From the NCBI RefSeq assembly GCF_001942255.1, contig NZ_MKKC01000022.1, positions 62,001 to 126,000 on the forward strand: a DNA stretch of 64,000 nucleotides, in the 5' to 3' direction. The notes beneath the pieces are model-generated. The model saw only the letters and a list, made by a program, of their open reading frames with translations. It was not told the DNA's origin and did no database searches. This stretch comes from Nocardiopsis sp. CNR-923. GTDB taxonomy: Bacteria; Actinomycetota; Actinomycetes; Streptosporangiales; Streptosporangiaceae. Position 1 is the first letter of the stretch. The number at the start of each line of letters is the position of its first letter. Position numbers and translations under genes: made by a program. Below, one piece after another: positions 1-64,000 of the stretch.

Positions 1-203
1 TGTCGGGCGTGGGCAAGTACACGGCCCAGGGGTTCGGCGCGGTCCGCGTGGACACGGTGACCAGAACGGGGATGACTCCCCAGGCCCCCGCACCCCGTTC
101 CCGCGGGCGAGCGGACCGGGGCGGGCGCCGCGCGCCCCGGCGGGTGGACGGCCCACGTCCACGGATGGCGGCCGAGGAGTTCAGCGGGACGCTCTTCGAC
201 TGA
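1..203 (+). CDS. Cas6-like RAMP protein, C-terminal end (partial)
   Basis: The gene enters from the left edge and stops at 201-203; the visible codons are in the frame starting at position 3. The first residues read SGVGKYTAQGFGAVRV, which fits the glycine-rich G-x-GK...GFG-x-V loop near the C-terminus of Cas6 pre-crRNA endonucleases and other RAMP proteins. After the loop comes a basic tail of about 45 residues rich in Arg and Pro that looks like low-complexity extension. The position just upstream of a type III effector operon on the same strand supports a crRNA-processing role. A different RAMP protein is possible because only the last 67 codons are present. Confidence 0.5.
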   Translation, partial: SGVGKYTAQGFGAVRVDTVTRTGMTPQAPAPRSRGRADRGGRRAPRRVDGPRPRMAAEEFSGTLFD

Positions 204-810
204 TCCGGGACCGCCGGCTCCCGCCCGGGGACGGCGGGCGGGGGTCGGTCCGGCGGAGCCCCGCGCCCGCTCGGCGGTCGGTGGGGCGGGGCGGCGGCCA
301 CGCGCTGGCGCCCGGCACACACCGCGCCGCCCGCAGCCGTGAGCGCGAACCCGACCCGGCGCGCTGAATCGTGCCCCCTGGCCGGCCGCCGCCCGGGTAC
401 GGGGCATCACACCCGGGGGCCCCGGGCGCGAGGTCCCGGTCCCCCCCGTCGATCCCTCAGCACCCGTGCAAGTCCTCGCAGGTGGGGGACCAGGTCCTGG
501 GCGGTCAGCGGCGCCGGGACGGCGGGCGCAGGGGCCGCGGGCGGGCCGGGGAACGCCGTGGGTTCCGGAAGGTGCCGTGTCATGGTGGGGACCTCTCCGT
601 GCGGGAAGGGCGGATGCGCATCCAGCTCTCTCGGACACTGTCCTGGGCCCTGGCCGGAACGGGACGATTCGCCACGAGACGGTGTCGGACCGTCGGCGCA
701 CCTGGTATCGATGGTGATCGTGGCCGTACCGGCAGCGTCCGAGAGAGGTCACCAGGACGCCCCGCACGTCCGGCCCCCATCCCCGCCCGTCCAGAGGGAG
801 ACCTCCCACG
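204..810. other. Intergenic stretch before the effector operon; no CRISPR array seen
   Basis: About 600 bases lie between the Cas6-like stop and the Cas10 start. The overlapping open frames here are typical high-GC shadows and none has a family-like sequence. I looked for regularly spaced repeats and found none, so any array must lie outside the window. The only small structure I noted is a perfect 12-bp palindrome, GGATGCGCATCC, at 612-623. The leader and promoter of the effector operon are presumably here, but I cannot point to a convincing -35/-10 pair. Confidence 0.5.
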
Positions 811-2675
811 GTGACTCGTCGCGACCCTCGGCCGCCCTTCCCGGCGCGGTCGTTCCCCCGCAGTGAGGAGGCGGGAGATCCGCCGGTCAGCGGTGTGGTG
901 GTCGGCGTGGACCTGCGCGGCATCCAGGCCTTCGTCTTCGGCGGTCGGCGCATCCTCGACGCGGTGGGAAGGGCGGCCCTGGTCGCGGAGTTGACCGACA
1001 CCGCGAACACCCGCCACGGCGTCGCCGACCTGCTGCCGCCCGACCACGTGGTGCTGCGCGACGCGGGCGGCGCCCTCACCCTCGTCCTTCCCGACCTGCC
1101 CGCCGCACGGGAGTTCACCGGTCGTTACACCCGGCGGCTGCGGGACCTGGCCGGGCGGCTCACCCCCGTGGTCGCCCTGGTCCCCTACGGTCCCGTCGGC
1201 GACGGGACCGGGGCCGGGCGGGTCGTCTCGGGCGTGGACGAGGCCCTGGCGGCGCTGCCCTCGCGGCTGCGCGACGCCCGACGGCGCATGTCGGCTCTGC
1301 ACACCCCCGCCCACGGGTACGGCGTGACCGCGGTGTGCGCGGTCACCGGGGGGCCCGCCGAGGTCGTGGACGGCAGCCGGGCCCAGGACGGCGACGCGGG
1401 CGTCCACGAGCGGGTGACGGCCGACGTGGCCCGAGCGCGCGGGGTGGGCCGCCGCTGGCACCGCGCGCACGGCGCCGCGTGGTTGGACGGGGCGGTCACC
1501 GCCACGGGGGAGCCCGAACTCGCGCTCCCCATGGAGGTCGACCGGCTCGGCCGCGACCACGGCGACCTCAGCCGCCTGGCCGTCGTGCACGTGGACGTCA
1601 ACGGGCTCGGCGCCATCCTCGGCGACTACCGCGACCGTGTCGCCGACCCCGCCGCCCCCGGATCGGGCGCACTGGCCCAGCGGACCCTGTCCATGCGCAT
1701 CGCCGACCTCACCGAGGGTCTGGCCCGGGCCCTGGTCCGTGCGGTCGCCGCCACCGTCCACGCCGAGCCCGGCCGCCGCCCGCACATCCCCGGCGCGGGC
1801 GCGGCTGGCCCGGTCTCCCTCTTCCACACGCCGACCGGGCCCGTCCGACTGCCGCTGCGCCCCATCGTCGTGGCGGGCGACGACCTGACCGTCGTGTGCG
1901 ACGCCCGGCTCGCGCTGAGCCTGACCCGGTACGCCCTGGACTGGCTGGACGCCGACCCCGATCGGATCGCCGACCCCCGCGACCCCCGGGTGGCCCTGCA
2001 CCGGGTGCTCGCCGGGGCCCGTGGCGGCGTGTCCGACGGCGGTCGCACGGTCACCGGTCCGGACGGGCGCGTGCACTCCACACACGTGCCGACCGTCGGC
2101 GCGGGGATCGCGGTCCAGCCCGTCGGCGCGCCCCTGTGCCTGGGTTACGACCTGTGCGAGGCGATGTGCCGCCGCGCCAAACAGCATCGCGTCGACCGCG
2201 CGGCGACCGACCCCACGGCCCCCGACGACCACGCCGTCGCCTGGACCACCCGCTTCGACGGGGCGGAGCGCGTCCTGCGCAGGCTCGACCAGGCCCGTCA
2301 GGCCCTCGATCCGCGCACCTCACTGCCCCTGACCGGCACCGGTTTCTCCCTCTTCCTGGACCGCTACCTGTCCGGGGACGCGCCCGGCGGCCTGCTCGCG
2401 GACGGCGACACCCGCCACCGGGGCTGGCTGGTGTCCGCGCTCGTCCCGCTCCTGGAGGCTGGCGCCGACCCGGGCCCGGAGATCGACCGCCGCGCCCGGG
2501 TGACCGGCGCCCCCGTCGCGCTGCCCCCGGACTGGACCCCCGGCGCGCTGCTGGACGCCGTCGAGGTCATGGACCTGTACCTGGACCCCGGCCTGGCCGA
2601 GGCCCTCCCGCCCCACCTGCCCCAACCCCCCGACCGCGAGGCCGCGTCCCGGCGGCGAAGGGCCCGTTCCGGTGA
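811..2675 (+). CDS. Cas10-like large subunit, HD domain absent, 3' end frameshifted
   Basis: Predicted signalling subunit of a type III effector complex. GTG start at 811 follows a GGGAG ribosome site. The protein begins almost directly with a palm fold (GVDLRGIQAFVFGGRRI, residues about 31-47), so the N-terminal HD nuclease domain of many Cas10 proteins is missing. A second palm carries HVDVNG (Asp 262) and VVAGDDLTVV (GDD at 356-358), the metal-binding motif of the cyclic oligoadenylate synthase with Ala in place of the first Gly. The frame has no stop until 5229 and would run through the next gene as Arg-rich junk. Restoring one base near 2640-2660 makes it end at TGA 2673-2675, overlapping the next GTG by 4 bases like the next three junctions, and gives 621 residues. 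Confidence 0.75.
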
Positions 2676-3433
2676 GCCGCCCCGACCGCATCGCCGTGCA
2701 CCTGGCCTCGCCCGCCCTCTTCGTCGGCGCCAGCGCCGACGGCACCGGGGCCGACACCGACGTGGTCACCGACGACCACGGCCTGCCCTACCTGCCCCGC
2801 CACCGCCTGTCCGCGCGCCTGCGCGCCGGGGCGGCCAGCGCGTCGGCCGTCGCCCCGCACCTGTTCCGCGCTGCCGACGACCTCCTGGGCCGCGACGGCT
2901 CACACGGCCCCGACCGCATGCTGCGCGTGGGCCACGCCGTTCTCGGGGTCGAGGTGCGCGCCGCCGTGGCCCGCGCGTTGGCCGGGCGCGCCGAACCCGT
3001 GCGCACCACCCTGCGCCGAGCGGTCACCGACGCCTTCACAGCCCTGGAGTCGGGGGTGGAGATCGGCTCGGGTGGCGCTCCCGAACCCGGGCGGCTGCGC
3101 ACCCACCGGGTCCTGTTGCCCGGGCTGACCCTGACCGCCGCGCTGACCTGGGCCGCGCCTCCGGAGGAGGAGCACTGGCGGATCCTCGCCCGCGCCTGTC
3201 TGGCCACCACCCAGATCGGATCGAAGGGCTCTCGGGGCCGCGGTCGCGTCGACGTCCGCCTGGTCGGCCCGGGACCGGAGGACCCGCACGCCACGACGCT
3301 GCGGCTGGCCGCCCCACCCGCCCGGGTGAACACACCGCACCCGGGGACGGTCCCCGATCCCTCCGCCCCGCAGGCCCCGCCCGCTCCGTGGACGCGGACC
3401 GGCTCGGCGGCCCGCGGGAGGGAGGCCCGGTGA
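2672..3433 (+). CDS. Csm3/Cas7-like RAMP protein
   Basis: Single-domain RAMP protein of 253 residues, predicted backbone subunit that coats the crRNA. The N-terminal part has the family layout of a short strand (IAVHLASPALFVGA), an Asp-bearing loop (TDVVTDDHGLPYLP) and a basic helix where Csm3 has its P-x-IPGSSLKG segment. Near residues 178-195 is the Gly-rich loop TQIGSKGSRGRGRVDV. The Asp in the first loop aligns by position with the Csm3 RNA-cleaving Asp, which is an inference from motif order. GTG start at 2672 sits in a GTGA overlap with the Cas10 gene after repair of that gene's break; the stop overlaps the next GTG in the same way. The last 40 residues are Pro-rich. Confidence 0.7.
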   Translation: MSRPDRIAVHLASPALFVGASADGTGADTDVVTDDHGLPYLPRHRLSARLRAGAASASAVAPHLFRAADDLLGRDGSHGPDRMLRVGHAVLGVEVRAAVARALAGRAEPVRTTLRRAVTDAFTALESGVEIGSGGAPEPGRLRTHRVLLPGLTLTAALTWAAPPEEEHWRILARACLATTQIGSKGSRGRGRVDVRLVGPGPEDPHATTLRLAAPPARVNTPHPGTVPDPSAPQAPPAPWTRTGSAARGREAR

Positions 3434-5229
3434 CCCCCGCCCCACGCACCGCCTACCTGCCGCTGCGCTACGTCCTCACCGACACACTGGCCGTGCGTAC
3501 CGCCTTCGACCCCCTGAGCGTGGAGTCCGCGCACGTCATCAGCGGGAGGTCCCAGCGCGGCATGTTCGCCGCCGCCCTGCGCCGCGCCGGACGCCACGAC
3601 GACCTCGACGCCTGGGTGGCGCGCGGCGACGCGCTGCGCTTCGCCCCCGCCCACCCCCGCCTGGAGCCAGACGGCGACCCGGCCGCGGCCCACCTGCCCC
3701 GCGCGGCCGCCGCCCTTCCTCCGCCCGCCTACCTCCACACCCCCGGCAAGGACGGCGACACCACCGTCGACGTCTTCGGTCCCACCGACCCGGCCACCGC
3801 CTACCGCGCGGTCCGCGACCCGCTGACTCCCGACCGCTCGCTGCGCGCCCGCCTGCGCACCACCGCCGAGCAGTACCTTGGCCGGTCCCGTGCCGGCGCC
3901 ACCGCCCAGGGGGTTCCCTTCCTCACCACCACGCTCGACCCTGGGCAGGTCTTCGAGGCCCGCTGGCAGCTGCGCGCCCCGGACACCGCGGCCCTGCGCT
4001 CCCTGGCCGCACGGGTGGTCGCCGCCCTCGCCGAGGCCGGGGACACGCTCACCCTGGGATCGGGCGGCACCCGGGCGCACGGCGGGGTCCGCGTGGCCCC
4101 CGTCGACCCCGACCGCCTGCTGGTGCCCGACCGGGTCGACCCGGTGCGCCCCGACCGCTCCTGGCCCGCCGGAGCCCCTGTCGACCTCCTGCTGCTCTCA
4201 CCCGCGCTCGTGGTGGACGAGCACGGTCAGCACCGGCCCGATGCGCTCGTGCCCGCCGTGCTCGACCTGCTGGGACGGCGCCTGCCCGACACCCGAGCCG
4301 AGGTCCTGGCAAGCCATGTCGAGGCCGAGACCGTCGGCGCCTACCACCGCGGCTACCAGGGGCCGATGGCCGAGCGCTGGGCCGCCCGGCCCGGTGCCGT
4401 GGTCCGCCTCCGCCTCGACCGGGACCTGACCACCGAACGGGCCCGGCTCCTGGAGGCGCACCCGCTCGGGGAGCGCGTGGTGGACGGCCACGGACAGTTC
4501 ACACTCGCCTTCGCGCCGCCGCCCGTCCCCGAACCGCTCGCCCCGCTGGCGGAGCCCCTCGCGGGCGGGGACCGGGTCGTGCTGTCCGCGCCCCCGGACC
4601 CGGACGCCGACGCCCAGCTGCGTTCCCTGTACGACGACCTGTTGTGGAACGCCGTCGCCCCACCGGTGCGCGACCACGCCCGCGCGCTGGTGCGGGGTTC
4701 CGCGCACCTGCTCACACCGCTGACCCCCAGCCTGGTGGGCCGTCTGCGCGAGGTCGTGGTCCACCCCCACCGCACCCCCGAGGACGCCCTGGCGGCCCTG
4801 CACCGCGTCGTCGCGGGCGACTTCTCCGCCGACGCCGACCCCTCCGGAGCGCGCAGGGTGCTGCACGACCGGGCGGTGCGCGCGCTGGAGCGCGCCCGGC
4901 TGGCGCGACCCGGTCGACCCGGCACCGTCACGGTGCGCGCCTGGCTGGAGGATCTGGCCGGGGGCGCCGCCGCGTGGTGGGCCGACAACCGTCCGGATCC
5001 CCGACACGGCCCCGCCTACGCCGAAGCCGTCGCCGCCGTCGACCTGACCTTGACGGACGGCCGGCCGCCGCGCGCCCACCCCAGCGGCCTGTCCGCGCAC
5101 GCCCGGGCCTGGGAGCGTCGGGGGGCGGCGCGTCTGTGCCTGGTCCTGGTCTCGTCCTGGCTGGCCGAGGCCGCCCGCGTCCCGCGCCCGGCCGCGGACG
5201 GCGGCCCGTCCCGGGGAGGCCGCGGGTGA
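3430..5229 (+). CDS. Csx10-like RAMP protein
   Basis: RAMP protein of 599 residues, the size and layout of Csx10, the Cas5-like subunit that marks type III-D systems. An N-terminal RAMP fold (AYLPLRYVLTDTLAVRT) is followed by SGRSQRGMFAAALRRAG, the position where the family has its G-S-x-L-R-G-x-L motif. The Gly-rich segment LGSGGTRAHGGVRV lies near residues 215-228. Further on, GAYHRGYQGPMAERW and GAVVRLRLD match the G-x-N...G-x-P...A-x-x-x-GSV region I know from Csx10. The gene is in the same frame as Cas10 with no stop between, but the true start is the GTG at 3430 inside the GTGA overlap with the previous RAMP gene. It ends in a GTGA overlap with the next gene. Confidence 0.6.
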   Translation: MTPAPRTAYLPLRYVLTDTLAVRTAFDPLSVESAHVISGRSQRGMFAAALRRAGRHDDLDAWVARGDALRFAPAHPRLEPDGDPAAAHLPRAAAALPPPAYLHTPGKDGDTTVDVFGPTDPATAYRAVRDPLTPDRSLRARLRTTAEQYLGRSRAGATAQGVPFLTTTLDPGQVFEARWQLRAPDTAALRSLAARVVAALAEAGDTLTLGSGGTRAHGGVRVAPVDPDRLLVPDRVDPVRPDRSWPAGAPVDLLLLSPALVVDEHGQHRPDALVPAVLDLLGRRLPDTRAEVLASHVEAETVGAYHRGYQGPMAERWAARPGAVVRLRLDRDLTTERARLLEAHPLGERVVDGHGQFTLAFAPPPVPEPLAPLAEPLAGGDRVVLSAPPDPDADAQLRSLYDDLLWNAVAPPVRDHARALVRGSAHLLTPLTPSLVGRLREVVVHPHRTPEDALAALHRVVAGDFSADADPSGARRVLHDRAVRALERARLARPGRPGTVTVRAWLEDLAGGAAAWWADNRPDPRHGPAYAEAVAAVDLTLTDGRPPRAHPSGLSAHARAWERRGAARLCLVLVSSWLAEAARVPRPAADGGPSRGGRG

Positions 5230-6914
5230 CCCCGGCACTGGTCTGGGAGGTCACCGCACACCTGTGCCTGCTGTCCGACACCCATGTGGGCGCCGCCCAG
5301 GCAGGCGCGCGCCACGCCGCCGAGAGCGACCTCGACCTGCACGTGGACCGCGATCCGCGCACGGGGGCGCCCCGTCTGCGCGCCACCACCCTGGCCGGGC
5401 TCCTGCGCCACGAGCTGGCCGAGCGCACCGGCGACCCCGACCGCGTGGGCACGCTCCTGGGTTCCGCCGAGCCCCGAACCGAGACCGGCCAACGGGTGCT
5501 GCCGCCCCGCCCCAGCGCGCTCGACCTCGACGACGCCCAGGCGGTCCTGCCCGGGGGGACGACGGTCGCGGTGCGCGCGGGGACGCGCGTGGACCCGGCC
5601 ACCGGGGCCGTGCGGCCCGGGCGAACGTGGCAGTGGGAGATCCTGCCCGCCGGAACCGTCCTCACCGCGCACCTGCGCCTGCGCGTGCCCACCCCCGCCG
5701 ACGAGTCCGGGCTTCTGGAACTGCTCGTGCTCGCCGCCGGGGGGCTCGACGGCCTGGGGGCGGGCGCGCACGTCGGCGGTCGTACGGGGAGGGGGTACGG
5801 GGCGGTGCGGGTCACGCGCTGGACCGCCCGAAGGTATGACCTCACCGACGAACACGGGTGGTTCGCCCACCACGCACGGACCTGGGCCGAACGCTGGTCG
5901 CGGGACGCCGCCGTCCCGGGGCCGCCCCCCGTCGAGGAGTCGGGCGCGGGAGTTCCCGGCACGGGCCGCGCGGACCTGCTGACGGCTCTGCGCGGCGAGC
6001 TGGCCGCCCGGGGGCGCTCTCCGGCCGTCGCCGGACCGGCCGTCCTCGCTCCCGCCGCCGACCGCCGTCGACGCGCCGAACTCCACCTGGCGCTGGCCGT
6101 GGGCGAACGCACCCCGCCACCGGTCGGCGACGGCTCCGTGGACGACGTCGGGGAACGTCGAGACGGCGTCGGCCCGCTGCCCGATCCGCGTCCTGGGCTG
6201 CTCATGATCGGGGACGCACCGACCGGTGACCGGATCAGTTCGGTCGACCGCGCCCACCGCCGCCGCCCGGTCGGGGCCGCCGCCGACCCCACCGACGTCC
6301 GCCTCGCGCCCGTCCTCGGCGACACCGCCCTGTTCTCCCTGTTCAAGAGGGTCGCCGCCCGTCTGGTGCGCGACACCGCCGAACATCTGGGCGGCCCGTC
6401 CTCCCTCTGGCGGCACTGGCACGCCCACTGGTGGGGCGCCGACGCCGAACGGGGCGTGCCCCGGCCCTCGCGCGTGCGCCTACGGGCCACCCCCGTCCTG
6501 ACCGGCGGCGCGCCGCTGACCACCACCCGACTGACCGTGGACGCCCTGTTCGGCGACGCGGTCGACGGCCGCCTGTTCACCACCGACCTGCACTGCGGCG
6601 GTGCCGCGGAGGCCGTCCTCGACGTGCGCGAACCCGACGAGGCCGTCCTCGGCCTGCTCACCCTCCTGGTCAGGGAACTGGCCACGGTCCCCTTCGAGAC
6701 CCTCGGCGCGGGCACGGGCAGCGGAAACGGACGCGTCACCGCCACCGGCGCCGCCGTGACCATCCACCCCGGCGACGGCGGACCGGCGCGCACGGTCGAC
6801 CTCACCGCCGCCGTGTTCGCGCCCGCCAGCCCCGAGGCGGCCACCGCTCGGCGCTGGTTGGCCGCGCTGCACGCCCGCCTGGCGCCCGCCGACCCGTCCG
6901 GAGGTGACCGGTGA
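5226..6914 (+). CDS. Double Cas7 (Csm3-like) fusion RAMP protein
   Basis: Protein of 562 residues with two Cas7-type domains. Domain 1 (about 1-200) has SDTHVGAAQ, then an Asp-rich loop ESDLDLHVDRDPRTGAPRLR in the place where Csm3 carries the catalytic Asp, then LAGLLRHEL and the Gly-rich loop GGRTGRGYGAVRV. Domain 2 (about 330-530) has SLFKRVAARLV, TVDALFGDAVDGRLFTTDLH, close to the Cas7 segment ending in a 'gaLf-x-x-E' strand, and GAGTGSGNGRVTATG. A variable linker (about 215-320) joins them. Fused Cas7 subunits are known in type III-D and III-E systems. Two backbone positions made from one chain would fix their order in the complex. GTGA overlaps on both sides show translational coupling. 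Confidence 0.65.
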   Translation: MTPALVWEVTAHLCLLSDTHVGAAQAGARHAAESDLDLHVDRDPRTGAPRLRATTLAGLLRHELAERTGDPDRVGTLLGSAEPRTETGQRVLPPRPSALDLDDAQAVLPGGTTVAVRAGTRVDPATGAVRPGRTWQWEILPAGTVLTAHLRLRVPTPADESGLLELLVLAAGGLDGLGAGAHVGGRTGRGYGAVRVTRWTARRYDLTDEHGWFAHHARTWAERWSRDAAVPGPPPVEESGAGVPGTGRADLLTALRGELAARGRSPAVAGPAVLAPAADRRRRAELHLALAVGERTPPPVGDGSVDDVGERRDGVGPLPDPRPGLLMIGDAPTGDRISSVDRAHRRRPVGAAADPTDVRLAPVLGDTALFSLFKRVAARLVRDTAEHLGGPSSLWRHWHAHWWGADAERGVPRPSRVRLRATPVLTGGAPLTTTRLTVDALFGDAVDGRLFTTDLHCGGAAEAVLDVREPDEAVLGLLTLLVRELATVPFETLGAGTGSGNGRVTATGAAVTIHPGDGGPARTVDLTAAVFAPASPEAATARRWLAALHARLAPADPSGGDR

Positions 6915-7648
6915 CCCATCACCCCCCGCTCCCCGCGGGCCTGGCCGTTCGCCGGTTGACCTCCGAGGAGGTCGACGGCGTCCTCACCGACGTGTTCGAC
7001 CGCGGATCACGGTGCCGCCTCCTGGACGCGCCCGACGCCCCGGACCGGCCCCAGTGGCTGCTCGCCGAACTCGGCGACGCGCGCGTCACCGGCACCTGTC
7101 CCCGCGACCGTTGGTACCGCTCCGACACCCATCCGGGAGCCGACCCGACCACGCGGCCCCTGGCTCCCGCCGCCGACCGCTGGCGGATCCTGGAGGTCCT
7201 GGTCTTCTCCGCCACCGCCCAGATCCGCCTCGGCGAACGGGCTGAGGCGGGGTGGATCAGCGCTGACGACCCCGAACCGGTCCCGGCCTGGCTCCGCCCG
7301 AGGGACCGCTCCTTCCTCCTCCAGGGCTGGAACGGGCCCGCGCACAGCCGCACCGTCGACACCCGGGCGCCCCTGTCGGTGACGCGGGAGCCCGGTGGGG
7401 CCAGGGCCGTCCTCCCGGTGGCGTGGGCCGACTTCGCCGGGCACCCGCGCCCGGCCCCGGGCGGGCGCACGGCGCTCTCCAGCCGGGGAACGTGGCTGAC
7501 CGTCCGCGAGTACTGGGCCGCCGACCCCGCCACCGGCGCCGTCGGGGTCGCCTTCCACCGCCTCACCGGCCTGTCCACGGGCGCCAAACCGACCGGACCG
7601 GAGATCGACGTCGGCACGGGCGACGAGATCCCATGGGCGGGGGACTGA
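6911..7648 (+). CDS. Csx19-like protein of type III-D loci
   Basis: Protein of 245 residues between the double Cas7 and the TIGR03986-like gene, coupled to both by a GTGA overlap at the start and TGATG at the end. Features that recall Csx19 (TIGR03984) are WLLAELGDARVTGT near the N-terminus, a central RWRILEVLVFSATAQIRLG followed by a Trp-containing segment, and a C-terminal VREYWAADPATGAVGVAF-H-R-L pattern. No catalytic motif is apparent. Csx19 has no settled molecular role that I can state; it travels with csx10 and csm3-like genes. The call rests on context plus weak motif similarity. Confidence 0.55.
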   Translation: MTHHPPLPAGLAVRRLTSEEVDGVLTDVFDRGSRCRLLDAPDAPDRPQWLLAELGDARVTGTCPRDRWYRSDTHPGADPTTRPLAPAADRWRILEVLVFSATAQIRLGERAEAGWISADDPEPVPAWLRPRDRSFLLQGWNGPAHSRTVDTRAPLSVTREPGGARAVLPVAWADFAGHPRPAPGGRTALSSRGTWLTVREYWAADPATGAVGVAFHRLTGLSTGAKPTGPEIDVGTGDEIPWAGD

Positions 7649-9906
7649 TGCGGCGTCGGGACGGTTTCCCACCGTGCGGCGACAACCATGACGGCGAACC
7701 TTCGGCCCGGTCGCGGGTCCGGTACCCCGCCACGGCCCCCTACGGCCTGGTGCGCCTGGCCGACGCACCGACGCCCGCCGCCGACCTGCACGCGGGGTTG
7801 CGCACCGACGACCTCCTGCGCAGCCACGACCGCACGGTCGAGGGCACCCACTCGGGCTGGATCGAGCTGACCCTGACCACCCTCACGCCCACCTTCGTCG
7901 GACAGACCCTCGACCGGGGCGCGGTCAACGTCTCCACCCGCTTCCCGCACGGTGACGCCCCCCTCCCCGCGATCCCCGGTTCCACCCTGCGCGGCCTCGT
8001 CCGCAACACCGTGCGCCTGCTCACCAGCGGTGAGACCGGTCCGGTCAACACCCCGATGCTGTTCTTCCGCGCCCCCGTGCGGATCGACCCCGACAGCGCC
8101 GACAGCGCGCTGTCCACCCGCGCCCGCCAGGTCATGGCCCACCAGCACGCCCACTACCGCAAACGCCGAGCGGGCCTGCGCACCAGGCAGGGGTTCCTGT
8201 TCCACGCCGCCGACGAGGACCGGTGGTACGTCGTCGAGGTGGCGGCCACCCCGCTGACCGGCGAGGCGGGCCAGGCTCTGCGGGTGTCCTTCGACGTCCT
8301 GCGTGAGAGCCTGCGGACCTGGGACTTCGGGGTCGCGGACTTTCCCGACCCGCCCCGAGCGGGCGGTTACGTCCCCACCGCGCACGACCAGCACGGCCGT
8401 CTCCAGTTCCGCTGGGTGCACGCGGTCCACCTGCCCGGCCAGAAGCGGGTCTGCGCCGTGGCCCCCACCGAACCCGAGGCCCGGGGCTACCTCCGCGCCC
8501 GCGCACCGCACGCACGAGGACGCGGGCGCGGCGGGGTCGTTCCCTGCCTGACCGTCCTGACCGGGGTCGCCGCCGGGGAGCGCCGCAACGCCTACCTCTT
8601 TCCCCGTCCCTTCGACCTGCGCTCCGGGCGCTCTCCGGTCCCCGACGCCATGGTGGAGCTGTTCGAGTCCGCCGAGCAGATCACCGGCTACCAGCGCGTC
8701 GCCTTCCCCGACGCTCTCGGCGTGGACACCGCCGATCCCCGCCGCCCGCCGGTGGCGGGGGCCAGCGGCGGCGGACTGCCCCGAGACGGGCTCGAACCGG
8801 TCTGGTTCGACGTCGACCTGTCCGGCGACGTCGTCTCCTTCGGCCGGTCGGGCGGCTACCGGATCGCCGTCAGCGACGACAACCCCGTCCGCCGGGCCGT
8901 CCCCGCGGCGGTTCTGGGACCCCAGCGCGGCGACCCCGACCGGGCGGGCCGCCCGGTGGACGTGTGCCGCGCGATGTTCGGCGACACCGACACCTTCGCC
9001 GGGCAGGCGGGCGCGTCCAAGGGCCGGGTCTCCTTCGGGCACGCGCTCAGCGCCGACCCCGACCCCGACTACCCCGACGGCGCGGCCCTGCGCGTGCGCC
9101 TGCTCTCCCCGCAACGCGGCTGCTTCGCCAACTACCTCGTGCAGGGGCCCGACGCGGCCGCCGGGGACCGGCCCGACATCGTCACCTGGTCCCACGAGGG
9201 GCGCGTCCGTCTGGGCGGATACAAGACCTACCTGCACAGGCACCGCGCCGATCTGGGCCGGCCGGTGCGGTACGACGCCCGTGCCCAGGAGGAGTTGGGC
9301 GTCACGGTGCTTCCACCGGGGCACCGGGCCGAGCCGGTCCGCGACACCCAACGCGACGTCGTGCCCCTGCGCGACGGCCTCACCTTCCGCTCACGCGTCA
9401 CCTTCACCAACCTCACCGACGGTGAACTGGGTGCGCTCCTGCGCGCGCTGCTCCTGGACAACCCGGTCGACGGCGGGGACCCCGCCGACCCGGCCCACGC
9501 GCACAAGATCGGCATGGGCAAGTCACTGGGCATGGGCAGTGTGCACCTGCGGCCGCGGCTGTACCTGGTCGACCGCGGGGCGCGCGCGGTCTCGCTCGAT
9601 CCGGCCGCCGGGGTCACCCGAGCCAGCGACGCGCGCGTGCAGGGGTTCCTTGACGCGTTCGGTGCCGCGCTGGTCGGCCGCAGGCTGTCCGGCGAACCCC
9701 GCCCCGAGCGTTGGCGCGAGGTCGACCAGGCCGTGGACGTGTGCCTGGCCAGCCGGTGGCGCGACCGGCTTCCGTGGGATCGCACGGCCGTGATGTCACT
9801 GCGTGAGTTCGCCGAGTACCCGGTCCTGCCGCCGCTGACGGTCCGGTTCGCCGACGCGGACCGGGAGCGCGGTCGGCCCCCGACCGCGCCCGCGCACCGC
9901 GGATGA
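7648..9906 (+). CDS. TIGR03986-like RAMP protein
   Basis: Large RAMP protein of 752 residues, last gene of the effector operon. The start ATG overlaps the upstream stop (TGATG) and has a run of G just before it. Family landmarks are APYGLVRLADA near residue 32, HSGWIELTLTTLTPTFVG, then PAIPGSTLRGLVRNTVRLL, the classic P-x-IPGSSLRG-x-R motif. Later come RVSFGHA with an Asp-rich stretch, VRLLSPQRGCFANYLVQG, RVRLGGYKTYLHR, and near the C-terminus HKIGMGKSLGMGSVHL, the H-K-x-G-x-GK-x-x-G-x-GS loop typical of this family. The role is probably crRNA or target RNA contact in the complex. It stops 16 bases from a convergent gene. Confidence 0.72.
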   Translation: MRRRDGFPPCGDNHDGEPSARSRVRYPATAPYGLVRLADAPTPAADLHAGLRTDDLLRSHDRTVEGTHSGWIELTLTTLTPTFVGQTLDRGAVNVSTRFPHGDAPLPAIPGSTLRGLVRNTVRLLTSGETGPVNTPMLFFRAPVRIDPDSADSALSTRARQVMAHQHAHYRKRRAGLRTRQGFLFHAADEDRWYVVEVAATPLTGEAGQALRVSFDVLRESLRTWDFGVADFPDPPRAGGYVPTAHDQHGRLQFRWVHAVHLPGQKRVCAVAPTEPEARGYLRARAPHARGRGRGGVVPCLTVLTGVAAGERRNAYLFPRPFDLRSGRSPVPDAMVELFESAEQITGYQRVAFPDALGVDTADPRRPPVAGASGGGLPRDGLEPVWFDVDLSGDVVSFGRSGGYRIAVSDDNPVRRAVPAAVLGPQRGDPDRAGRPVDVCRAMFGDTDTFAGQAGASKGRVSFGHALSADPDPDYPDGAALRVRLLSPQRGCFANYLVQGPDAAAGDRPDIVTWSHEGRVRLGGYKTYLHRHRADLGRPVRYDARAQEELGVTVLPPGHRAEPVRDTQRDVVPLRDGLTFRSRVTFTNLTDGELGALLRALLLDNPVDGGDPADPAHAHKIGMGKSLGMGSVHLRPRLYLVDRGARAVSLDPAAGVTRASDARVQGFLDAFGAALVGRRLSGEPRPERWREVDQAVDVCLASRWRDRLPWDRTAVMSLREFAEYPVLPPLTVRFADADRERGRPPTAPAHRG

Positions 9907-9922
9907 GCGGGCGGGACCGGTC

Positions 9923-11068
9923 TCACCCCTCGATCGCCTCCGCCAACGCCTCCAGCAGGTCGGCGCGCAGGTCGGGGTCGTCCTGGGTTCCGTGCCAGCG
10001 CTCGGGCACGCCTGAGCCCTCCTCCAACAGGCGGCGCAGCAGACCGTCCAGGGCGCCCTGCGGATCGGCGTCGAAGCGCGCGCGGTCGGCCTGGGCGCGG
10101 TGGGCCAGTTCCCGGCCGGTGGCCCGCAGCCACGCCCGCTCCGCCGGTGCGAGCACCTCGCGGCGGTCGCTGGTGTCCTCCTCGACGGCGGGGGAGCCGG
10201 GCACCGGGGCGTAGGGGGCGCTGCGCGCTCGGCCGCGGGCCTGCTGAACGAGGCGAAAGTGCGCGGGCATGTCGACCGCCATGCGCCCCAGCACACCGGT
10301 CAGGCGGCGCGCGACGTCCTCCCCGCTCACCCCCGGCAGGACCTCGCGCAGGTGCAGCCGACGCCGCTGGTCGGGGGTGCGGCCCTGGTCGGCGTCGCGT
10401 CCGGCGGCCAGTTCGGCGAGCTTGCGCAGCAGGTAGTCGCCGGTCGCGGTGGAGACCATCGGCGGCTCCTTGGCCTCGGTGACCGAGCGCCCGTGCAGGT
10501 CCGAGACGGGAACGGCGCTGCCGTCCTCGGTGAAGGAGACGGTCTCGCCCGGGTGGATGTCCTCGGGCAGGTCGGCGGCCGGGTTGCCCCACCCCGCGGT
10601 CAGCACCAGCAGGGCCAGCGCTTCCTGGTCGACCACGTCGGCGGCCACCGCGGCGACGTCGCGCCGCTGGGCCCAGCGGCGAGGGCGTTCGGAGAAGGCA
10701 CACCGGGTCCGTCCGCCCGCCATCGGCTGGGGGTACACGCGGCGCAGGTTCTTGTACGACCGGTCGCGGCGCACGTCGTCCAGTGCGTCGCGCAGCCGGT
10801 GGGCGGCGGTGCGGTCGACGCCGGACGCCGTGGGCGCGGCTCGTGCCATACGCACGGCGAGGACGCTGCTGGGGTCGCCGCCGTGGACCGGGCACGGGCA
10901 GTGCTCGGCGCACAGGTCGACGTAGTCGCAGAACTGCTGGGAGTGACCCGTGCAGCCCTGGGCGGTTCCGTCCGCGGAGCAGGGCCCGCACCCCAGCACA
11001 CGGGTGAACGCGCGCAGGAAGGCAGCGGAGCCGAACAGCTCCCAGGCGGAGCAGTGGTGCGTGCTCAC
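9923..11068 (-). CDS. Cys-rich protein of unknown function, convergent with the type III operon
   Basis: Protein of 381 residues that I do not recognise. I chose GTG 11068 because GGAGAAG lies 5 bases upstream and because the longer frame would start inside the promoter's -10 box. The first 60 residues hold eight cysteines (C6, C27, C30, C38, C46, C52, C56, C58, counted from this start) with CxxC and CxC spacing and several His, suggesting bound zinc or an Fe-S cluster. The middle has a basic segment RRDRSYKNLRRVYP, and the rest is helical and charged without membrane spans. It faces the RAMP operon with a 16-base gap. Its own consensus promoter and location between the effector genes and the CARF nuclease suggest an accessory or regulatory part of the locus. 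Confidence 0.6.
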   Translation of the reverse strand: MSTHHCSAWELFGSAAFLRAFTRVLGCGPCSADGTAQGCTGHSQQFCDYVDLCAEHCPCPVHGGDPSSVLAVRMARAAPTASGVDRTAAHRLRDALDDVRRDRSYKNLRRVYPQPMAGGRTRCAFSERPRRWAQRRDVAAVAADVVDQEALALLVLTAGWGNPAADLPEDIHPGETVSFTEDGSAVPVSDLHGRSVTEAKEPPMVSTATGDYLLRKLAELAAGRDADQGRTPDQRRRLHLREVLPGVSGEDVARRLTGVLGRMAVDMPAHFRLVQQARGRARSAPYAPVPGSPAVEEDTSDRREVLAPAERAWLRATGRELAHRAQADRARFDADPQGALDGLLRRLLEEGSGVPERWHGTQDDPDLRADLLEALAEAIEG

Positions 11069-11186
11069 GAACTCTTCTCCCCGGGGGTCCGGGGCCGGGT
11101 CGCTCTCCCAGCCCTCCGGGAAAGCGTGTGTGGGAGTCGGTGAGACCTTGGCCGGACACCCCCGCGTGAACGGGAGGTCCGCCCCC

Positions 11187-11216
11187 AAAGTAGGGCGGTT
11201 CCAAACGGACTGTCAA
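11187..11216 (-). promoter_or_regulatory. Sigma-70-type promoter for the Cys-rich gene
   Basis: On the minus strand TTGACA (11211-11216) is separated by 18 bases from TACTTT (11187-11192). A perfect -35 hexamer is rare in this GC-rich sequence, so the match is notable. Transcription would begin near 11180 and leave a leader of about 110 bases before the GTG at 11068. Confidence 0.6.
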
Positions 11217-11431
11217 TGTCCGGACGGGGTCCCGAACCCGTATTCGTGTCGCCGAGAGCAACAAAACGGACACGCGTCACACCAGCCTCGCGATCGGGTC
11301 GCTGGGAGTGTCCCAGCAGGGCGCGCGGCTGTGTCCGAGAGACTTGCGATGACGGCCCCGGCCGGGGCCGCCGCGGCCCGCCGCGCCCCCCGCGCGGGCC
11401 GTCGCGGAGCGAGAGGAACGGAGGTCGCCGG

Positions 11432-11803
11432 ATGGCGGTGGTCAATCTGACGCCGCATGTGGTGACAGTCGTCGACGAGCGTTCACACGTGATCGAGAGC
11501 TGGCCCCGGGCGACCCACCCGGTCCGCGTGGAGGCGGTCCGCGTACCGGTGCCGGAGGCCGACGGCGTGCCCGCCGGGGTGCCGCTGGTGGCCGAGCGGC
11601 GGACGCGCGCGGACCTGCCCGAACCGCAGGCGGGGGTGTGGTTCATCGTCTCCTCCGTCGTCGGCTCGGCCCACCCCGAGCGCCACGACCTGCTCGTTCC
11701 CTCCGACCTGGTCCGGGACGGGCGCGGAGTGGTCACCGCCTGCCGGTCGTTCGTCATCAGCGGCAGGACCGTGCCCGCACGGCCGGAGCCGGTGGGCGGG
11801 TGA
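11432..11803 (+). CDS. Small phage-type protein (NLTPH family), function unknown
   Basis: Protein of 123 residues. ATG 11432 follows GGAGG with normal spacing. The layout VVNLTPHVVTVVD at the N-terminus, a middle VPLVAE, then WFIVSSVVGSAHPERHDLL and VPSDLVRDGRGVVTACRSF is one I associate with short proteins common in phage genomes, whose typical form ends D-L-x-x-P-x-x-V-R-D-x-x-G-x-x-x-G-C. No enzyme motif is visible and no function can be assigned. It stands alone between the Cys-rich gene (divergent) and the CARF nuclease (same strand, 159 bases downstream), so it may share their transcription. Confidence 0.5.
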   Translation: MAVVNLTPHVVTVVDERSHVIESWPRATHPVRVEAVRVPVPEADGVPAGVPLVAERRTRADLPEPQAGVWFIVSSVVGSAHPERHDLLVPSDLVRDGRGVVTACRSFVISGRTVPARPEPVGG

Positions 11804-11962
11804 GCGCGCCGGGCCCGGCCGTGCCCGTCCGGAACGGGTCCCAAAGAGTCACACCATCACCATGCGCACCACATCGGTGGCGTACGGTCGTCGGGCCCTG
11901 GAGAAGGCAACGGGCCTGAACTAGCCTTGTGGCCCCCGGGCCGCCCGTCGGAGAAGGACGCC

Positions 11963-14139
11963 GTGGACACTCCCCGCACCGCCGTCGTCCTCGTGGGCCG
12001 CAACCCCACCCCGGCCCTGCTCTCCTCGCTCACCCTGCCCGCCGACCACGTCGCCCTGCTGTGCAGCGACGGGACCCGGCCCATCGCCCGACGCGTCGCC
12101 GCCGCCGTCGAACGGATCGCCGCCCCCGCCTCCGTCCGCTCCCTGAGCGTGGGCCCCGACCCGCACGACTTCGCCGCCGTTTCCCACACCCTCGACGCCT
12201 TCCACCGCGACCACGGCGGGCGGCCCTGGTTCCTCGACTACACCGGGGGAACCAAGGTCATGAGTGTCGCGGCCGCTCTCCTGCACCATGACACCCTGCC
12301 CGCCGACCGCCACCCCCACGCCGGTCGGTGGCGCCACTACCTCGACGCCAGCGGTGACACCCTGCGCACCGCCGATCCCGCCCACCCCGGACTGCCCCTG
12401 GCCACCACCGGCGTTGACCTGTGCACCCTGGCCGGGGTCCACGGCGCCCGGTGGCTCGACGACCGCGACCCCGAACCCGTTCGCCTCGTCGCCCAAGGCG
12501 GCACACAGGCGCTCCTGGCCCGATTTCCTGACATGTCACCCTCCGTCAGGCGCGGTGTGGTCGCCGAAGCGCGAGTCCTGTCCCACCTGAGGCGACTCCT
12601 GCGCAGCCAGTCCGACACCGAGGTCCTGGGCCCGCGGCAGGTCGCCGACCCCCTGCACCCGACCGGCTCCGTCGCCGACTTCGACGCCGTGGTCCGCCAC
12701 CGCCACCGGGTCCTGTGCGTGGAGGCCAAGACCCGGCCCGCCGACGTCGTGGCGCGCGCCGGGTGGACCGTGGCCAAGGCCCGCCGCGTCTTCGGCGGCG
12801 CCGCCCAGGTCCTGTTCGTCTACACCGGTCCCGTCGTGCCGGGTCTGCGGGAGGCGATCACCGTCTACAATCCGGCGCTGTCCGCCCGGCTCGTGCACGT
12901 GTGGAACCTGGGCGACCTGCTGGAGCGGGTCACCTCCTTCGACGACCTGCGCAGGGCCTTCTTCCCCGCACCACGCGTCCGCCCGCCCCGGCCTTCCGGC
13001 GACCCGACGCGCCCGGTCGCGCCGGCCCAGCCGAACTCCGCCTCGGTCCCCGCCGCCCACCCGGGCCCCGGGGACCGGCCGGTCCTGGTCACCGCCCTGG
13101 GCGGGAGCCGCCTGGGCACCCTGACCGCCGTGCACGCCCACCGGCCCGGCCGCGCCCTGGTGCTGCCCTCGCGGCAGAGCCTGCGCGACAACGTGCGCGC
13201 GGCGGCGGCCCGCGCCCTGTACGCGGCCGAACACCCCGGGTCCGCTCCCGTCGACGCCGACCGCCTGAGGGAGTCGGGGTACCGCGACCGTGTACGCCTC
13301 ACCCCCGACCCGGTCGAGGGGGCCGACGCGACGCGGTCGCCGCGGTCGCCCACGACTGGATCGTGCGCGAGACCGCTCCCGGGGAGGCCCCGGACACCCC
13401 ACCGCCCCCGGTGATCGCCGACATCACCACCGGTACCAAGGCGATGAGCCTCGGCCTGGCCCTGGCCGCCCTGCGTTCCGGAGCCTGCGTCACCTACCAG
13501 TTGCCGCACGAGCGCGCGGTCGTCTGCCGCGACCACGGCGTGCTGCCGCTCAAGGGGCGCGCCGCCGTGGACTGGTCACTGGTCCTGTCCGGGTACGCAC
13601 CGCTCGACGAGCCGCTCGCCGGGCGTCTGTGCCGCGCCGCCCGGACCCAGGTCGACGCGGCCCTCGTCGACGCCGCGCGCACCGCGCTCGCCCGTGCCGC
13701 CAGCGGCCCGGTCGTGGTGTGGATGGACGTCACGCTCACCGATCCGGAGGGGTGTCTGACCGCGCAGGAGCGGCCCAGCCTCGTGCTCACGTTCGACGAC
13801 CGGGCGGTCGGCCTGGCCGCACCGGCCTGGCGCAGGCGGCGTGCCCGGGACGCCCGCACGCACCACGTCACGCCGGGGGCGTGGGCGCAGAGCGCCTTCT
13901 CCGCCACCCTCCACCTCCAGCTGCGCTGCGACGTGGCGGGAGCGGTCGTGGCCCTGACCCGGCCGGGGCGCGACGTCGGCCGGGCACGCGAACTCGTCGA
14001 CTGGATCGCGCACACAGCCCCCGGCGACCGTGCGCCGACCGACCGCCTGTCCTTCGGGGAACCGCTGCGTCCCATGGTGGTGACCGCGTCGCCAGACGCG
14101 CTCCCCGCCCTCCTCGACGCCGACGTCAGCCGTCTGTGA
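11963..14139 (+). CDS. Two-CARF nuclease, Can1/Card1-like, frameshifted
   Basis: Predicted ancillary effector switched on by cyclic oligoadenylate. GTG 11963 follows GGAGAAGG. First CARF domain: VVLVGRNPTPALL then LDYTGGTKVMSVAAALL (about residues 93-109). Next a PD-(D/E)XK nuclease fold with SVADFDAVV and LCVEAKT, the Asp and E-x-K catalytic set. From about residue 370 a second CARF begins (RPVLVTALGGSRLGTLTAV), but the frame breaks near 13325-13340. The other frame continues AVAAVAHDWI and IADITTGTKAMSLGLALAAL, a second TGTK motif. One added base gives 725 residues: CARF-nuclease-CARF plus a C-terminal domain in which I see no E-x-K. Can1 has the same order of parts. Separate expression of the second half is possible but less likely. 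Confidence 0.68.
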
Positions 14140-14480
14140 GCCGCCCGAGCCCTGGGTCCGGCGTCACCGAGTCCACGCGGATTCGGCGCAACCGGAACGG
14201 GGACCGGTCCGACCCATCACGCGTGCGCCGAACCATCTCGGCGGCGCGCCATGGAACAGAGCACCGCGTCGAGTGCGACGCGTGGACAGATGGACAGAAC
14301 GCAGACGCGGGTGCGGTGGGGAGTCCCGGACTTGGGGGCCGCAACGGCGATGGCGGTGACCTCCCTGGTCTCGGGGCGCGTCCCGGCGGCGGGCGAACCC
14401 GAGGCGGCGGACGCCGCGGACCTCGGTGTCCCCCGACCGGCGCGGTCAGGGCCCACCCGCGGTCTTGGGCGCGGTCGGCG
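14140..14480. other. Intergenic, no gene recognised
   Basis: About 340 bases between the CARF gene and the convergent nitroreductase gene. A 94-codon frame opens at 14251, but its product is Ala/Arg/Gly-rich and lacks family features, so it is not called. No strong hairpin or repeat stands out. Confidence 0.4.
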
Positions 14481-14933
14481 TCACCGTCGGGTGAGGCGGA
14501 GCACCGGGTACACGCGGGCGGACTTGCGCTGGTAACTCTCGATGCGGGGCTGGGCGGCGGCGACGCGCCGCCAGGCCCGCTCACGCTCGGTTCCGTCGAG
14601 CATGTGCGGCGTCACCGGGACGACCTCGCGGCCAGGCAGTTCGATCGCCGCCCGCTCGGGGCGTCCGAGTAGGTTGAGGTGCCAGTCGGGATGCCTGTTC
14701 GCGCCACCGGACGCGACGACCAGCCAGGAGTCCTCGCCGTCGGGGAACCACGCCACGGGTGTCTCCCGCCGCTGGCCGCTGAGTCGGCCCACCGTGTGCA
14801 GGATCAGAACCTCCATGCCCATGAACGTCCCGCGCCCGCTCCGGATCTTTCGGATGACGCGCGCGTTCATGCGGTGCTGCATCCAGCGCGAGAACGCTCC
14901 GTGCCCGCCACGGTCCCGGGTCTCCGCCCCCAT
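14481..14933 (-). CDS. Deazaflavin (F420)-dependent nitroreductase family protein
   Basis: Protein of 150 residues with the split-barrel fold of the Ddn/FDOR family, which uses reduced F420 to reduce quinones, nitro compounds and similar substrates. Diagnostic segments are HTVGRLSGQRRETPVAWF, then WLVVASGGANRHPDWHLNLL, which form the cofactor site, and PHMLDGTERERAW in the C-terminal half. The length is normal for the family. ATG 14933 has GAGG about 11 bases upstream. It is monocistronic by appearance. The physiological substrate cannot be told from sequence. Confidence 0.82.
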   Translation of the reverse strand: MGAETRDRGGHGAFSRWMQHRMNARVIRKIRSGRGTFMGMEVLILHTVGRLSGQRRETPVAWFPDGEDSWLVVASGGANRHPDWHLNLLGRPERAAIELPGREVVPVTPHMLDGTERERAWRRVAAAQPRIESYQRKSARVYPVLRLTRR

Positions 14934-15061
14934 GCCATCGACTGCCTCCGCTCAGTGACGATGATGTCGTTCTCGGTCACACTAAGTGAGTGTGGGTCGT
15001 GGGGGCTTCTTGATTCCTGATCGATGGTGGAGGGCGTGTCCGCGGCGGTCGCGCCCCGCCG

Positions 15062-15628
15062 TCAGGCGGCCGTGCCCAGGAGCGTCGCGGCGACGCGCCG
15101 GGCGACGGACGTCGCGCCCGTGGTTCGGTCCAGATGGGCGGCGGTCATGGACCCGTCCACGAGTTGGACCAGCGCGGGCACCAGGTACTCCTTGTCCGCC
15201 CGTGGGTCGAGGAGCCGGTCGAACAGCGAGTGGAGCCAGTCGCGCCAGTCGCGCACGGCCGAGCGGATGCCCTCGTGGGTCGGGTACTCCGCGGCCGCGT
15301 TGGTGAACGGGCAACCGCGCCAGTCGGCCGCACACATCTCCCCGTCGAGGGCGTCGTACACCGCCAGCACCCGCTCGCGGCGCCCGGCGGTCCGCGGGCC
15401 GACCGTTCCCTCGACGTGCTCGGCGATCGCCGCGTGCCGTCGGCGCAGGTACGCCTCGACCAGGTCCTCCTTCGTGCGGAAGTGCACGTACATCGTGGAC
15501 TTGGCGACTCGGCTCTCGGCGATGATCCGGTCGATGCCGACCGCGTGGATCCCCTCGCCGTAGAAGAGCCGGTCAGCGGTCTCCAGCAGCCGCTCGCGCA
15601 CGGGGGTCCGTTGGTTCGTGGTGGTCAT
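15062..15628 (-). CDS. TetR-family repressor
   Basis: Protein of 188 residues. The N-terminal helix-turn-helix reads RLLETADRLFYGEGIHAVG and IIAESRVAKSTMYVHFRTKE, a standard TetR DNA-binding domain. The C-terminal ligand and dimer domain has CAADWRGCPFTNAAAEYP, seen in the subgroup often beside AhpD-like or oxidoreductase genes. I place the start at ATG 15628; an in-frame upstream codon exists but would put the start inside the operator region. It is divergent from the AhpD-like gene, with operator-like palindromes between them, so it probably represses that gene and itself. Confidence 0.85.
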   Translation of the reverse strand: MTTTNQRTPVRERLLETADRLFYGEGIHAVGIDRIIAESRVAKSTMYVHFRTKEDLVEAYLRRRHAAIAEHVEGTVGPRTAGRRERVLAVYDALDGEMCAADWRGCPFTNAAAEYPTHEGIRSAVRDWRDWLHSLFDRLLDPRADKEYLVPALVQLVDGSMTAAHLDRTTGATSVARRVAATLLGTAA

Positions 15629-15646
15629 GCCCGCCAGTATCGAACG

Positions 15647-15717
15647 AACAGATCTGTTTGACAAGTGGCGTGTCGGGGGTTAGATTCGCCTTCAGTTCGT
15701 ACGTACTGGTCTGTTCG
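15647..15717 (+). promoter_or_regulatory. Promoter of the AhpD-like gene with TetR-type operators
   Basis: TTGACA (15658-15663), 17 bases, TAGATT (15681-15686) form a near-consensus promoter reading right. A perfect 12-bp palindrome AACAGATCTGTT (15647-15658) abuts the -35 box, and a related half site GGTCTGTTCG lies at 15708-15717 downstream of the likely start of transcription. The shared core is CGAACAGA or its complement TCTGTTCG. This layout fits repression by the divergent TetR protein. Confidence 0.6.
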
Positions 15718-15738
15718 ATTTGGAGAAGGAGTCTCCCC

Positions 15739-16290
15739 ATGTCCCGAGTCACCCTGATCGAGCCCGCCTCCGCCACCCCCGCCGCGGCCGAACAACTGGA
15801 CGCGGTGAGGAAGGCCCTCGGCGCCGTGCCGAACCTGGCCAAGGCCCTCGCCAACAGTCCGAGCGCGCTCAAGGGCTACCTCGGCCTCAACGGCGCCCTG
15901 GGCGCAGGTCAGCTGTCGGCCGCCGACCGTGAGCGCGTCTCCCTGGCCGTCGCCGAGGTCAACGACTGCGACTACTGCCTGTCCGCGCACACCTACATCG
16001 CCGCCGAGGTGGCCAAGGTGGGTGAGGACGAGATCGTCGCCGCGCGTCGCGGCACCAGCGCCGACCCGCGGTCCGCCGCCGTCGTCGAACTGGCGGTGAA
16101 GGTCACCGAGACCCGCGGATCCCTGGCGGACGAGGACCTGGCCAGGGCCCGCGAGGCCGGTCTCAGCGACGCCGAGATCGTCGAGGTCATCGCGGGCGTC
16201 GCGCTCAACGTGCTGACGAACTACGTGAACAAGGCCCTGGACGTCGACATCGAGTGGCCCGCGGTCAAGCCCCTCGCCGAGCTCGCGTAG
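15739..16290 (+). CDS. AhpD-like carboxymuconolactone decarboxylase family protein
   Basis: Protein of 183 residues, predicted peroxidase or thiol-disulfide protein of the alkylhydroperoxidase D fold. The key motif is NDCDYCLSAHTYIA: the CxxC pair and following His match the AhpD catalytic site. ATG 15739 has GGAGAAGGAGT upstream. Divergence from the TetR gene and the shared control region suggest induction by the regulator's ligand, perhaps an electrophile or oxidant. It is followed by a long hairpin. Confidence 0.85.
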   Translation: MSRVTLIEPASATPAAAEQLDAVRKALGAVPNLAKALANSPSALKGYLGLNGALGAGQLSAADRERVSLAVAEVNDCDYCLSAHTYIAAEVAKVGEDEIVAARRGTSADPRSAAVVELAVKVTETRGSLADEDLARAREAGLSDAEIVEVIAGVALNVLTNYVNKALDVDIEWPAVKPLAELA

Positions 16291-16310
16291 CTGACACGGT
16301 CGTCCGCCGG

Positions 16311-16360
16311 ACACGAACGCGCTCCCGGACCGGGATCATGGTCCGGGGGCCCGTTCGTGT
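16311..16360. terminator. Bidirectional hairpin terminator
   Basis: Nested inverted repeat: ACACGAACG (16311-16319) with CGTTCGTGT (16352-16360), and CCCGGACC (16324-16331) with GGTCCGGG (16340-16347). It sits between the AhpD-like stop at 16290 and the convergent DUF397 stop at 16367, so it can serve both. Confidence 0.6.
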
Positions 16361-16366
16361 GCGGTC

Positions 16367-16615
16367 TCAGGCGTCGAAGTCGAACTCTCCGGCGCGGACG
16401 CCCTTCGTGAAGGCCGCCCACTCCTGGCGGGTGTAGACGATGTACGCGCCTTCGGGGTGGTGACTGTGCCGGACGGCGACCCGGCCGGATCCGTCACCCA
16501 GCACCCCGGCTTCGACACATGCGGCTCCGCCGTTTTCGCTGAACGTGCTGATGTGCCAGTCGATGGCGGCGCGTTCCTCGCTGGAGAGGTGCTGGAACGT
16601 CGGCTCGGGGGTCAC
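16367..16615 (-). CDS. DUF397 domain protein
   Basis: Protein of 82 residues. The DUF397 hallmark is the stretch STFSENGGAACVEAG followed by VAVRHSHHPEGAYIVYTR and EWAAFTKGVRAGEFDF. These small proteins are very common in actinomycetes beside DUF5753 regulators and are thought to act with them. GTG 16615 overlaps the stop of the upstream regulator (GTGA), so translation is coupled. The molecular function is not established. Confidence 0.85.
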   Translation of the reverse strand: MTPEPTFQHLSSEERAAIDWHISTFSENGGAACVEAGVLGDGSGRVAVRHSHHPEGAYIVYTRQEWAAFTKGVRAGEFDFDA

Positions 16616-17471
16616 GGTAGCTCCTCGCTCAGCGCCGAGATGAACTCGACGGATGCGGTTTCCGGCAGGGATTTCTCCCACAACCGATCATATAGACGGG
16701 CCACGCGTTCGCTGTCTGGCTCCTCGATGTAGACCGCGCCCTTGGGCGTCTCGGCGTACACCAGGTCGGGGTAGGGATCCGCCATGACGTAGTACTTGAA
16801 GGCACCGGTGGGGCTCGTGTGCGCTCCGGCGGAGAAGGGGAGAACCCGTAGGTTCACCGTCGGAAGCCTGAGCACCCGACAAGGTGCGTGAGCTGCGCAC
16901 GCATGATGTCGGAAGAACCTACTCGCCTTCGGAGCACGGCTTCGTCAAGAAGCGCGCGAATTACCGGTGGCTCCGCGCGGCTCAGGAGCTTCTGGCGTTC
17001 CAAGCGCAGCTCAACGCCTCGTTCCACGCGTTCGGTGGATCCGTCGAATTCCGCTGTGCGGATGACAATCTCGGCGTAGGCTCGCGTTTGGAGGATCCCG
17101 GGAAGCATGGTGTCATCGAACAACCAGTGCTCGACGGCCAGCTCCTCCAACCACACGAAGTCGATGAACTCGTCGGAGACGTCCGCGTAGCCGTCCCACC
17201 AGCCGGACTGCCAGACGCTCTCGCCCAGTTTGAGGAGCCCGTCGCGTTGCCGGGGGTCCTTCACTCCGTAGAGATCGAGCATGGCGAGCATGTCCGGGCG
17301 GCGCACCGGGTACACGCCGTTCTCGAAGCGGCTGATCGTGCCGTTCGTGCGCTGCATGAACTCGGCGACGTGGTCCAGCGTGAACTCATTGGTCTCTCGC
17401 AGCTCCCGGAGGCGCTGGCCCAGCCAACGGCCGCGCAGGGTCACTCGGTTGGACCGCTTCTTCTTCACCAT
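16612..17471 (-). CDS. XRE-family regulator with DUF5753 domain (Scr1-like), frameshifted
   Basis: Helix-turn-helix regulator of 286 residues after repair. The N-terminal part has LGQRLRELRETNEFTLDHV and GTISRFENGVYPVRRPD, a Cro/C1-type DNA-binding domain. DUF5753 follows with GWWDGYADVSDEFIDFVWLE and LFDDTMLPGILQTRAYAE. The frame breaks near 16868 within a GGG run: one frame ends LTHLVGCSGFRR, the other continues LRLPTVNLRVLPFSAGAH to the end. Adding one G restores a continuous family-length protein. ATG 17471 has GGAGC upstream. It heads an operon with the DUF397 gene and is divergent from a small unknown gene across an inverted repeat. An assembly deletion is the likely cause of the break. 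Confidence 0.8.
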
Positions 17472-17506
17472 CGTTTGCTCCGGCAGAATCTCATGAGACA
17501 GAGTTG

Positions 17507-17536
17507 TGTTATCGGAATCTGGGTGTCACGATAACA
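17507..17536. promoter_or_regulatory. Inverted repeat in the divergent control region of the DUF5753 regulator
   Basis: TGTTATCG (17507-17514) and CGATAACA (17529-17536) are exact 8-bp arms around a 14-base spacer. The AT-rich arms stand out against the GC-rich background. The repeat lies 36 bases upstream of the regulator's start and 135 bases upstream of the divergent 82-codon gene, a normal place for an autoregulatory operator. Confidence 0.5.
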
Positions 17537-17670
17537 GAAGGTGAGATGGCCATCACGGTGTGATGTCGGATTGGTGGTTGTCTGTGCCTGAGTGTCTAGA
17601 ACACAGGCGGCCCGGACGGTTTGTTCCTACGCTCCCCGTCCGGGCCCGAAGAGCCACGGAAGGGAAACCG

Positions 17671-17919
17671 ATGTCGAACAGCCCCCAGCGCGACTCGAAC
17701 TCTGTCTACCAGAACAACCCCGATCCCGCTCTCCCCCGAGCGTTCCTCGTGGATATCTGGAACGAGGACACCGACGCCATGGAGCACGCCTACTACGGCG
17801 TCACCGCGCCCGGCGGCCGGGGCGGCATGGCGCGCCCCGTCAACGGCAGTGGGTTCCACAGCATCCGCAGCGCGCAGGCCTTCGCCGATCGCCTCTGCGG
17901 AGAACTCGTCTGGTTGTGA
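17671..17919 (+). CDS. Small hypothetical protein
   Basis: Protein of 82 residues. ATG 17671 has AAGGGAAACC upstream. The sequence is hydrophilic, begins with a Ser/Asn/Gln-rich 20 residues, and includes YYGVTAPGGRGGMARPVNG followed by FHSIRSAQAFADRLCGELVWL. I do not recognise the family. It is divergent from the XRE/DUF5753 gene across an inverted repeat and could be that regulator's target. Confidence 0.5.
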   Translation: MSNSPQRDSNSVYQNNPDPALPRAFLVDIWNEDTDAMEHAYYGVTAPGGRGGMARPVNGSGFHSIRSAQAFADRLCGELVWL

Positions 17920-17969
17920 GCCCCATGACCGCTCCGCCCGGGCCCCGCGTCCGGGCGGAGCCCTTGGTC

Positions 17970-18716
17970 TCAGAGCCGGGACGCCGCCGCCTCGTCCACC
18001 CAGAACAGGGTCCGCTGGTCGCCGCGCGCACCCGCCACGGGCGCCTCGCGGGGGTCCCCGTCCGCCAGCCCGAGCCGCACGGCCTCCGCCTTTCCCGCGC
18101 CGGACGCCAGCACCCACACCTGGCGGGCCGACCGGATCGACGGGAGCGTCAGCGAGATCCGCCGCGGCGGCGGTTTGGGCGAGCCGTGCACCGCCGTGAC
18201 GGCCGACTCGTCCTCGCGCACGCCGGGCAGTCCCGGAAAGAGCGACGCCACGTGCGCGTCCGGGCCGACGCCCAGCAGGCACACGTCGAACCGCGGAACC
18301 GGGGCCTGGCCGCGCGCCGCCGCCGTCAGCTCCCGCCTGTACCGCGTCGCCGCGTGCTCGACGTGGTCCCCGTCCATCCCGTCGGAAGCGGGCATCGGGT
18401 GCACGTGGTGCACCGGCAGCTCCACCCGGTCCAGCAACGCCTCCCGGGCCTGGGTCTCGTTGCGTTCGGGGTGGCCCTCGGGCAGGAAGCGCTCGTCTCC
18501 CCACCACAGGTGTACGTGCGTCCAACCCAGACAGACTGCCTCGGCCCGGTCGCCCAGCGCCCGCAGGGTCGCGATGCCGACACCGCCGCCGGTGAGCACC
18601 AGGTGGAACGCGCGCCCATCCCGTTCGGCCTCGGCGATCATGTCGGCCAGCCGCTGAGCGGCCGCGTCGGCGAGTTCGCCCCCGTCGGCGTGGCGGAGGA
18701 TCTCCGGTCCGCTCAT
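17970..18716 (-). CDS. pgl: 6-phosphogluconolactonase
   Basis: Protein of 248 residues that hydrolyses 6-phosphogluconolactone in the oxidative pentose phosphate pathway. Family motifs are HLVLTGGGVG (sugar-phosphate loop), VHLWWGDERFLPEGHPERN and FDVCLLGVGPDAHVASLFPG. The C-terminal SARQVWVLASGAGKAEAV is also typical. ATG 18716 overlaps the opcA stop (ATGA). It is the last gene of the tkt-tal-zwf-opcA-pgl operon. Confidence 0.92.
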   Translation of the reverse strand: MSGPEILRHADGGELADAAAQRLADMIAEAERDGRAFHLVLTGGGVGIATLRALGDRAEAVCLGWTHVHLWWGDERFLPEGHPERNETQAREALLDRVELPVHHVHPMPASDGMDGDHVEHAATRYRRELTAAARGQAPVPRFDVCLLGVGPDAHVASLFPGLPGVREDESAVTAVHGSPKPPPRRISLTLPSIRSARQVWVLASGAGKAEAVRLGLADGDPREAPVAGARGDQRTLFWVDEAAASRL

Positions 18717-19641
18717 GCCTCGTATGCTCCGCTTCCAGCGAGCTTCGGCCCCAGGTGCCGGGCGGCGCTCGCGTAGATCTCGTCGGCGTCCAGTCGGCGC
18801 AGTTCCTCGGCCAGCGCCATGGCCGCCTCGCGCCGCTCCAGGGCCACGGTCTGGTCCGGGTGGCCGGGCCGCGAGAGCGTGGCCACCCGCCCGTCCACCC
18901 GGGTCAGGGTGACGTCGCCCTGGTCGGTGGTCAGGCGGACCCCGGTCAGTCCGGGACCGTCGGAGACGGCGCGCTCCACGGGCACCGCCAGCCGGTCGGT
19001 CAGCCAGGCCGCCATGAGGTCCGCGCTGGGGTAGTGCTCCTCGGCCGTCACGGTCGCGGACGTCACCCACCCGCACCGCTGGTCCATGGCGCTGGCCAGC
19101 AGCGACCGCCACGGCGTCAGCCGGGTCCAGGACAGGTCGGTGTCGCCGGGGGTGTAGTGCGCCACGCGCGCGCGAAGGTCGTCCAGCGGGTCGGGGGCGC
19201 GCAGCGCGTCGGTGATGCGCCGCTGGGCCAGGCGGCCCACTGGGTCGGCGGCCGGATCGGTCGGGCCCACTCCGGGCCACCACGCCACGACCGGCGCGTC
19301 CGGCACCAGCAGCGGCGTGATCACGGAGTCCGGGTGCTCGCCGAGCGGTCCGTACAGCCGCAGCAGCAGCGCCTCGCCCGGGCCCGCCGTACCCGGGCGG
19401 CGGATCTCGGCGTCGATCACCGGTTCGGCCTTGGGGTCGCGCCGGATCAGCGCCACCACCCGCGACGGGTGCTCGCGTCCGGCCTCGGTCGCCGCGCGCA
19501 CCGCGTCGTAGTGGTCGGCCTCGTCGGTGACGATGACCAGGGTCAGGACCATGTTCATGGCGCCGCCGCCGACACTGTGCCGTTCGGCCGTGAGCGCCTC
19601 GCGATCGCCGAGGTCGTGGTGTGCGGCAGGTAGAGCGTCAT
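18713..19641 (-). CDS. opcA: OpcA, glucose-6-phosphate dehydrogenase assembly protein; N-terminus frameshifted
   Basis: Protein of 309 residues after repair; OpcA assists or allosterically activates G6PDH in actinobacteria and cyanobacteria. The main frame begins at an internal ATG ([20 protein letters not shown]), but family members have about 28 residues before that. These are present in another frame from ATG 19641: [13 protein letters not shown], then a break near 19603 where one added base gives [15 protein letters not shown] joined to [15 protein letters not shown] precedes ATG 19641. The stop overlaps pgl. The two-frame split is most simply an assembly deletion. Confidence 0.88.
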
Positions 19642-19672
19642 CGGCGGTTCCCTCCGGCGTGGTCGTGGGCGG

Positions 19673-21314
19673 TCACGGGCGCGCCACTGGCGGCCGTCCC
19701 TGGCGAGCAGGGCCTCACCGGACCCCGGACCCAGGTGCCCGAGCCGTACTGTTCGGGTCGGCCCGACTTGGCCCAGAACTCCTCGACCGGATCCAGGATC
19801 CGCCAGGAGAGCTCGACCTCCTCCTGGCGCGGGAACAGCGGCGGGTCGCCGATGAGGACGTCCAGGATGAGCCGCTCGTAGGCCTCCGGGCTGGCCTCGG
19901 TGAACGACTGGCCGTAGGCGAAGTCCATGCTGACGTCGCGCACCTCCATGCTGGCGCCGGGGACCTTGGAGCCGAAGCGCAGCGTCACCCCCTCGTCGGG
20001 CTGGATGCGCAGGACCAGTGCGTTCTGCCCCAGCTCGGTGATGTCGGCGCGGGGGAACAGCTGCTGCGGCGCCGCCTGGAAGACCAGGGCCACCTCCGTC
20101 ACCCGCCGTCCCAGGCGCTTGCCCGTGCGCAGGTAGAACGGCACCCCTGACCAGCGGCGGGTCTCGACCATGAGCTTCAGGGCGGCGTAGGTCTCGGTGG
20201 AGGAGTCGGACGGGATGCCGTCCTCCTCCAGGTAGCCGCGCACCGCGGCGCCGCCCTGCCACCCGGCGGCGTACTGGCCGCGCGCGGTCCCGGTGGACAG
20301 GTCCGCGGGCAGCGAGACCGCAGACAGGGCCTTCTCCTTCTCGGTCCGGATCGCGTCCGCGTCGTGGGAGACCGGCTCCTCCATGGCGACCAGCGCCAGG
20401 AGCTGAAGGAGGTGGTTCTGGATGACGTCGCGCGCCGCGCCGATCCCGTCGTAGTAGCCCGCGCGTCCGCCCACGCCGATGTCCTCGGCCATGGTGATCT
20501 GCACGTGGTCCACGTAGCCGCGGTTCCACAGCGGCTCGAACAGGGTGTTGGCGAAGCGCAGCGCCAGGATGTTCTGGACCGTCTCCTTGCCCAGGTAGTG
20601 GTCGATGCGGAACACCGAGGCCGGCGGGAACACGTCGTCGACCACCTGGTTGAGTTCCCGGGCGCTGTGAAGGTCGTGGCCGAACGGCTTCTCGATCACG
20701 ACACGCCGCCACGGGCCCGTCCGTCGCCCGCCGTCGTGCCCGCGTGCGCCGCGAGCGGGCCGGGGGCCGTCACCCTCGACGGTCTCCTCCGGCGCGGTTC
20801 CCTCCCGCTTCTCGCCCTCCTTGGCCTCGGCCAGCCCCGAGCGCTTGAGCTGGGTGATCACGGTCGGGAAGAGCTTGGGCGGCAGCGCCAGATAGAAGGC
20901 GTAGTTGCCGCCCGTGCCCCGTTGGGTGTCCAGTTCGCGGACCGTGTCCGCCAGGCGGTCGAAGGCGTCGTCGTCGGCGAGGTCGCCCGGGACGAAGCGG
21001 ATACCCTCGCTCAGTTGGCGCCACACGTCCTCACGGAACGGCGTGCGCGCGTGCTCGCGGACCGCGTCGTGCGCCTGGGCGGCGAAGTCCTGGTGCTCCC
21101 AGTCCCGGCGGGCGAAGCCCACCAGGCCGAAGCCGGGAGGGAGCATGCCCCGGTTCGCCAAGTCGTAGATGGCGGGCAGCAGCTTCTTGCGCGCCAAGTC
21201 GCCCGTGACGCCGAACAGGACCAGCACGCTGGGCCCGGCGATGCGGGGCAGACGGCGGTCCAGGACGTCCCGGAGCGGGTTCGGCACCGCTCCGGGCATC
21301 ACCGGTTCTTTCAC
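19673..21314 (-). CDS. zwf: Glucose-6-phosphate 1-dehydrogenase; 3' end with two frame breaks
   Basis: First enzyme of the oxidative pentose phosphate pathway, a source of [25 protein letters not shown] is the NADP-binding start and [13 protein letters not shown] holds the active site. GTG 21314 follows GAGG. An extra hydrophilic insert of about 40 residues (roughly 158-200) sits before [13 protein letters not shown]. The C-terminus is broken: near 19731 one added base changes GTWVRG to [20 protein letters not shown], and a second base near 19683 gives the usual ending RQWRRP and a stop at 19673-19675. With both bases the protein has 547 residues and opcA starts 31 bases later. Confidence 0.9.
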
Positions 21315-21483
21315 GTGCCTCGTCCTTCTGTCGAGAGTGTCCGGTGGATGGTGGCTGGGAGCCCGCGCCGTCCGAAGAGGAACGGGGGCGCGGGCCGGGC
21401 GCCCGGGGCCACTGGTCCGGGGCGCCCCTCATCGTGGGCGGAGCGGTTCCGCACTCGGGCGGGCTCCGCGCGGCGGCCGGGAG

Positions 21484-22592
21484 TCAGGACGCCTGGTCGA
21501 GCTTGGCGGACAGGCCGCCCAGCAGGCTCTCCCAGGAGTCGACGAACTTGCGCACGCCCTCGTCCTCCAGTACCCCGAACGCCTCGGTGAGGTTGACGCC
21601 GACGCCCTCCAGTGCGGCGAAGTCGTCCTCGGCCTGCTCGTAGGTGCCCAGGACCGTGTTGCCGGTGACGACCCCGTGGTCGGCCGTGGCGTCCAGCGTG
21701 GCCTGCGGCATCGTGTTGACGGTGTCGCGTGCCACCAGGTCGGTGACGTAGCGGGTGTCCTCGTAGGCGGGGTCCTTGACGCCGGTGGAGGCCCACAGCG
21801 GGCGCTGGGGCTTGGCGCCCAGGTCGGCCAGGGCCTTCCACTCGCGGGAGGAGAAGACCTCCTCGTGCTCGCGGTAGGCCAGGCGGGCGTTGGCCACGGC
21901 GGCCCGGCCGCGTAGGGCCTTGGCCTCGTCGGTGCCGAGGGCGTCGAGCCGCTTGTCGACCTCGGAGTCCACGCGGCTGACGAAGAACGACGCCACGGAC
22001 TGGATGCGGGACAGGTCGTGGCCGTTGACCCGGGCCAGCTCCATCCCGGCCAGGAACGCGTCCATCACCTGGCGGTAGCGCTCCAGCGAGAAAATCAGTG
22101 TGACGTTCACGCTGATGCCCTGGCCCAGGACCCGCGTGATCGCGGGGAGGCCCTCGGCGGTCGCCGGGATCTTGATCATCAGGTTGGGCCGGTCGACCAG
22201 CCACCACAGGGCCTTGGCCTCGGCGACCGTGCGCTCGGTGTCGCGGGCCAGGCGCGGGTCCACCTCCAGGGAGACCCGTCCGTCCACCCGCTCGGTGGAG
22301 TCGTAGACCGGTCGCAGGGTGTCGGCGGCCCAGCGGATGTCGTAGGCGGTGAGCAGGCGGACGGCCTCGCCGACCGAAACGCCGCGCACGGCGAGTTCGC
22401 GCAGCTGCTCGTCGTAGGCGTGGCCCTCGGCGAGCGCCTTGTCGAAGATCGTCGGGTTGGAGGTCACTCCGGTGAGTGGTGGGTGGACATCAGGGCGGCC
22501 AGGCCGCCCGTGCGCAGCCGTTCACGGCTGATGTCGTCCAGCCAGACGGACACGCCCGCCTCGGAGAGGTCCTTCAGTGGTGTGTGGCTCAT
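21484..22592 (-). CDS. tal: Transaldolase; N-terminus frameshifted
   Basis: Non-oxidative pentose phosphate enzyme of 369 residues after repair. The main frame opens only at [20 protein letters not shown]. The missing N-terminus lies in another frame from ATG 22592: [18 protein letters not shown], then [15 protein letters not shown], followed by a break near 22475. Adding one base gives [11 protein letters not shown], the normal family sequence. The Schiff-base Lys is in [13 protein letters not shown]. It lies between tkt and zwf, with a strong hairpin on the tkt side. Confidence 0.92.
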
Positions 22593-22641
22593 GGTGTCTC
22601 GTGCCTTCCTCGTGGGCGTCGGGCGCCCGGTCACACAGGGA

Positions 22642-22674
22642 GCGGGCCCGCGCCGGGCCTCGGCGCGGGCCCGC
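22642..22674 (-). terminator. Hairpin between tkt and tal
   Basis: Perfect 13-bp arms GCGGGCCCGCGCC (22642-22654) and GGCGCGGGCCCGC (22662-22674) with a 7-base loop. It lies directly after the tkt stop and 50 bases before the tal start, so it may reduce read-through from tkt into the rest of the operon. Confidence 0.6.
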
Positions 22675-22678
22675 CACG

Positions 22679-24772
22679 TCAGCGTCCGGCCTTGGCGGCG
22701 CTGGCGCGCACCGCCGCGACCACGGCCTCGGAGGTGATGCCGAACTTCTCGTACAGGGTCTCGTAGGGCGCGGAGGCGCCGAAGTGCTCCAGGCTGACCG
22801 ACTCGCCGGCGTCACCGACGTAGGCGCGCCAACCCAGTGCGATCCCGGCCTCGACCGACACACGGGTGCGCACGGACGAGGGCAGGACGCTCTCCCGGTA
22901 CTCCTCGCCCTGGGCCTCGAACCACTCGACGCACGGCATGGAGACCACGCGCGTGGGCGTGCCCGCCGACTCCAGTTCCTCACGGGCGGCCAGGGCGATG
23001 GGCACCTCGCTGCCGGTGGCGACGATGATCGCCTCCGGGGCGCCCGATCCGGCCTCGGCCAGCACGTAACCGCCGCGGGCGGCGTCCTCGGCGGGCGCGT
23101 ACCGGGTGCGGTCCAGGACCGGCAGGTTCTGCCGGGTCAGGGCGAGCGCGGCGGGGCGGTCGGCGGTCTCCAGCACCTTGCGCCAGACGACGGCGGTCTC
23201 GTTGGCGTCGGCCGGGCGGACGACGTCCAGACCGGGGATGGCGCGCAGCGACCACAGGTGCTCGACCGGCTGGTGGGTGGGCCCGTCCTCGCCCAGACCG
23301 ATGGAGTCGTGCGTCCACACGTACGTGACCGGCAGCTGCATCAGCGCGGCGAGCCGGACGGCCGGGCGCATGTAGTCGCTGAACACCAGGAACGTACCGC
23401 CGTAGGGGCGGGTGGGCCCGTGCAGGGCGATGCCGTTGAGGATGGAGCCCATGCCGTGCTCGCGGACGCCGAAGTGCAGCACGCGGCCGTACGGGTTGCC
23501 CGGGAACATGGTGCTCGCACGGTCGAAGGGCAGGAAGGACGCCTCGCCCTTGGGCGTGGTGTTGTTCGACCCGGCCAGGTCGGCGGAGCCGCCCCACAGC
23601 TCGGGCAGGACCGGGGCGAGGGCGCTGAGCACCTCGCCGCTGGCCTTGCGGGTGGCCATGCCCTTCTCGCTGGCCTCGAAGACGGGCAGGCTGTCCTCCC
23701 AACCCGCGGGGAGCTTGCCGGACTGGAGCCGGTCGAACAGGTCGCCGTGCTCGCCGGCGCTGCGGCGCCAGGCCTGGAAGGCGGCCTCCCACTCCGCGTG
23801 CGCCTGACGGCCGCGGTCCAGGGCCGTGCGGGTGTGCTCGATGACGGCGTCCTCGACGGCGAACGGCTCCTCGGGCAGGCCCAGGATCTCCTTGGTGGCG
23901 GCGATCTCGGCAGCGCCGATGGCCGCGCCGTGGATCGCCCCGGTGTTCTGCTTGTTGGGGGCGGGCCAGCCGATGATGGTGCGCAGGCGGATGAACGTGG
24001 GCCGCTCGGTCTCGGCCTTGCCGCGCTGGATCGCCTCGTGCAGGGCGTGGACGTCCTCGTGGTACTCGCCGGTGGCGGTCCAGTCGACCTCCTCGACGTG
24101 CCAGCCGTAGGCGCGGTACCGCTCGGCGACGTCCTCGGTGTGCGCGACACGGGTGTCGTCCTCGATCGAGATCCGGTTGTCGTCCCAGATCATGATGAGG
24201 TTGCCCAGCCGCTGCGTCCCGGCCAGCGCGCTGGCCTCGTGGCTCACGCCCTCCTGCACGTCGCCGTCGGAGCAGACGGCGTAGACGTGGTGGTCGAAGG
24301 GGCTGGCGCCCGGACCGGCCTCGGGGTTGAACAGGCCGCGCTCACGGCGGGCGGCCATGGCCATGCCGACCGCGTTGCCGATGCCCTGGCCCAGCGGACC
24401 GGTGGTGGTCTCCACACCCGCGGTGTGTCCGAACTCGGGGTGGCCCGGGGTGCGACTGTCCCACTGGCGCAGTGCCTTGAGGTCGTCCAGGGTCAGGTCG
24501 TAACCGGCGAGGTAGAGCTGGATGTACTGCGTGAGGCTGGAGTGGCCGCAAGAGAGCACGAAGCGGTCGCGGCCGACCCACTCGGGGGCCGACGGGTCGT
24601 GCCGCATCACCTTCTGGAAGAGCAGGTAGGCGGCGGGCGCGAGGCTCATGGCCGTGCCGGGGTGTCCGTTACCCGACTTCTCTACCGCGTCCATCGCCAG
24701 TGCTCGGACGGTGTCGACGGCGCGGAGGTCGAGGTCCGACCACTCAAGTTCGTGCGGCGTGTGGGCGTTCAC
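22679..24772 (-). CDS. tkt: Transketolase
   Basis: Thiamine-diphosphate enzyme of 697 residues that moves two-carbon units in the pentose phosphate pathway. GTG 24772 is preferred over the much earlier frame opening because GAAGGAGAAC precedes it and the protein then begins [19 protein letters not shown] like its relatives. Motifs are [57 protein letters not shown] with WDDNRISI (cofactor and metal site), and in the pyrimidine domain [19 protein letters not shown] and [18 protein letters not shown]. It is first in the operon with tal, zwf, opcA and pgl. Confidence 0.95.
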
Positions 24773-25429
24773 GGACTTTCGTTCTCCTTCTCGGGCACCC
24801 GTTCGGCACGGTGTGCGCGGGGTGTGGTTGTGGGCGTGCGGTCGCCGGGACGGTCGTCGGCGTCCGGCACGGCCCGCCGGCGAGGCGGGCCCGCGGGGGA
24901 CGGCCCCCGGGGTGCCGGAGCGGGACCCAGGACGCCCTCTGGCCGCGAGGTCACTCAGTGCAACGTTCGCGAAGGCCGAGGGAGTCCCGACTGATTCGGC
25001 CAACTGTGAGCCTATCGTCCGCGTCCAGGTGAGGCGCTACCCGACACCGGTCATCACCGTTCGGCCGAGCGACCGCTCGGGCGCTGCGCGGCGCGGGCCC
25101 CGTTCGGGCCGGGGCGGGCGGTGCGTGCCGCGCTGGCAGCGCGGCACGGGCGTGTGCGACGCTGCTGTACACCCGGCGGACCCCACCGCTTGGCACACCT
25201 TGGACCTGGGGATTTCCATTGCCAGGGGGCTCGTCCCCGGGGTGCGCGAGGAAGTACTACAGTATGTCGTTGACGGGGTTTCCGCCGATCCAGACGCTTT
25301 GTCGGCCCGATCGACCCCGCATGGCGAGCAGTGTCGAGACCCTTAGACTTGTCGAGGTATCCGCGTGTGCGAATCCGAGCCGGTGCCCCAACCGGGGACG
25401 TCAGCGAGCCGACCGGGGGCGCGGTGCTG
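24773..25429. other. Divergent control region between tkt and ctaB
   Basis: About 650 bases with no convincing gene. It must hold the promoters of the pentose phosphate operon (left) and ctaB (right). The only AT-rich islands are around 25250-25275 and 25340-25360, which are candidate promoter regions, but I see no clear hexamer pair. Confidence 0.4.
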
Positions 25430-26398
25430 ATGGCCCTCGCCGACCGTTCCCCGCACACCGGCGCCGCCGACACCGCCATCCCCCGGGCCCCCCGGGAGGC
25501 CTCCTTCGGCGATCACGTGCGCGCCTACGTCGCCCTCTCCAAGCCCCGCGTCATCGAGCTGCTGCTCATCACCACAATCCCCGTGATGTTCGTCGCTGCC
25601 GGCGGTGTCCCTCCGTTGTGGACCGCGGTGGCCACGCTGCTGTTCGGCACGATGTCGGCGGCCAGCGCGAACGCGATGAACTGCTACATCGACCGCGACA
25701 TCGACCGCGAGATGCGCCGCACCCGGCAGCGTCCGGGGGCGATGGACCTGGTCACGCCGCGCGGCGCCCTGACCTACGGGCTCGTGCTCGCCCTCGGGTC
25801 CACCGCGGGCTTCGCCGTCCTGGTCAACTGGCTCTCCGCCGCGCTGTCGGTCTTCGCGATCCTCTTCTACATCTTCGTCTACACGATGCTGCTCAAGCGG
25901 CGCACCGCCCAGAACGTCGTGTGGGGCGGCATCGCCGGGTGCATGCCGGTCCTCATCGGCTGGGCCGCCGTCACCAACGGGCTCTCGTGGGCGCCGTTCG
26001 TGCTCTTCCTGGTGGTGTTCTTCTGGACGCCTCCGCACACCTGGGCGCTGGCCATGCGCTACCGCGAGGACTACGCGGCGGCCAAGGTGCCGATGCTGCC
26101 CGTGGTGGCCTCCGACCGCCGGGTGCTCCTGGAGTGCGTGCTCTACAGCTGGGCCACCGTGATCGTGTCGCTGATCTTCTGGCCGGTGGCCGGCACCAGC
26201 TGGTTCTACGGCGTGGTCGCGATCGTGCTGGGCGCGCTGCTGGTGGGCCAGGCGCACCGCCTGCTCAGCCGCTCGATGGCGGGCGTGACCGGAGCCAAGC
26301 TCAGGACGATGGGCTTCTTCCACCTGTCCAACGCCTACCTCGCGCTGCTGTTCGTGGCGGTCACCGTGGACCCGCTGCTCGCGAACGTCCTGGGCTGA
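25430..26398 (+). CDS. ctaB: Protoheme IX farnesyltransferase (heme O synthase)
   Basis: Integral membrane prenyltransferase of about 322 residues that converts heme B to heme O for cytochrome oxidase. The conserved prenyl-diphosphate site is [16 protein letters not shown], and the second loop includes [17 protein letters not shown]. About nine hydrophobic spans run from [19 protein letters not shown] to the C-terminus. ATG 25430 is chosen; GTG 25424 two codons earlier is an equal alternative, with GGGGGC upstream of both. It is divergent from the tkt operon and near ctaA, as in other actinobacteria. A hairpin follows the stop. Confidence 0.93.
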
Positions 26399-26414
26399 CT
26401 GCCCTCCTACGGCC

Positions 26415-26448
26415 GTGCGGCGGCGTCCCGCACGGGACGTCGCCGCAC
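26415..26448. terminator. Bidirectional hairpin after ctaB
   Basis: Arms GTGCGGCGGCGTCCC (26415-26429) and GGGACGTCGCCGCAC (26434-26448) pair with one mismatch around a GCAC loop. It is placed between the ctaB stop and the stop of the convergent membrane-protein gene. Confidence 0.65.
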
Positions 26449-26470
26449 GCGTGTCCGGCGCGCCGCGGCC

Positions 26471-26881
26471 TCAGCCTCCGGCGGGCAGGCTCCTGAGCTC
26501 GCGCGACCAGGACAGCACGGCGGCCCACGTCACCAGGCCCGTCAGAACCAGGGCCACGGGCACGTGCGCCTGGAGCGGCCCGTAGCTGCCCATCGCCGCC
26601 TGGCCGAAGCCCAGGGCGAAGGCCACCAGGCTCACCGCCAGCACCGTCCCGGGTACCTGCGGTCCCCGTCCCGCGCCCCGCCACACCCACCAGGCGGCCG
26701 CGACCTGGGCCGCGGCGGCCACGTGCACACCGAAGGCCCCGTAGTAGTGCAGGGGCAGCGCGTCCTCGTTGTAGGTCACGAGTTGCCCGGCGGTGGCGCC
26801 CTCCCACAGGATGACGGTCAGGTGCAGGAGGGCGGTGGCTCGCAGCGCCCACGGGGCGGCGGGCGAGGGGGCGGTGTCCAT
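26471..26881 (-). CDS. Small integral membrane protein, unknown
   Basis: Protein of 136 residues with four predicted membrane spans (about 12-32, 48-70, 78-100 and 104-126). The loop GATAGQLVTYNEDALPLHYY between spans 1 and 2 is the most polar part. Similar small proteins occur near cytochrome oxidase assembly genes in actinobacteria, which fits its place between ctaB and ctaA, but I cannot assign a function. It is convergent with ctaB. Confidence 0.6.
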   Translation of the reverse strand: MDTAPSPAAPWALRATALLHLTVILWEGATAGQLVTYNEDALPLHYYGAFGVHVAAAAQVAAAWWVWRGAGRGPQVPGTVLAVSLVAFALGFGQAAMGSYGPLQAHVPVALVLTGLVTWAAVLSWSRELRSLPAGG

Positions 26882-27012
26882 GAGGGACCTTCCGGTACGA
26901 CGACGGGATCCTGGCTCGATAGTGCCGTATTCGGCGACAGGGCGGTAGACGTGTGCGGACGCCCGTGGACGACGGCGCGGCCCGCCTCCGGATCCCGATA
27001 CGATCGGTACCC

Positions 27013-28299
27013 ATGCCCCGACTCGACAGCAAGGCCATCCTCCAGGGCCGACGCTCCCGCTACTCGGCGACGCTCATCGTCGGCACCACGGTCAGCCTGG
27101 TGTGCCTCCTCGGCATGCTCGCCTACCTGTGGCTGCTGGCCGCCGCGGGCGGAGCGGCCGCCGGTATCGACGGCGCGGTCGGCTTCGCGGTCAGCCTGGT
27201 CGCCGCCGTCATCCCCGTGTCCGTGCTGGTGCCGCTCATCCTCATGCTCGACCGGTTCGAGCCCGAACCCGGATGGGTGCTGTTCTTCGCCTTCGTCTGG
27301 GGCGCCGGCGTGGCCGTGGTGGTGTCCCTGCTGCTCAACACCTGGGGCATGAACAACCTCACCGTCCCGCTGTACGGCGCGGACCTGGGGGACTACGTCG
27401 CCACCTCGGTGGTGGCTCCCATGGTCGAGGAGAGCGCCAAGGGCGCCGTCCTGCTCATCATCCTGTGGCGCCGCCGCCATGAGATCGACACCTTCACCGA
27501 CGGCGTCGTCTACGGCGCGATGGTCGCCACCGGCTTCGCCTTCACCGAGAACGTCCTGTACTTCCTCAGCGCGTTCTTCGACGACACGCTGGTCGCCACA
27601 TTCGCCATCAGGGGCCTGATCGCGCCCTTCGGCCACCCCATCTACACGGCGATGATCGGCGTCGGGGTCGCCTACGCGGCCATGCACACGGGCGTGACCC
27701 GCCTGTTCGCTCCCGTGGCCGGATGGGGTCTGGCGGTCGTGCTGCACGGCATGTGGAACGCCTCGACCCGCTTCGGGTGGCTCGGGCTCGCGGTCGCCTA
27801 CCTCGTGCTGTTCGCCGTGCTGATGTGCCTGTTGGGAACGGCTGTCCGGGACCGGCACGCCCAGATCCGGGCCATCGCCCAGTACCTGCCGCGTTACGTC
27901 CCCACCGGACTGGTGACGGGGGCCGACATCACCATGCTCAGCTCGATGGCCGGACGCCGCCGGGCCCGGGAGTGGGCGGCGAGCAACGCGGGCCGCCGCG
28001 GCCGTGCGGCGATGAAGGAGTACCAGCTGGCCGCGACCGAGCTGGCGCTGCTGCACAAGAAGCTCGACGCCGGTGTGCCGCGCGAGGACTGGAAGGTCCG
28101 CAGGGACTCGTTCCTGGCGCTCATGCACGTGGCGCGCGACACCTTCCTGGGGCGGATGCCGCAGCCGGTGACGCCCGGGTGGGCCGAGCGTCCGACCGAC
28201 TCGGGTTTCCTGCGTCGGTCGGACTTCGCCCACGTCATCGCTCAGGCGCGGGCCCAGCAAGACTACGTTCCCCGCCACGGTCAGCGTCCGGGGCACTGA
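27013..28299 (+). CDS. PrsW-family intramembrane metalloprotease
   Basis: Membrane protein of 428 residues. The PrsW motifs are all present: APMVEESAKG (EExxK), GFAFTENVLYFL (F-x-x-x-E-N), and two His-containing helices, FGHPIYTAMIGVGVAYA and VLHGMWNAS. About eight spans occupy residues 20-280, and the C-terminal 145 residues are cytosolic, basic and helical. PrsW of Bacillus cleaves an anti-sigma factor; the substrate here is unknown. ATG 27013 is chosen by comparison with the family since the ribosome site is weak. The 3' end overlaps the end of convergent ctaA by 65 bases. Confidence 0.85.
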   Translation: MPRLDSKAILQGRRSRYSATLIVGTTVSLVCLLGMLAYLWLLAAAGGAAAGIDGAVGFAVSLVAAVIPVSVLVPLILMLDRFEPEPGWVLFFAFVWGAGVAVVVSLLLNTWGMNNLTVPLYGADLGDYVATSVVAPMVEESAKGAVLLIILWRRRHEIDTFTDGVVYGAMVATGFAFTENVLYFLSAFFDDTLVATFAIRGLIAPFGHPIYTAMIGVGVAYAAMHTGVTRLFAPVAGWGLAVVLHGMWNASTRFGWLGLAVAYLVLFAVLMCLLGTAVRDRHAQIRAIAQYLPRYVPTGLVTGADITMLSSMAGRRRAREWAASNAGRRGRAAMKEYQLAATELALLHKKLDAGVPREDWKVRRDSFLALMHVARDTFLGRMPQPVTPGWAERPTDSGFLRRSDFAHVIAQARAQQDYVPRHGQRPGH

Positions 28300-29347
28300 G
28301 TTCGACGCCCTCCGGGACGAGCCGCGTGGTGGCGAAGTACAGGCGGCAGATCGCGATCCAGGTCAGCGCCGAGCCGAGCACGTGCAGCACCACCAGCCCC
28401 TCGGGCAGGGCGAGCGCGTACTGCGTGTAGCCCAGGACCCCCTGCAGGACCACCACCGCGACCAGGGCCAGTGCGCTGACCCGCACCGGGCGGCGCGCCC
28501 CGCCGCGCACGGCGATCACCGCGGCCAGGACCGCCGCCGCCAGGGTCAGCCAGGCCAGGGCGGAGTGCACGCGGGTGACAGCGCTCAGGGGCAGGTCCCA
28601 GCGCGGGGCCGCGGCGTCACCGCCGTGCGGCCCGGTCCCTGTGACCACGGTCCCGGCGACCAGCAGCAGGAACCCGATCACCAGCAGGCCGACGCTCAGT
28701 GCGTGCAGCATCGGGCCGACCGAGACCCGGGGCGTGCCCTCGGGCTCCCGGCAGCGCACGTACAGCGCCACGGCCAGGAGGGTCACCACCATCGACAGCA
28801 GGAAGTGCGTGGCGACCGAGGCCGGGTGCAGATCGGTCCACACGGTCACGCCGCCGACCACGCCCTGGCCGAGCACGCCGAGGGGGATGATCACGGCCAG
28901 GCGCGTCAGGTCGCGGCGCCGGGGCCGCGACCGCAGGACGGCCAGGAGGGTGATGAACCCGACCGCGAGCACGAGGAACGTGAGCGTGCGGTTGCCGAAC
29001 TCGATCGCGGCGTTGAGCGCCGCGTGCCCGGTCTCGACCGGCACGAAGCTCTCGGGAGTGCAGCGCGGCCACTCCGAGCACCCGAGCCCGGAGGACGTGA
29101 CGCGCACGGTGGCGCCGGTGACGGCGATCCCGGCGTTGACCACGATGTTGCCCAGCGCCCAGGCGCGCAGCGACCGCGGGGTCGGCGTCCAGATGGTGCG
29201 GGCGAGCAGGACGAGCGCCAGGACCCCGGTGGCGGCGACGGCGATCTGCCAGGCCCACAGCGGAGCGCCGAGGATCTCGATGGCCTCCGTCGCGAGCTGG
29301 GGGAGCGGGTGCGGGGCCGCGGTCGCGGCGTCCGGGAGCGCAAACAT
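28235..29347 (-). CDS. ctaA: Heme A synthase (COX15/CtaA)
   Basis: Membrane protein of 370 residues that oxidises heme O to heme A. Eight hydrophobic spans are visible. Heme and substrate ligands appear in ETGHAALNAAIEFGNR, DLHPASVATHFLLSM, VTRVHSALAW and VVLHVLGSALTW. The Cys pair of the extracellular loop is in GLGCSEWPRC, as in Bacillus and actinobacterial enzymes. It works after CtaB. The last 65 bases overlap the end of the convergent PrsW gene. Confidence 0.93.
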   Translation of the reverse strand: MFALPDAATAAPHPLPQLATEAIEILGAPLWAWQIAVAATGVLALVLLARTIWTPTPRSLRAWALGNIVVNAGIAVTGATVRVTSSGLGCSEWPRCTPESFVPVETGHAALNAAIEFGNRTLTFLVLAVGFITLLAVLRSRPRRRDLTRLAVIIPLGVLGQGVVGGVTVWTDLHPASVATHFLLSMVVTLLAVALYVRCREPEGTPRVSVGPMLHALSVGLLVIGFLLLVAGTVVTGTGPHGGDAAAPRWDLPLSAVTRVHSALAWLTLAAAVLAAVIAVRGGARRPVRVSALALVAVVVLQGVLGYTQYALALPEGLVVLHVLGSALTWIAICRLYFATTRLVPEGVELSAPDADRGGERSLAGPAPER

Positions 29348-29505
29348 ACGACAGACTGTAGTACACGGTTCCGGCTTCCCGCGCCCGCCCCTGTCTACCG
29401 TCGCGACCTGCGTCTATGTCACTCATCGCGCGTGGGCGCACCGTGCGGCGGAGTCATCGCGCGCAGGCGGCGCGGTTCGCTCCCGAGGGCGCCGCGCGGG
29501 GAGGC

Positions 29506-30438
29506 TCACTCGTTGCGGCGCGAAGGCGCGGAGGAGGGCTCGACCTCCCGTTCGTCCTCGCCCCGTCGTGTCGCGGTGCGCGTCGCCCCGGCACTGGCCG
29601 TGATGACGCAGGCGACGGCGATCCACTGCCAGACGGTGAGCAGCTCTCCCAGCAGCACCAGCCCCACCAGTGCGGCGGCGGCCGGTTGCAGGCTCATGAG
29701 GACGCCGAACACCCGCGGGGGCATCCGGCGCAGGGCCGTGAGCTCCAGCGTGTAGGGCACCACCGAGGAGAGCACGCCCACGGCCAGGCCGAACAACAGC
29801 AGCCGCCAGTCGAGCAGCGCGGCGCCGCCCTGGGCGACGCCCATGGGGGCCAGGAGCACCACGCCGGCCACGCTCGCGACCGCCAACCCCGACGCCCCGT
29901 CGAAGCGCCGCCCGGTGGCGGCGCTCAGCAGGATGTATCCCGCCCACGCCGTCGCGGCCAGCACCGCGAACACGACGCCCCACGGGTCCAGGGAGCCCGA
30001 CTCCAGGCCCAGCGCGACCACGCCCAGCCCGGCCAGCCCGGCCCACAGCAGGTCGACGCGCCGGCGTGAGCCCAGGACCGCGATGGACAGCGGTCCCAGG
30101 TACTCGATGGTGACCGCGATCCCCAACGGGATGCGCGCGAAGGCCTGGTAGATGAAGAAGTTCATCAGCGCCAGCGACACCCCGTAGCCGAGGACGACCG
30201 TCCAGTCGCCCAGGCCGCGCCCGCGCAGGACGGGGCGCGCCACCACGACGAGCAGCGCGGCCGAGGTGAGCAGCCTGAGCCAGACCACGGCGGCCGGGGG
30301 CAGTACCCCGAACAGGTTCTTGGCCACCCCCGCGCCGATCTGAACGGAGGAGATGCCGACCAGGACCAGCCAGACCGGAGGCGCCGACTCCAGGATCGCG
30401 CGTGGCGCGGCGATGGCCCGGCCCGACGAGGAGCTCAT
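29506..30438 (-). CDS. EamA-family (DMT) transporter
   Basis: Protein of 310 residues with ten predicted membrane spans in two EamA repeats, resembling RhtA-type exporters of amino acids or metabolites. Typical segments are LPPAAVVWLRLLTSAALLVV, MNFFIYQAFARIPLGIAVTI and LGPLSIAVLGSRR in repeat 1 and VVPYTLELTALRRMPPRVFG with LLGELLTVWQWIAVACVI in repeat 2. The C-terminus is charged. ATG 30438 is 7 bases from the stop of the upstream membrane-protein gene, so both are probably cotranscribed. The substrate is not predictable. Confidence 0.85.
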   Translation of the reverse strand: MSSSSGRAIAAPRAILESAPPVWLVLVGISSVQIGAGVAKNLFGVLPPAAVVWLRLLTSAALLVVVARPVLRGRGLGDWTVVLGYGVSLALMNFFIYQAFARIPLGIAVTIEYLGPLSIAVLGSRRRVDLLWAGLAGLGVVALGLESGSLDPWGVVFAVLAATAWAGYILLSAATGRRFDGASGLAVASVAGVVLLAPMGVAQGGAALLDWRLLLFGLAVGVLSSVVPYTLELTALRRMPPRVFGVLMSLQPAAAALVGLVLLGELLTVWQWIAVACVITASAGATRTATRRGEDEREVEPSSAPSRRNE

Positions 30439-30444
30439 AGTGGA

Positions 30445-30822
30445 TCATCCTATGTTTTGGGCGTCCCGCTTCGCGACGGCGGGTGTTCCGGAGTCCTCGT
30501 CCCCGGAACCGCTCTCCCCGGAGCGGCGCGGGCCGACCAGCGCGGCCAGGAGCAGGAGCCACGCCACGACCACCAGGCCTGGCTGGAGAAGCGTCACCAC
30601 CAGCCCGTACACCGTCCTTTCGGCCTGGTCGGCCAGCGTCTGCGCGCCGATCCACGCGTACGGCAGAGCCGCGGCGGCCAGATTGGTGAGCAGGGCGGCC
30701 CACACCAGTGCGCGCCGTGCCGGACGCCGCCGCGCCAGCACCGCCCCGCCCACCGCGAGCAGGAACAGGGGTGGTCCGAGATGGCGGACGGCGATGAACC
30801 AGGGAACTCCGATGGCCTCCAT
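30445..30822 (-). CDS. Small membrane protein, unknown
   Basis: Protein of 125 residues with three predicted spans (LGPPLFLLAVGGAVLA, ALVWAALLTNLAAAALPYA and VVTLLQPGLVVVAWLLLLAAL) and a Ser/Gly/Glu-rich tail. ATG 30822 is preferred to an earlier in-frame codon because the extension is not hydrophobic and lacks a ribosome site. It precedes the EamA gene with 6 bases between. No family recognised. Confidence 0.5.
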   Translation of the reverse strand: MEAIGVPWFIAVRHLGPPLFLLAVGGAVLARRRPARRALVWAALLTNLAAAALPYAWIGAQTLADQAERTVYGLVVTLLQPGLVVVAWLLLLAALVGPRRSGESGSGDEDSGTPAVAKRDAQNIG

Positions 30823-31124
30823 GGCGGCCGACCCTATCGGGCAGTTGCCGCCACGACCGGGCAACATGCGTGAAACGGAGCATGTGGTGTGGAATGGGGA
30901 TGGGTCGTCGCGGACACGGCCCCCACCCCAGCGCCGACCAGCAGTGGCGGCTGCTCCCGCTGTCCTGAGCGGTCGGACACCCCACGGGGGTCACCGTTCG
31001 TCAGGGCTGGCGAAGGGGGCGAGCCGCGTGGGGAGGAACGGGCGACACACGTCGTCGAGCAGGAGCGGTCCATGCCTTCGGGACGCCCGGACACGGTCCG
31101 AGGCCGCGCACGGGACCACGCCGT
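30823..31124. other. Intergenic, nothing recognised
   Basis: About 300 bases upstream of the small membrane protein gene and downstream of the ABC permease. Overlapping open frames are shadows. It likely contains the promoter of the membrane protein/EamA pair. Confidence 0.4.
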
Positions 31125-31957
31125 CTACTCCCAGCGGAACAGGCGGCTGGCCAGCAGCGCGGCCACGGCCGTCCACACGGCCAGGACCGCGAAGGAGGCC
31201 GAACCGGGCAGTGACCCGTCGACCAGCACCGACCGAAGTCCCGAGGTGAGCGCGGTGATCGGCAGCGCCGCCACCGCCTGCTCGACCGGCTCGGGGAAGC
31301 CGCTGGTCGGGAAGAGCACCCCTCCCAGTCCCAGCATGAGCACGTACACCAGGTTGGCTCCGGCGAGCGTGGCCTCCGCGCGCAGGTCCCCGCCATCAGC
31401 AGCCCGAGCGAGCTGAACGCGGCCGTGGCCAGCAGCAGCAGGGCCAGCGCCGCCGCCGCGCCGACCGGTGCGAGCGAGGGAGACCAGCCCAGCAGCAGGG
31501 CGGCCGAGCACAGCACCACGAGTTGGATCGCCTGCACGCCGAGCACGGCAAGGGTCTTGGCCGCCAGCAGTCCGAACCGCGACAGGGGAGTCGCACCCAG
31601 GCGTTTGAGCACCCCGTAGCGCCGTTCGAAGCCGGTTCCGATGGCCAGGCCGGTGAAGGAGGTGGACATGACCGCCAGCGCCAGGACGCCGGGCGTCAGG
31701 GCGTCCACGCGGGAGCCCTCGCCCACGTCCAGGACCGAGGTGAGACTGAACCCCACCAGCAGCAGGACCGGGATGACCATGGTCAGCAGGAACTGCTCGC
31801 CGTGCCGCAGCATGATCCGCAGCTCCATCCCGGCCTGCGCGGTGACCATCCGCCACGCCGGGGCGGCCCGCGGGTCGGGGCGGAACAGGTCCGCGTCGCC
31901 GTCGTGGGCGCCTCCGACGGGGGCGGCCGTGGGCGTGCTGGAGGTGTGCTCGGTCAT
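31125..31957 (-). CDS. ABC-2 type permease, frameshifted
   Basis: Exporter membrane subunit of 277 residues after repair. The N-terminal half reads ELRIMLRHGEQFLLTMVIPV, then TPGVLALAVMSTSFTGLAIG and FERRYGVLKRLGATPLSR, a standard ABC-2 permease. After SSLGLLMAG the frame breaks near 31397 in a G run; one added G gives DLRAEATLAGANLVYVLML and on to FPEPVEQAVAALPITALTSG. Six spans result. ATG 31957 overlaps the ATPase stop (ATGA), so the two subunits are coupled. Confidence 0.85.
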
Positions 31958-32898
31958 CAGTCGCGCAGTTCCCGGCCGGTGAGTTCGAGGAAGACGTCTT
32001 CGAGGGTACGCCGCCGCACGCGCAGGTCCTCGGCGAGGATCCCGGCCGAGGCGCACCAGGCGGTGACCGTGGCCAGGAACTCCGGGCCCAGGGCGTCGGG
32101 GTCGTCGGTGGTGACCACGTACTCGCGGCCGCCGCCGACGGCGGTCGCGGACCCGACCCGGCTGCCCTCGGGCAGGGCGGCCAGCAGGGCCGCGGCGTCC
32201 AGGGCCCCGGGGGTCGAGAAGCGCACCTCGCGGCGGTCGCCGGTGAGCTCGCGGGGGCTGCCCTCCGCGACCACGGAGCCCCGGTCGACGACGATGACGT
32301 GGTCGGCGAGCCGCTCGGCCTCGTCCATGTGGTGGGTGGTGAGGATCACGGCGACCCCGGCGGCGCGCAGGGAGGCCACCAGGTCCCAGGTGGCCATCCG
32401 CGCCTGCGGGTCCAGGCCGGCGGTCGGTTCGTCGAGGAAGACCAGTTCGGGGCGGCCGACCACGGCACAGGCCAGGGAGAGGCGCTGCTGCTGGCCGCCG
32501 GACAGGCGGCGGAACGGGGTGGCGGCGGCGGAGGCCAGGCCGAGGCGCTCCAGTAGGAGGCCGGGGTCGATCGGACGGGCGTGGAAGGAGGCCATCAGGC
32601 GCAGCCACTCGCCCGTGCGGGCGCCGGTGGGCACGCCGCCGGACTGCGGCATCACACCGACGCGTGGCTTGAGCGCGGCGGCGTCGGCGACCGGGTCCAG
32701 GCCCAGCACGCGCACCCGTCCGCCGTCGGCGCGGCGGAACCCCTCGCAGATCTCGATGGTGCTCGTCTTGCCCGCGCCGTTGGGGCCGAGCAGCGCCGTC
32801 ACCGCGCCCCTGTGCGCGGTGAACGTGAGGTCGGTGACTGCGGTGGTGGCGCCGTATCGCTTGACCAGGTCGACGACCTCGACCGCGGCTGTGTCCAT
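31957..32898 (-). CDS. ABC transporter ATP-binding protein (DrrA/NodI-like)
   Basis: ATPase of 313 residues. Walker A is LLGPNGAGKTST, the Q-loop region is GVMPQSGGVP, the signature is RRLSGGQQQRLSLA, Walker B is ELVFLDEPTAGLD, and the switch His is in LTTHHMDEAERLA. The C-terminal 80 residues are the extra domain of drug and antibiotic exporters. ATG 32898 is chosen because the protein then starts just before the usual VEVVDLVKRYG. It pairs with the ABC-2 permease. Substrate unknown. Confidence 0.9.
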   Translation of the reverse strand: MDTAAVEVVDLVKRYGATTAVTDLTFTAHRGAVTALLGPNGAGKTSTIEICEGFRRADGGRVRVLGLDPVADAAALKPRVGVMPQSGGVPTGARTGEWLRLMASFHARPIDPGLLLERLGLASAAATPFRRLSGGQQQRLSLACAVVGRPELVFLDEPTAGLDPQARMATWDLVASLRAAGVAVILTTHHMDEAERLADHVIVVDRGSVVAEGSPRELTGDRREVRFSTPGALDAAALLAALPEGSRVGSATAVGGGREYVVTTDDPDALGPEFLATVTAWCASAGILAEDLRVRRRTLEDVFLELTGRELRD

Positions 32899-33088
32899 GG
32901 GCCATGAGTCTACGTGCGGCCCGGTGGGGCGCGGCACCGGCCGGGGAGGGCGGTTCGGGGCCGGGGGCGCGGGGACTCCGGCGAGGGGTGTCCATATTCC
33001 GGCGCACTGTCCCGACATCTGGGACGACGGATCGTTCCTGCGCCGATCGGCGTGGTGGCTGGCCGACGGTCGGCGCGTGAATGCGCAG

Positions 33089-33107
33089 TTAGGCAAGGCT
33101 GACCTTC
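33089..33107. promoter_or_regulatory. IdeR/DmdR-type iron box upstream of the suf operon
   Basis: TTAGGCAAGGCTGACCTTC matches the 19-bp actinobacterial iron box (consensus TTAGGTTAGGCTAACCTAA) at most positions, including both conserved half sites. It lies about 100 bases upstream of the sufR start, in the AT-richer stretch 33080-33180 that probably holds the promoter. This would place Fe-S cluster assembly under iron control in addition to SufR. Confidence 0.55.
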
Positions 33108-33209
33108 GTGACGAAGGGCATGAATGCGGGTTTGCCTACGCGGACTTATTTAGGCCACACTGATGTTGTCAAAAACACGAGCGGCGTCCGGAGAAGGGAG
33201 GGGAGCGCT

Positions 33210-33986
33210 GTGCCCGACGCGACCAGTGTGCCCCGCCCGATGTCCGGTCCCGATCGCGGGGCCGAGAACGGCACCCGTGCCCGGGTCGCGCGGCTCATTC
33301 TCGAACAGGGTCCGATCACCGCCTCCTCCCTGGGAGAACGGCTCGGACTCACCCCGGCGGCCATCCGCCGTCACCTCGACAACCTGACCAGCGAGGGCAT
33401 GGTCGAGGCCCGCGACGCACGACCCGCCGGCGGACGCCGTCGCAGGGGTCGCCCAGCGCGCGTCTTCGCCATCACCGAGGCCGGACGGGACGCCTTCGTC
33501 CACGCCTACGACGACCTCGCCTCCAGCGCGCTCCGCTTCCTCGCGGAGGCCGCCGGCCCCGAGGCCGTGGGCGAGTTCGCCCAGCGTCAGGTCGCCGACC
33601 TGGAGAGGCGCTACAAGCCATTGCTGGACGCGGTTCCTCCCGAACAGCGCGTGCGGCTCCTGGCCGAGGCCCTGTCCAACGACGGTTACGCCGCCACCGC
33701 GGGCCGGGCGCCCGCACCCGGGGGCGGTGACCAACTGTGCCAGCACCACTGCCCCGTCGCCCACGTCGCCGCCGAGTTCCCGCAGCTCTGCGAGGCCGAG
33801 ATCGAGGCGTTCTCGCGGCTTCTGGGCACCCCGGTGCGCCGACTGGCCACCATCGCCCACGGCGACGGTGTCTGCACCACGCACGTCACCCCTCGGGGGG
33901 ACGGGGCGGGCGGGGGCGATGGCACCCCCGCGACCAACGCCACCCGCCAGGGGGCGGGCGGCTCGGAACACCACAAGGACGTCTGA
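33210..33986 (+). CDS. sufR: SufR-type Fe-S cluster assembly regulator
   Basis: Regulator of 258 residues. The winged helix spans [20 protein letters not shown] to [18 protein letters not shown] and a basic wing [15 protein letters not shown]. The cluster-binding segment is [20 protein letters not shown] plus a later GVCTTH, the Cys set of actinobacterial SufR. A disordered Gly-rich tail follows. GTG 33210 has GGAGAAGGGAGGGG upstream. It is the first gene of the suf operon and in other actinobacteria represses that operon when loaded with a cluster. Confidence 0.9.
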
Positions 33987-34005
33987 GTCCAGGAGGAGTC
34001 CGCGC

Positions 34006-35418
34006 ATGACGTCTATCGCGCACCCCGAGCTCGAAGGGCTCGGCAACTACGAGTACGGCTGGGCCGACTCCGACGAGGCCGGGTCGAAGGCCCGTCGCGG
34101 TCTCAACGAAGAGGTCGTTCGCGACATCTCCGACAAGAAGGACGAGCCGGAGTGGATGACCAAGCTCCGCCTCAAGTCCCTGCGGCTCTTCGACAAGAAG
34201 CCCATGCCCAACTGGGGCGCGGACCTGTCCGGGATCGACTTCGACAAGATCAAGTACTTCGTGCGGTCCACGGAGAAGCAGGCGGCCTCCTGGGAGGACC
34301 TGCCCGAGGACATCAAGAACACCTATGACAAGCTGGGCATCCCCGAGGCCGAGAAGCAGCGCCTCGTCGCCGGTGTGGCCGCGCAGTACGAGTCCGAGGT
34401 GGTCTACCACCAGATCCGTGAGGACCTGGAGGAGCAGGGTGTCATCTTCCTGGACACCGACACCGCCCTCAAGGAGCACCCGGAGATCTTCGAGGAGTAC
34501 TTCGGCTCGGTGATCCCGCCCGGTGACAACAAGTTCGCCGCGCTGAACACCGCCGTGTGGAGCGGTGGCTCCTTCATCTACGTTCCCAAGAACGTCCACG
34601 TGGAGATTCCGCTCCAGGCCTACTTCCGGATCAACACCGAGAACATGGGCCAGTTCGAGCGGACGCTGATCATCGTCGACGAGGGCGCCTACGTCCACTA
34701 CGTCGAGGGCTGCACCGCCCCGATCTACAAGTCGGACTCGCTGCACTCCGCGGTCGTCGAGATCATCGTCAAGAAGAACGCGCGCTGCCGCTACACGACC
34801 ATCCAGAACTGGTCGAACAACGTCTTCAACCTGGTCACCAAGCGCGCCATCGCCGAAGAAGGCGCCACCATGGAGTGGATCGACGGCAACATCGGCTCCC
34901 AGGTCACCATGAAGTACCCGGCCGTCTACCTCATGGGCGAGCACGCCAAGGGCGAGACCCTCTCGATCGCGTTCGCGGGTGAGGGCCAGCACCAGGACAC
35001 CGGCTCCAAGATGGTGCACTGCGCGCCCAACACCTCCTCCACCATCATCTCCAAGTCGGTGGCACGAGGCGGGGGCCGCGCCTCCTACCGGGGCCTGGTG
35101 CAGGTGCAGGAGGGCGCCGACCACGCCAAGTCCTCCGTCAAGTGCGACGCGCTGCTGATCGACACCATCAGCCGGTCGGACACCTACCCCTACAACGACC
35201 TGCGCGAGGACGACGCCGAGCTCGCGCACGAGGCGACCGTCTCCAAGGTCAGCGAGGACCAGCTGTTCTACCTCATGAGCCGAGGGATGGACGAGGACGA
35301 GGCCATGGCCATGATCGTGCGCGGGTTCGTCGAGCCCATCGCGCGCGAGCTGCCCATGGAGTACGCGCTGGAACTGAACCGGCTGATCGAGCTTCAGATG
35401 GAAGGAGCGGTTGGTTAA
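34006..35418 (+). CDS. sufB: Fe-S cluster assembly scaffold SufB
   Basis: Protein of 470 residues, scaffold subunit of the SufBCD complex. The sequence is highly conserved: [60 protein letters not shown] (with the cluster-site Cys), and [19 protein letters not shown] 34006 follows AGGAGGAG. Codon use is less GC-extreme than its neighbours, as for highly expressed genes. Confidence 0.97.
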
Positions 35419-35419
35419 G

Positions 35420-36580
35420 TTGACCAGCCCGAGCATCGAACCCAAGGCCCACAGTCACGGTCTCGGGGACATCCCGTTCTCCAAGTTGGCCACCCACGGG
35501 TCCTTCGACGTGAACGACTTCCCCGTCCCCACCGGTCGTGAGGAGGAGTGGCGGTTCACCCCGATCCGCCGCCTCCGGGGCCTGCACGACGGCAGCGCCG
35601 TCGCCGACGGCGCCGACAAGCTCGACGTCGACGCCCCCGAGGGCGTCACGGTGGAGCGCGTCGGCCGCGACGACTCCCGGATCGGCGCCGCCGGGCGCCC
35701 CGCGGACCGCGTGGTCGCCCAGGCCCACACCTCCTTCGAGGAGGCCACGGTCGTCACCGTCGCCCAGGGCAGGGCACTGGACCGGCACGTGACCATCGAA
35801 CGCCAGGCCCAGGGCGGGACCCGCTTCGACCAGTACGTCATCGACGTCAAGCCGCTGGCCGAAGCGGTCATCGTCCTCAACCAGACCGGCGGCGGCGTGC
35901 GCGCGGGCAGCGTGGACGTCCACGTCGGCGAGGGCGCCCGGCTCACGCTCGTCAGCGTGCAGGACTGGGACGGCGACGCCGTCGACGTCACCCAGCACAA
36001 CGCCCAGGTCGCCAAGGACGCCACGTTCAAGTCGATCGTCATCACGCTGGGCGGCGACCTGGTCCGGCTCTCCCCGAAGGTGGCCTACACCGGGCGCGGC
36101 GGCAACGCCGAGCTGCACGGCCTGTACTTCACCGGGGACGGCCAGCACCACGAGCACCGCTCGTTGATCGACCACAACCTCTCGCACACCCGCTCCCGCG
36201 TGGAGTACAAGGGCGCGCTGAGCGGCAAGGACGCGCACGGCGTCTGGATCGGTGACGTGATCATCGGCGAGGGCACCACCGGCACGGACTCCTACGAGCA
36301 CAACCGCAACCTCCAGCTCACCGACGACACCCGGGTGGACTCGGTGCCGAACCTGGAGATCTTCACCGGTGAGGTGGAGGGCGCCGGCCACGCCGCTGCC
36401 AGCGGTCGCCTCGACGACATCCACCTGTTCTACCTGCGCTCGCGCGGTATCCCGGAGGACGAGGCACGCCGCCTGGTCATCCGCGGCTACTTCCTGGAGC
36501 TCATCAACCGGATCCCGGTCGAGGACCTGCGCGAGGAGATCATGGCCAAGGTCGAGCGGAAGCTGGCCGCGCATGAGTGA
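35420..36580 (+). CDS. sufD: Fe-S cluster assembly protein SufD
   Basis: Protein of 386 residues that pairs with SufB and SufC. Landmarks are FPVPTGREEEWRFTPIRRL near the N-terminus, FTGDGQHHEHRSLIDHNLS and VEGAGHAAASGRLDD, then FYLRSRGIPEDEARRLVIRG. I choose TTG 35420, right after the sufB TAA, with AAGGAG 12 bases upstream; TTG 35411 would leave only three bases after the ribosome site. The stop overlaps the Rieske gene start. Confidence 0.95.
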   Translation: MTSPSIEPKAHSHGLGDIPFSKLATHGSFDVNDFPVPTGREEEWRFTPIRRLRGLHDGSAVADGADKLDVDAPEGVTVERVGRDDSRIGAAGRPADRVVAQAHTSFEEATVVTVAQGRALDRHVTIERQAQGGTRFDQYVIDVKPLAEAVIVLNQTGGGVRAGSVDVHVGEGARLTLVSVQDWDGDAVDVTQHNAQVAKDATFKSIVITLGGDLVRLSPKVAYTGRGGNAELHGLYFTGDGQHHEHRSLIDHNLSHTRSRVEYKGALSGKDAHGVWIGDVIIGEGTTGTDSYEHNRNLQLTDDTRVDSVPNLEIFTGEVEGAGHAAASGRLDDIHLFYLRSRGIPEDEARRLVIRGYFLELINRIPVEDLREEIMAKVERKLAAHE

Positions 36581-36907
36581 GACCACGCAGTGGGTGAAGG
36601 TCGCCGAGCTCTCCGAGATCCCCGAGGAGGGGGCTCTGGGGATCGAACTCGACGACCGGACCCCGGTCGCCTGGTCCGCTCCGAGGGCGAGGTCTACGCC
36701 GTGCGGGACGTGTGCTCGCACGCCGAGGTCCGCCTCTCGGAGGGCGAGGTCGAGGACGGCACCATCGAGTGCTGGCTGCACGGTTCCTGCTTCGACCTGA
36801 GCTCGGGGGCGCCGATCAACCCGCCCGCCACCCAGCCGGTTCCCACCTACGACGTGAAGATCGACGGCGACGACGTGCTCGTGTCGCTGGATGAGAAGAA
36901 TTCCTGA
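36573..36907 (+). CDS. Rieske-type ferredoxin of the suf operon, frameshifted
   Basis: Small [2Fe-2S] protein of 111 residues after repair, regularly found between sufD and sufC in actinobacteria. ATG 36573 overlaps the sufD stop by 8 bases. The N-terminus reads SETTQWVKVAELSEIPEEG and GIELDDRTPVA. A break near 36672 follows; one added base continues VRSEGEVYAVRDVCSHAEVR and ECWLHGSCFDL. The cluster ligands C-x-H and C-x-x-H are intact. It may supply electrons for cluster assembly. Confidence 0.88.
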
Positions 36908-36915
36908 GGCCTGAT

Positions 36916-38978
<2,063 letters not shown>

Positions 38979-39001
38979 AGCGAGCGAGGAACAGCCTGAC
39001 C

Positions 39002-39478
39002 ATGCAGCTGGACGCGATGTACCAGGAGATCATCCTGGACCACTACCGCAACCCTCACCACAAGGGGCTGCGGGACCCGCACGACGCGGAGGCGCACCAC
39101 GTCAACCCCACCTGCGGGGACGAGGTGACGCTCCGGGTGGCGCTGGCCCCCGCGGACGGGGCGGCCCTCGACGAGAAGGCGATCGTCAGCGACGTCTCCT
39201 ACGAGGGGATGGGCTGCTCGATCAGCCAGGCCAGCACGTCGGTTCTCACCGACCTGCTGATCGGGCGGACGGTCGCCGAGGGCATGGCGACCCTGGAGGC
39301 CTTCACCGAGCTGATGCAGTCCAAGGGCCAGGGCGAGCCCGACGAGGACGTGCTGGAGGACGCGGTGGCGTTCGCCGGCGTGTCGAAGTACCCGGCACGG
39401 GTCAAGTGTGCGCTGCTGGGGTGGATGGCCTGGAAGGACGCTGTGTCGAAGTCCCTGGAGAAGGAAGGCGCCCGATGA
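39002..39478 (+). CDS. sufU: SufU sulfur acceptor
   Basis: Zn-dependent IscU-like protein of 158 residues. The metal and sulfur ligands are in NPTCGDEV (Cys and Asp), GMGCSISQAS and VKCALLGW. In Gram-positive bacteria SufU takes persulfide from SufS. ATG 39002 has GAGGAA about 10 bases upstream. It overlaps the next gene by ATGA. Confidence 0.95.
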   Translation: MQLDAMYQEIILDHYRNPHHKGLRDPHDAEAHHVNPTCGDEVTLRVALAPADGAALDEKAIVSDVSYEGMGCSISQASTSVLTDLLIGRTVAEGMATLEAFTELMQSKGQGEPDEDVLEDAVAFAGVSKYPARVKCALLGWMAWKDAVSKSLEKEGAR

Positions 39479-39855
39479 GCGAGAACGAGACGGCGAAGGC
39501 CGGGGCCGCCGAGGGCTCCGAGTCCGCCGAGCCCCTGTCCCCCGAAGCCGAGCAGCTGGTCGAGGAGATCGGCGAGGCGCTCAAGGACGTGATCGACCCC
39601 GAACTGGGAGTCAACGTCGTGGACCTGGGTCTGCTGTACGGGGTGAGCGCCGACGACGACGTCATCACCCTGGACATGACCCTGACCAGCGCGGCGTGCC
39701 CGCTGACCGACGTGATCGAGGACCAGGCCACCAGCGCCCTGGACGAGTTCGAGCGCGAGGTGAAGATCAACTGGGTCTGGATGCCGCCGTGGGGTCCGGA
39801 CAAGATCACCGACGACGGGCGGGACCAGTTGCGCATGCTGGGCTTCAACGTCTGA
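39475..39855 (+). CDS. SufT-like metal-sulfur cluster biosynthesis protein (DUF59/MIP18)
   Basis: Protein of 126 residues with the DUF59 motif DPELGVNVVDLGLLYG and the conserved Cys in TSAACPLTDVIEDQ. The C-terminal NWVWMPPWGPDKITDDGRDQ is typical of the suf-linked group. SufT helps mature Fe-S proteins in Gram-positive bacteria. It is the last gene of the operon and is followed by a perfect hairpin. Confidence 0.9.
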   Translation: MSENETAKAGAAEGSESAEPLSPEAEQLVEEIGEALKDVIDPELGVNVVDLGLLYGVSADDDVITLDMTLTSAACPLTDVIEDQATSALDEFEREVKINWVWMPPWGPDKITDDGRDQLRMLGFNV

Positions 39856-39900
39856 CGTGCCGTAGGAGACACCGCGCCGCGGGTGTCCGTGGAGGGTGAC

Positions 39901-39943
39901 GGGTGGGCGGGCCGGGACCCCGTGGGTCCCGGCCCGCCCACCC
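39901..39943 (+). terminator. Terminator hairpin of the suf operon
   Basis: Two exact 20-base arms (39901-39920, starting GGGTGGGCGG, and 39924-39943, ending CCGCCCACCC) with a 3-base loop, 45 bases after the sufT-like stop. It also faces the end of a convergent transporter remnant. Confidence 0.8.
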
Positions 39944-39951
39944 GATTCCTG

Positions 39952-40116
39952 CTACCGCGCCCTCCGGGTGACGATGATGCGGGCCGACACGGCCACGAAG
40001 GCGATCGGAGCGCTGGGAGCGAGGGGTTCGCCCAGCAGTGGCACCGCCCACGCCAGGGTGAGCACGGGCTGGGCGCGCTGGAGCTGGCTCCCCCGGGACA
40101 CGCCGATGGTCGCCAT
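39952..40116 (-). pseudogene. C-terminal remnant of an EamA-type transporter
   Basis: A 54-residue frame ends at 39952-39954. Its product contains VSRGSQLQRAQPVLTLAWAV and LLGEPLAPSAPIAFVAV, matching the last two spans of DMT/EamA exporters, and it ends in a basic RRAR. The rest of the gene is missing: upstream only about 20 open codons remain before an iron box. Either a deletion left this 3' end or it is a very short membrane protein; deletion is more likely. It differs from the intact EamA gene at 29506-30438. Confidence 0.55.
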
Positions 40117-40181
40117 TTGGCCGTACTCAGGCCACGAACCCGGCGAACTGGCGGACGAGCACGAGGATCACCCCACCTCTC

Positions 40182-40200
40182 TTAGGTAAGGCTAACCTAC
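40182..40200. promoter_or_regulatory. Near-consensus IdeR/DmdR iron box
   Basis: TTAGGTAAGGCTAACCTAC agrees with the consensus TTAGGTTAGGCTAACCTAA at 17 of 19 positions, a better match than the box before sufR. It stands upstream of the transporter remnant (minus strand). No intact gene starts next to it in either direction, so its original target may have been lost. Confidence 0.65.
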
Positions 40201-40269
40201 ATCCTTTCGGGTGGCCGGTGTTGGCCCCGCCCCCAACGCCCGGAGCCCGGGGCGCGGCGGCGTGGACGG

Positions 40270-42588
40270 TCAGCGGGCTGCGAGCAGCCCGGCGCGCAAC
40301 TCACCGGCGATATCGTCGTCACCGCGCAGTTCGAACCGGTCGATGAGCGCCTGGGGGTCGGCGAGGGCGGCCTCGTCGTCGCTGATCCGTCGGGCGAGGA
40401 TCCGCAGCGACTCCTCGGTGGAGGCGTGCGCGGTGTACCCGCTCAGGTGCAGGGCGCGCCCGGCGGGAGAGTAGCCGCTCAGGTCGGTCGACGGCAGCTT
40501 GCGCGCGTCGAGCCGATCGCCCGCCACGGTGATGAACATCCGGTCTCCGGGCTGGGCCGCCTGCCGACGCAGGAGCGGACGCAGGGAGTCGAACGCCGGC
40601 TGGTCGCGCCACACGAGCACGAGCAGATCCGCGCCGGGGGCGGTCAGGCACAGCAGACGGCCCGGCTGGAGACCCAGATGCGTCGCGTATCCCGCCGGAA
40701 CCGCCACGGGAGCCCCGTTGAGGTGGTCGGCGGTGATGTCGACCCGGTGCCACCAGCGCCCGTCCGGGGCGCGGAAGCACCGCGCCGCCATCGCCGGATC
40801 GCCCGGGGCCACGGGAGCCGCCGGAACGGCCATGGAGGGCGGGGGAACGGTCGGGATCGGGCCGGGGGGCATGCGGTCGGGCCGGTGCGCGGCCCCGGGA
40901 GGAGCGTACTCGGGTCTGTGGTGGTGGCTCTCGGGCGACGCAGCGCCGGAGGCCTCCTCGGGCACGGGACCCGCCTGCCCTTCGGGACGGCGCCGAATGG
41001 GCAGCCCGTTCTCGGTCCGGGCGCCGGAACCGCCCGACGAGCCGCTGGAGGGGGCCTCCATCGGCACAGACGGGTCGACGAACACGTGCCCGTCCTTGAG
41101 GCTCACCCCCGGGGTGCTCAACAACCAGGCCCGCAACTCCTGCTGACGGATACCGATCTGCCCCAACCGAAAGCCCGCTTCGGTGAGGCTCGGGGCGTCG
41201 GCGAGCAGCTCGCGGGTCTGCCAGCGCAGACGGTTGGGGTCGTCGGCGATCAGCCAGCCGTTGTGCATGCGGCGGTCGGTGAACAAGGTGATGACCACCC
41301 GCCACAGCGGCGTGTGCAGCGTGGGCACGTTCACGGCGTGGTCGGCGTGGGCGTTGATCAGCCGGTCGATGGTGGTGGCCGACCCCAACTGCTCGGACAG
41401 CTCGCGCAGGTGCTTGGTGATCGGCGCGCCCTCGGCGGAGTTCAGCCACCGCAACAGGCGTTCCTCGACCCGGCGCTGGGCCGCGCGGATCTCGGTGACG
41501 TCCACCGCGATCTGCTCGGAGAGCACGCGGATGCTGATCGGATCGGTGGCGAAGAGCCGCTCAGCGGCCACCGTGCGCTCCAGGTCGGGCCAGGAACGGA
41601 ACAGGCCGTCGACCAGGTCGACCAGGGGGTGGTCGCCCAGGGTCGGCGCGGGTTGCTCCTCCTCCACGGCCTCGGAGCGCATCGCCTTGGGCGGGCCGAA
41701 GGAGGGGCGGCGCAGCGTGCGGCCGGGACCCAACAGGGAGCTGCGGAACTGCGAGCGCAGGTCGCCCAGCCCCTCGGTGGCCGTGGAACCGGCGACGGCC
41801 TCGGCGCCCTGGACTCCGCCCGGGATCATCGCGGCGGAGCTGACCATGCCGGTCGGCGCGGAGCCCTGTCCGACCGCGGCGGCCTCGACCGTTCGGGCGC
41901 CCTCCGGGCCGTACTGGTCCTCGGCCCGTTGGGCGCGCAGGGCCCGAAGCGTGCGGATGGCCCGGGTCGCCGGGGTCTGCGGAGGCGCCGGGTCGGGCCC
42001 GGCGCCCTCGGAGACCTCCGACCCGCCGACCGTGCCCGTCGCGGCGGTCAGATACTCCAGCGCGTCCCGCACGTGCTCGGGGGCGGAGTCCGGCAGCCAG
42101 TGCGAGACCGTGCGTACCGCCTCCAGCATCAGCGCGGGGGAGGGCGTGGGGCCGCTGGGCAGTTCGCAGCAGGGCTGGAGGGCACGCCAGGCGACCGTGC
42201 TGACGATGTCCAGGACACCGCAACCGGGGATCGGCCACTCCCCGATCTCCTGGGGGCTGGCCGAGATGAGGTGCTCCCAGTCGCCCGCGGTCGCGGTGAC
42301 CGCGCCGCGCACGGGCTCGGCCAGGTCCGCGCAGTCCACCCGCTGGATGCGCAGGCTCGGGAGGAACTCGCCGAGCGGGACGTGCGCCCACTGTTCGGTG
42401 GCCAGTCGGGCGACGCCGTTGGCGAGCCAGGGCGGTCCGGCGATGTCGAGCACGCGCGCCACGGGCAGGGAGTGCCACCAGCCGTCGATGAGCCGGTCGT
42501 GGTGGAGCAGGGGTGCCACGTCCGGCGACCGCGACCACCGCAGGGCGGGAGCGAGGTCGACGAGGCAGATCGGGGAGACGGCGTTCAT
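40270..42588 (-). CDS. Large multi-domain protein with sigma-4-like HTH, function unknown
   Basis: Protein of 772 residues. ATG 42588 follows GAGGT. Three regions can be separated. Residues 1-170 are Trp-rich and begin NAVSPICLVDLAPALRWSRS. Residues about 300-500 look like a helix-turn-helix array: RLFATDPISIRVLSEQIAVD and VTEIRAAQRRVEERLLRWLN resemble sigma-70 region 4. After a Pro/Gly-rich linker (about 500-590) a C-terminal domain begins with CFRAPDGRWWHRVDITADHL. No catalytic motif is evident. A regulator with an unusual sensory part is one guess; I do not recognise the family. Confidence 0.5.
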   Translation of the reverse strand: MNAVSPICLVDLAPALRWSRSPDVAPLLHHDRLIDGWWHSLPVARVLDIAGPPWLANGVARLATEQWAHVPLGEFLPSLRIQRVDCADLAEPVRGAVTATAGDWEHLISASPQEIGEWPIPGCGVLDIVSTVAWRALQPCCELPSGPTPSPALMLEAVRTVSHWLPDSAPEHVRDALEYLTAATGTVGGSEVSEGAGPDPAPPQTPATRAIRTLRALRAQRAEDQYGPEGARTVEAAAVGQGSAPTGMVSSAAMIPGGVQGAEAVAGSTATEGLGDLRSQFRSSLLGPGRTLRRPSFGPPKAMRSEAVEEEQPAPTLGDHPLVDLVDGLFRSWPDLERTVAAERLFATDPISIRVLSEQIAVDVTEIRAAQRRVEERLLRWLNSAEGAPITKHLRELSEQLGSATTIDRLINAHADHAVNVPTLHTPLWRVVITLFTDRRMHNGWLIADDPNRLRWQTRELLADAPSLTEAGFRLGQIGIRQQELRAWLLSTPGVSLKDGHVFVDPSVPMEAPSSGSSGGSGARTENGLPIRRRPEGQAGPVPEEASGAASPESHHHRPEYAPPGAAHRPDRMPPGPIPTVPPPSMAVPAAPVAPGDPAMAARCFRAPDGRWWHRVDITADHLNGAPVAVPAGYATHLGLQPGRLLCLTAPGADLLVLVWRDQPAFDSLRPLLRRQAAQPGDRMFITVAGDRLDARKLPSTDLSGYSPAGRALHLSGYTAHASTEESLRILARRISDDEAALADPQALIDRFELRGDDDIAGELRAGLLAAR

Positions 42589-43227
42589 CCGCTGGGGACC
42601 TCGACCTCCTGGTGACTGCACGTGAATTGGGGAGGAACCGCACGGGCCTTCGGTTCAGTGCACCACAGTACGCGCCCCTCACCCATGGGTGGCCGGACCG
42701 GAGGGGCCGGTCGGTCGTGCCGTGGGTGGACACGGCGTGCCGGGGGACAGGGGGCGCCGTGAGTACTTGACGGAGATCGTACGTGGCCGGAAGCCACATG
42801 GGTACCCCCGGGACGTCCCGGTCTGCCTCGACCCGGTTGTGACCCGGCCGTGCGGGGACCGTGACAAGGGCCATCGCGGACGCGCCGGCCCCCGTCGGTG
42901 TGAGCCACCTCATAGTGCTCGGGGGCGGCGGAGGCCCTGCGGGGCAGGCGGTCGCGGTGCGCGGACCGCCCGGGACCAGGCCGGACCAGGGTGTACGACA
43001 CGTCCCGAGCCCTCCCCGTTCCGGCGTGCTGACGGTGGCCACCGGTATGCTGGTCGGGCACTGTCCTCGTCCGAACGCCCTTTGGCCGGATGGCCGCCGG
43101 GCGGCCGACCCGGGGTCGACGGTGTTCGGATCGGGGCGGCGGCATCGCGGCCCCTGCCAGACTTCCGTTCCCGCGCGCCCTCGGCGCGACGCGCGCGTGG
43201 GGCGGTCGAGCCGGACGATTGGTTGAC
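42589..43227. other. Divergent intergenic region, no gene recognised
   Basis: About 640 bases between the divergent 772-aa gene and the SGNH hydrolase gene. Frames here are shadows. A TTGACG at 42768-42773 is a possible -35 element reading right, but no matching -10 was found. Confidence 0.4.
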
Positions 43228-44178
43228 GTGACTGACGTAGAGACGAATCCCCCAGCGGCCGCGCGCGCGAGACGACCGGACGCCATCCGGTCCTACGTCG
43301 CGATCGGCGACAGCATCACCGAGGGGATGGAAGACGACAGCGGACCGAACGGCGAGTACCGAGGCTTCGCCGACCGCCTCGCGGAGCACCTCGGCTCCTA
43401 CACGCCCGACTTCCGCTACGCGAACCTCGCCGTGCGCGGCCGCCGGATGCGGCACATCTTCGGTGAACAGCTCGACCTGACCCTGGAGTGGAAGCCGGAC
43501 CTGGTGACCGTCCTGGCGGGCGGCAACGACGTGCTGCGCCCCGGCGGTGACCTCGACGAGCTCGCCGAGCAGTTCGAGGCGGGCATCCGGAAGTTGCGCG
43601 ACGCCGGGATCCGCGTCGTGATCCTGTCCGGCCACGACACCGGGTGGATCCCCGTCCTGCGCTACTACCGCGGCCGCATCGCCGTGTTCAGCATGCACAT
43701 GCGCGCCGTCGCCGAGCGCACCGGCACCGAGATCGTGGACCTGTGGGCGCTCAACGCCCTCACCGACTCCCGTGCCTGGAGCGACGACCGCCTCCACCTC
43801 AACGGCGCCGGGCACCGGATCGTCGCGGCACGCATCGCCGACCTGCTCGGCTTCCCGATGGGCCCCCGCGAGTCCTGGACCGACCCGTGGAGCACCCCGC
43901 CCCAGCAGCTGCCGCGCATCCTGCGACGTCGGGAGAACCGCCGCTGGGCCCGCCAGTACCTGGTGCCGTGGCTGCGCCGCCGTGCCCTGGGCCGATCGTC
44001 CGGCGACGGCCGCCTTCCCAAACGGCCCACGCTCGCATACCTGCACGACGAGGCGACCCGAGAGCGGATGGCGCGCGCCATCGAGGAGGCCGCGGACCGC
44101 GGCGGGTTCGAGGCCGTCGGCGGGGGCGTGCCGACCAGCAGCCCGTCGGGTACGAAGGGTCCCGCTCCCAGCCATTAG
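43228..44178 (+). CDS. SGNH/GDSL-family hydrolase
   Basis: Protein of 316 residues, predicted cytosolic esterase or lipase. The catalytic Ser block is SYVAIGDSITEGMEDD, block III is VLAGGNDVLRPGG with the oxyanion Asn, and the Asp-His pair is in DDRLHLNGAGHRIVA. No signal peptide or membrane span. The C-terminal 90 residues are basic and specific to this actinobacterial group. GTG 43228 is supported by family N-termini rather than by a strong ribosome site. Substrate unknown. Confidence 0.85.
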   Translation: MTDVETNPPAAARARRPDAIRSYVAIGDSITEGMEDDSGPNGEYRGFADRLAEHLGSYTPDFRYANLAVRGRRMRHIFGEQLDLTLEWKPDLVTVLAGGNDVLRPGGDLDELAEQFEAGIRKLRDAGIRVVILSGHDTGWIPVLRYYRGRIAVFSMHMRAVAERTGTEIVDLWALNALTDSRAWSDDRLHLNGAGHRIVAARIADLLGFPMGPRESWTDPWSTPPQQLPRILRRRENRRWARQYLVPWLRRRALGRSSGDGRLPKRPTLAYLHDEATRERMARAIEEAADRGGFEAVGGGVPTSSPSGTKGPAPSH

Positions 44179-44270
44179 GACGCGTGCGGTGGATGCCGCC
44201 CGTCGCGCAGCGGGGTATGTGCCCGCGGCCCACGCTTCGGGCGCCCGCTCCGGAACGGCCCGGGACCGGC

Positions 44271-45449
44271 TCAGCTGCGGGAGAGCGACTGGATCAGGTC
44301 GGACACGTGGACCACGCCCACGACCTGGCCGTAGGAGTTGACGGCGATCAGGTCCTCGTAGACCCGCGCGTTGTCCTGCCCGGCCACGCGCAGCGCGGCG
44401 ATCGCCGACATCCACGCGGGCACGGTCCTCGGCGACTCCGCCAGCCGCATCGAGGGGCGCTTGGCGTGCAGCGCGTGCCCGTACCGGCCGGTCACCGACA
44501 GCAGGAACCGCGTCCGGTCGATGACGCCCAGCGGGCGGTCCCGGTGGTCGATGAGGATGACGCTGTTGAGCGCCGGGTCACCGGTGAACGCGTCGAGGAT
44601 CTCCTCGGCCGTGGAGTCGGAGTCGAAGCCCACCGGCGGGAGCATGAACTCCGTGATCTGCGGCCCGGCGTCGCTCGGGTCCTGGTCGGTCGGCACGGGT
44701 TCGGGCACGGGCGTCACGCGTCCGCCCGGCCGCCAGTCGCTGTCGGCGAAGAAGTCGCCGGTTCCCACGCGCAGGCCGCAGCGGCGCAGCCGGACGACGT
44801 CCTCGGCGCTGGAGACGCCCGCCGCCATCGCGTAGACCCCGCTGCCCCGGCCGATACGGGCCAGCCCCTCGACGATGGTGGTCCGCCGCTGGTCGGAGGA
44901 GACCCCCGACACGATCGTGGGGTCCAGCCGGACGAGGAAGGGCGTGGTCTCCAGGATCAGGTCAGGGCGGACCAGCGCGGTGCCGAAGCCGCAGCGGAAC
45001 CCGGCGGTCCGCAGCCGCGCCACACCGGAGGCGATGGTCCCGCGGGGCAGGTCGGCCAGGTCCGCCGTGAGCATGACAGTGATGTCGCGCGGGCGTCGGC
45101 CCGCCTGGCGCAGTCGGCTGTCGAGCAGGGAGACGAACGCGTCGCCCGCGGTCAGCGTCCGTGCGGGAAGGGGCAGGACGAGCGGCAGCAGGCTCTCGGT
45201 GCTCGCCGCCTCCTTGACCAGCGCCAGCAGCCATTCGGCGACCACGACCTGTTCCCGGTCGGTCACCTCGACGACACCGTCCCGGCCGGCGGGCGGCAGG
45301 GACGTGACGACCTCGACGGCCACGACGGCACCGGAGTCGAGGTCCACCACGGGCCGGAAGGTCACGGAGTCGGAGGAACGCCGGGCGCCGGGCGGGCTCT
45401 CGCCGGTGGGAGGGCTCTCTTCGACATGCTGGGGCGAAGGGACAGTCAC
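44271..45449 (-). CDS. Degenerate EAL domain with C-terminal CBS pair
   Basis: Protein of 392 residues. The first 250 align with an EAL phosphodiesterase fold: FRPVVDLDSGAVVAVEVVTS is the usual FQPIVDL...EAL segment, but EAL has become EVV and the downstream metal ligands (for example the Asn of the VNLS strand, here VLPLPARTLT) are missing. ITVMLTADLADLPRG and GFGTALVRPDLI keep the barrel. Residues about 265-390 form two CBS repeats (MLPPVGFDSDSTAEEILDAF and VAVNSYGQVVGVVHVSDLI-like ends). It cannot be a normal c-di-GMP hydrolase; binding of a nucleotide as a sensor is plausible. Confidence 0.75.
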   Translation of the reverse strand: MTVPSPQHVEESPPTGESPPGARRSSDSVTFRPVVDLDSGAVVAVEVVTSLPPAGRDGVVEVTDREQVVVAEWLLALVKEAASTESLLPLVLPLPARTLTAGDAFVSLLDSRLRQAGRRPRDITVMLTADLADLPRGTIASGVARLRTAGFRCGFGTALVRPDLILETTPFLVRLDPTIVSGVSSDQRRTTIVEGLARIGRGSGVYAMAAGVSSAEDVVRLRRCGLRVGTGDFFADSDWRPGGRVTPVPEPVPTDQDPSDAGPQITEFMLPPVGFDSDSTAEEILDAFTGDPALNSVILIDHRDRPLGVIDRTRFLLSVTGRYGHALHAKRPSMRLAESPRTVPAWMSAIAALRVAGQDNARVYEDLIAVNSYGQVVGVVHVSDLIQSLSRS

Positions 45450-45481
45450 ACACCCATAGTGGCGGGACCGGAACCCGCGCA

Positions 45482-45514
45482 GAAGGTCTGTGGGCCGCTG
45501 TTCAACAGACCTTC
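45482..45514. promoter_or_regulatory. Inverted repeat upstream of the EAL-CBS gene
   Basis: Exact 10-bp arms GAAGGTCTGT (45482-45491) and ACAGACCTTC (45505-45514) separated by 13 bases, 33 bases upstream of the EAL-CBS start. The arms are too far apart and too AT-balanced for a simple terminator, so an operator is more likely. Confidence 0.4.
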
Positions 45515-45569
45515 ACCTGCACGCAGTCACTGCGGGTCAGGCGCGGTCACCCGTACCTGACAAGGCGAA

Positions 45570-45598
45570 CGGGCGCCACGGCGGTGCCGTGACGCCCG
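45570..45598 (-). terminator. Hairpin terminator after fabF
   Basis: Imperfect inverted repeat CGGGCGCCACGGC (45570-45582) with GCCGTGACGCCCG (45586-45598; one mismatch), 11 bases after the fabF stop on the minus strand. It ends the fab operon. Confidence 0.6.
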
Positions 45599-45608
45599 AA
45601 GGGCCGGG

Positions 45609-46847
45609 TCAGGCGCGGCGGAACGCCAGGGCGACGTTGTGCCCGCCGAAACCGAAGGACTCGTTGATGGCCGCCACGTCGCCGGCGGGCATGTCCCGGG
45701 GTTTGTCGCGGACGATGTCCACGACGACCTCCGGGTCGAGCTCCTCGATGTTGATCGTCGGCGGGATGCGACCGTCGTGCAGAGCCAGGACCGTGGCGAT
45801 CGACTCCACGGCTCCGGCGCCGCCCAGCAGGTGGCCGGTCATCGACTTGGTCGAGGTCACCGCGACGCGGTCGGCGGCGCTGTCGCCCAGGGCGGAGCGG
45901 ATCGCGCGGGTCTCGCCGACGTCACCGGCGGGCGTCGACGTGGCGTGCGCGTTGACGTGCACGATGTCGCTGGGAGTGAGACCGCCGTCGGCCAGGGCCA
46001 GGTCGATCGCGCGGGCCTGCCCCGCGCCCTCGGGGTCGGGCTGGACGATGTCGTAGGAGTCGGCGGTGTAGCCCACGCCGGCGGCGTGCGCGTACACGCG
46101 GGCACCCCTCCTGGCGGCGTGCTCCGCGGACTCCAGGACCACGATCCCGGCGCCCTCGCCCATGACGAACCCGTCACGGTTCCTGTCCCACGGGCGTGAG
46201 GCGCCCTGCGGGTCGTCGTTGCGGGTGGACAGGGCGCGCATGGACGCGAACGAGGCGATGTTGAGCGGGTGGATCGCCGCCTCGGTGCCTCCGGCGATGA
46301 CGATGTCGGCGCGGCCGTCGCGGATCATGTCGATCGCGTTGGCGATGGCCTCGGCACTGGACGCGCATGCGCTGACCGGGGCGTGCGCGCCGGCACGGGC
46401 GCCGTACTCCAGGGAGACCGCCGCGGCGGGGCTGTTGGGCATGAGCATGGGCACGGTGAACGGGGAGACCCGCTTCCAGCCCTTCTCACGGAAGGTGTCG
46501 TACTGCTCAAGGATGGTGAGGATCCCACCGATACCGCTGGAGACGACGACGCCCAGGCGCACGGGGTCGACCTCGGGGCTGCCCGCGTCGGCCCAGGCCT
46601 CCTCGGCGGCGATCAGGGCGAACTGCTGGGTGCGGTCGAGCCTGCGCAGCCTCGGGCGGGGAAGCTTCTCGGAGGGCTCCTGTGCGATGCGCCCGGCGAA
46701 GTGCACCGGAAGCGCCTCGTGCCAGTCGGGGTCGAGCATGGTGACACCGGACCGGCCGTCGAGGAGCGCGGACCATGTGGTCGCGACGTCACCCCCGAGG
46801 GGGGTGGTGGCACCGAGGCCGGTGACGACGACATCGGTCTTGGACAT
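45609..46847 (-). CDS. fabF: 3-oxoacyl-ACP synthase II (FabF)
   Basis: Condensing enzyme of 412 residues for fatty acid elongation. The nucleophile is in VSACASSAEAIANA, and the two His are in HVNAHATSTPAGD and KSMTGHLLGGAGAVE. ATG 46847 is chosen since the protein then starts SKTDVVVTGLGATTPLGGD like its relatives. Last gene of the fabD-fabH-acpP-fabF cluster. Confidence 0.95.
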   Translation of the reverse strand: MSKTDVVVTGLGATTPLGGDVATTWSALLDGRSGVTMLDPDWHEALPVHFAGRIAQEPSEKLPRPRLRRLDRTQQFALIAAEEAWADAGSPEVDPVRLGVVVSSGIGGILTILEQYDTFREKGWKRVSPFTVPMLMPNSPAAAVSLEYGARAGAHAPVSACASSAEAIANAIDMIRDGRADIVIAGGTEAAIHPLNIASFASMRALSTRNDDPQGASRPWDRNRDGFVMGEGAGIVVLESAEHAARRGARVYAHAAGVGYTADSYDIVQPDPEGAGQARAIDLALADGGLTPSDIVHVNAHATSTPAGDVGETRAIRSALGDSAADRVAVTSTKSMTGHLLGGAGAVESIATVLALHDGRIPPTINIEELDPEVVVDIVRDKPRDMPAGDVAAINESFGFGGHNVALAFRRA

Positions 46848-46995
46848 GATCCGATCGCCCTTCTCGTGGATCGTACCCGGCCGCGGGGAACCGGGAGGCG
46901 TTGGCGGATGTCTGGACGGGTCCGGGCGGCGCGCGCCGCCCGGGTTCGCGGACGTGGCCGCCGGGGCCTCCCCGGCCCCGGTGACCACGGGGACG

Positions 46996-47235
46996 CTACT
47001 TCTGGATGAAGGTGATGACGTCCTGGACCGTCTTCAGGTCCTTGAGTTGGTCGTCGGGGATCTCGACGCCGAACTTGTCCTGGGCGGCGACGGCGATCTC
47101 CACCATGGACAGCGAGTCGATGTCCAGGTCGTCGACGAAGCTCTTCTCCGGGGTGACCTCGGAGGGCTCGGTGCCGACGATCTCCTCGATGATCTCGCCG
47201 AGGCCGGTCAGGATCTCCTGCTCGCTGTGGGCCAT
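46996..47235 (-). CDS. acpP: Acyl carrier protein
   Basis: Acidic protein of 79 residues. The phosphopantetheine Ser is in DDLDIDSLSMVEI. The length and the position between fabH and fabF are standard. It carries the growing acyl chain for FabD, FabH and FabF. Confidence 0.96.
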   Translation of the reverse strand: MAHSEQEILTGLGEIIEEIVGTEPSEVTPEKSFVDDLDIDSLSMVEIAVAAQDKFGVEIPDDQLKDLKTVQDVITFIQK

Positions 47236-47329
47236 GTCGTGTGTCTCCTTGCTTGACGTTCTGTTCCGGGGGCGTCCCGCGCTGTGCGGGGCCGGCTCGT
47301 GCGGAGTGCCGCGGACCGGGGGTGCGGGA

Positions 47330-48285
47330 TCAGGGGATGCGGATCACCTGAGCGGCGTACACCAGTCCCGCCCCGAAGCCCAGGGTGAGCACGGTGCTCC
47401 CCGAGGGCAGTTCTCCGCGTCCGACCATGCGCGAGAGCGCGAGGGGAATGGACGCGGAGGAGGTGTTGCCAGCGGTGACGATATCGCGGGCCACGAGTGC
47501 CTGTGGCGCACCCAGCTTCCGGGCGATCGACTCCACGATGCGCAGATTGGCCTGGTGCGGCACGAACGCGGTCAGCTCACCGGGTTCCACCCCGGCCCTG
47601 TCCAGGGCCTCCAGCGCGACCTTGTACAGCTCCGTGGTGGTCCAGCGGAAGACCGCCTGACCCTCCTGGTAGAGGTACTTGTGGTCGCGCAGGTAGATCT
47701 TTTCGGCGCGGTCGCCGTCCGAGCCCCAGACCACGGGGCCGATGCCGTGCTCCTCGGCCGCGGAGACCACGACGGCGCCCGCGCGTCGGCGAAGATCACA
47801 CAGGTGGACCGGTCGTCCCAGTCCACCCACTCGCTGAGCTTCTCGGAACCGACCACCAGCACGTTGCGGGCGCTCCCGGCGCGCACCGCGTCCGAGGCGA
47901 CGCCGAGCGCGTAGCAAAAGCCCGCGCAGGCGGCGTTGACGTCGAAGGCCCCGGGGGCGGTGACGCCCAGGCGCGCGGCGACCGTCGCGGCGGTGTTGGG
48001 AATCTGGTCGGTGGCGGTGCACGTGGCGACGATCACCAGGTCGATGTCGTCGGGGGACAGCCCGCTGGCGGCCAGCGCCTTGCCGCCCGCGGCCACGCCC
48101 ATGCTCGCCACGGTGTCCTCGGGTCCGGCGATGCGGCGCTCCTCGATGCCGACACGGCTGCGGATCCACTCGTCGGTGGTCGCGACCCGGGCCTCCAGGT
48201 CGGCGTTGGTCACGACCCGCGAGGGCTGGTACTCGCCGAAGGCGACGATGGCCGCGCCCGCGGGAGTGCTCGGGGTGTTGAACAT
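47330..48285 (-). CDS. fabH: 3-oxoacyl-ACP synthase III (FabH), frameshifted
   Basis: Starter condensing enzyme of 318 residues after repair. The first half holds TTDEWIRSRVGIEERR and DVNAACAGFCYALGVA with the catalytic Cys. The frame breaks near 47785 just after TCVIFAD; one added G continues GAGAVVVSAAEEHGIGPVVW. The second half has the catalytic His in VPHQANLRIVESIARK and Asn in GNTSSASIPLALSR. The gene is essential in bacteria without another initiator, so a real lesion is unlikely. Three bases separate it from the fabD stop. Confidence 0.93.
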
Positions 48286-48288
48286 GTC

Positions 48289-49272
48289 TCAGCCTTCCTG
48301 GTCGGCGCCCGCCGGGGCGCTGGCCCCGGCGTGCTCCTTGATGAGGGCGGTGGCGCGGTCGATGTCGTCCGGCGTCTTCACCGCGAGCGTTTCCACCCCG
48401 CGCAGCGCCCGCCTGGCCAGACCGGTGAGGGTGCCGGCCGGAGTCAGTTCGATCAGGGCGGTCACGCCCAGGTCGGCGAGGGTCTGGGTGCAGGAGTCCC
48501 AACGGACCGGAGAGGAGATCTGGGAGACGAGGCGGTCGAGGTAGTCCGCGCCGCGCTTGACGACGGCGCCGTCGGCATTGGACAGCAGCCGGACCGTGGG
48601 GTCCTGGGGGGTCAAAGGGGCCGCGGCCGCGCGGACGCGCTCGACGGCGGGGGCCATGTGCTCGGTGTGGAACGCACCGGCGACGGAGAGGGGGCGCAGC
48701 CGGGCGCGGGCGGGCGGGTCCTCCGCGAACGCCGCGAGCTGCCCGGTGGTCCCGGCGGCCACGATCTGCCCGGATCCATTGTCGTTGGCGGGGGTCAGCC
48801 CGGCGTCCGCGATGGCCTGGAGCACCTCCTCGCGAACGCCCCCGAGCACGGCGGTCATGCCGGTCTCGGTGCGCGCGGCGGCGTCGGCCATCCCCTGGCC
48901 GCGCTCGGCGACCAGGGCCAGGGCCTCATGGGGGGACAGGACCCCCGCCACCGCCGCGGCGGTGAACTCGCCCACGCTGTGACCGGCGACGGCGTCCACG
49001 AGGGCGCGATCGGCCGGCAGCGCCGGGGAGGGCGTGGTCAGTGTGCCCAGGATCGCGGAGGCGGCCACCAGACCGGCGCTGACCAGCAGCGGCTGGGCGA
49101 CGGCCGTGTCGCGGATCTCGTCGGCGTCGGCCTCGGTGCCGTAGCGGACCAGGTCGAGGCCCGTGACCTCGGACCACGCGGCGAATTGTTCGGGGACACC
49201 GGGCAGTTCGAGCCACGGAGAGAGGAAACCGGGGACCTGGGCGCCTTGGCCTGGAGCAACGATGACAAGCAC
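48289..49272 (-). CDS. fabD: Malonyl-CoA:ACP transacylase (FabD)
   Basis: Protein of 327 residues. The nucleophile motif is AGHSVGEFTAAAVAG and the catalytic His is in VAGAFHTEHMAPA. GTG 49272 is chosen: it gives the usual start LVIVAPGQGAQVPGF, and AAGG lies 10 bases upstream; the longer frame is a shadow of the control region. First gene of the fab operon, divergent from fasR. Confidence 0.93.
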   Translation of the reverse strand: MLVIVAPGQGAQVPGFLSPWLELPGVPEQFAAWSEVTGLDLVRYGTEADADEIRDTAVAQPLLVSAGLVAASAILGTLTTPSPALPADRALVDAVAGHSVGEFTAAAVAGVLSPHEALALVAERGQGMADAAARTETGMTAVLGGVREEVLQAIADAGLTPANDNGSGQIVAAGTTGQLAAFAEDPPARARLRPLSVAGAFHTEHMAPAVERVRAAAAPLTPQDPTVRLLSNADGAVVKRGADYLDRLVSQISSPVRWDSCTQTLADLGVTALIELTPAGTLTGLARRALRGVETLAVKTPDDIDRATALIKEHAGASAPAGADQEG

Positions 49273-49527
49273 ATCATCAACCTTGCCCTGTTGGAGTTCA
49301 CCAGTCAGAGGGGGAGGGGCACGAAGTTCCCTCGGGGTCGTTTGTAGGCCCTCCACAAAACGGTAGCCGAGGAACGTAGCCGCAGGTGCGCGCGGAGTGT
49401 GACAGATCACTCCGGGGCGGCCCGAGGGGCGCGCGAACCGGGGCAGGGGCCCGGCGGCGGTTCTCCGGCGAGGGTCGACCTGGGGCGCGCCGCTCCCGGG
49501 ACTGTCGCGGGATGCGAACCTAGAGAT

Positions 49528-50762
49528 GTGAACACCCAAGACCAGGATGCCCGAGACTCCGCCAACCGGGAACGGAACCGGCAGACCGAGCAGGACCGCG
49601 TGCGCGCCGAGACCGTGCGGCGGCTGGAGCGCTCCATGGGCGCGCTCGGCACGGCGGCCGTCGCGCGCATGGACGAGCGGCTCGGATGGTTCCGCCGGAT
49701 GTCGGCCGAGGACCGGTCGTGGATCGGCCTGGTGGCGCAGTCGGGGGTGGCGGCCTTCGTCGACTGGTTCCGCAACCCCGTGCGCGGCCGACCCGCGATC
49801 ACGGTCGAGGTCTTCGGCACGGCCCCGCGCGAGCTGACCCGGTCGGTGTCGCTCCAGCAGACCGTCGACATGATCCGCGTGGTCATCGACGTGGTCGAGG
49901 CCCAGGTCGACGAACTCGCGGCGCCGGGCGGGGCCCAGCAGCTGCGCGAGGCGGTGCTGCGCTACACGCGGGAGGTGGCGTTCAGCTCGGCGAAGGTCTA
50001 CGCGCGGGCGGCCGAGGCCCGGGGGGCGTGGGACGCCCGCCTGGAGGCGCTCATCGTCGACGCGCTGCTGCACGGCGACCGGGAGGAGGGTCTGGAGACC
50101 TGGGGCTCGGCCCTGGGCTGGTCGCACACCCCGGTGATCGCCGTGACGGGGGAGACCGAGGGCGAGGGCGGAGCCAAGGTCCTGGACGACCTGCGCGCGG
50201 CCGCCCGGCGGCTCGGACACGACGTGCTCGCGGGCCGTCAGGGGGCGCGGGTGGTCGTGGTGGTCGCGTCGGCGACCGCTACCCGGAGGAGGAACTGCCC
50301 CTCGCCGCGGGGGAGCCCCTCGCCGGGCTGTTCGGGCCGGGGCCGGTCGTGGTCGGCCCGGCCGTGCCCGACCTGCGCGCCGCGGGGTCCTCGGCGCGGG
50401 CGGCGGTCAGCGGCCTGCGCGCGGCGGTGGCCTGGCCCGACGCGCCGCGCCCGGTGCTCGCTGACGACCTGCTGCCCGAGCGCGCGTTGAACGGGGACGC
50501 CGACGCGCGGCGGCAGTTGGTCGAGCAGGTCCACGTCCCGCTGGCCAGGGCGGGGTCGCCGTTGCTGGACACGCTGTCGGTGTACCTGGAGCACGCGTCG
50601 TCGCTGGAGGCCACCGCGCGGATGCTGTTCGTGCACCCCAACACCGTCCGGTACCGGCTCAGCCGCATCGCCGAACTGACCGGGCACACCCCCTCGGACG
50701 GGCGCGGATCCTTCGTGCTCAGGATCGCCGTGGCCCTGGGGCGGCTGGAGGGCGCCGCGTAG
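49528..50762 (+). CDS. fasR: PucR-type regulator of fatty acid synthesis (FasR-like), frameshifted
   Basis: Regulator of 411 residues after repair. The C-terminal helix-turn-helix is YLEHASSLEATARMLFVHPN and TVRYRLSRIAELTGH, the PucR/CdaR type. The frame breaks near 50270: after RVVVVVAS one added base gives GDRYPEEELPLAAGEPL. Gene order with fabD, fabH, acpP and fabF is the one known from Streptomyces FasR, an activator of that operon. Here the regulator is divergent, with a 255-base control region (49273-49527) that would hold its binding sites. GTG 49528 is the first plausible start. Confidence 0.85.
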
Positions 50763-50908
50763 GCGTCGCAGGAGGGGATCCTCCAAGGCGGTTCGGCGTT
50801 TCGCGCCGGTGTCCGTGACCCGATCGTTGCCCGCTCTACCTGCCTGCTTATGGATCTTTCACTCCGGTCGGGTATGTCTGTAACTGCCCGTGTGCGCCCG
50901 GGGACCAC

Positions 50909-51952
50909 ATGAAAGGGATAACTTTGTGGTGGGCGGAACGCCGGTGGGACCCGCGAGGACGGGCACACGCGAGGTTCCCGCGCCGCCCCGGCACGACGTT
51001 CTTGGGGGTCAAGGCTGTGGTCGAGCGACTGAGGAAGAGCTTCCGGCTGATCGAGACGGCGACCGAGGCCGTACTCCAGCCAACACAGGAGGGCGAGCTG
51101 CGCAGGCGGGTCCTGTTCTGGGTCCCCGCGCCGATTCCGATCCTCGCCCTCGTCTACCTCGTGGTCGGGGGTGATCTGTCCGCGCCGGGGTGGACGATCC
51201 TCCTGGCCTCCTCGGTGGGCGTGGGCACGCTGCTCCTCGCCCTGGTCGTCCAGCCGACACCGCTCCCGGAGGGGCTGTCCCCGCAGGTCTCCGCACGTCG
51301 GTCCCTGCACCGCTTCCGGCAGTTCACCAGTCTGCGGGTCTGCCTGGCGCTCGTCCCGGTGCTGCTCGGCGCCGCGGCGTCCCTCGTGGGCGGCGGCCTC
51401 TACCCGCTCTTGGCCGCCCTCGCGCTGGCCTGGCCGCAGCTGCTGTTGGCGCTGCCCACCTTCTTCACCATCACGCGGGCGCGCCGTGCCATGGAGGCGT
51501 GGGGCACCACCGCCTACCTCTGGCACGCCCTGTCCCGCAGGGCGGCGGTCACCTGGCCGGTCGCCACGCCGCTCGCGCGCGCCTGGCGGCGGTGGCGGCA
51601 GGAGCGGGACCGCCGCCGGGCCGAGACGGAGTCGGCGGCCGAGCGGACAGCCGCGGACGCCGGTGCGGTTCCGGACGGCGCGGGCGCTGCTGACACGAGC
51701 CGGGCGGCCCCGACCGAGAGGAGCCGGGGACCCCGCGCGGACACGGAGGACACGGCCGGGGCCCGGACCGGGTCGCGCTCCGGGGCCGGGGTCTGGACCG
51801 AGCGGACGCGAGGGGCCGCTGACGGGACGCGGGTGATCGTGCACCGCGCGGCGCGCAGCATCATCGAACGGGGCGGCGCCCTGCGGACCGCCGGCGGCCG
51901 GGACCGCCGCGGCACGCGGTCGACGCGGCGGCCGAGCTCGCCCAAGCACTGA
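50909..51952 (+). CDS. Membrane protein with long charged tail, unknown
   Basis: Protein of up to 347 residues. ATG 50909 has GGGGA five bases upstream, although a start near 51017 (VERLRKSFRLIETATEAVLQ) is also possible and would remove a basic leader. Four spans are predicted: about 73-90 (VPAPIPILALVYLVVGG), 97-117, 142-165 and 168-190. The C-terminal 150 residues are Arg/Ala/Thr-rich and disordered. Family not recognised. Confidence 0.55.
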   Translation: MKGITLWWAERRWDPRGRAHARFPRRPGTTFLGVKAVVERLRKSFRLIETATEAVLQPTQEGELRRRVLFWVPAPIPILALVYLVVGGDLSAPGWTILLASSVGVGTLLLALVVQPTPLPEGLSPQVSARRSLHRFRQFTSLRVCLALVPVLLGAAASLVGGGLYPLLAALALAWPQLLLALPTFFTITRARRAMEAWGTTAYLWHALSRRAAVTWPVATPLARAWRRWRQERDRRRAETESAAERTAADAGAVPDGAGAADTSRAAPTERSRGPRADTEDTAGARTGSRSGAGVWTERTRGAADGTRVIVHRAARSIIERGGALRTAGGRDRRGTRSTRRPSSPKH

Positions 51953-51986
51953 TCGGTGCGGGGTCCCGTGTGAGCGCGCTTCGCCC

Positions 51987-53666
51987 TCACACGCTCGCGC
52001 GGCGGTGCACCCGGGGCAGGGCGTCCTGCCCCGCCTCGGGACAGTGGTACCAGGCGGCCTCCGCCGAGGCGCCCTCGAAGACCACCTCGCCGATGGTGTT
52101 CCCGAAGTAGGGGGGACCCGCCAGCCGCCAGCGGAGCCAGGGCCGGGGCGCCCTGGCGAGCCACGCCAGGAGTCGCCCAAGGACCGCGAACGGCCCGCTG
52201 GCGGAGAGGCGAACCGCACGGCGCAAGGGGATCGGCATCTGGTTGCACAGCGGCGAGGAGACGAGCTGGGCCACGCGTGTGCGGTGCCCGCCGGACGGTC
52301 CCGGTTCCGCGCCGTCCCAGCGAATTCCGCCCGTTCCCCCGGCCCGCGCGAGGTAGGAGAAGTGGACGTCTCCACTCAGGAACAGGACCGTGGCCGGTGC
52401 CGGGCCGCGCTCGCCGCCGACCAGCGCGCGCACGCCCGCGCCCAGGCGTCGGAAGGAGCGCTGGAAGGCGCCCCAGTGTTCCAGGTCCAGGGCCTGGCGC
52501 AGCCGCTCGGCCGGTTCCCGGGCCCAGCCGCCCCACGCGCCCGCGCACACCGCCTCGTTCCAGGCCTCCAGGTGGTGGACGGCCGGAGGGAGCAGGACGG
52601 GGACCGTGGAGGCGACCACGACGTGCTCGGGGCCGCCCGTGAGCTGATCGTCGAGCCAGTCGTGTCCGTCCGGGCCGAGGATGGACCGCCCGGACCCCTC
52701 GCCGAGGGCGCGACCGCACCGGGTGTCGGCGACCAGGACTCGGACCGGTCCAATGTCCAGGCGGTGGCTCCAGCGGTAGGAGGAGGGTTCGCGGTGGGCG
52801 CGCAGGGCGAAGTCGTCCACGACCCCGGCCGCGTCGGAGCCGTGGTCGCGCACCCGGGTCCAGACGGGGTCGGCGGCGCGGGCCTCGGGGGAGAGGTTCC
52901 CCAGGTGCTGGTAGACCCAGTACGAGCCCAGGCCGCTGGTGATCCGTGACCGCCACCAGGGAAGGGCCTCCATGGACCGGCGCCACGCGGCGGAGGTGTT
53001 CCAGTCGTCGCGGATGTCGTGGTCGTCGAAGACCATGAGGCTGGGGACGGTCGACAGCAGCCAGCGCACCTGCGGGTCGCTCCAGGCCTGCCGGTAGAGC
53101 TCGGCGTACTCGTCGTACCGGACCACCTCGTCGTCGGGGGCGCCGTCGGCGGGGTCGGCGGCGCGCGACTGGCGCAGGACCGCGCGCATGGACTCCTGGA
53201 CCTCGTCGGCGTAGACCTGGTCGCCGATGAGCAGAAGCAGGAGGTTGCCGTCCACGGGTTCCCCGGCCAGCCGCCGGGCGGTGGCGCGGAGCATGTCCGG
53301 TCCGTGGCGGACGAGGCCCTCCGGGCTGTCGCCCGTGGGGGTGTGGCACGAGCCGTACAGCAGGCGGGTGGGCGCGTCTGGGTCGAGGGCGCGCAGGACG
53401 CTGGGCGGGAAGGGACTGCCTGGTTCGGGCCACACGGGTGCGTCGTCGAGGAGGACCTCGTAGGGAAGGCGCGAGCCGGGCGGCAGCCCGGCGACCTCGC
53501 ACACCGCGTAGTGATGGCCGTGCACGGTGAAGGTACGTGCCGAGCCGGCGTCGCGGCCGTCGACGCGGAGGCGCACCAGGCACGGCGCGTCCGCCTCCAC
53601 CCAGACCGTGGCGGTGGTCGGTCCGGCGTGCCGGAGCAGGGGCCCCAGACGTAACGAGACAGTCAC
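51987..53666 (-). CDS. PhoD-like phosphatase family protein
   Basis: Metallophosphoesterase of 559 residues. Landmarks are LLYGSCHTP, LLIGDQVYADEVQ, MVFDDHDIRDDWN, LVADTRCG and LFLSGDVHFSYLARAG, which provide the metal ligands of the PhoD fold. There is no Tat or Sec signal at the N-terminus, so unlike secreted PhoD it is probably cytosolic. GTG 53666 follows GGGGGAACG. Substrate unknown. Confidence 0.87.
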   Translation of the reverse strand: MTVSLRLGPLLRHAGPTTATVWVEADAPCLVRLRVDGRDAGSARTFTVHGHHYAVCEVAGLPPGSRLPYEVLLDDAPVWPEPGSPFPPSVLRALDPDAPTRLLYGSCHTPTGDSPEGLVRHGPDMLRATARRLAGEPVDGNLLLLLIGDQVYADEVQESMRAVLRQSRAADPADGAPDDEVVRYDEYAELYRQAWSDPQVRWLLSTVPSLMVFDDHDIRDDWNTSAAWRRSMEALPWWRSRITSGLGSYWVYQHLGNLSPEARAADPVWTRVRDHGSDAAGVVDDFALRAHREPSSYRWSHRLDIGPVRVLVADTRCGRALGEGSGRSILGPDGHDWLDDQLTGGPEHVVVASTVPVLLPPAVHHLEAWNEAVCAGAWGGWAREPAERLRQALDLEHWGAFQRSFRRLGAGVRALVGGERGPAPATVLFLSGDVHFSYLARAGGTGGIRWDGAEPGPSGGHRTRVAQLVSSPLCNQMPIPLRRAVRLSASGPFAVLGRLLAWLARAPRPWLRWRLAGPPYFGNTIGEVVFEGASAEAAWYHCPEAGQDALPRVHRRASV

Positions 53667-53793
53667 CGTTCCCCCTTGTTTGTCCCAGGTTCTCACACGT
53701 CGTGGACGAGTATGGCGTTTCGTGGGCGCATCGTCATCCACAGTCGGGCCGAAGATGGTTGCACGAGCGCCCCGGCTGCGCGAAGGTGGCGCT

Positions 53794-54201
53794 ATGCGGA
53801 CACAGATCCTTGAGCTGCACACAGGAGGTTCGGAGAGCATCACGGACATCACCCGCGAGTGCGCCGACTTCGTGGCGGGCGGCGGCGACGGACTCCTCAA
53901 CGTGTTCGTCCCGCACGCGACCGCCGGCGTGGCCATCATCGAACTCGGCGCCGGGTCCGACGATGACCTGCTCGCCTCACTCGACGACCTGCTCCCCGCC
54001 GACGACCGCTGGCGGCATCAGCACGGCTCCCGCGGGCACGGACGATCGCACGTCATGCCCGCCTACGTCGCCCCGCAGACCACCGTCCCCGTGCTGTCCG
54101 GACGGCTCGAACTGGGGACGTGGCAGTCCGTCGCCCTGGTCGACCTCAACATCGACAACCCGGACCGGCAGGTGCGCCTGTCGTTCCTGACGACGGCGTG
54201 A
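53794..54201 (+). CDS. YjbQ family protein (UPF0047)
   Basis: Protein of 135 residues. The family motifs are LLNVFVPHATAGVAIIE and HGSRGHGRSHVMPAYV followed by GTWQSVALVDLNIDNPDRQV. YjbQ proteins have been reported to show weak thiamin phosphate synthase activity in vitro; the real role is uncertain. ATG 53794 is preceded by GAAGGTGG. Confidence 0.9.
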   Translation: MRTQILELHTGGSESITDITRECADFVAGGGDGLLNVFVPHATAGVAIIELGAGSDDDLLASLDDLLPADDRWRHQHGSRGHGRSHVMPAYVAPQTTVPVLSGRLELGTWQSVALVDLNIDNPDRQVRLSFLTTA

Positions 54202-54382
54202 GAGGGGAACCGCCGTGGCCCGGCTCGGACGGCGCGTTGACGGGAGATGCCACTAGCGTGTGAACTAGGTGATCAGTGGTGGTCACGGACCACGCGACGG
54301 ACGGGAATGTGGCCCGGCATCGTTGTGACAACTGCTTCGTGCAGGCAAGATTGAGAAAAACCATCTGTGGAGGAGAACTTTC

Positions 54383-54807
54383 GTGAGCGCGACCGCGGGC
54401 CAGGCACAGAGCGAACGCGGCTTGGCTGACCGACTCGGATTCAAGCCGGGTCAGGTGGTGCAGGAATTCGGCTTCGACGACGACGTCGACGAGGGACTGC
54501 GCGCTTCCATCGCCGAACTCACGGGCGAGGCACTGGTCGACGAGGACTTCGACGGCGATGTCGATGCGGCACTGCTGTGGTGGCGGTCCGACGAGGAGGG
54601 GGATCTCACCGACGCCTGATGGACACGGTGCCCCTGATCGCCGACGGTGGCATCATCCTGGTGTTGACGCCGAAGGCAGGGCGTGAACTGCACGTGTCCC
54701 CGAACGACGTCTCCGAGGCGGCCACCACGTCCGGCCTGTCGCAGACCAGTGCGATCAGTGTCGGCGCGGACTGGTCGTGCACCCGTATGGTCGTTCCCAA
54801 GCGGTGA
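54383..54807 (+). CDS. DUF3052 family protein, frameshifted
   Basis: Actinobacterial protein of 141 residues after repair. The first part is GLADRLGFKPGQVVQEFGFD and ALLWWRSDEEGDLTDA, then a stop in that frame. Adding one base near 54617 continues LMDTVPLIADGGIILVLTPK and HVSPNDVSEAATTSGL to QTSAISVGADWSCTRMVVPK, which is the normal DUF3052 sequence. GTG 54383 follows GGAGGAG. As in Streptomyces it precedes a peroxiredoxin gene; the usual aceE neighbour is absent here. Confidence 0.88.
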
Positions 54808-54894
54808 CGGACTCCACCCCGAGCGGGTGGGGGTATCCGGTGCCGCGCGTCCCGAAGCAGGGCGCGCGGCGCTGAGGAGCGCCCGCCGACGAAC

Positions 54895-55368
54895 ATGACA
54901 GACACCATCACCGTGGGCGCCTACGCGCCCGACTTCACGCTGTGCGACCAGTACGGGCAGGACACGACCCTGACCGGCCTGCGGGGCCGTCCCGTGCTGG
55001 TGGTCTTCTATCCTCTGGCCTTCTCCGGCGTCTGCTCGGGCGAACTGGCCGACCTGAGCGCGCGACACGCGGAGTTCGCGGCACTGGGGGCCGCGGTCCT
55101 CGCCGTGTCCGTGGACTCGGTGTTCGCCCTGCGCACGTGGTCGGACCGGGAGTCCTTCCCGTTCGCCCTGCTGTCGGACTTCTGGCCGCATGGGGCGGTC
55201 GCCGACGCCTACGGGGTCTTCGACCCCACCCGCGGCACCGCCCGGCGCGGCACCTTCCTCGTCGACGACGACGGGATCGTCCGCTGGACCGTGACCACGC
55301 CCGTCTCCGAGCCCCGCGACGTTGACGACTACCTCCGAGAACTGCGTTCCCTGACCGGAAACGGCTGA
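54895..55368 (+). CDS. Peroxiredoxin, AhpE-like
   Basis: Thiol peroxidase of 157 residues. The peroxidatic Cys is in FYPLAFSGVCSGELADL, the P-x-x-x-S/T-x-x-C motif, and RRGTFLVDDDGIVRW follows. No second conserved Cys is seen at the usual resolving site, which suggests a one-Cys type like mycobacterial AhpE. It lies between the DUF3052 gene and tRNA-Val. Confidence 0.9.
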   Translation: MTDTITVGAYAPDFTLCDQYGQDTTLTGLRGRPVLVVFYPLAFSGVCSGELADLSARHAEFAALGAAVLAVSVDSVFALRTWSDRESFPFALLSDFWPHGAVADAYGVFDPTRGTARRGTFLVDDDGIVRWTVTTPVSEPRDVDDYLRELRSLTGNG

Positions 55369-55408
55369 CGCGAGGGCAGACACGAGGCGGTATGATCGCT
55401 CGCGACGC

Positions 55409-55482
55409 GGGCGCGTAGCTCAGTTGGTCAGAGCAATTGCCTTACAAGCAATAGGTCAGGGGTTCGAGTCCCTTCGCGCCCA
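55409..55482 (+). tRNA. tRNA-Val (anticodon TAC)
   Basis: A complete cloverleaf can be drawn. Acceptor arms are GGGCGCG (55409-55415) and CGCGCCC (55475-55481) with A as discriminator. The D arm is AGCTCAGTTGGTCAGAGC, the anticodon stem-loop is ATTGC-CTTACAA-GCAAT with TAC at positions 34-36, and the T arm contains GGTTCGAGTCC. CCA is not encoded. Confidence 0.93.
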
Positions 55483-55490
55483 CGGACTCG

Positions 55491-55682
55491 GGACGACCCT
55501 GCTCGGGGGCCTTCGGCCGCCTCGCGGGGTCGTCCGTCGTGTTTTCCGGGGGGAGACCCCCCGAACCCCCGAGACACCCCCTGCGGCCGCGGCCGCGCAG
55601 GCCGGCGGGGTGAGCACGGCGGTTTCTTGCATCGCGGGGCTGCGCCCCGGGGGTCGTGGTTGGATCGCGCAGGGTCCACTCG
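55491..55682 (+). repeat. Dispersed repeat, copy A (after tRNA-Val)
   Basis: About 190 bases beginning GGACGACCCTGCTCGGGGGC and ending GCAGGGTCCACTCG. It contains the hairpin GGGGGGAGACCCCCC and a second GGGGCTGCGCCCC. It is closely similar to 57298-57492 in the same orientation. A third partial start (55692-55733, GACTCTGCCCGGGGGCCTTG) follows directly. The unit carries no recognised gene. Confidence 0.7.
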
Positions 55683-55779
55683 ACACTCACACGACTCTGC
55701 CCGGGGGCCTTGGGCCGCTTGGCGGGATCGTCTTGTCTTCTCTTCTGGGGAAACGCGGGATTGCTCCGATGTGGCGGTT

Positions 55780-56319
55780 TCACCTGTAGCGCATCGCGGC
55801 TTCTGCTCGTTTGGTGAAGTCGGCGGGAGAGATGATGCCCCGTCCCTTCCACCCCTTCGGGCGCCCCAGGACGAGCAGGTCGCTGTCGTTGCTGACGATC
55901 AGAGATGCATCGGTGAAGGCGGCCAAATCGAGGATCAGATTGTCCTCGGGGTCCTCACAGTCATGTTGCGTCTGCGGAACGTCGCTGTAGTAGCCGCCTC
56001 CGGACAGCTCAGCCAGGTCGCAGATGAGATCGATATAGGTGTCCACATCCGATTCCAGCCATCCTGTGTCGATCAGCTTGTGATCGACCATGGCGAGGAT
56101 GTGCTCACTCACCTACAAGGCATACCCCCGTCCCAAGACCCCTCCATCACGGATTACTCCGAGAACGTGCAGGCTTGGATGCACCCGCCGGGGAGGAAGT
56201 GACGGTATACCGTCGAACCCCAGCGGGTCACCCAGAATCTCCAGGTTGTTGCCACTGACGGCATCGATGTAGACGTTGGCGTCCAGTACGACACCGAGCA
56301 GGGAACCTCCATCGTTCAC
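55780..56319 (-). pseudogene. PIN-domain (VapC-like) toxin interrupted by an in-frame stop
   Basis: GTG 56319 starts LGVVLDANVYIDAVSGNN, the first acidic site of a PIN RNase. The frame meets TAG at 56113-56115 after GVLGRGYAL and resumes in the same frame with VSEHILAMVDHKLIDTGW, then HDCEDPEDNLILDLAAF and LIVSNDSDLLVL, which hold the other acidic residues. The whole is 179 codons with one stop, so a single substitution (nonsense or base-call error) separates it from an intact toxin. The start overlaps the antitoxin stop (GTGA). Confidence 0.7.
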
Positions 56320-56879
56320 TTACGCCGGCTCCTTGTCCTGCGACGTACCCGCTCCAGAGATGCTTCCTTCTGCTCGGGAGTCGCTGCACGCCAGCTCTCC
56401 TTCGCTCCATCCTTGGTTGCGGCTCCTCGACCGGAGGAAGCCATTGCGTCGGCAACCTGGTCAAGTCCGGTGTCAACGCCATCGATGAGTCGCGTGCGAC
56501 GCTCCGCCAACGCGAGCACGTCTGCGGCCAGCAACCGCCAGTGCGTGCCCACACGTGTCGCGTTCACATCGCCGCGCTCGATGAAGCGATACACCATGGG
56601 TCGGGACACACCGAGTAGTTCGGCCGCCTGCTGTGGACTGAGCATCACATCGTGGCTGATGACGGAGACGCTTTGGCCGTTCGCCCTGGCAAGGGCGATC
56701 GCCAAGAGGGCTCGCAGCTCGTCTCTGTCGAGTTGGTACTCTTCTCCGCCGGGTAGCCTCAGGACCACCTGCGCTGTGTCGCTGAGGATCTGGCTGACGG
56801 CTGTTCGGGTGGCTTCCCTCTGCTCTTCTGATGCTGGCGGAGCGATCTCCTCCACCACTCTGGTGAGTGCTGTAGCCAT
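56316..56879 (-). CDS. Excisionase-type HTH antitoxin partner of the PIN protein
   Basis: Protein of 187 residues. The central domain MLSPQQAAELLGVSRPMVYR and FIERGDVNATRVGTHWRLLA is the MerR/excisionase-like helix-turn-helix seen in antitoxins paired with PIN toxins. The N-terminal 80 residues are helical and acidic, and the C-terminus is basic (RRRTRSRRK). ATG 56879 has GGGAGGG upstream. It would repress its own operon and bind the toxin. Confidence 0.75.
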   Translation of the reverse strand: MATALTRVVEEIAPPASEEQREATRTAVSQILSDTAQVVLRLPGGEEYQLDRDELRALLAIALARANGQSVSVISHDVMLSPQQAAELLGVSRPMVYRFIERGDVNATRVGTHWRLLAADVLALAERRTRLIDGVDTGLDQVADAMASSGRGAATKDGAKESWRAATPEQKEASLERVRRRTRSRRK

Positions 56880-56984
56880 ATCACCCTCCCTTAACTGTAA
56901 TAAGTGTAACCTCTCGACGGTGTCGGTACACAAGGATCGGCAGAGGTCTTGCGCCCAGGCACGGACCGCAATCGTGGCGAGCGA

Positions 56985-57290
56985 TCATCGGATCCGCTTC
57001 GTTGACCGGCGGTTCCATCGCATCTGCACACTGTGGCGTTTGAGGATGGCGCTCACCGTCTGTCGGGTGATGCCGAAGCTTTCTCCCAGCTTGTAGACGT
57101 TCGTGCCTGCTTGGTAGGCGGCGATCAGCTCGTTGACTTCGTGGGGCTTGAGACGTTTCGCGGTGCCCGGCTTCTTCGTAGGCTTCTCGTGCTGGGGGAG
57201 GGGTGCTGTCGGTGCGGGTAGCTCGCGGAGGAGTGTTTCGAGCTTGGCGGCGAGCTGGACAGGGTTGTAGTTGGTTTGCCCAGGGTCCAC
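56985..57290 (-). CDS. Small HTH protein resembling a resolvase DNA-binding domain
   Basis: Protein of about 101 residues from GTG 57290. The C-terminal half KRLKPHEVNELIAAYQAGTN and VYKLGESFGITRQTVSAIL is the Hin/resolvase-type helix-turn-helix. There is no catalytic serine recombinase domain, so this is either a stand-alone binding protein or the tail of a lost recombinase. The first codons, DPGQTNYNPVQLAAKLE, lie in sequence related to the end of the dispersed repeat. No good ribosome site is seen, so the start is uncertain. Confidence 0.5.
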   Translation of the reverse strand: MDPGQTNYNPVQLAAKLETLLRELPAPTAPLPQHEKPTKKPGTAKRLKPHEVNELIAAYQAGTNVYKLGESFGITRQTVSAILKRHSVQMRWNRRSTKRIR

Positions 57291-57297
57291 GGGCTCA

Positions 57298-57492
57298 GGA
57301 CGACCCTGCTCGGGGGCCTTCGGCCGCCTCACCGGGTCGTCCTTCGTGTCTCCCGGGGGGAGACCCCCCGAACCCCCCGAGGTACCCCCCTGCGGCCGAG
57401 GTCGCGCAGATCGGCGGGGTGAGTGCAGCGGTTTCTTGCATCGTGGGGCTGCGCCCCCGGGGGTTGTAGTTGGCTTGCCCAGGGTCCACTCG
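57298..57492 (+). repeat. Dispersed repeat, copy B
   Basis: Second copy of the 190-base repeat (see 55491-55682), with the same start GGACGACCCTGCTCGGGGGC, the same GGGGGGAGACCCCCC hairpin and the same end CAGGGTCCACTCG. The end module (TTGTAGTTGG-x-TTGCCCAGGGTCCAC) also appears just before the unit at 57264-57290, so one module is tandem. Short direct repeats of GAGACGGCCCTGTTC follow at 57496-57532. Confidence 0.7.
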
Positions 57493-57620
57493 CCTCCGAG
57501 ACGGCCCTGTTCCCTCCGAGACGGCCCTGTTCGCGCGTGAACGCGCTCACCGGGTCGTCCGTCGCGTTCATCGGGGGAGACCGTAGTTGGTACGGGTGCC
57601 GGCACCCCCGATTGCACTTA

Positions 57621-57639
57621 TGTATGCGGATTGCATACA
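57621..57639. promoter_or_regulatory. Palindromic operator of the MarR operon
   Basis: TGTATGC (57621-57627) and GCATACA (57633-57639) are exact arms around GGATT, directly before the ATG at 57648. The AT-rich palindrome fits binding by the MarR protein encoded second in the operon. Confidence 0.55.
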
Positions 57640-57647
57640 ATGACTGG

Positions 57648-58028
57648 ATGGAAACCCGACTGGAAGCCGCCATCGTCGAGTGGCACGCGAGCGTCAATGG
57701 CAAGAGCCCGCAACGGTCCGCGAGCGGGGTCGGTGATCCGATCGTCGTACTCGGACCCAAGGGCGCTGGCCCGATCACCCCCTCGCAGTTCGCGGAGTGG
57801 GTGGAGCGTACCGGGATCGAGTTGACCCCACGGTCGTGGCACCCGATCAGTGAACGGCTGATGGTGGTCGAGGAGGATGCAACCTGGCCGGAGAGCACGG
57901 CGGCGACACGTGTGGCGACGGTCTTCCGTGCCTCCGGCGGCAAGGTGACGGCCGCCTTGCGCCTGCCGGACCTCAAGTCCGCCCTTGAACTGGCCTACAT
58001 CTGCCGCGAGATGGCGGCATCCGAGTGA
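57648..58028 (+). CDS. Hypothetical protein of a MarR operon
   Basis: Protein of 126 residues, soluble, with VGDPIVVLGPKGAGPITPSQ and RVATVFRASGGKVTAALRLP as its best-conserved-looking parts. I do not recognise it. ATG 57648 follows a 7-bp palindrome. The stop overlaps the MarR start (GTGA), so the two are coupled. Confidence 0.6.
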   Translation: METRLEAAIVEWHASVNGKSPQRSASGVGDPIVVLGPKGAGPITPSQFAEWVERTGIELTPRSWHPISERLMVVEEDATWPESTAATRVATVFRASGGKVTAALRLPDLKSALELAYICREMAASE

Positions 58029-58462
58029 CGGGCGAGGAGCCGGGCCAACTCCTGTTCAGGTTCGTCAGGCACTGGTCACGCCGCTCCGCGACGGACGACC
58101 CCGGGGCTGGGCAGGGGCGCCTGGTGCTGGTCAGCGAAGCGGTCCACTCCCTCGGCCAGCGCGGTCTCCGTGCGAGTGTCGACTCGATCGCGCACGAGAT
58201 CGGGATCGACCAGAGCGGGGCCTCGCGGTTGGTCAGGAGCGCCGCGGACGCTGGATATCTGGTCACGGCGGTATCCGAGACTGATGGCCGACGACGTGAG
58301 GTGTCGCTCACCCCCGCGGGCCGGTCCATGCTGGACCAGGCTCATCACTGGCAGGAGGAGATCTTTGCCCAGCTGACCGCTGGGTGGAGCGAGAAGAGGC
58401 GCCTCGACTTTCAGCGGGCGATGACCGATCTGATGGACAGGTCCTACGCGATGGACGAATGA
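58025..58462 (+). CDS. MarR-family regulator
   Basis: Protein of 145 residues. The winged helix is SIAHEIGIDQSGASRLVRSA, DAGYLVTAVSETDGRRREVS and LTPAGRSMLDQ. N- and C-terminal helices form the dimer domain. GTG 58025 is in a GTGA overlap with the preceding gene. It probably represses its own operon through the palindrome at 57621-57639. Confidence 0.85.
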   Translation: MTGEEPGQLLFRFVRHWSRRSATDDPGAGQGRLVLVSEAVHSLGQRGLRASVDSIAHEIGIDQSGASRLVRSAADAGYLVTAVSETDGRRREVSLTPAGRSMLDQAHHWQEEIFAQLTAGWSEKRRLDFQRAMTDLMDRSYAMDE

Positions 58463-58738
58463 GCCACGCCATCGCGCCGTCGGGCGTCGAGGGGCACCGC
58501 CGACTCGTCGAGCGCACGTGTCGCGGCACGGACGGGCATCTCGCGAGCCCGAACGTCGAAGTGGGCAGCGGAGGGCGCCGTCACCGCGCGCCGGACCACT
58601 CGACCGTTCCTCGGCTGCGCACCGAAGTCCGGCCGGTCATGCCCTGAACGGGTGTCGCCGACTCCGCCGGCGGCACCGGGGCCGCCCCTCGGCGGGGGCG
58701 ACCCTCCCGGTTCTCCCGTGTGCGAGGGCGGATGCCCG

Positions 58739-61165
58739 TCAGGTCTGGTGGGAGTGGTTCTCCGGCGTGGGGACGACGCCTTCGGGCGCGCTGTCGGGAC
58801 TCCCGGCGGGGCTGGCTTGGACATCGGCGCTGATGCCCTTGGGCGCCGTGCCGGCGGGAGGGGAGCCGCCCTCCTCGGCTGAGGCGGACTCGCCCCTCTC
58901 CGAGGGATCCGCGGACGCCGACTCCGTGCATTCGGCTGGCCGGCCGTCCTGCACCGTTTCCCCGGTCCTGTCCTCGGATCCTTCTCCCGTCTCTCCGTCG
59001 CCCACCGAGGCTTCGACCGCCGCGGAGTCCGCGGACTGCTCGGCCGAAGGGAGTTCAGGAGACTCTGGGGGCGCGCCCTCGTCGGTCCGATCGAGGCTGC
59101 CCCGGTCGGACACGGGGGGACCGGGTCGGACCGGAGGCGTCGCGGTGGCCGCGGACGACCGGTGCGGTGCGGCGGCGGTGCGGCGAGCGCGCCACACGAA
59201 GAAGGCCCACACGGCGAGCGAGAGCACCCCGAAGCCGACGAACAGGGCGGCGGTCGCGAGGAACGACTCGGGCTCCGTCTTGCCGGCCACCTCGTCGGGG
59301 TGCATATGGAGCAGGTACACGAAGACGAACGCCCCCGGAACGAAGGCCAGCGCCCAACGCAGACGGCCCCAGCGCCAGAGGCGGTGCCCGTCCAGGAACT
59401 TCATCGGCAGCAGGCCGAACACGACCGTCTGGATGCCGAGCAACGCGGTGGACGACAGCGCCTTGTCCAGGAGCCGGGCTCCGAACGGGGCTCCTCCTTC
59501 CACGACGACGGGGTGCAGGGAGTTCCAGAACAGGTAGCAGGCGACGGCCAGGGCCAGCACGCACAGGGCGCCCGTGAGCGTGGCCCGACCCTCGTGCTCG
59601 CGGACGAAGGCGTCCCGGGCGGAATCGGGCATCCCGAGTTTGGCCCCGCGGTCGGCCACGGCGGTGAACCCTGCGATCAGGCCGTAGAAGTAGCCGGGCT
59701 CGAAGTCCGCCGCCGCGGAGGCCGCCGAGCACACGGCGACGATCGCCAGACCGGCCGGAAGCACCTCGAAGCGGCCCGGTACCTGGGACCAGGACCAGTC
59801 GCGGGCGTGGACCACCCACGCGTACAGCACGGTCACGGCGAGCACCGCGATGAGCAGGCCGAGGAAGTCCAGAAGCGGTGTGCCCTCGGGGGGATCCTTC
59901 CAGCCCGACCAGACCGGCAGCGCGGCCGACAACCCCCAGAAGACGAGGAACGCCGCAAGCGCCCGGCGGGAGAAGAGGGCCCGGCCCAGCACACCCGCCT
60001 GGAGTAGCGCGCGCAGGCGCCGTCGCCAGGCGCGCGGGCGTCCTCGGTTTCCCTCCAGCGCCTTGTTGAAGATGTCGGAGGGGAAGCCGAGCAGCAACCA
60101 CACCGTGCCGCCCAGGGCCGCGGCGACGGCCAGGGCCGTGAAGAGGGTGGCCGGGTCGGTGCGCAGTTCCGACAGGAGGGGGATTCCGTCACCGTCGCCT
60201 GACACGGGTTCGGGCTCCGGGGCGGCGGGCGGGGCCGCGTACCCGTTGATGAAGGGGAACTCCAGGCCCTCCCCGATGATCGGATCCGTCGAGGAGAGGC
60301 TGTACCCGGGGACGGTCAGCAGGTGCGAGCCGGGTTCCAGATCCGGGGGGAGCGCGAACCCGTCACCGGCCGCGTCGAGGGTCACCGGGTCCCCGTCGAT
60401 CTCGACCTCCAGCACGTCGCGCCCGTCGGGGACGATCGGCAGGATCCCGTCCCGAATGACGGGGTCGACTGGGTCCACAGTGTGCGTCGGCTCGAAGTAG
60501 GCGAAGGGAGGCGCGAGGAACTGGCTCGCCACCCGTTCCCAATCGCCCTCGGGTGAGAGGCATTCGATGGAGGCCGTGAAGTCGCGATAGGGCATGCTCT
60601 GCGACGGCTCGTCGGGGAACCGGTACCCCGGACGGTCGAACATGACCAGGAGGTCGTCGGGGTCGGCGTAGAAGACGGAGTACTCGTCCTGGGACATCTC
60701 GAAGGAGATGTTCGGGTCGCCGGCGCTGGACGTGAACTCTCCGCCGCCGAACAGCCGCACACCGCGACTTTGCTCACCACCGGGGCCCTCGGCTCCCTCG
60801 GGAAGCGCGCACGCGGCGGCGTCGGGCACCACGGCCAGGAGCACCACGTCGGAGCCCGGGTTCCACAGCTCGTACCAGCGGGCGGACCCCTCGGGCTCGG
60901 ATTCCTCGTCTGCGTGCGCGGCCGGGGGAGGGCTCGGAACCCCGACCAGGGCGAGGGCGGTCAGGGTGGCGCAGGCGCCGACCCAGGCGGATGAGGACCA
61001 TCGCCGACGGTCCCGGCGGGATCGGGCGGTGGGCTCGGCTCCGAAGACGGCGGGGAGCGCTCGGAGCCGGTGACGTCCTCTCCGCCGCTGGGCTCCGAGA
61101 GCGGGTTGCGTTCGGCCGCTCGCCTGGTCCGAGGATCGGCGGTGACCGTGTGCGGCTCGCTGCAT
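58739..61165 (-). CDS. FGLLP motif-containing membrane protein
   Basis: Protein of 808 residues. ATG 61165 follows GGGAG. A long basic leader (about 60 residues) precedes one hydrophobic segment (WVGACATLTALALVGVPSP) that may be a signal. Residues about 85-340 are an extracytoplasmic domain, acidic and Pro-rich. Then about nine membrane spans (340-640) include VVFGLLPMKFLDGHRLWRWG, the motif that names the family. The C-terminal 150 residues are Ser/Glu/Pro-rich and disordered. The role is unknown; it sits downstream of the TIR/SLOG operon on the same strand with a 370-base gap. Confidence 0.65.
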   Translation of the reverse strand: MQRAAHGHRRSSDQASGRTQPALGAQRRRGRHRLRALPAVFGAEPTARSRRDRRRWSSSAWVGACATLTALALVGVPSPPPAAHADEESEPEGSARWYELWNPGSDVVLLAVVPDAAACALPEGAEGPGGEQSRGVRLFGGGEFTSSAGDPNISFEMSQDEYSVFYADPDDLLVMFDRPGYRFPDEPSQSMPYRDFTASIECLSPEGDWERVASQFLAPPFAYFEPTHTVDPVDPVIRDGILPIVPDGRDVLEVEIDGDPVTLDAAGDGFALPPDLEPGSHLLTVPGYSLSSTDPIIGEGLEFPFINGYAAPPAAPEPEPVSGDGDGIPLLSELRTDPATLFTALAVAAALGGTVWLLLGFPSDIFNKALEGNRGRPRAWRRRLRALLQAGVLGRALFSRRALAAFLVFWGLSAALPVWSGWKDPPEGTPLLDFLGLLIAVLAVTVLYAWVVHARDWSWSQVPGRFEVLPAGLAIVAVCSAASAAADFEPGYFYGLIAGFTAVADRGAKLGMPDSARDAFVREHEGRATLTGALCVLALAVACYLFWNSLHPVVVEGGAPFGARLLDKALSSTALLGIQTVVFGLLPMKFLDGHRLWRWGRLRWALAFVPGAFVFVYLLHMHPDEVAGKTEPESFLATAALFVGFGVLSLAVWAFFVWRARRTAAAPHRSSAATATPPVRPGPPVSDRGSLDRTDEGAPPESPELPSAEQSADSAAVEASVGDGETGEGSEDRTGETVQDGRPAECTESASADPSERGESASAEEGGSPPAGTAPKGISADVQASPAGSPDSAPEGVVPTPENHSHQT

Positions 61166-61535
61166 GGGGGACTCCCGGTCGCTTCCGACGACAGGACGCA
61201 GATCTCATCATCACAGCGGTTTCGGGCCCTCGCCGGGCGATGGCCGGATCCGGACGCCTGCCGCGTGCTGGGTGCGGCGCGGGGCGCGGCGTGTGCCGGA
61301 CGGGGGCGCCGGTGCGTCGTGAACGGGGACTTCGCCGATCACGGGGCGGCGCACGCCCCGGTCGCAGAACCGGTCGGTCAGGCGCACGACAGCCACGTTC
61401 GGGGGGCGACCTCCGCCGCGGCTGGACCGGCGCCATCGACTCCTCCGGCGCGAGGCGCGCCCTCCAAGCCGGACTCGCTCGCGGACACGGCCGGTGCGGG
61501 CTGGAGGGGAACCGTGCTCCGGAGGTCGAACCGGC
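61166..61535. other. Intergenic between the SLOG gene and the FGLLP gene
   Basis: About 370 bases. The frames here are shadows without family features. I see no strong hairpin, so read-through from the SLOG operon into the FGLLP gene cannot be excluded. Confidence 0.4.
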
Positions 61536-62665
61536 TCACGTCGCGGACGACGCCGTGCCAGGACCGTCGTCGGGCGCGGCCCCGGCGGCCGGTATCCGTT
61601 GCCCCTCGCCGCGGAGTCGCTCCAGGACCAGGTCGAAGGTGAATCCTGCGCTGAACCCCAAAGGGATGACGAAGAAGAGCAGACGGCGCGCGTCCAGCAT
61701 GTCGAGCAGGTCCGGCACGGTGAGCAGTTGCGCCGCCACGTACAACAGGACCGAGACCGTTCCGGCCCCCAGCCCGCGCACCCCCGCGTGCAGCCAGGAC
61801 CCGCCCTCACCGAAGGAGTTGCGGATCAGCGCGCCGGAGACGGCCGCGGACATCGGTGCGACCAGGAGGGCGGCGAGGCTGGTCGCCGAGGCGGGAGCGG
61901 GTCCCCCGACCAGGGGGATGGCGCTGAGCGCTGCTGCCAGCAGCAGTCCGGCGGCCAGGATGACGCACGCCTCGGCCCACCGGTGCAGTCGGGCCCGGGT
62001 CCGTTCCCCGCGCGCCCGCGCGTCGCGTTCGTCCGCGTGCCGCACGAGCGTCGCGACCAGGTCCGTCGCGGACTCGGGCGACCACGGCGCGCCCATGAGC
62101 CGCATGTCCTCGTCCGTGGCGTGGTTGCGGACCTTGTCGAGGTTGGTCCACACCTGTTCGGCGCCGCCGCCGAATGCCGCGACGGGCAGGATCGGGACGT
62201 CCTGCGCCATGGCGAGGATCCCGGTGATGCGGGTGGACTGGCCGCCGCCGACCAGGATGACGCCGTCGGCTCCCAACAGGGCCCGGTAGAAGGGCACCTC
62301 CCACTCGCCGCTCGTGTCGCGGACGGTGCGCACGCGCGCGGTGGAGGACTCGGGCAGGGGGAGGGTGAAGGTCTTGTGGCGGGGAGGGTGCGCGATGATC
62401 GTTCCCGGGGACCGCGCGGTGGAGGCCTCCGCGTAGCCCAGGGCCGTCAGCGCCTCCGCGTACGTGGGCCGGTCGGAGAAGACCAGGAGATCGCATTCGG
62501 CGGCGGCGAGCGCGCGACCGATGTCGTGGCAGGCGTCGCGGGCGCCCCAGGTTCGCGGAGGGGCGGACGGTAGGTGCGGTCGGGGTCGACGCTGCCGACC
62601 ACCGCGATCCGCCGTCGCGGTCGTCGCCGGGCTGCCGCCGCGTTGGCGGGCGGGGCGGGCGGCAT
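61536..62665 (-). CDS. SLOG-domain protein with C-terminal membrane region, frameshifted
   Basis: Protein of 376 residues after repair. The N-terminal SLOG (Rossmann-like nucleotide sensor) begins RIAVVGSVDPDRTY, breaks frame near 62545 in a C run, and with one added base continues TWGARDACHDIGRALAAAEC and LLVFSDRPTYAEALTALGYA. The ligand loop is GADGVILVGGGQSTRITGIL and ILPVAAFGGGAEQVW. Residues about 240-350 hold four membrane spans (EACVILAAGLLLAAALSAIP to LLFFVIPLGFSAGFTFDLVL). ATG 62665 follows GAGGAG and lies 4 bases from the TIR-like gene stop. A nucleotide-gated membrane effector is the likely role, by analogy with SLOG effectors in TIR systems. Confidence 0.72.
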
Positions 62666-62669
62666 GGTG

Positions 62670-63593
62670 CTACTCCTCGGGGAGGTCGTCGCGGATCGAG
62701 CGGATCGCCTGCGCGTGACCGGTGGCGCCGGTGGACGATTCCAGGGCGTCGGCGACCCACCCGAAGACGTGGGCGCGCCGGTACTGCGTGCACAGGTGTT
62801 TGAGCAGGTTCTGGTGGCGTTCGGGGGAGGGCGAGGTGTGCGGCCACTGCCAGGCCTGGAGTGGAACCCCCATGGGTCGGCTGCGGGCGATCCCGTCCAG
62901 GAATCTGGACCAGGTGTCCTCCTCGTCGAGGGAGGGGACGTGGGAGAGGATGTGCACGAGCTTCTCCGACGGTGACAGCTCAGGGGGCGGTTCCGGGACC
63001 GGTGTCGACTGTTTCGGACGCCTCCAGGCGCTCGCGTCCCAGGAGAGTTGAGGTCCCTGGCCGTCGTCCAGAGCGGGCAGGTCGTGGGAGAAGGCCTCGA
63101 CGACCAGGGTGGCGATCGTCTGGCAGGTCTCCCGGTAGGGGCCCTGGTTGTCTCGGTCCATCAGGTGGAGGACACCTCGCCGCCTGGCGTCCTGGTGCAC
63201 GTACCAGTCGGTGCGCTGCTGTGAGCGGATCGCGTCGGGAATGGGAGAGGACAGGGGGCGCCAGATCACGGGGATGATCCACGGTACGCCGGCGTCCGTG
63301 TGATCCCCGCGCCTGCGGATTCGCTCGTCCACCGTCCACCACTCCTTCGCGCACCAGTCACTTCTGAAGTACCTGTCGCTCAGGAGCGCCACGAGGCAGC
63401 CGACGGTGGCGCATTCCTTGAGGAGTCGCCGTTTCCATCCGGGGCCGGGCGTCAGCGTGGGTCCGCTGACCGCCCGCGTCTCCTCGTGTCCTTGCAGTCG
63501 GACCGCCCTTTCGAGATCGCGGAGGAACCTTTGGACGTATTCCCGCTCGGGTGCGCGGTCGCCGTAGCTCAGGAAGAAGTGAGGGGCCTTCAT
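62670..63593 (-). CDS. TIR-like (FxsC-type) protein with C-terminal adaptor-like domain
   Basis: Protein of 307 residues. The N-terminal 190 residues are TIR-like of the FxsC sort: HFFLSYGDRAPEREYVQRFL, VGCLVALLSDRYFRSDWCAK with EWWTVDERI, and PWIIPVIWRPLSSPIPD. After a Pro-rich linker (about 200-213) a helical domain starts SPSEKLVHILSHVPSLDEED and ends AHVFGWVADALES, which looks like an effector-associated (death-like) adaptor domain. The catalytic Glu of NADase TIRs would be in the WCAKEW region, but activity is uncertain. ATG 63593 is 11 bases from the stop of the preceding TIR gene. Confidence 0.7.
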   Translation of the reverse strand: MKAPHFFLSYGDRAPEREYVQRFLRDLERAVRLQGHEETRAVSGPTLTPGPGWKRRLLKECATVGCLVALLSDRYFRSDWCAKEWWTVDERIRRRGDHTDAGVPWIIPVIWRPLSSPIPDAIRSQQRTDWYVHQDARRRGVLHLMDRDNQGPYRETCQTIATLVVEAFSHDLPALDDGQGPQLSWDASAWRRPKQSTPVPEPPPELSPSEKLVHILSHVPSLDEEDTWSRFLDGIARSRPMGVPLQAWQWPHTSPSPERHQNLLKHLCTQYRRAHVFGWVADALESSTGATGHAQAIRSIRDDLPEE

Positions 63594-63604
63594 GGATCAC
63601 CGCA

Positions 63605-64000
63605 TCACGTAGGGGGGGAACGCAGGGCTGTGAGCAGACGCTGGATCATGGCGTCGTCGAGACCGTAGAGCGGTATGGGACGCAGGGCCCCGCTTCCCGG
63701 GGGCGGGTCGTGGTCGACCTGGACCCAGACCGCGCGTGGTCCGCACGGTGCGCCCGCGGTGCCGCCGGATCCCACGGGCAGGCGCGCGGCGGCCGTCCAG
63801 TTGCGTGAGAGCACGACGACCTCGGCGTCCGAGCGCGTCTCCCGCGTGGAGGACGCGGCGAGTGACCCACGGGGGTCGTGGTCGACGAGGTCGACCCGGT
63901 ACCCGGCGTCGACCAGCAGGCCGCGCAGCCAGTTCGCCCACGGCCGGTCGGCGGCGACGTGGTTGATGGCCACCCGGTGCGTCCCGGCGCGGCCGGCCGT
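63605..64000 (-). CDS. TIR-domain protein, C-terminal part (runs off the right edge)
   Basis: The frame is open to the window end, so the start lies outside. Visible residues include HRVAINHVAADRPWANWLRG, then LLVDAGYRVDLVDHDPRGS and DAEVVVLSRNWTAAARL, the first strand, box-1-like loop and third strand of a TIR domain with C-terminal PLYGLDDAMIQRLLTALRS. A GTG at 63973 could start a short form, but that would cut into the first TIR strand. It is first of the visible genes in the TIR / TIR-like / SLOG operon. Confidence 0.65.
   Translation of the reverse strand, partial: TAGRAGTHRVAINHVAADRPWANWLRGLLVDAGYRVDLVDHDPRGSLAASSTRETRSDAEVVVLSRNWTAAARLPVGSGGTAGAPCGPRAVWVQVDHDPPPGSGALRPIPLYGLDDAMIQRLLTALRSPPT

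Follow-up and report, generated by a model that had tools for sequence, protein, structure and literature searches.

The closest described relatives of the locus analysed here are found among the Thoeris and FxSxx-associated systems. PMC11204291, PMC12948488 and PMC12847820 cover Thoeris types I, II and IV; type I combines the TIR protein ThsB with a SIR2-SLOG ThsA, and type II contains a TM-macro ThsA for which membrane perturbation has been proposed (PMC11204291). FxSxx peptide systems are coupled to a TIR/AP-ATPase/TPR gene, for which a standalone version whose MinD/ParA domain is inactive is also described (PMC7159879), and the same paper places SLOG among vWA-associated effector domains. 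The module of Nocardiopsis sp. CNR-923 is likely an alarm system in which known bacterial immune parts are rearranged, with a TIR protein that would produce a signal from NAD and a matching membrane sensor.

The draft genome that contains the sequence spans 5.5 Mb over 152 contigs. Analysis began from a window of 64,000 nucleotides, meaning the whole stretch of DNA under study, and the contig was read on rightwards past the window edge (positions in the extended sequence, L006, equal window positions minus 58999). Three minus-strand genes with gaps of ~11 and ~5 bases occupy positions 61536-64000. The leftmost, SLOG-TM (61536..62664, minus strand), encodes an N-terminal SLOG domain followed by four hydrophobic, probably membrane-spanning, stretches, and is distributed over two frames. 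Next to it lies the gene for an FxsC-like TIR protein of 307 aa (62670..63593, minus strand), which matches NF040588 and TIR_2 and contains the motif W80-C81-x-x-E84-W85. The right-hand gene, originally predicted to encode a TIR protein, does so, but it specifies a double-TIR protein of 329 aa (63605..64594, minus strand; L006:4606-5595) that is cut by the window edge at 64000 and ends 594 bases beyond it.

These genes had been described as a coupled set of three. The three closely spaced minus-strand genes are confirmed, but the module continues past the window and its largest part, a ParA-TIR-NB-ARC-TPR protein, lies outside. Rightward extension, as the original prediction had proposed, recovers FxsT, two further genes and FxsB. 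The FxsB radical SAM gene (window-equivalent 64928-66244, plus strand; TIGR04269) is followed by a 402-aa gene (window-equivalent 66261-67469, minus strand), a 366-aa frame (window-equivalent 67435-68535, minus strand) and a 1301-aa FxsT-type ParA-TIR-NB-ARC-TPR gene (window-equivalent 68444-72349, minus strand; L006:9445-13350; NF040586). The 402-aa gene matched no family in profile library scans; by eye its product resembles a membrane antiporter. In full, the module comprises FxsT, two further genes, FxsB on the opposite strand, the double TIR, FxsC and SLOG-TM.

The SLOG domain of SLOG-TM is assigned because of profile comparison, not library cut-offs, and the comparisons support its presence. 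A SLOG-TM profile aligns with the SIR2-SLOG protein of locus L036 (probability 95.5, E 1.4e-8), a ThsA-like protein that scores 206 bits against PADLOC ThsA as a control, and with a planctomycete SLOG-CAP12-TIR fusion (probability 98.0, E 2.4e-13). When the L036 SLOG domain is searched in 396 genomes, its three matches are all SLOG-TM genes, the best being that of CNR-923 (E 1.1e-5). SLOG-TM is also matched by 1rcu at E 0.007, and TIGR00725 matches 2 of 12 members (best E 0.012). SLOG-TM reaches no Pfam or NCBIfam cut-off for SLOG; Pfam STALD appears in one of nine members at E 0.31, and a STALD search of SLOG-TM loci yielded no match and left its 14 controls unmatched as well.

The predicted order, SLOG then four membrane spans, is recovered, but in CNR-923 the reading frame of the gene is interrupted. 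Its start at ~62664 and its end at 61536 lie in different frames, and the match to the family profile is split into two parts that meet near 62543-62546 (profile position 26). Together, the frames and profile pieces place an apparent frameshift at ~62540..62560 on the minus strand. Open copies are found in relatives, and mutation and assembly error both fit the break. Given the apparent frameshift, this copy of the effector may be silent in CNR-923.

Across the family, four hydrophobic stretches follow the SLOG domain in all 12 SLOG-TM proteins, with a fifth inside the SLOG core. Aligned members conserve a G-S after the first strand (11/11 covering it), R107 (11/12; N. prasina protein numbering), R119 (11/12), and the W-E-V and G-G-G motifs (each 12/12). 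In ThsA, the pocket residues of the STALD domain are Ser288, Phe357, Arg371 and Glu403, as given in PMC7272460. By eye, S18 and R107 of SLOG-TM resemble the counterparts of Ser288 and Arg371, and no counterpart of Glu403 is seen. Loss of the ligand residues, raised in the original prediction as an argument against it, is therefore not clearly the case: pocket-type residues are conserved, though by eye Glu403 is without a counterpart.

Among the TIR-bearing proteins, the FxsC-like protein was identified as originally predicted, with TIR_2 at 35 bits (over the cut-off of 28) and NF040588 at 101 bits (under the cut-off of 130). Its 'death-like' helical region has no library match above threshold. 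W80, C81, E84 and W85 are invariant in all eight Nocardiopsis loci, E84 being presumably the TIR catalytic glutamate. This glutamate is kept in all 30 of the higher-scoring FxsC loci examined from other genera, drawn from 60 matches over cut-off, and the residue is therefore a common feature of FxsC proteins that does not set the module apart. The double TIR matches TIR_2 on its C-terminal half (41.6 bits) and FxsC_Nterm on its N-terminal half (48.5 bits, cut-off 130), with glutamine at the catalytic glutamate position in both proteins available (2/2). FxsT matches NF040586 at 598 bits (cut-off 300) and comprises a ParA-like ATPase, a weak TIR, an AAA/NB-ARC domain and TPR repeats; the catalytic-glutamate motif is absent by eye from its TIR in 6/6. 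The FxsT C-terminal tail is conserved in six sister loci and missing from the CNR-923 protein. By these residue patterns, FxsC is the only TIR of the module that looks enzymatically competent. The notion of two TIR proteins operating by Thoeris logic thus keeps its conserved coupling and the FxsC glutamate, but of the two only FxsC looks competent.

An order-level search with SLOG-TM matches 12 of 297 genomes at E <= 0.001, nine strongly and three weakly; the strong matches are CNR-923, seven other Nocardiopsis and one Nonomuraea. A scan of named genomes gives 12 loci, and a class-level search gives 13 of 394 genomes, eight of them strong, with a single-protein query that distant copies may escape. 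Neighbourhoods were read at 16 SLOG-TM loci (CNR-923; L038-L044, all Nocardiopsis; L045-L048; L097, L098, L112 and L113). Weak or differently built cases were left out of the neighbour count (L035, L036, L037, L049, G985, G765, G709, G937 and G945); L049 is a SLOG-TIR fusion, and among the five excluded class-level genomes the neighbourhood was read in one, G985 (L114).

The order FxsT-FxsC-SLOG-TM on one strand is constant in CNR-923 and the seven other Nocardiopsis loci, L041 being a 4.8 kb contig that starts inside FxsT. The survey of homologue neighbourhoods that had been suggested at the outset places a TIR gene within ~4 kb of SLOG-TM at 12 of the 16 loci and within 8 kb at two more; of the remaining two, one has a STAND gene only and one has neither TIR nor STAND. 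Beyond the Nocardiopsis set, the partners vary. L045 carries an overlapping TIR gene (TIR_2, 60 bits). L046 has a TIR gene (39.5 bits) together with a gene that looks by eye like a STAND-like ATPase, and L048 has a divergent gene with the look of a TIR and weak TIR-type model matches. At L097 the TIR gene (46 bits) is divergent, and a vWA-like gene that scores below cut-off is close by. L098 carries a gene whose AfsR/STAND-TPR-type matches stay below cut-off, with a TIR gene 7.7 kb away; L113 carries a MoxR gene, for which bpMoxR is over cut-off at 35 bits, along with kinase-type matches that fall short of theirs and a TIR gene 7.6 kb away. L047 has an nSTAND1-WD40 gene (352 bits) and no TIR was seen there; L112 has neither type of neighbour. 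Conserved coupling of TIR and SLOG-membrane genes is also seen in neighbourhoods of other kinds.

The proximity of SLOG-TM and TIR genes is more than chance would give. TIR_2 lies within 8 kb of SLOG-TM in 12 of 13 genomes searched (58 TIR_2 matches), against a chance of 0.3-6.4% per genome, the 8 kb limit having been chosen after the distances were seen and eight of the 13 genomes coming from one genus. Outside that genus the figure is four of five (G282, G425, G479 and G899; not G838). In the eight Nocardiopsis genomes, 11 of 15 TIR_2 matches sit at the SLOG-TM locus, and in a 200-genome sample all seven genus genomes with an FxsC match carry SLOG-TM. Identities of SLOG-TM and FxsC across the eight loci correlate at r 0.93, a value reached by 3 of 5000 permutations; such co-divergence would follow from shared ancestry alone too.

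A programmed response unrelated to phage, such as cell death or compartment behaviour in filamentous growth, would accord with the occurrence of FxsT-model matches in all 40 genus genomes (39 over cut-off) and with the link between such systems and multicellular prokaryotes drawn in PMC7159879. This reading appears improbable, as the SLOG-TM trio is patchy, being present in 8 of 40 genus genomes, and the flanks of the module are more like those of accessory cargo: in a comparison of six loci, flanking genes are common to L038, L040, L042 and L043, and CNR-923 and N. flavescens (L044) share none with those. Six comparison loci with an FxsT-model match and without SLOG-TM (L087-L092) have FxsT parts that match the CNR-923 FxsT weakly, and gave no FxsC, FxsB or SLOG-TM match. 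The neighbours at L087, L088 and L090 look by eye like a different trypsin/vWA system.

The original prediction named a ribosomal-peptide (FxSxx) pathway as a competing explanation, and this holds in part. FxsB of the CNR-923 cluster scores 424 bits against TIGR04269 (cut-off 370) and sits in the interval separating FxsT from the TIR genes, as it does in N. flavescens, where the double-TIR gene accompanies it as well. Since PMC7159879 couples FxSxx peptide systems to a TIR/AP-ATPase/TPR gene, the module might be an accessory arm of an FxSxx-COOH system, in which FxsB would modify a precursor, FxsT and FxsC would regulate or respond, and SLOG-TM would anchor or export. Such an arm is unlikely, given that FxsB is missing from five of the seven loci long enough to tell, that a pattern scan of eight loci found no convincing FxSxx-ending precursor (three short or antisense frames only), and that the canonical-looking FxsB locus of CNR-923 is elsewhere. 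That second locus, on contig C93, is higher-scoring and includes an FxsT-type gene together with what looks by eye like a gene for an HExxH peptidase; FxsC and SLOG-TM were not found there. An FxsA family search of one genome returned no match, nor did it recover its controls. FxsB is found in just two of the seven informative loci, so the FxsT-FxsC-SLOG-TM trio is not dependent on the FxSxx peptide pathway, which was dropped as the sole account. Loci that lack FxsB weaken the case for a role in it, although at CNR-923 FxsB does lie inside the cluster.

The best reading is that a TIR protein makes a signal and a SLOG-membrane protein answers it, because the coupling is conserved and recurrent and the FxsC glutamate is kept. 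More specifically, the locus would be an NLR-like, two-step TIR-to-SLOG signalling module with a membrane-permeabilizing effector, a reading to which a probability of about 0.5 is given. In this scheme FxsT, through its ParA-like domain, degenerate TIR, NB-ARC-type ATPase and TPR repeats, would sense a trigger and switch on FxsC, which would convert NAD+ to an ADP-ribose-type signal. The SLOG pocket of SLOG-TM may then bind this signal, and its four membrane spans would open or cluster, which would make the membrane permeable and halt the infected cell. The nature of the trigger, the chemistry of the signal, the membrane damage and an anti-phage role are all proposals, as is the disruption of the membrane on infection put forward in the original prediction.

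Several observations were counted against the best reading: the frameshifted SLOG-TM, the lack of a Thoeris or STALD match or a Glu403 counterpart, L112 without TIR or STAND, L047 without TIR, the TIR genes 7.6 and 7.7 kb off, and FxsB within the cluster. SLOG-TM could instead act at the membrane as an enzyme or sink for the TIR product, destroying it and so restraining the TIR/STAND pair. PMC9503650 reports cleavage of nucleotide N-glycosidic bonds by some SLOG domains and a proposed role of viral ones in degrading ADP-ribose signals. The four spans and the unvarying association with a TIR enzyme, however, resemble effectors of the ThsA type, and such a role seems a poor prospect. Beyond the signalling reading itself, it is conceivable, as a more tentative proposal, that the module represents a distinct form of bacterial NLR immunity, in which a ParA-TIR-NB-ARC-TPR receptor switches on a TIR enzyme encoded separately, and the ADP-ribose-type product of that enzyme controls the gating of a four-span SLOG protein, with this effector shared by TIR, STAND and MoxR-vWA systems across actinobacteria. 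In layout, such an arrangement would parallel TRPM2, an ADP-ribose-gated channel. If the signalling reading is right, it would provide a plausible output for FxsT and FxsC proteins, whose role has so far been predicted, and would connect receptors of the NB-ARC/TIR kind with a diffusible signal and a membrane-acting effector in bacteria. SLOG-TM proteins would then form a portable effector family, with a ligand testable using ADP-ribose isomers.

Compared with known systems, the module is closest in logic to Thoeris. As in type I, a TIR enzyme stands beside a SLOG protein, SLOG-TM is related by profile to a ThsA-like SIR2-SLOG protein, and the glutamate-bearing TIR (FxsC E84, 8/8) adjoins the effector gene; unlike type I, SLOG-TM is without SIR2, its membrane spans come after SLOG, and a STAND protein belongs to the unit. 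The type II arrangement likewise joins a signal-sensing domain to membrane spans, whereas the sensor here is SLOG and not macro, the domain order differs and the partner is a STAND protein. Profile scans of SLOG-TM gave no match to SIR2 or to a macro domain, in PADLOC neither SLOG-TM nor FxsC nor the double TIR matched a Thoeris model, and Thoeris models found no match in 12 SLOG-TM members and three more. Plain membership of Thoeris type I or II is ruled out, with no SIR2, macro, ThsA or ThsB match. PADLOC also returned weak, unrelated matches of Unk_06 to SLOG-TM (14.7 bits) and of PDC-M28B to the ParA part of FxsT (21-30 bits). The NCBIfam model for Thoeris type III, NF058526 (ThcB4), weakly matches four TIR partners of SLOG-TM from other genera (19-33 bits, cut-off 220) and leaves the CNR-923 TIRs unmatched.

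The FxSxx/ParA-AP-ATPase systems of PMC7159879 share with the module an FxsT-type TIR-NB-ARC-TPR gene with a ParA-like domain and, in the two FxsB-bearing loci, FxsB. An FxsC beside a four-span SLOG protein is not mentioned for the FxSxx, VMAP or MoxR-vWA ternary systems in the available parts of that paper, and the CNR-923 cluster differs further in that no metallopeptidase or clear precursor was seen. A literature search covering mostly open-access papers, preprints excluded, turned up no account of a four-span SLOG effector alongside FxsC or FxsT. TIR-SLATT systems resemble the module in pairing a nucleotide-linked TIR with a membrane effector, as outlined in PMC7159879 and PMC9503650. They differ in that SLATT has two membrane spans (2TM) and SLOG-TM has four, fused to SLOG. 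SLATT_2 matches the SLOG-TM of L113 (E 2e-4; 21 bits, cut-off 40), and among the other SLOG-TMs scanned no SLATT match rises above noise (SLATT_1 in 1/12, E 0.17). Set against Thoeris type III by model matches alone, and against the other systems by domain content and gene order, the module reads as a new variant, a new arrangement of known immune parts.

A conserved tail, (I/V)-(D/E)-x-x-(V/I)-P-E-I, closes the FxsT C-terminus in six sister Nocardiopsis loci, with the stop codons at L038:8872, L039:8905, L040:8952, L042:8946, L043:9015 and L044:5859; FxsT of Nocardiopsis sp. CNR-923 lacks the tail found in these six. In N. eucommiae (L029/L039), the FxsT and FxsC matches are each divided between frames, which may reflect either decay or sequencing error, and the SLOG-TM reading frame is open.

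Directly upstream of FxsT in L038, L040, L042 and L043 lie a gene for a PrsW-type intramembrane protease (104 bits) and a small gene not assigned to a family (L038:2372-4224, with counterparts in the other three loci). The next gene downstream of the module in the window (58739-61165) encodes an 808 aa FGLLP-motif membrane protein (NF041501, 337 bits), with no indication that it belongs to the module.

The Nocardiopsis sp. CNR-923 genome carries another FxsB locus on contig C93 (L013, G000:C93:1-16000; about 26-5253). This locus contains an FxsT-type gene and an HExxH peptidase gene, the latter recognised by eye, and no ORFs ending in FxSxx were found in L013 1-9000.

A ThsA-like SIR2-SLOG protein (L036:1140-2504, G239:C10; PADLOC ThsA, 206 bits) was found by way of its SLOG domain. 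A single protein from an uncultured Schlesneria MAG (L049:5697-6818) fuses SLOG to a CAP12/Pycsar-type TIR (86 bits), thereby uniting sensor-type and enzyme-type domains.
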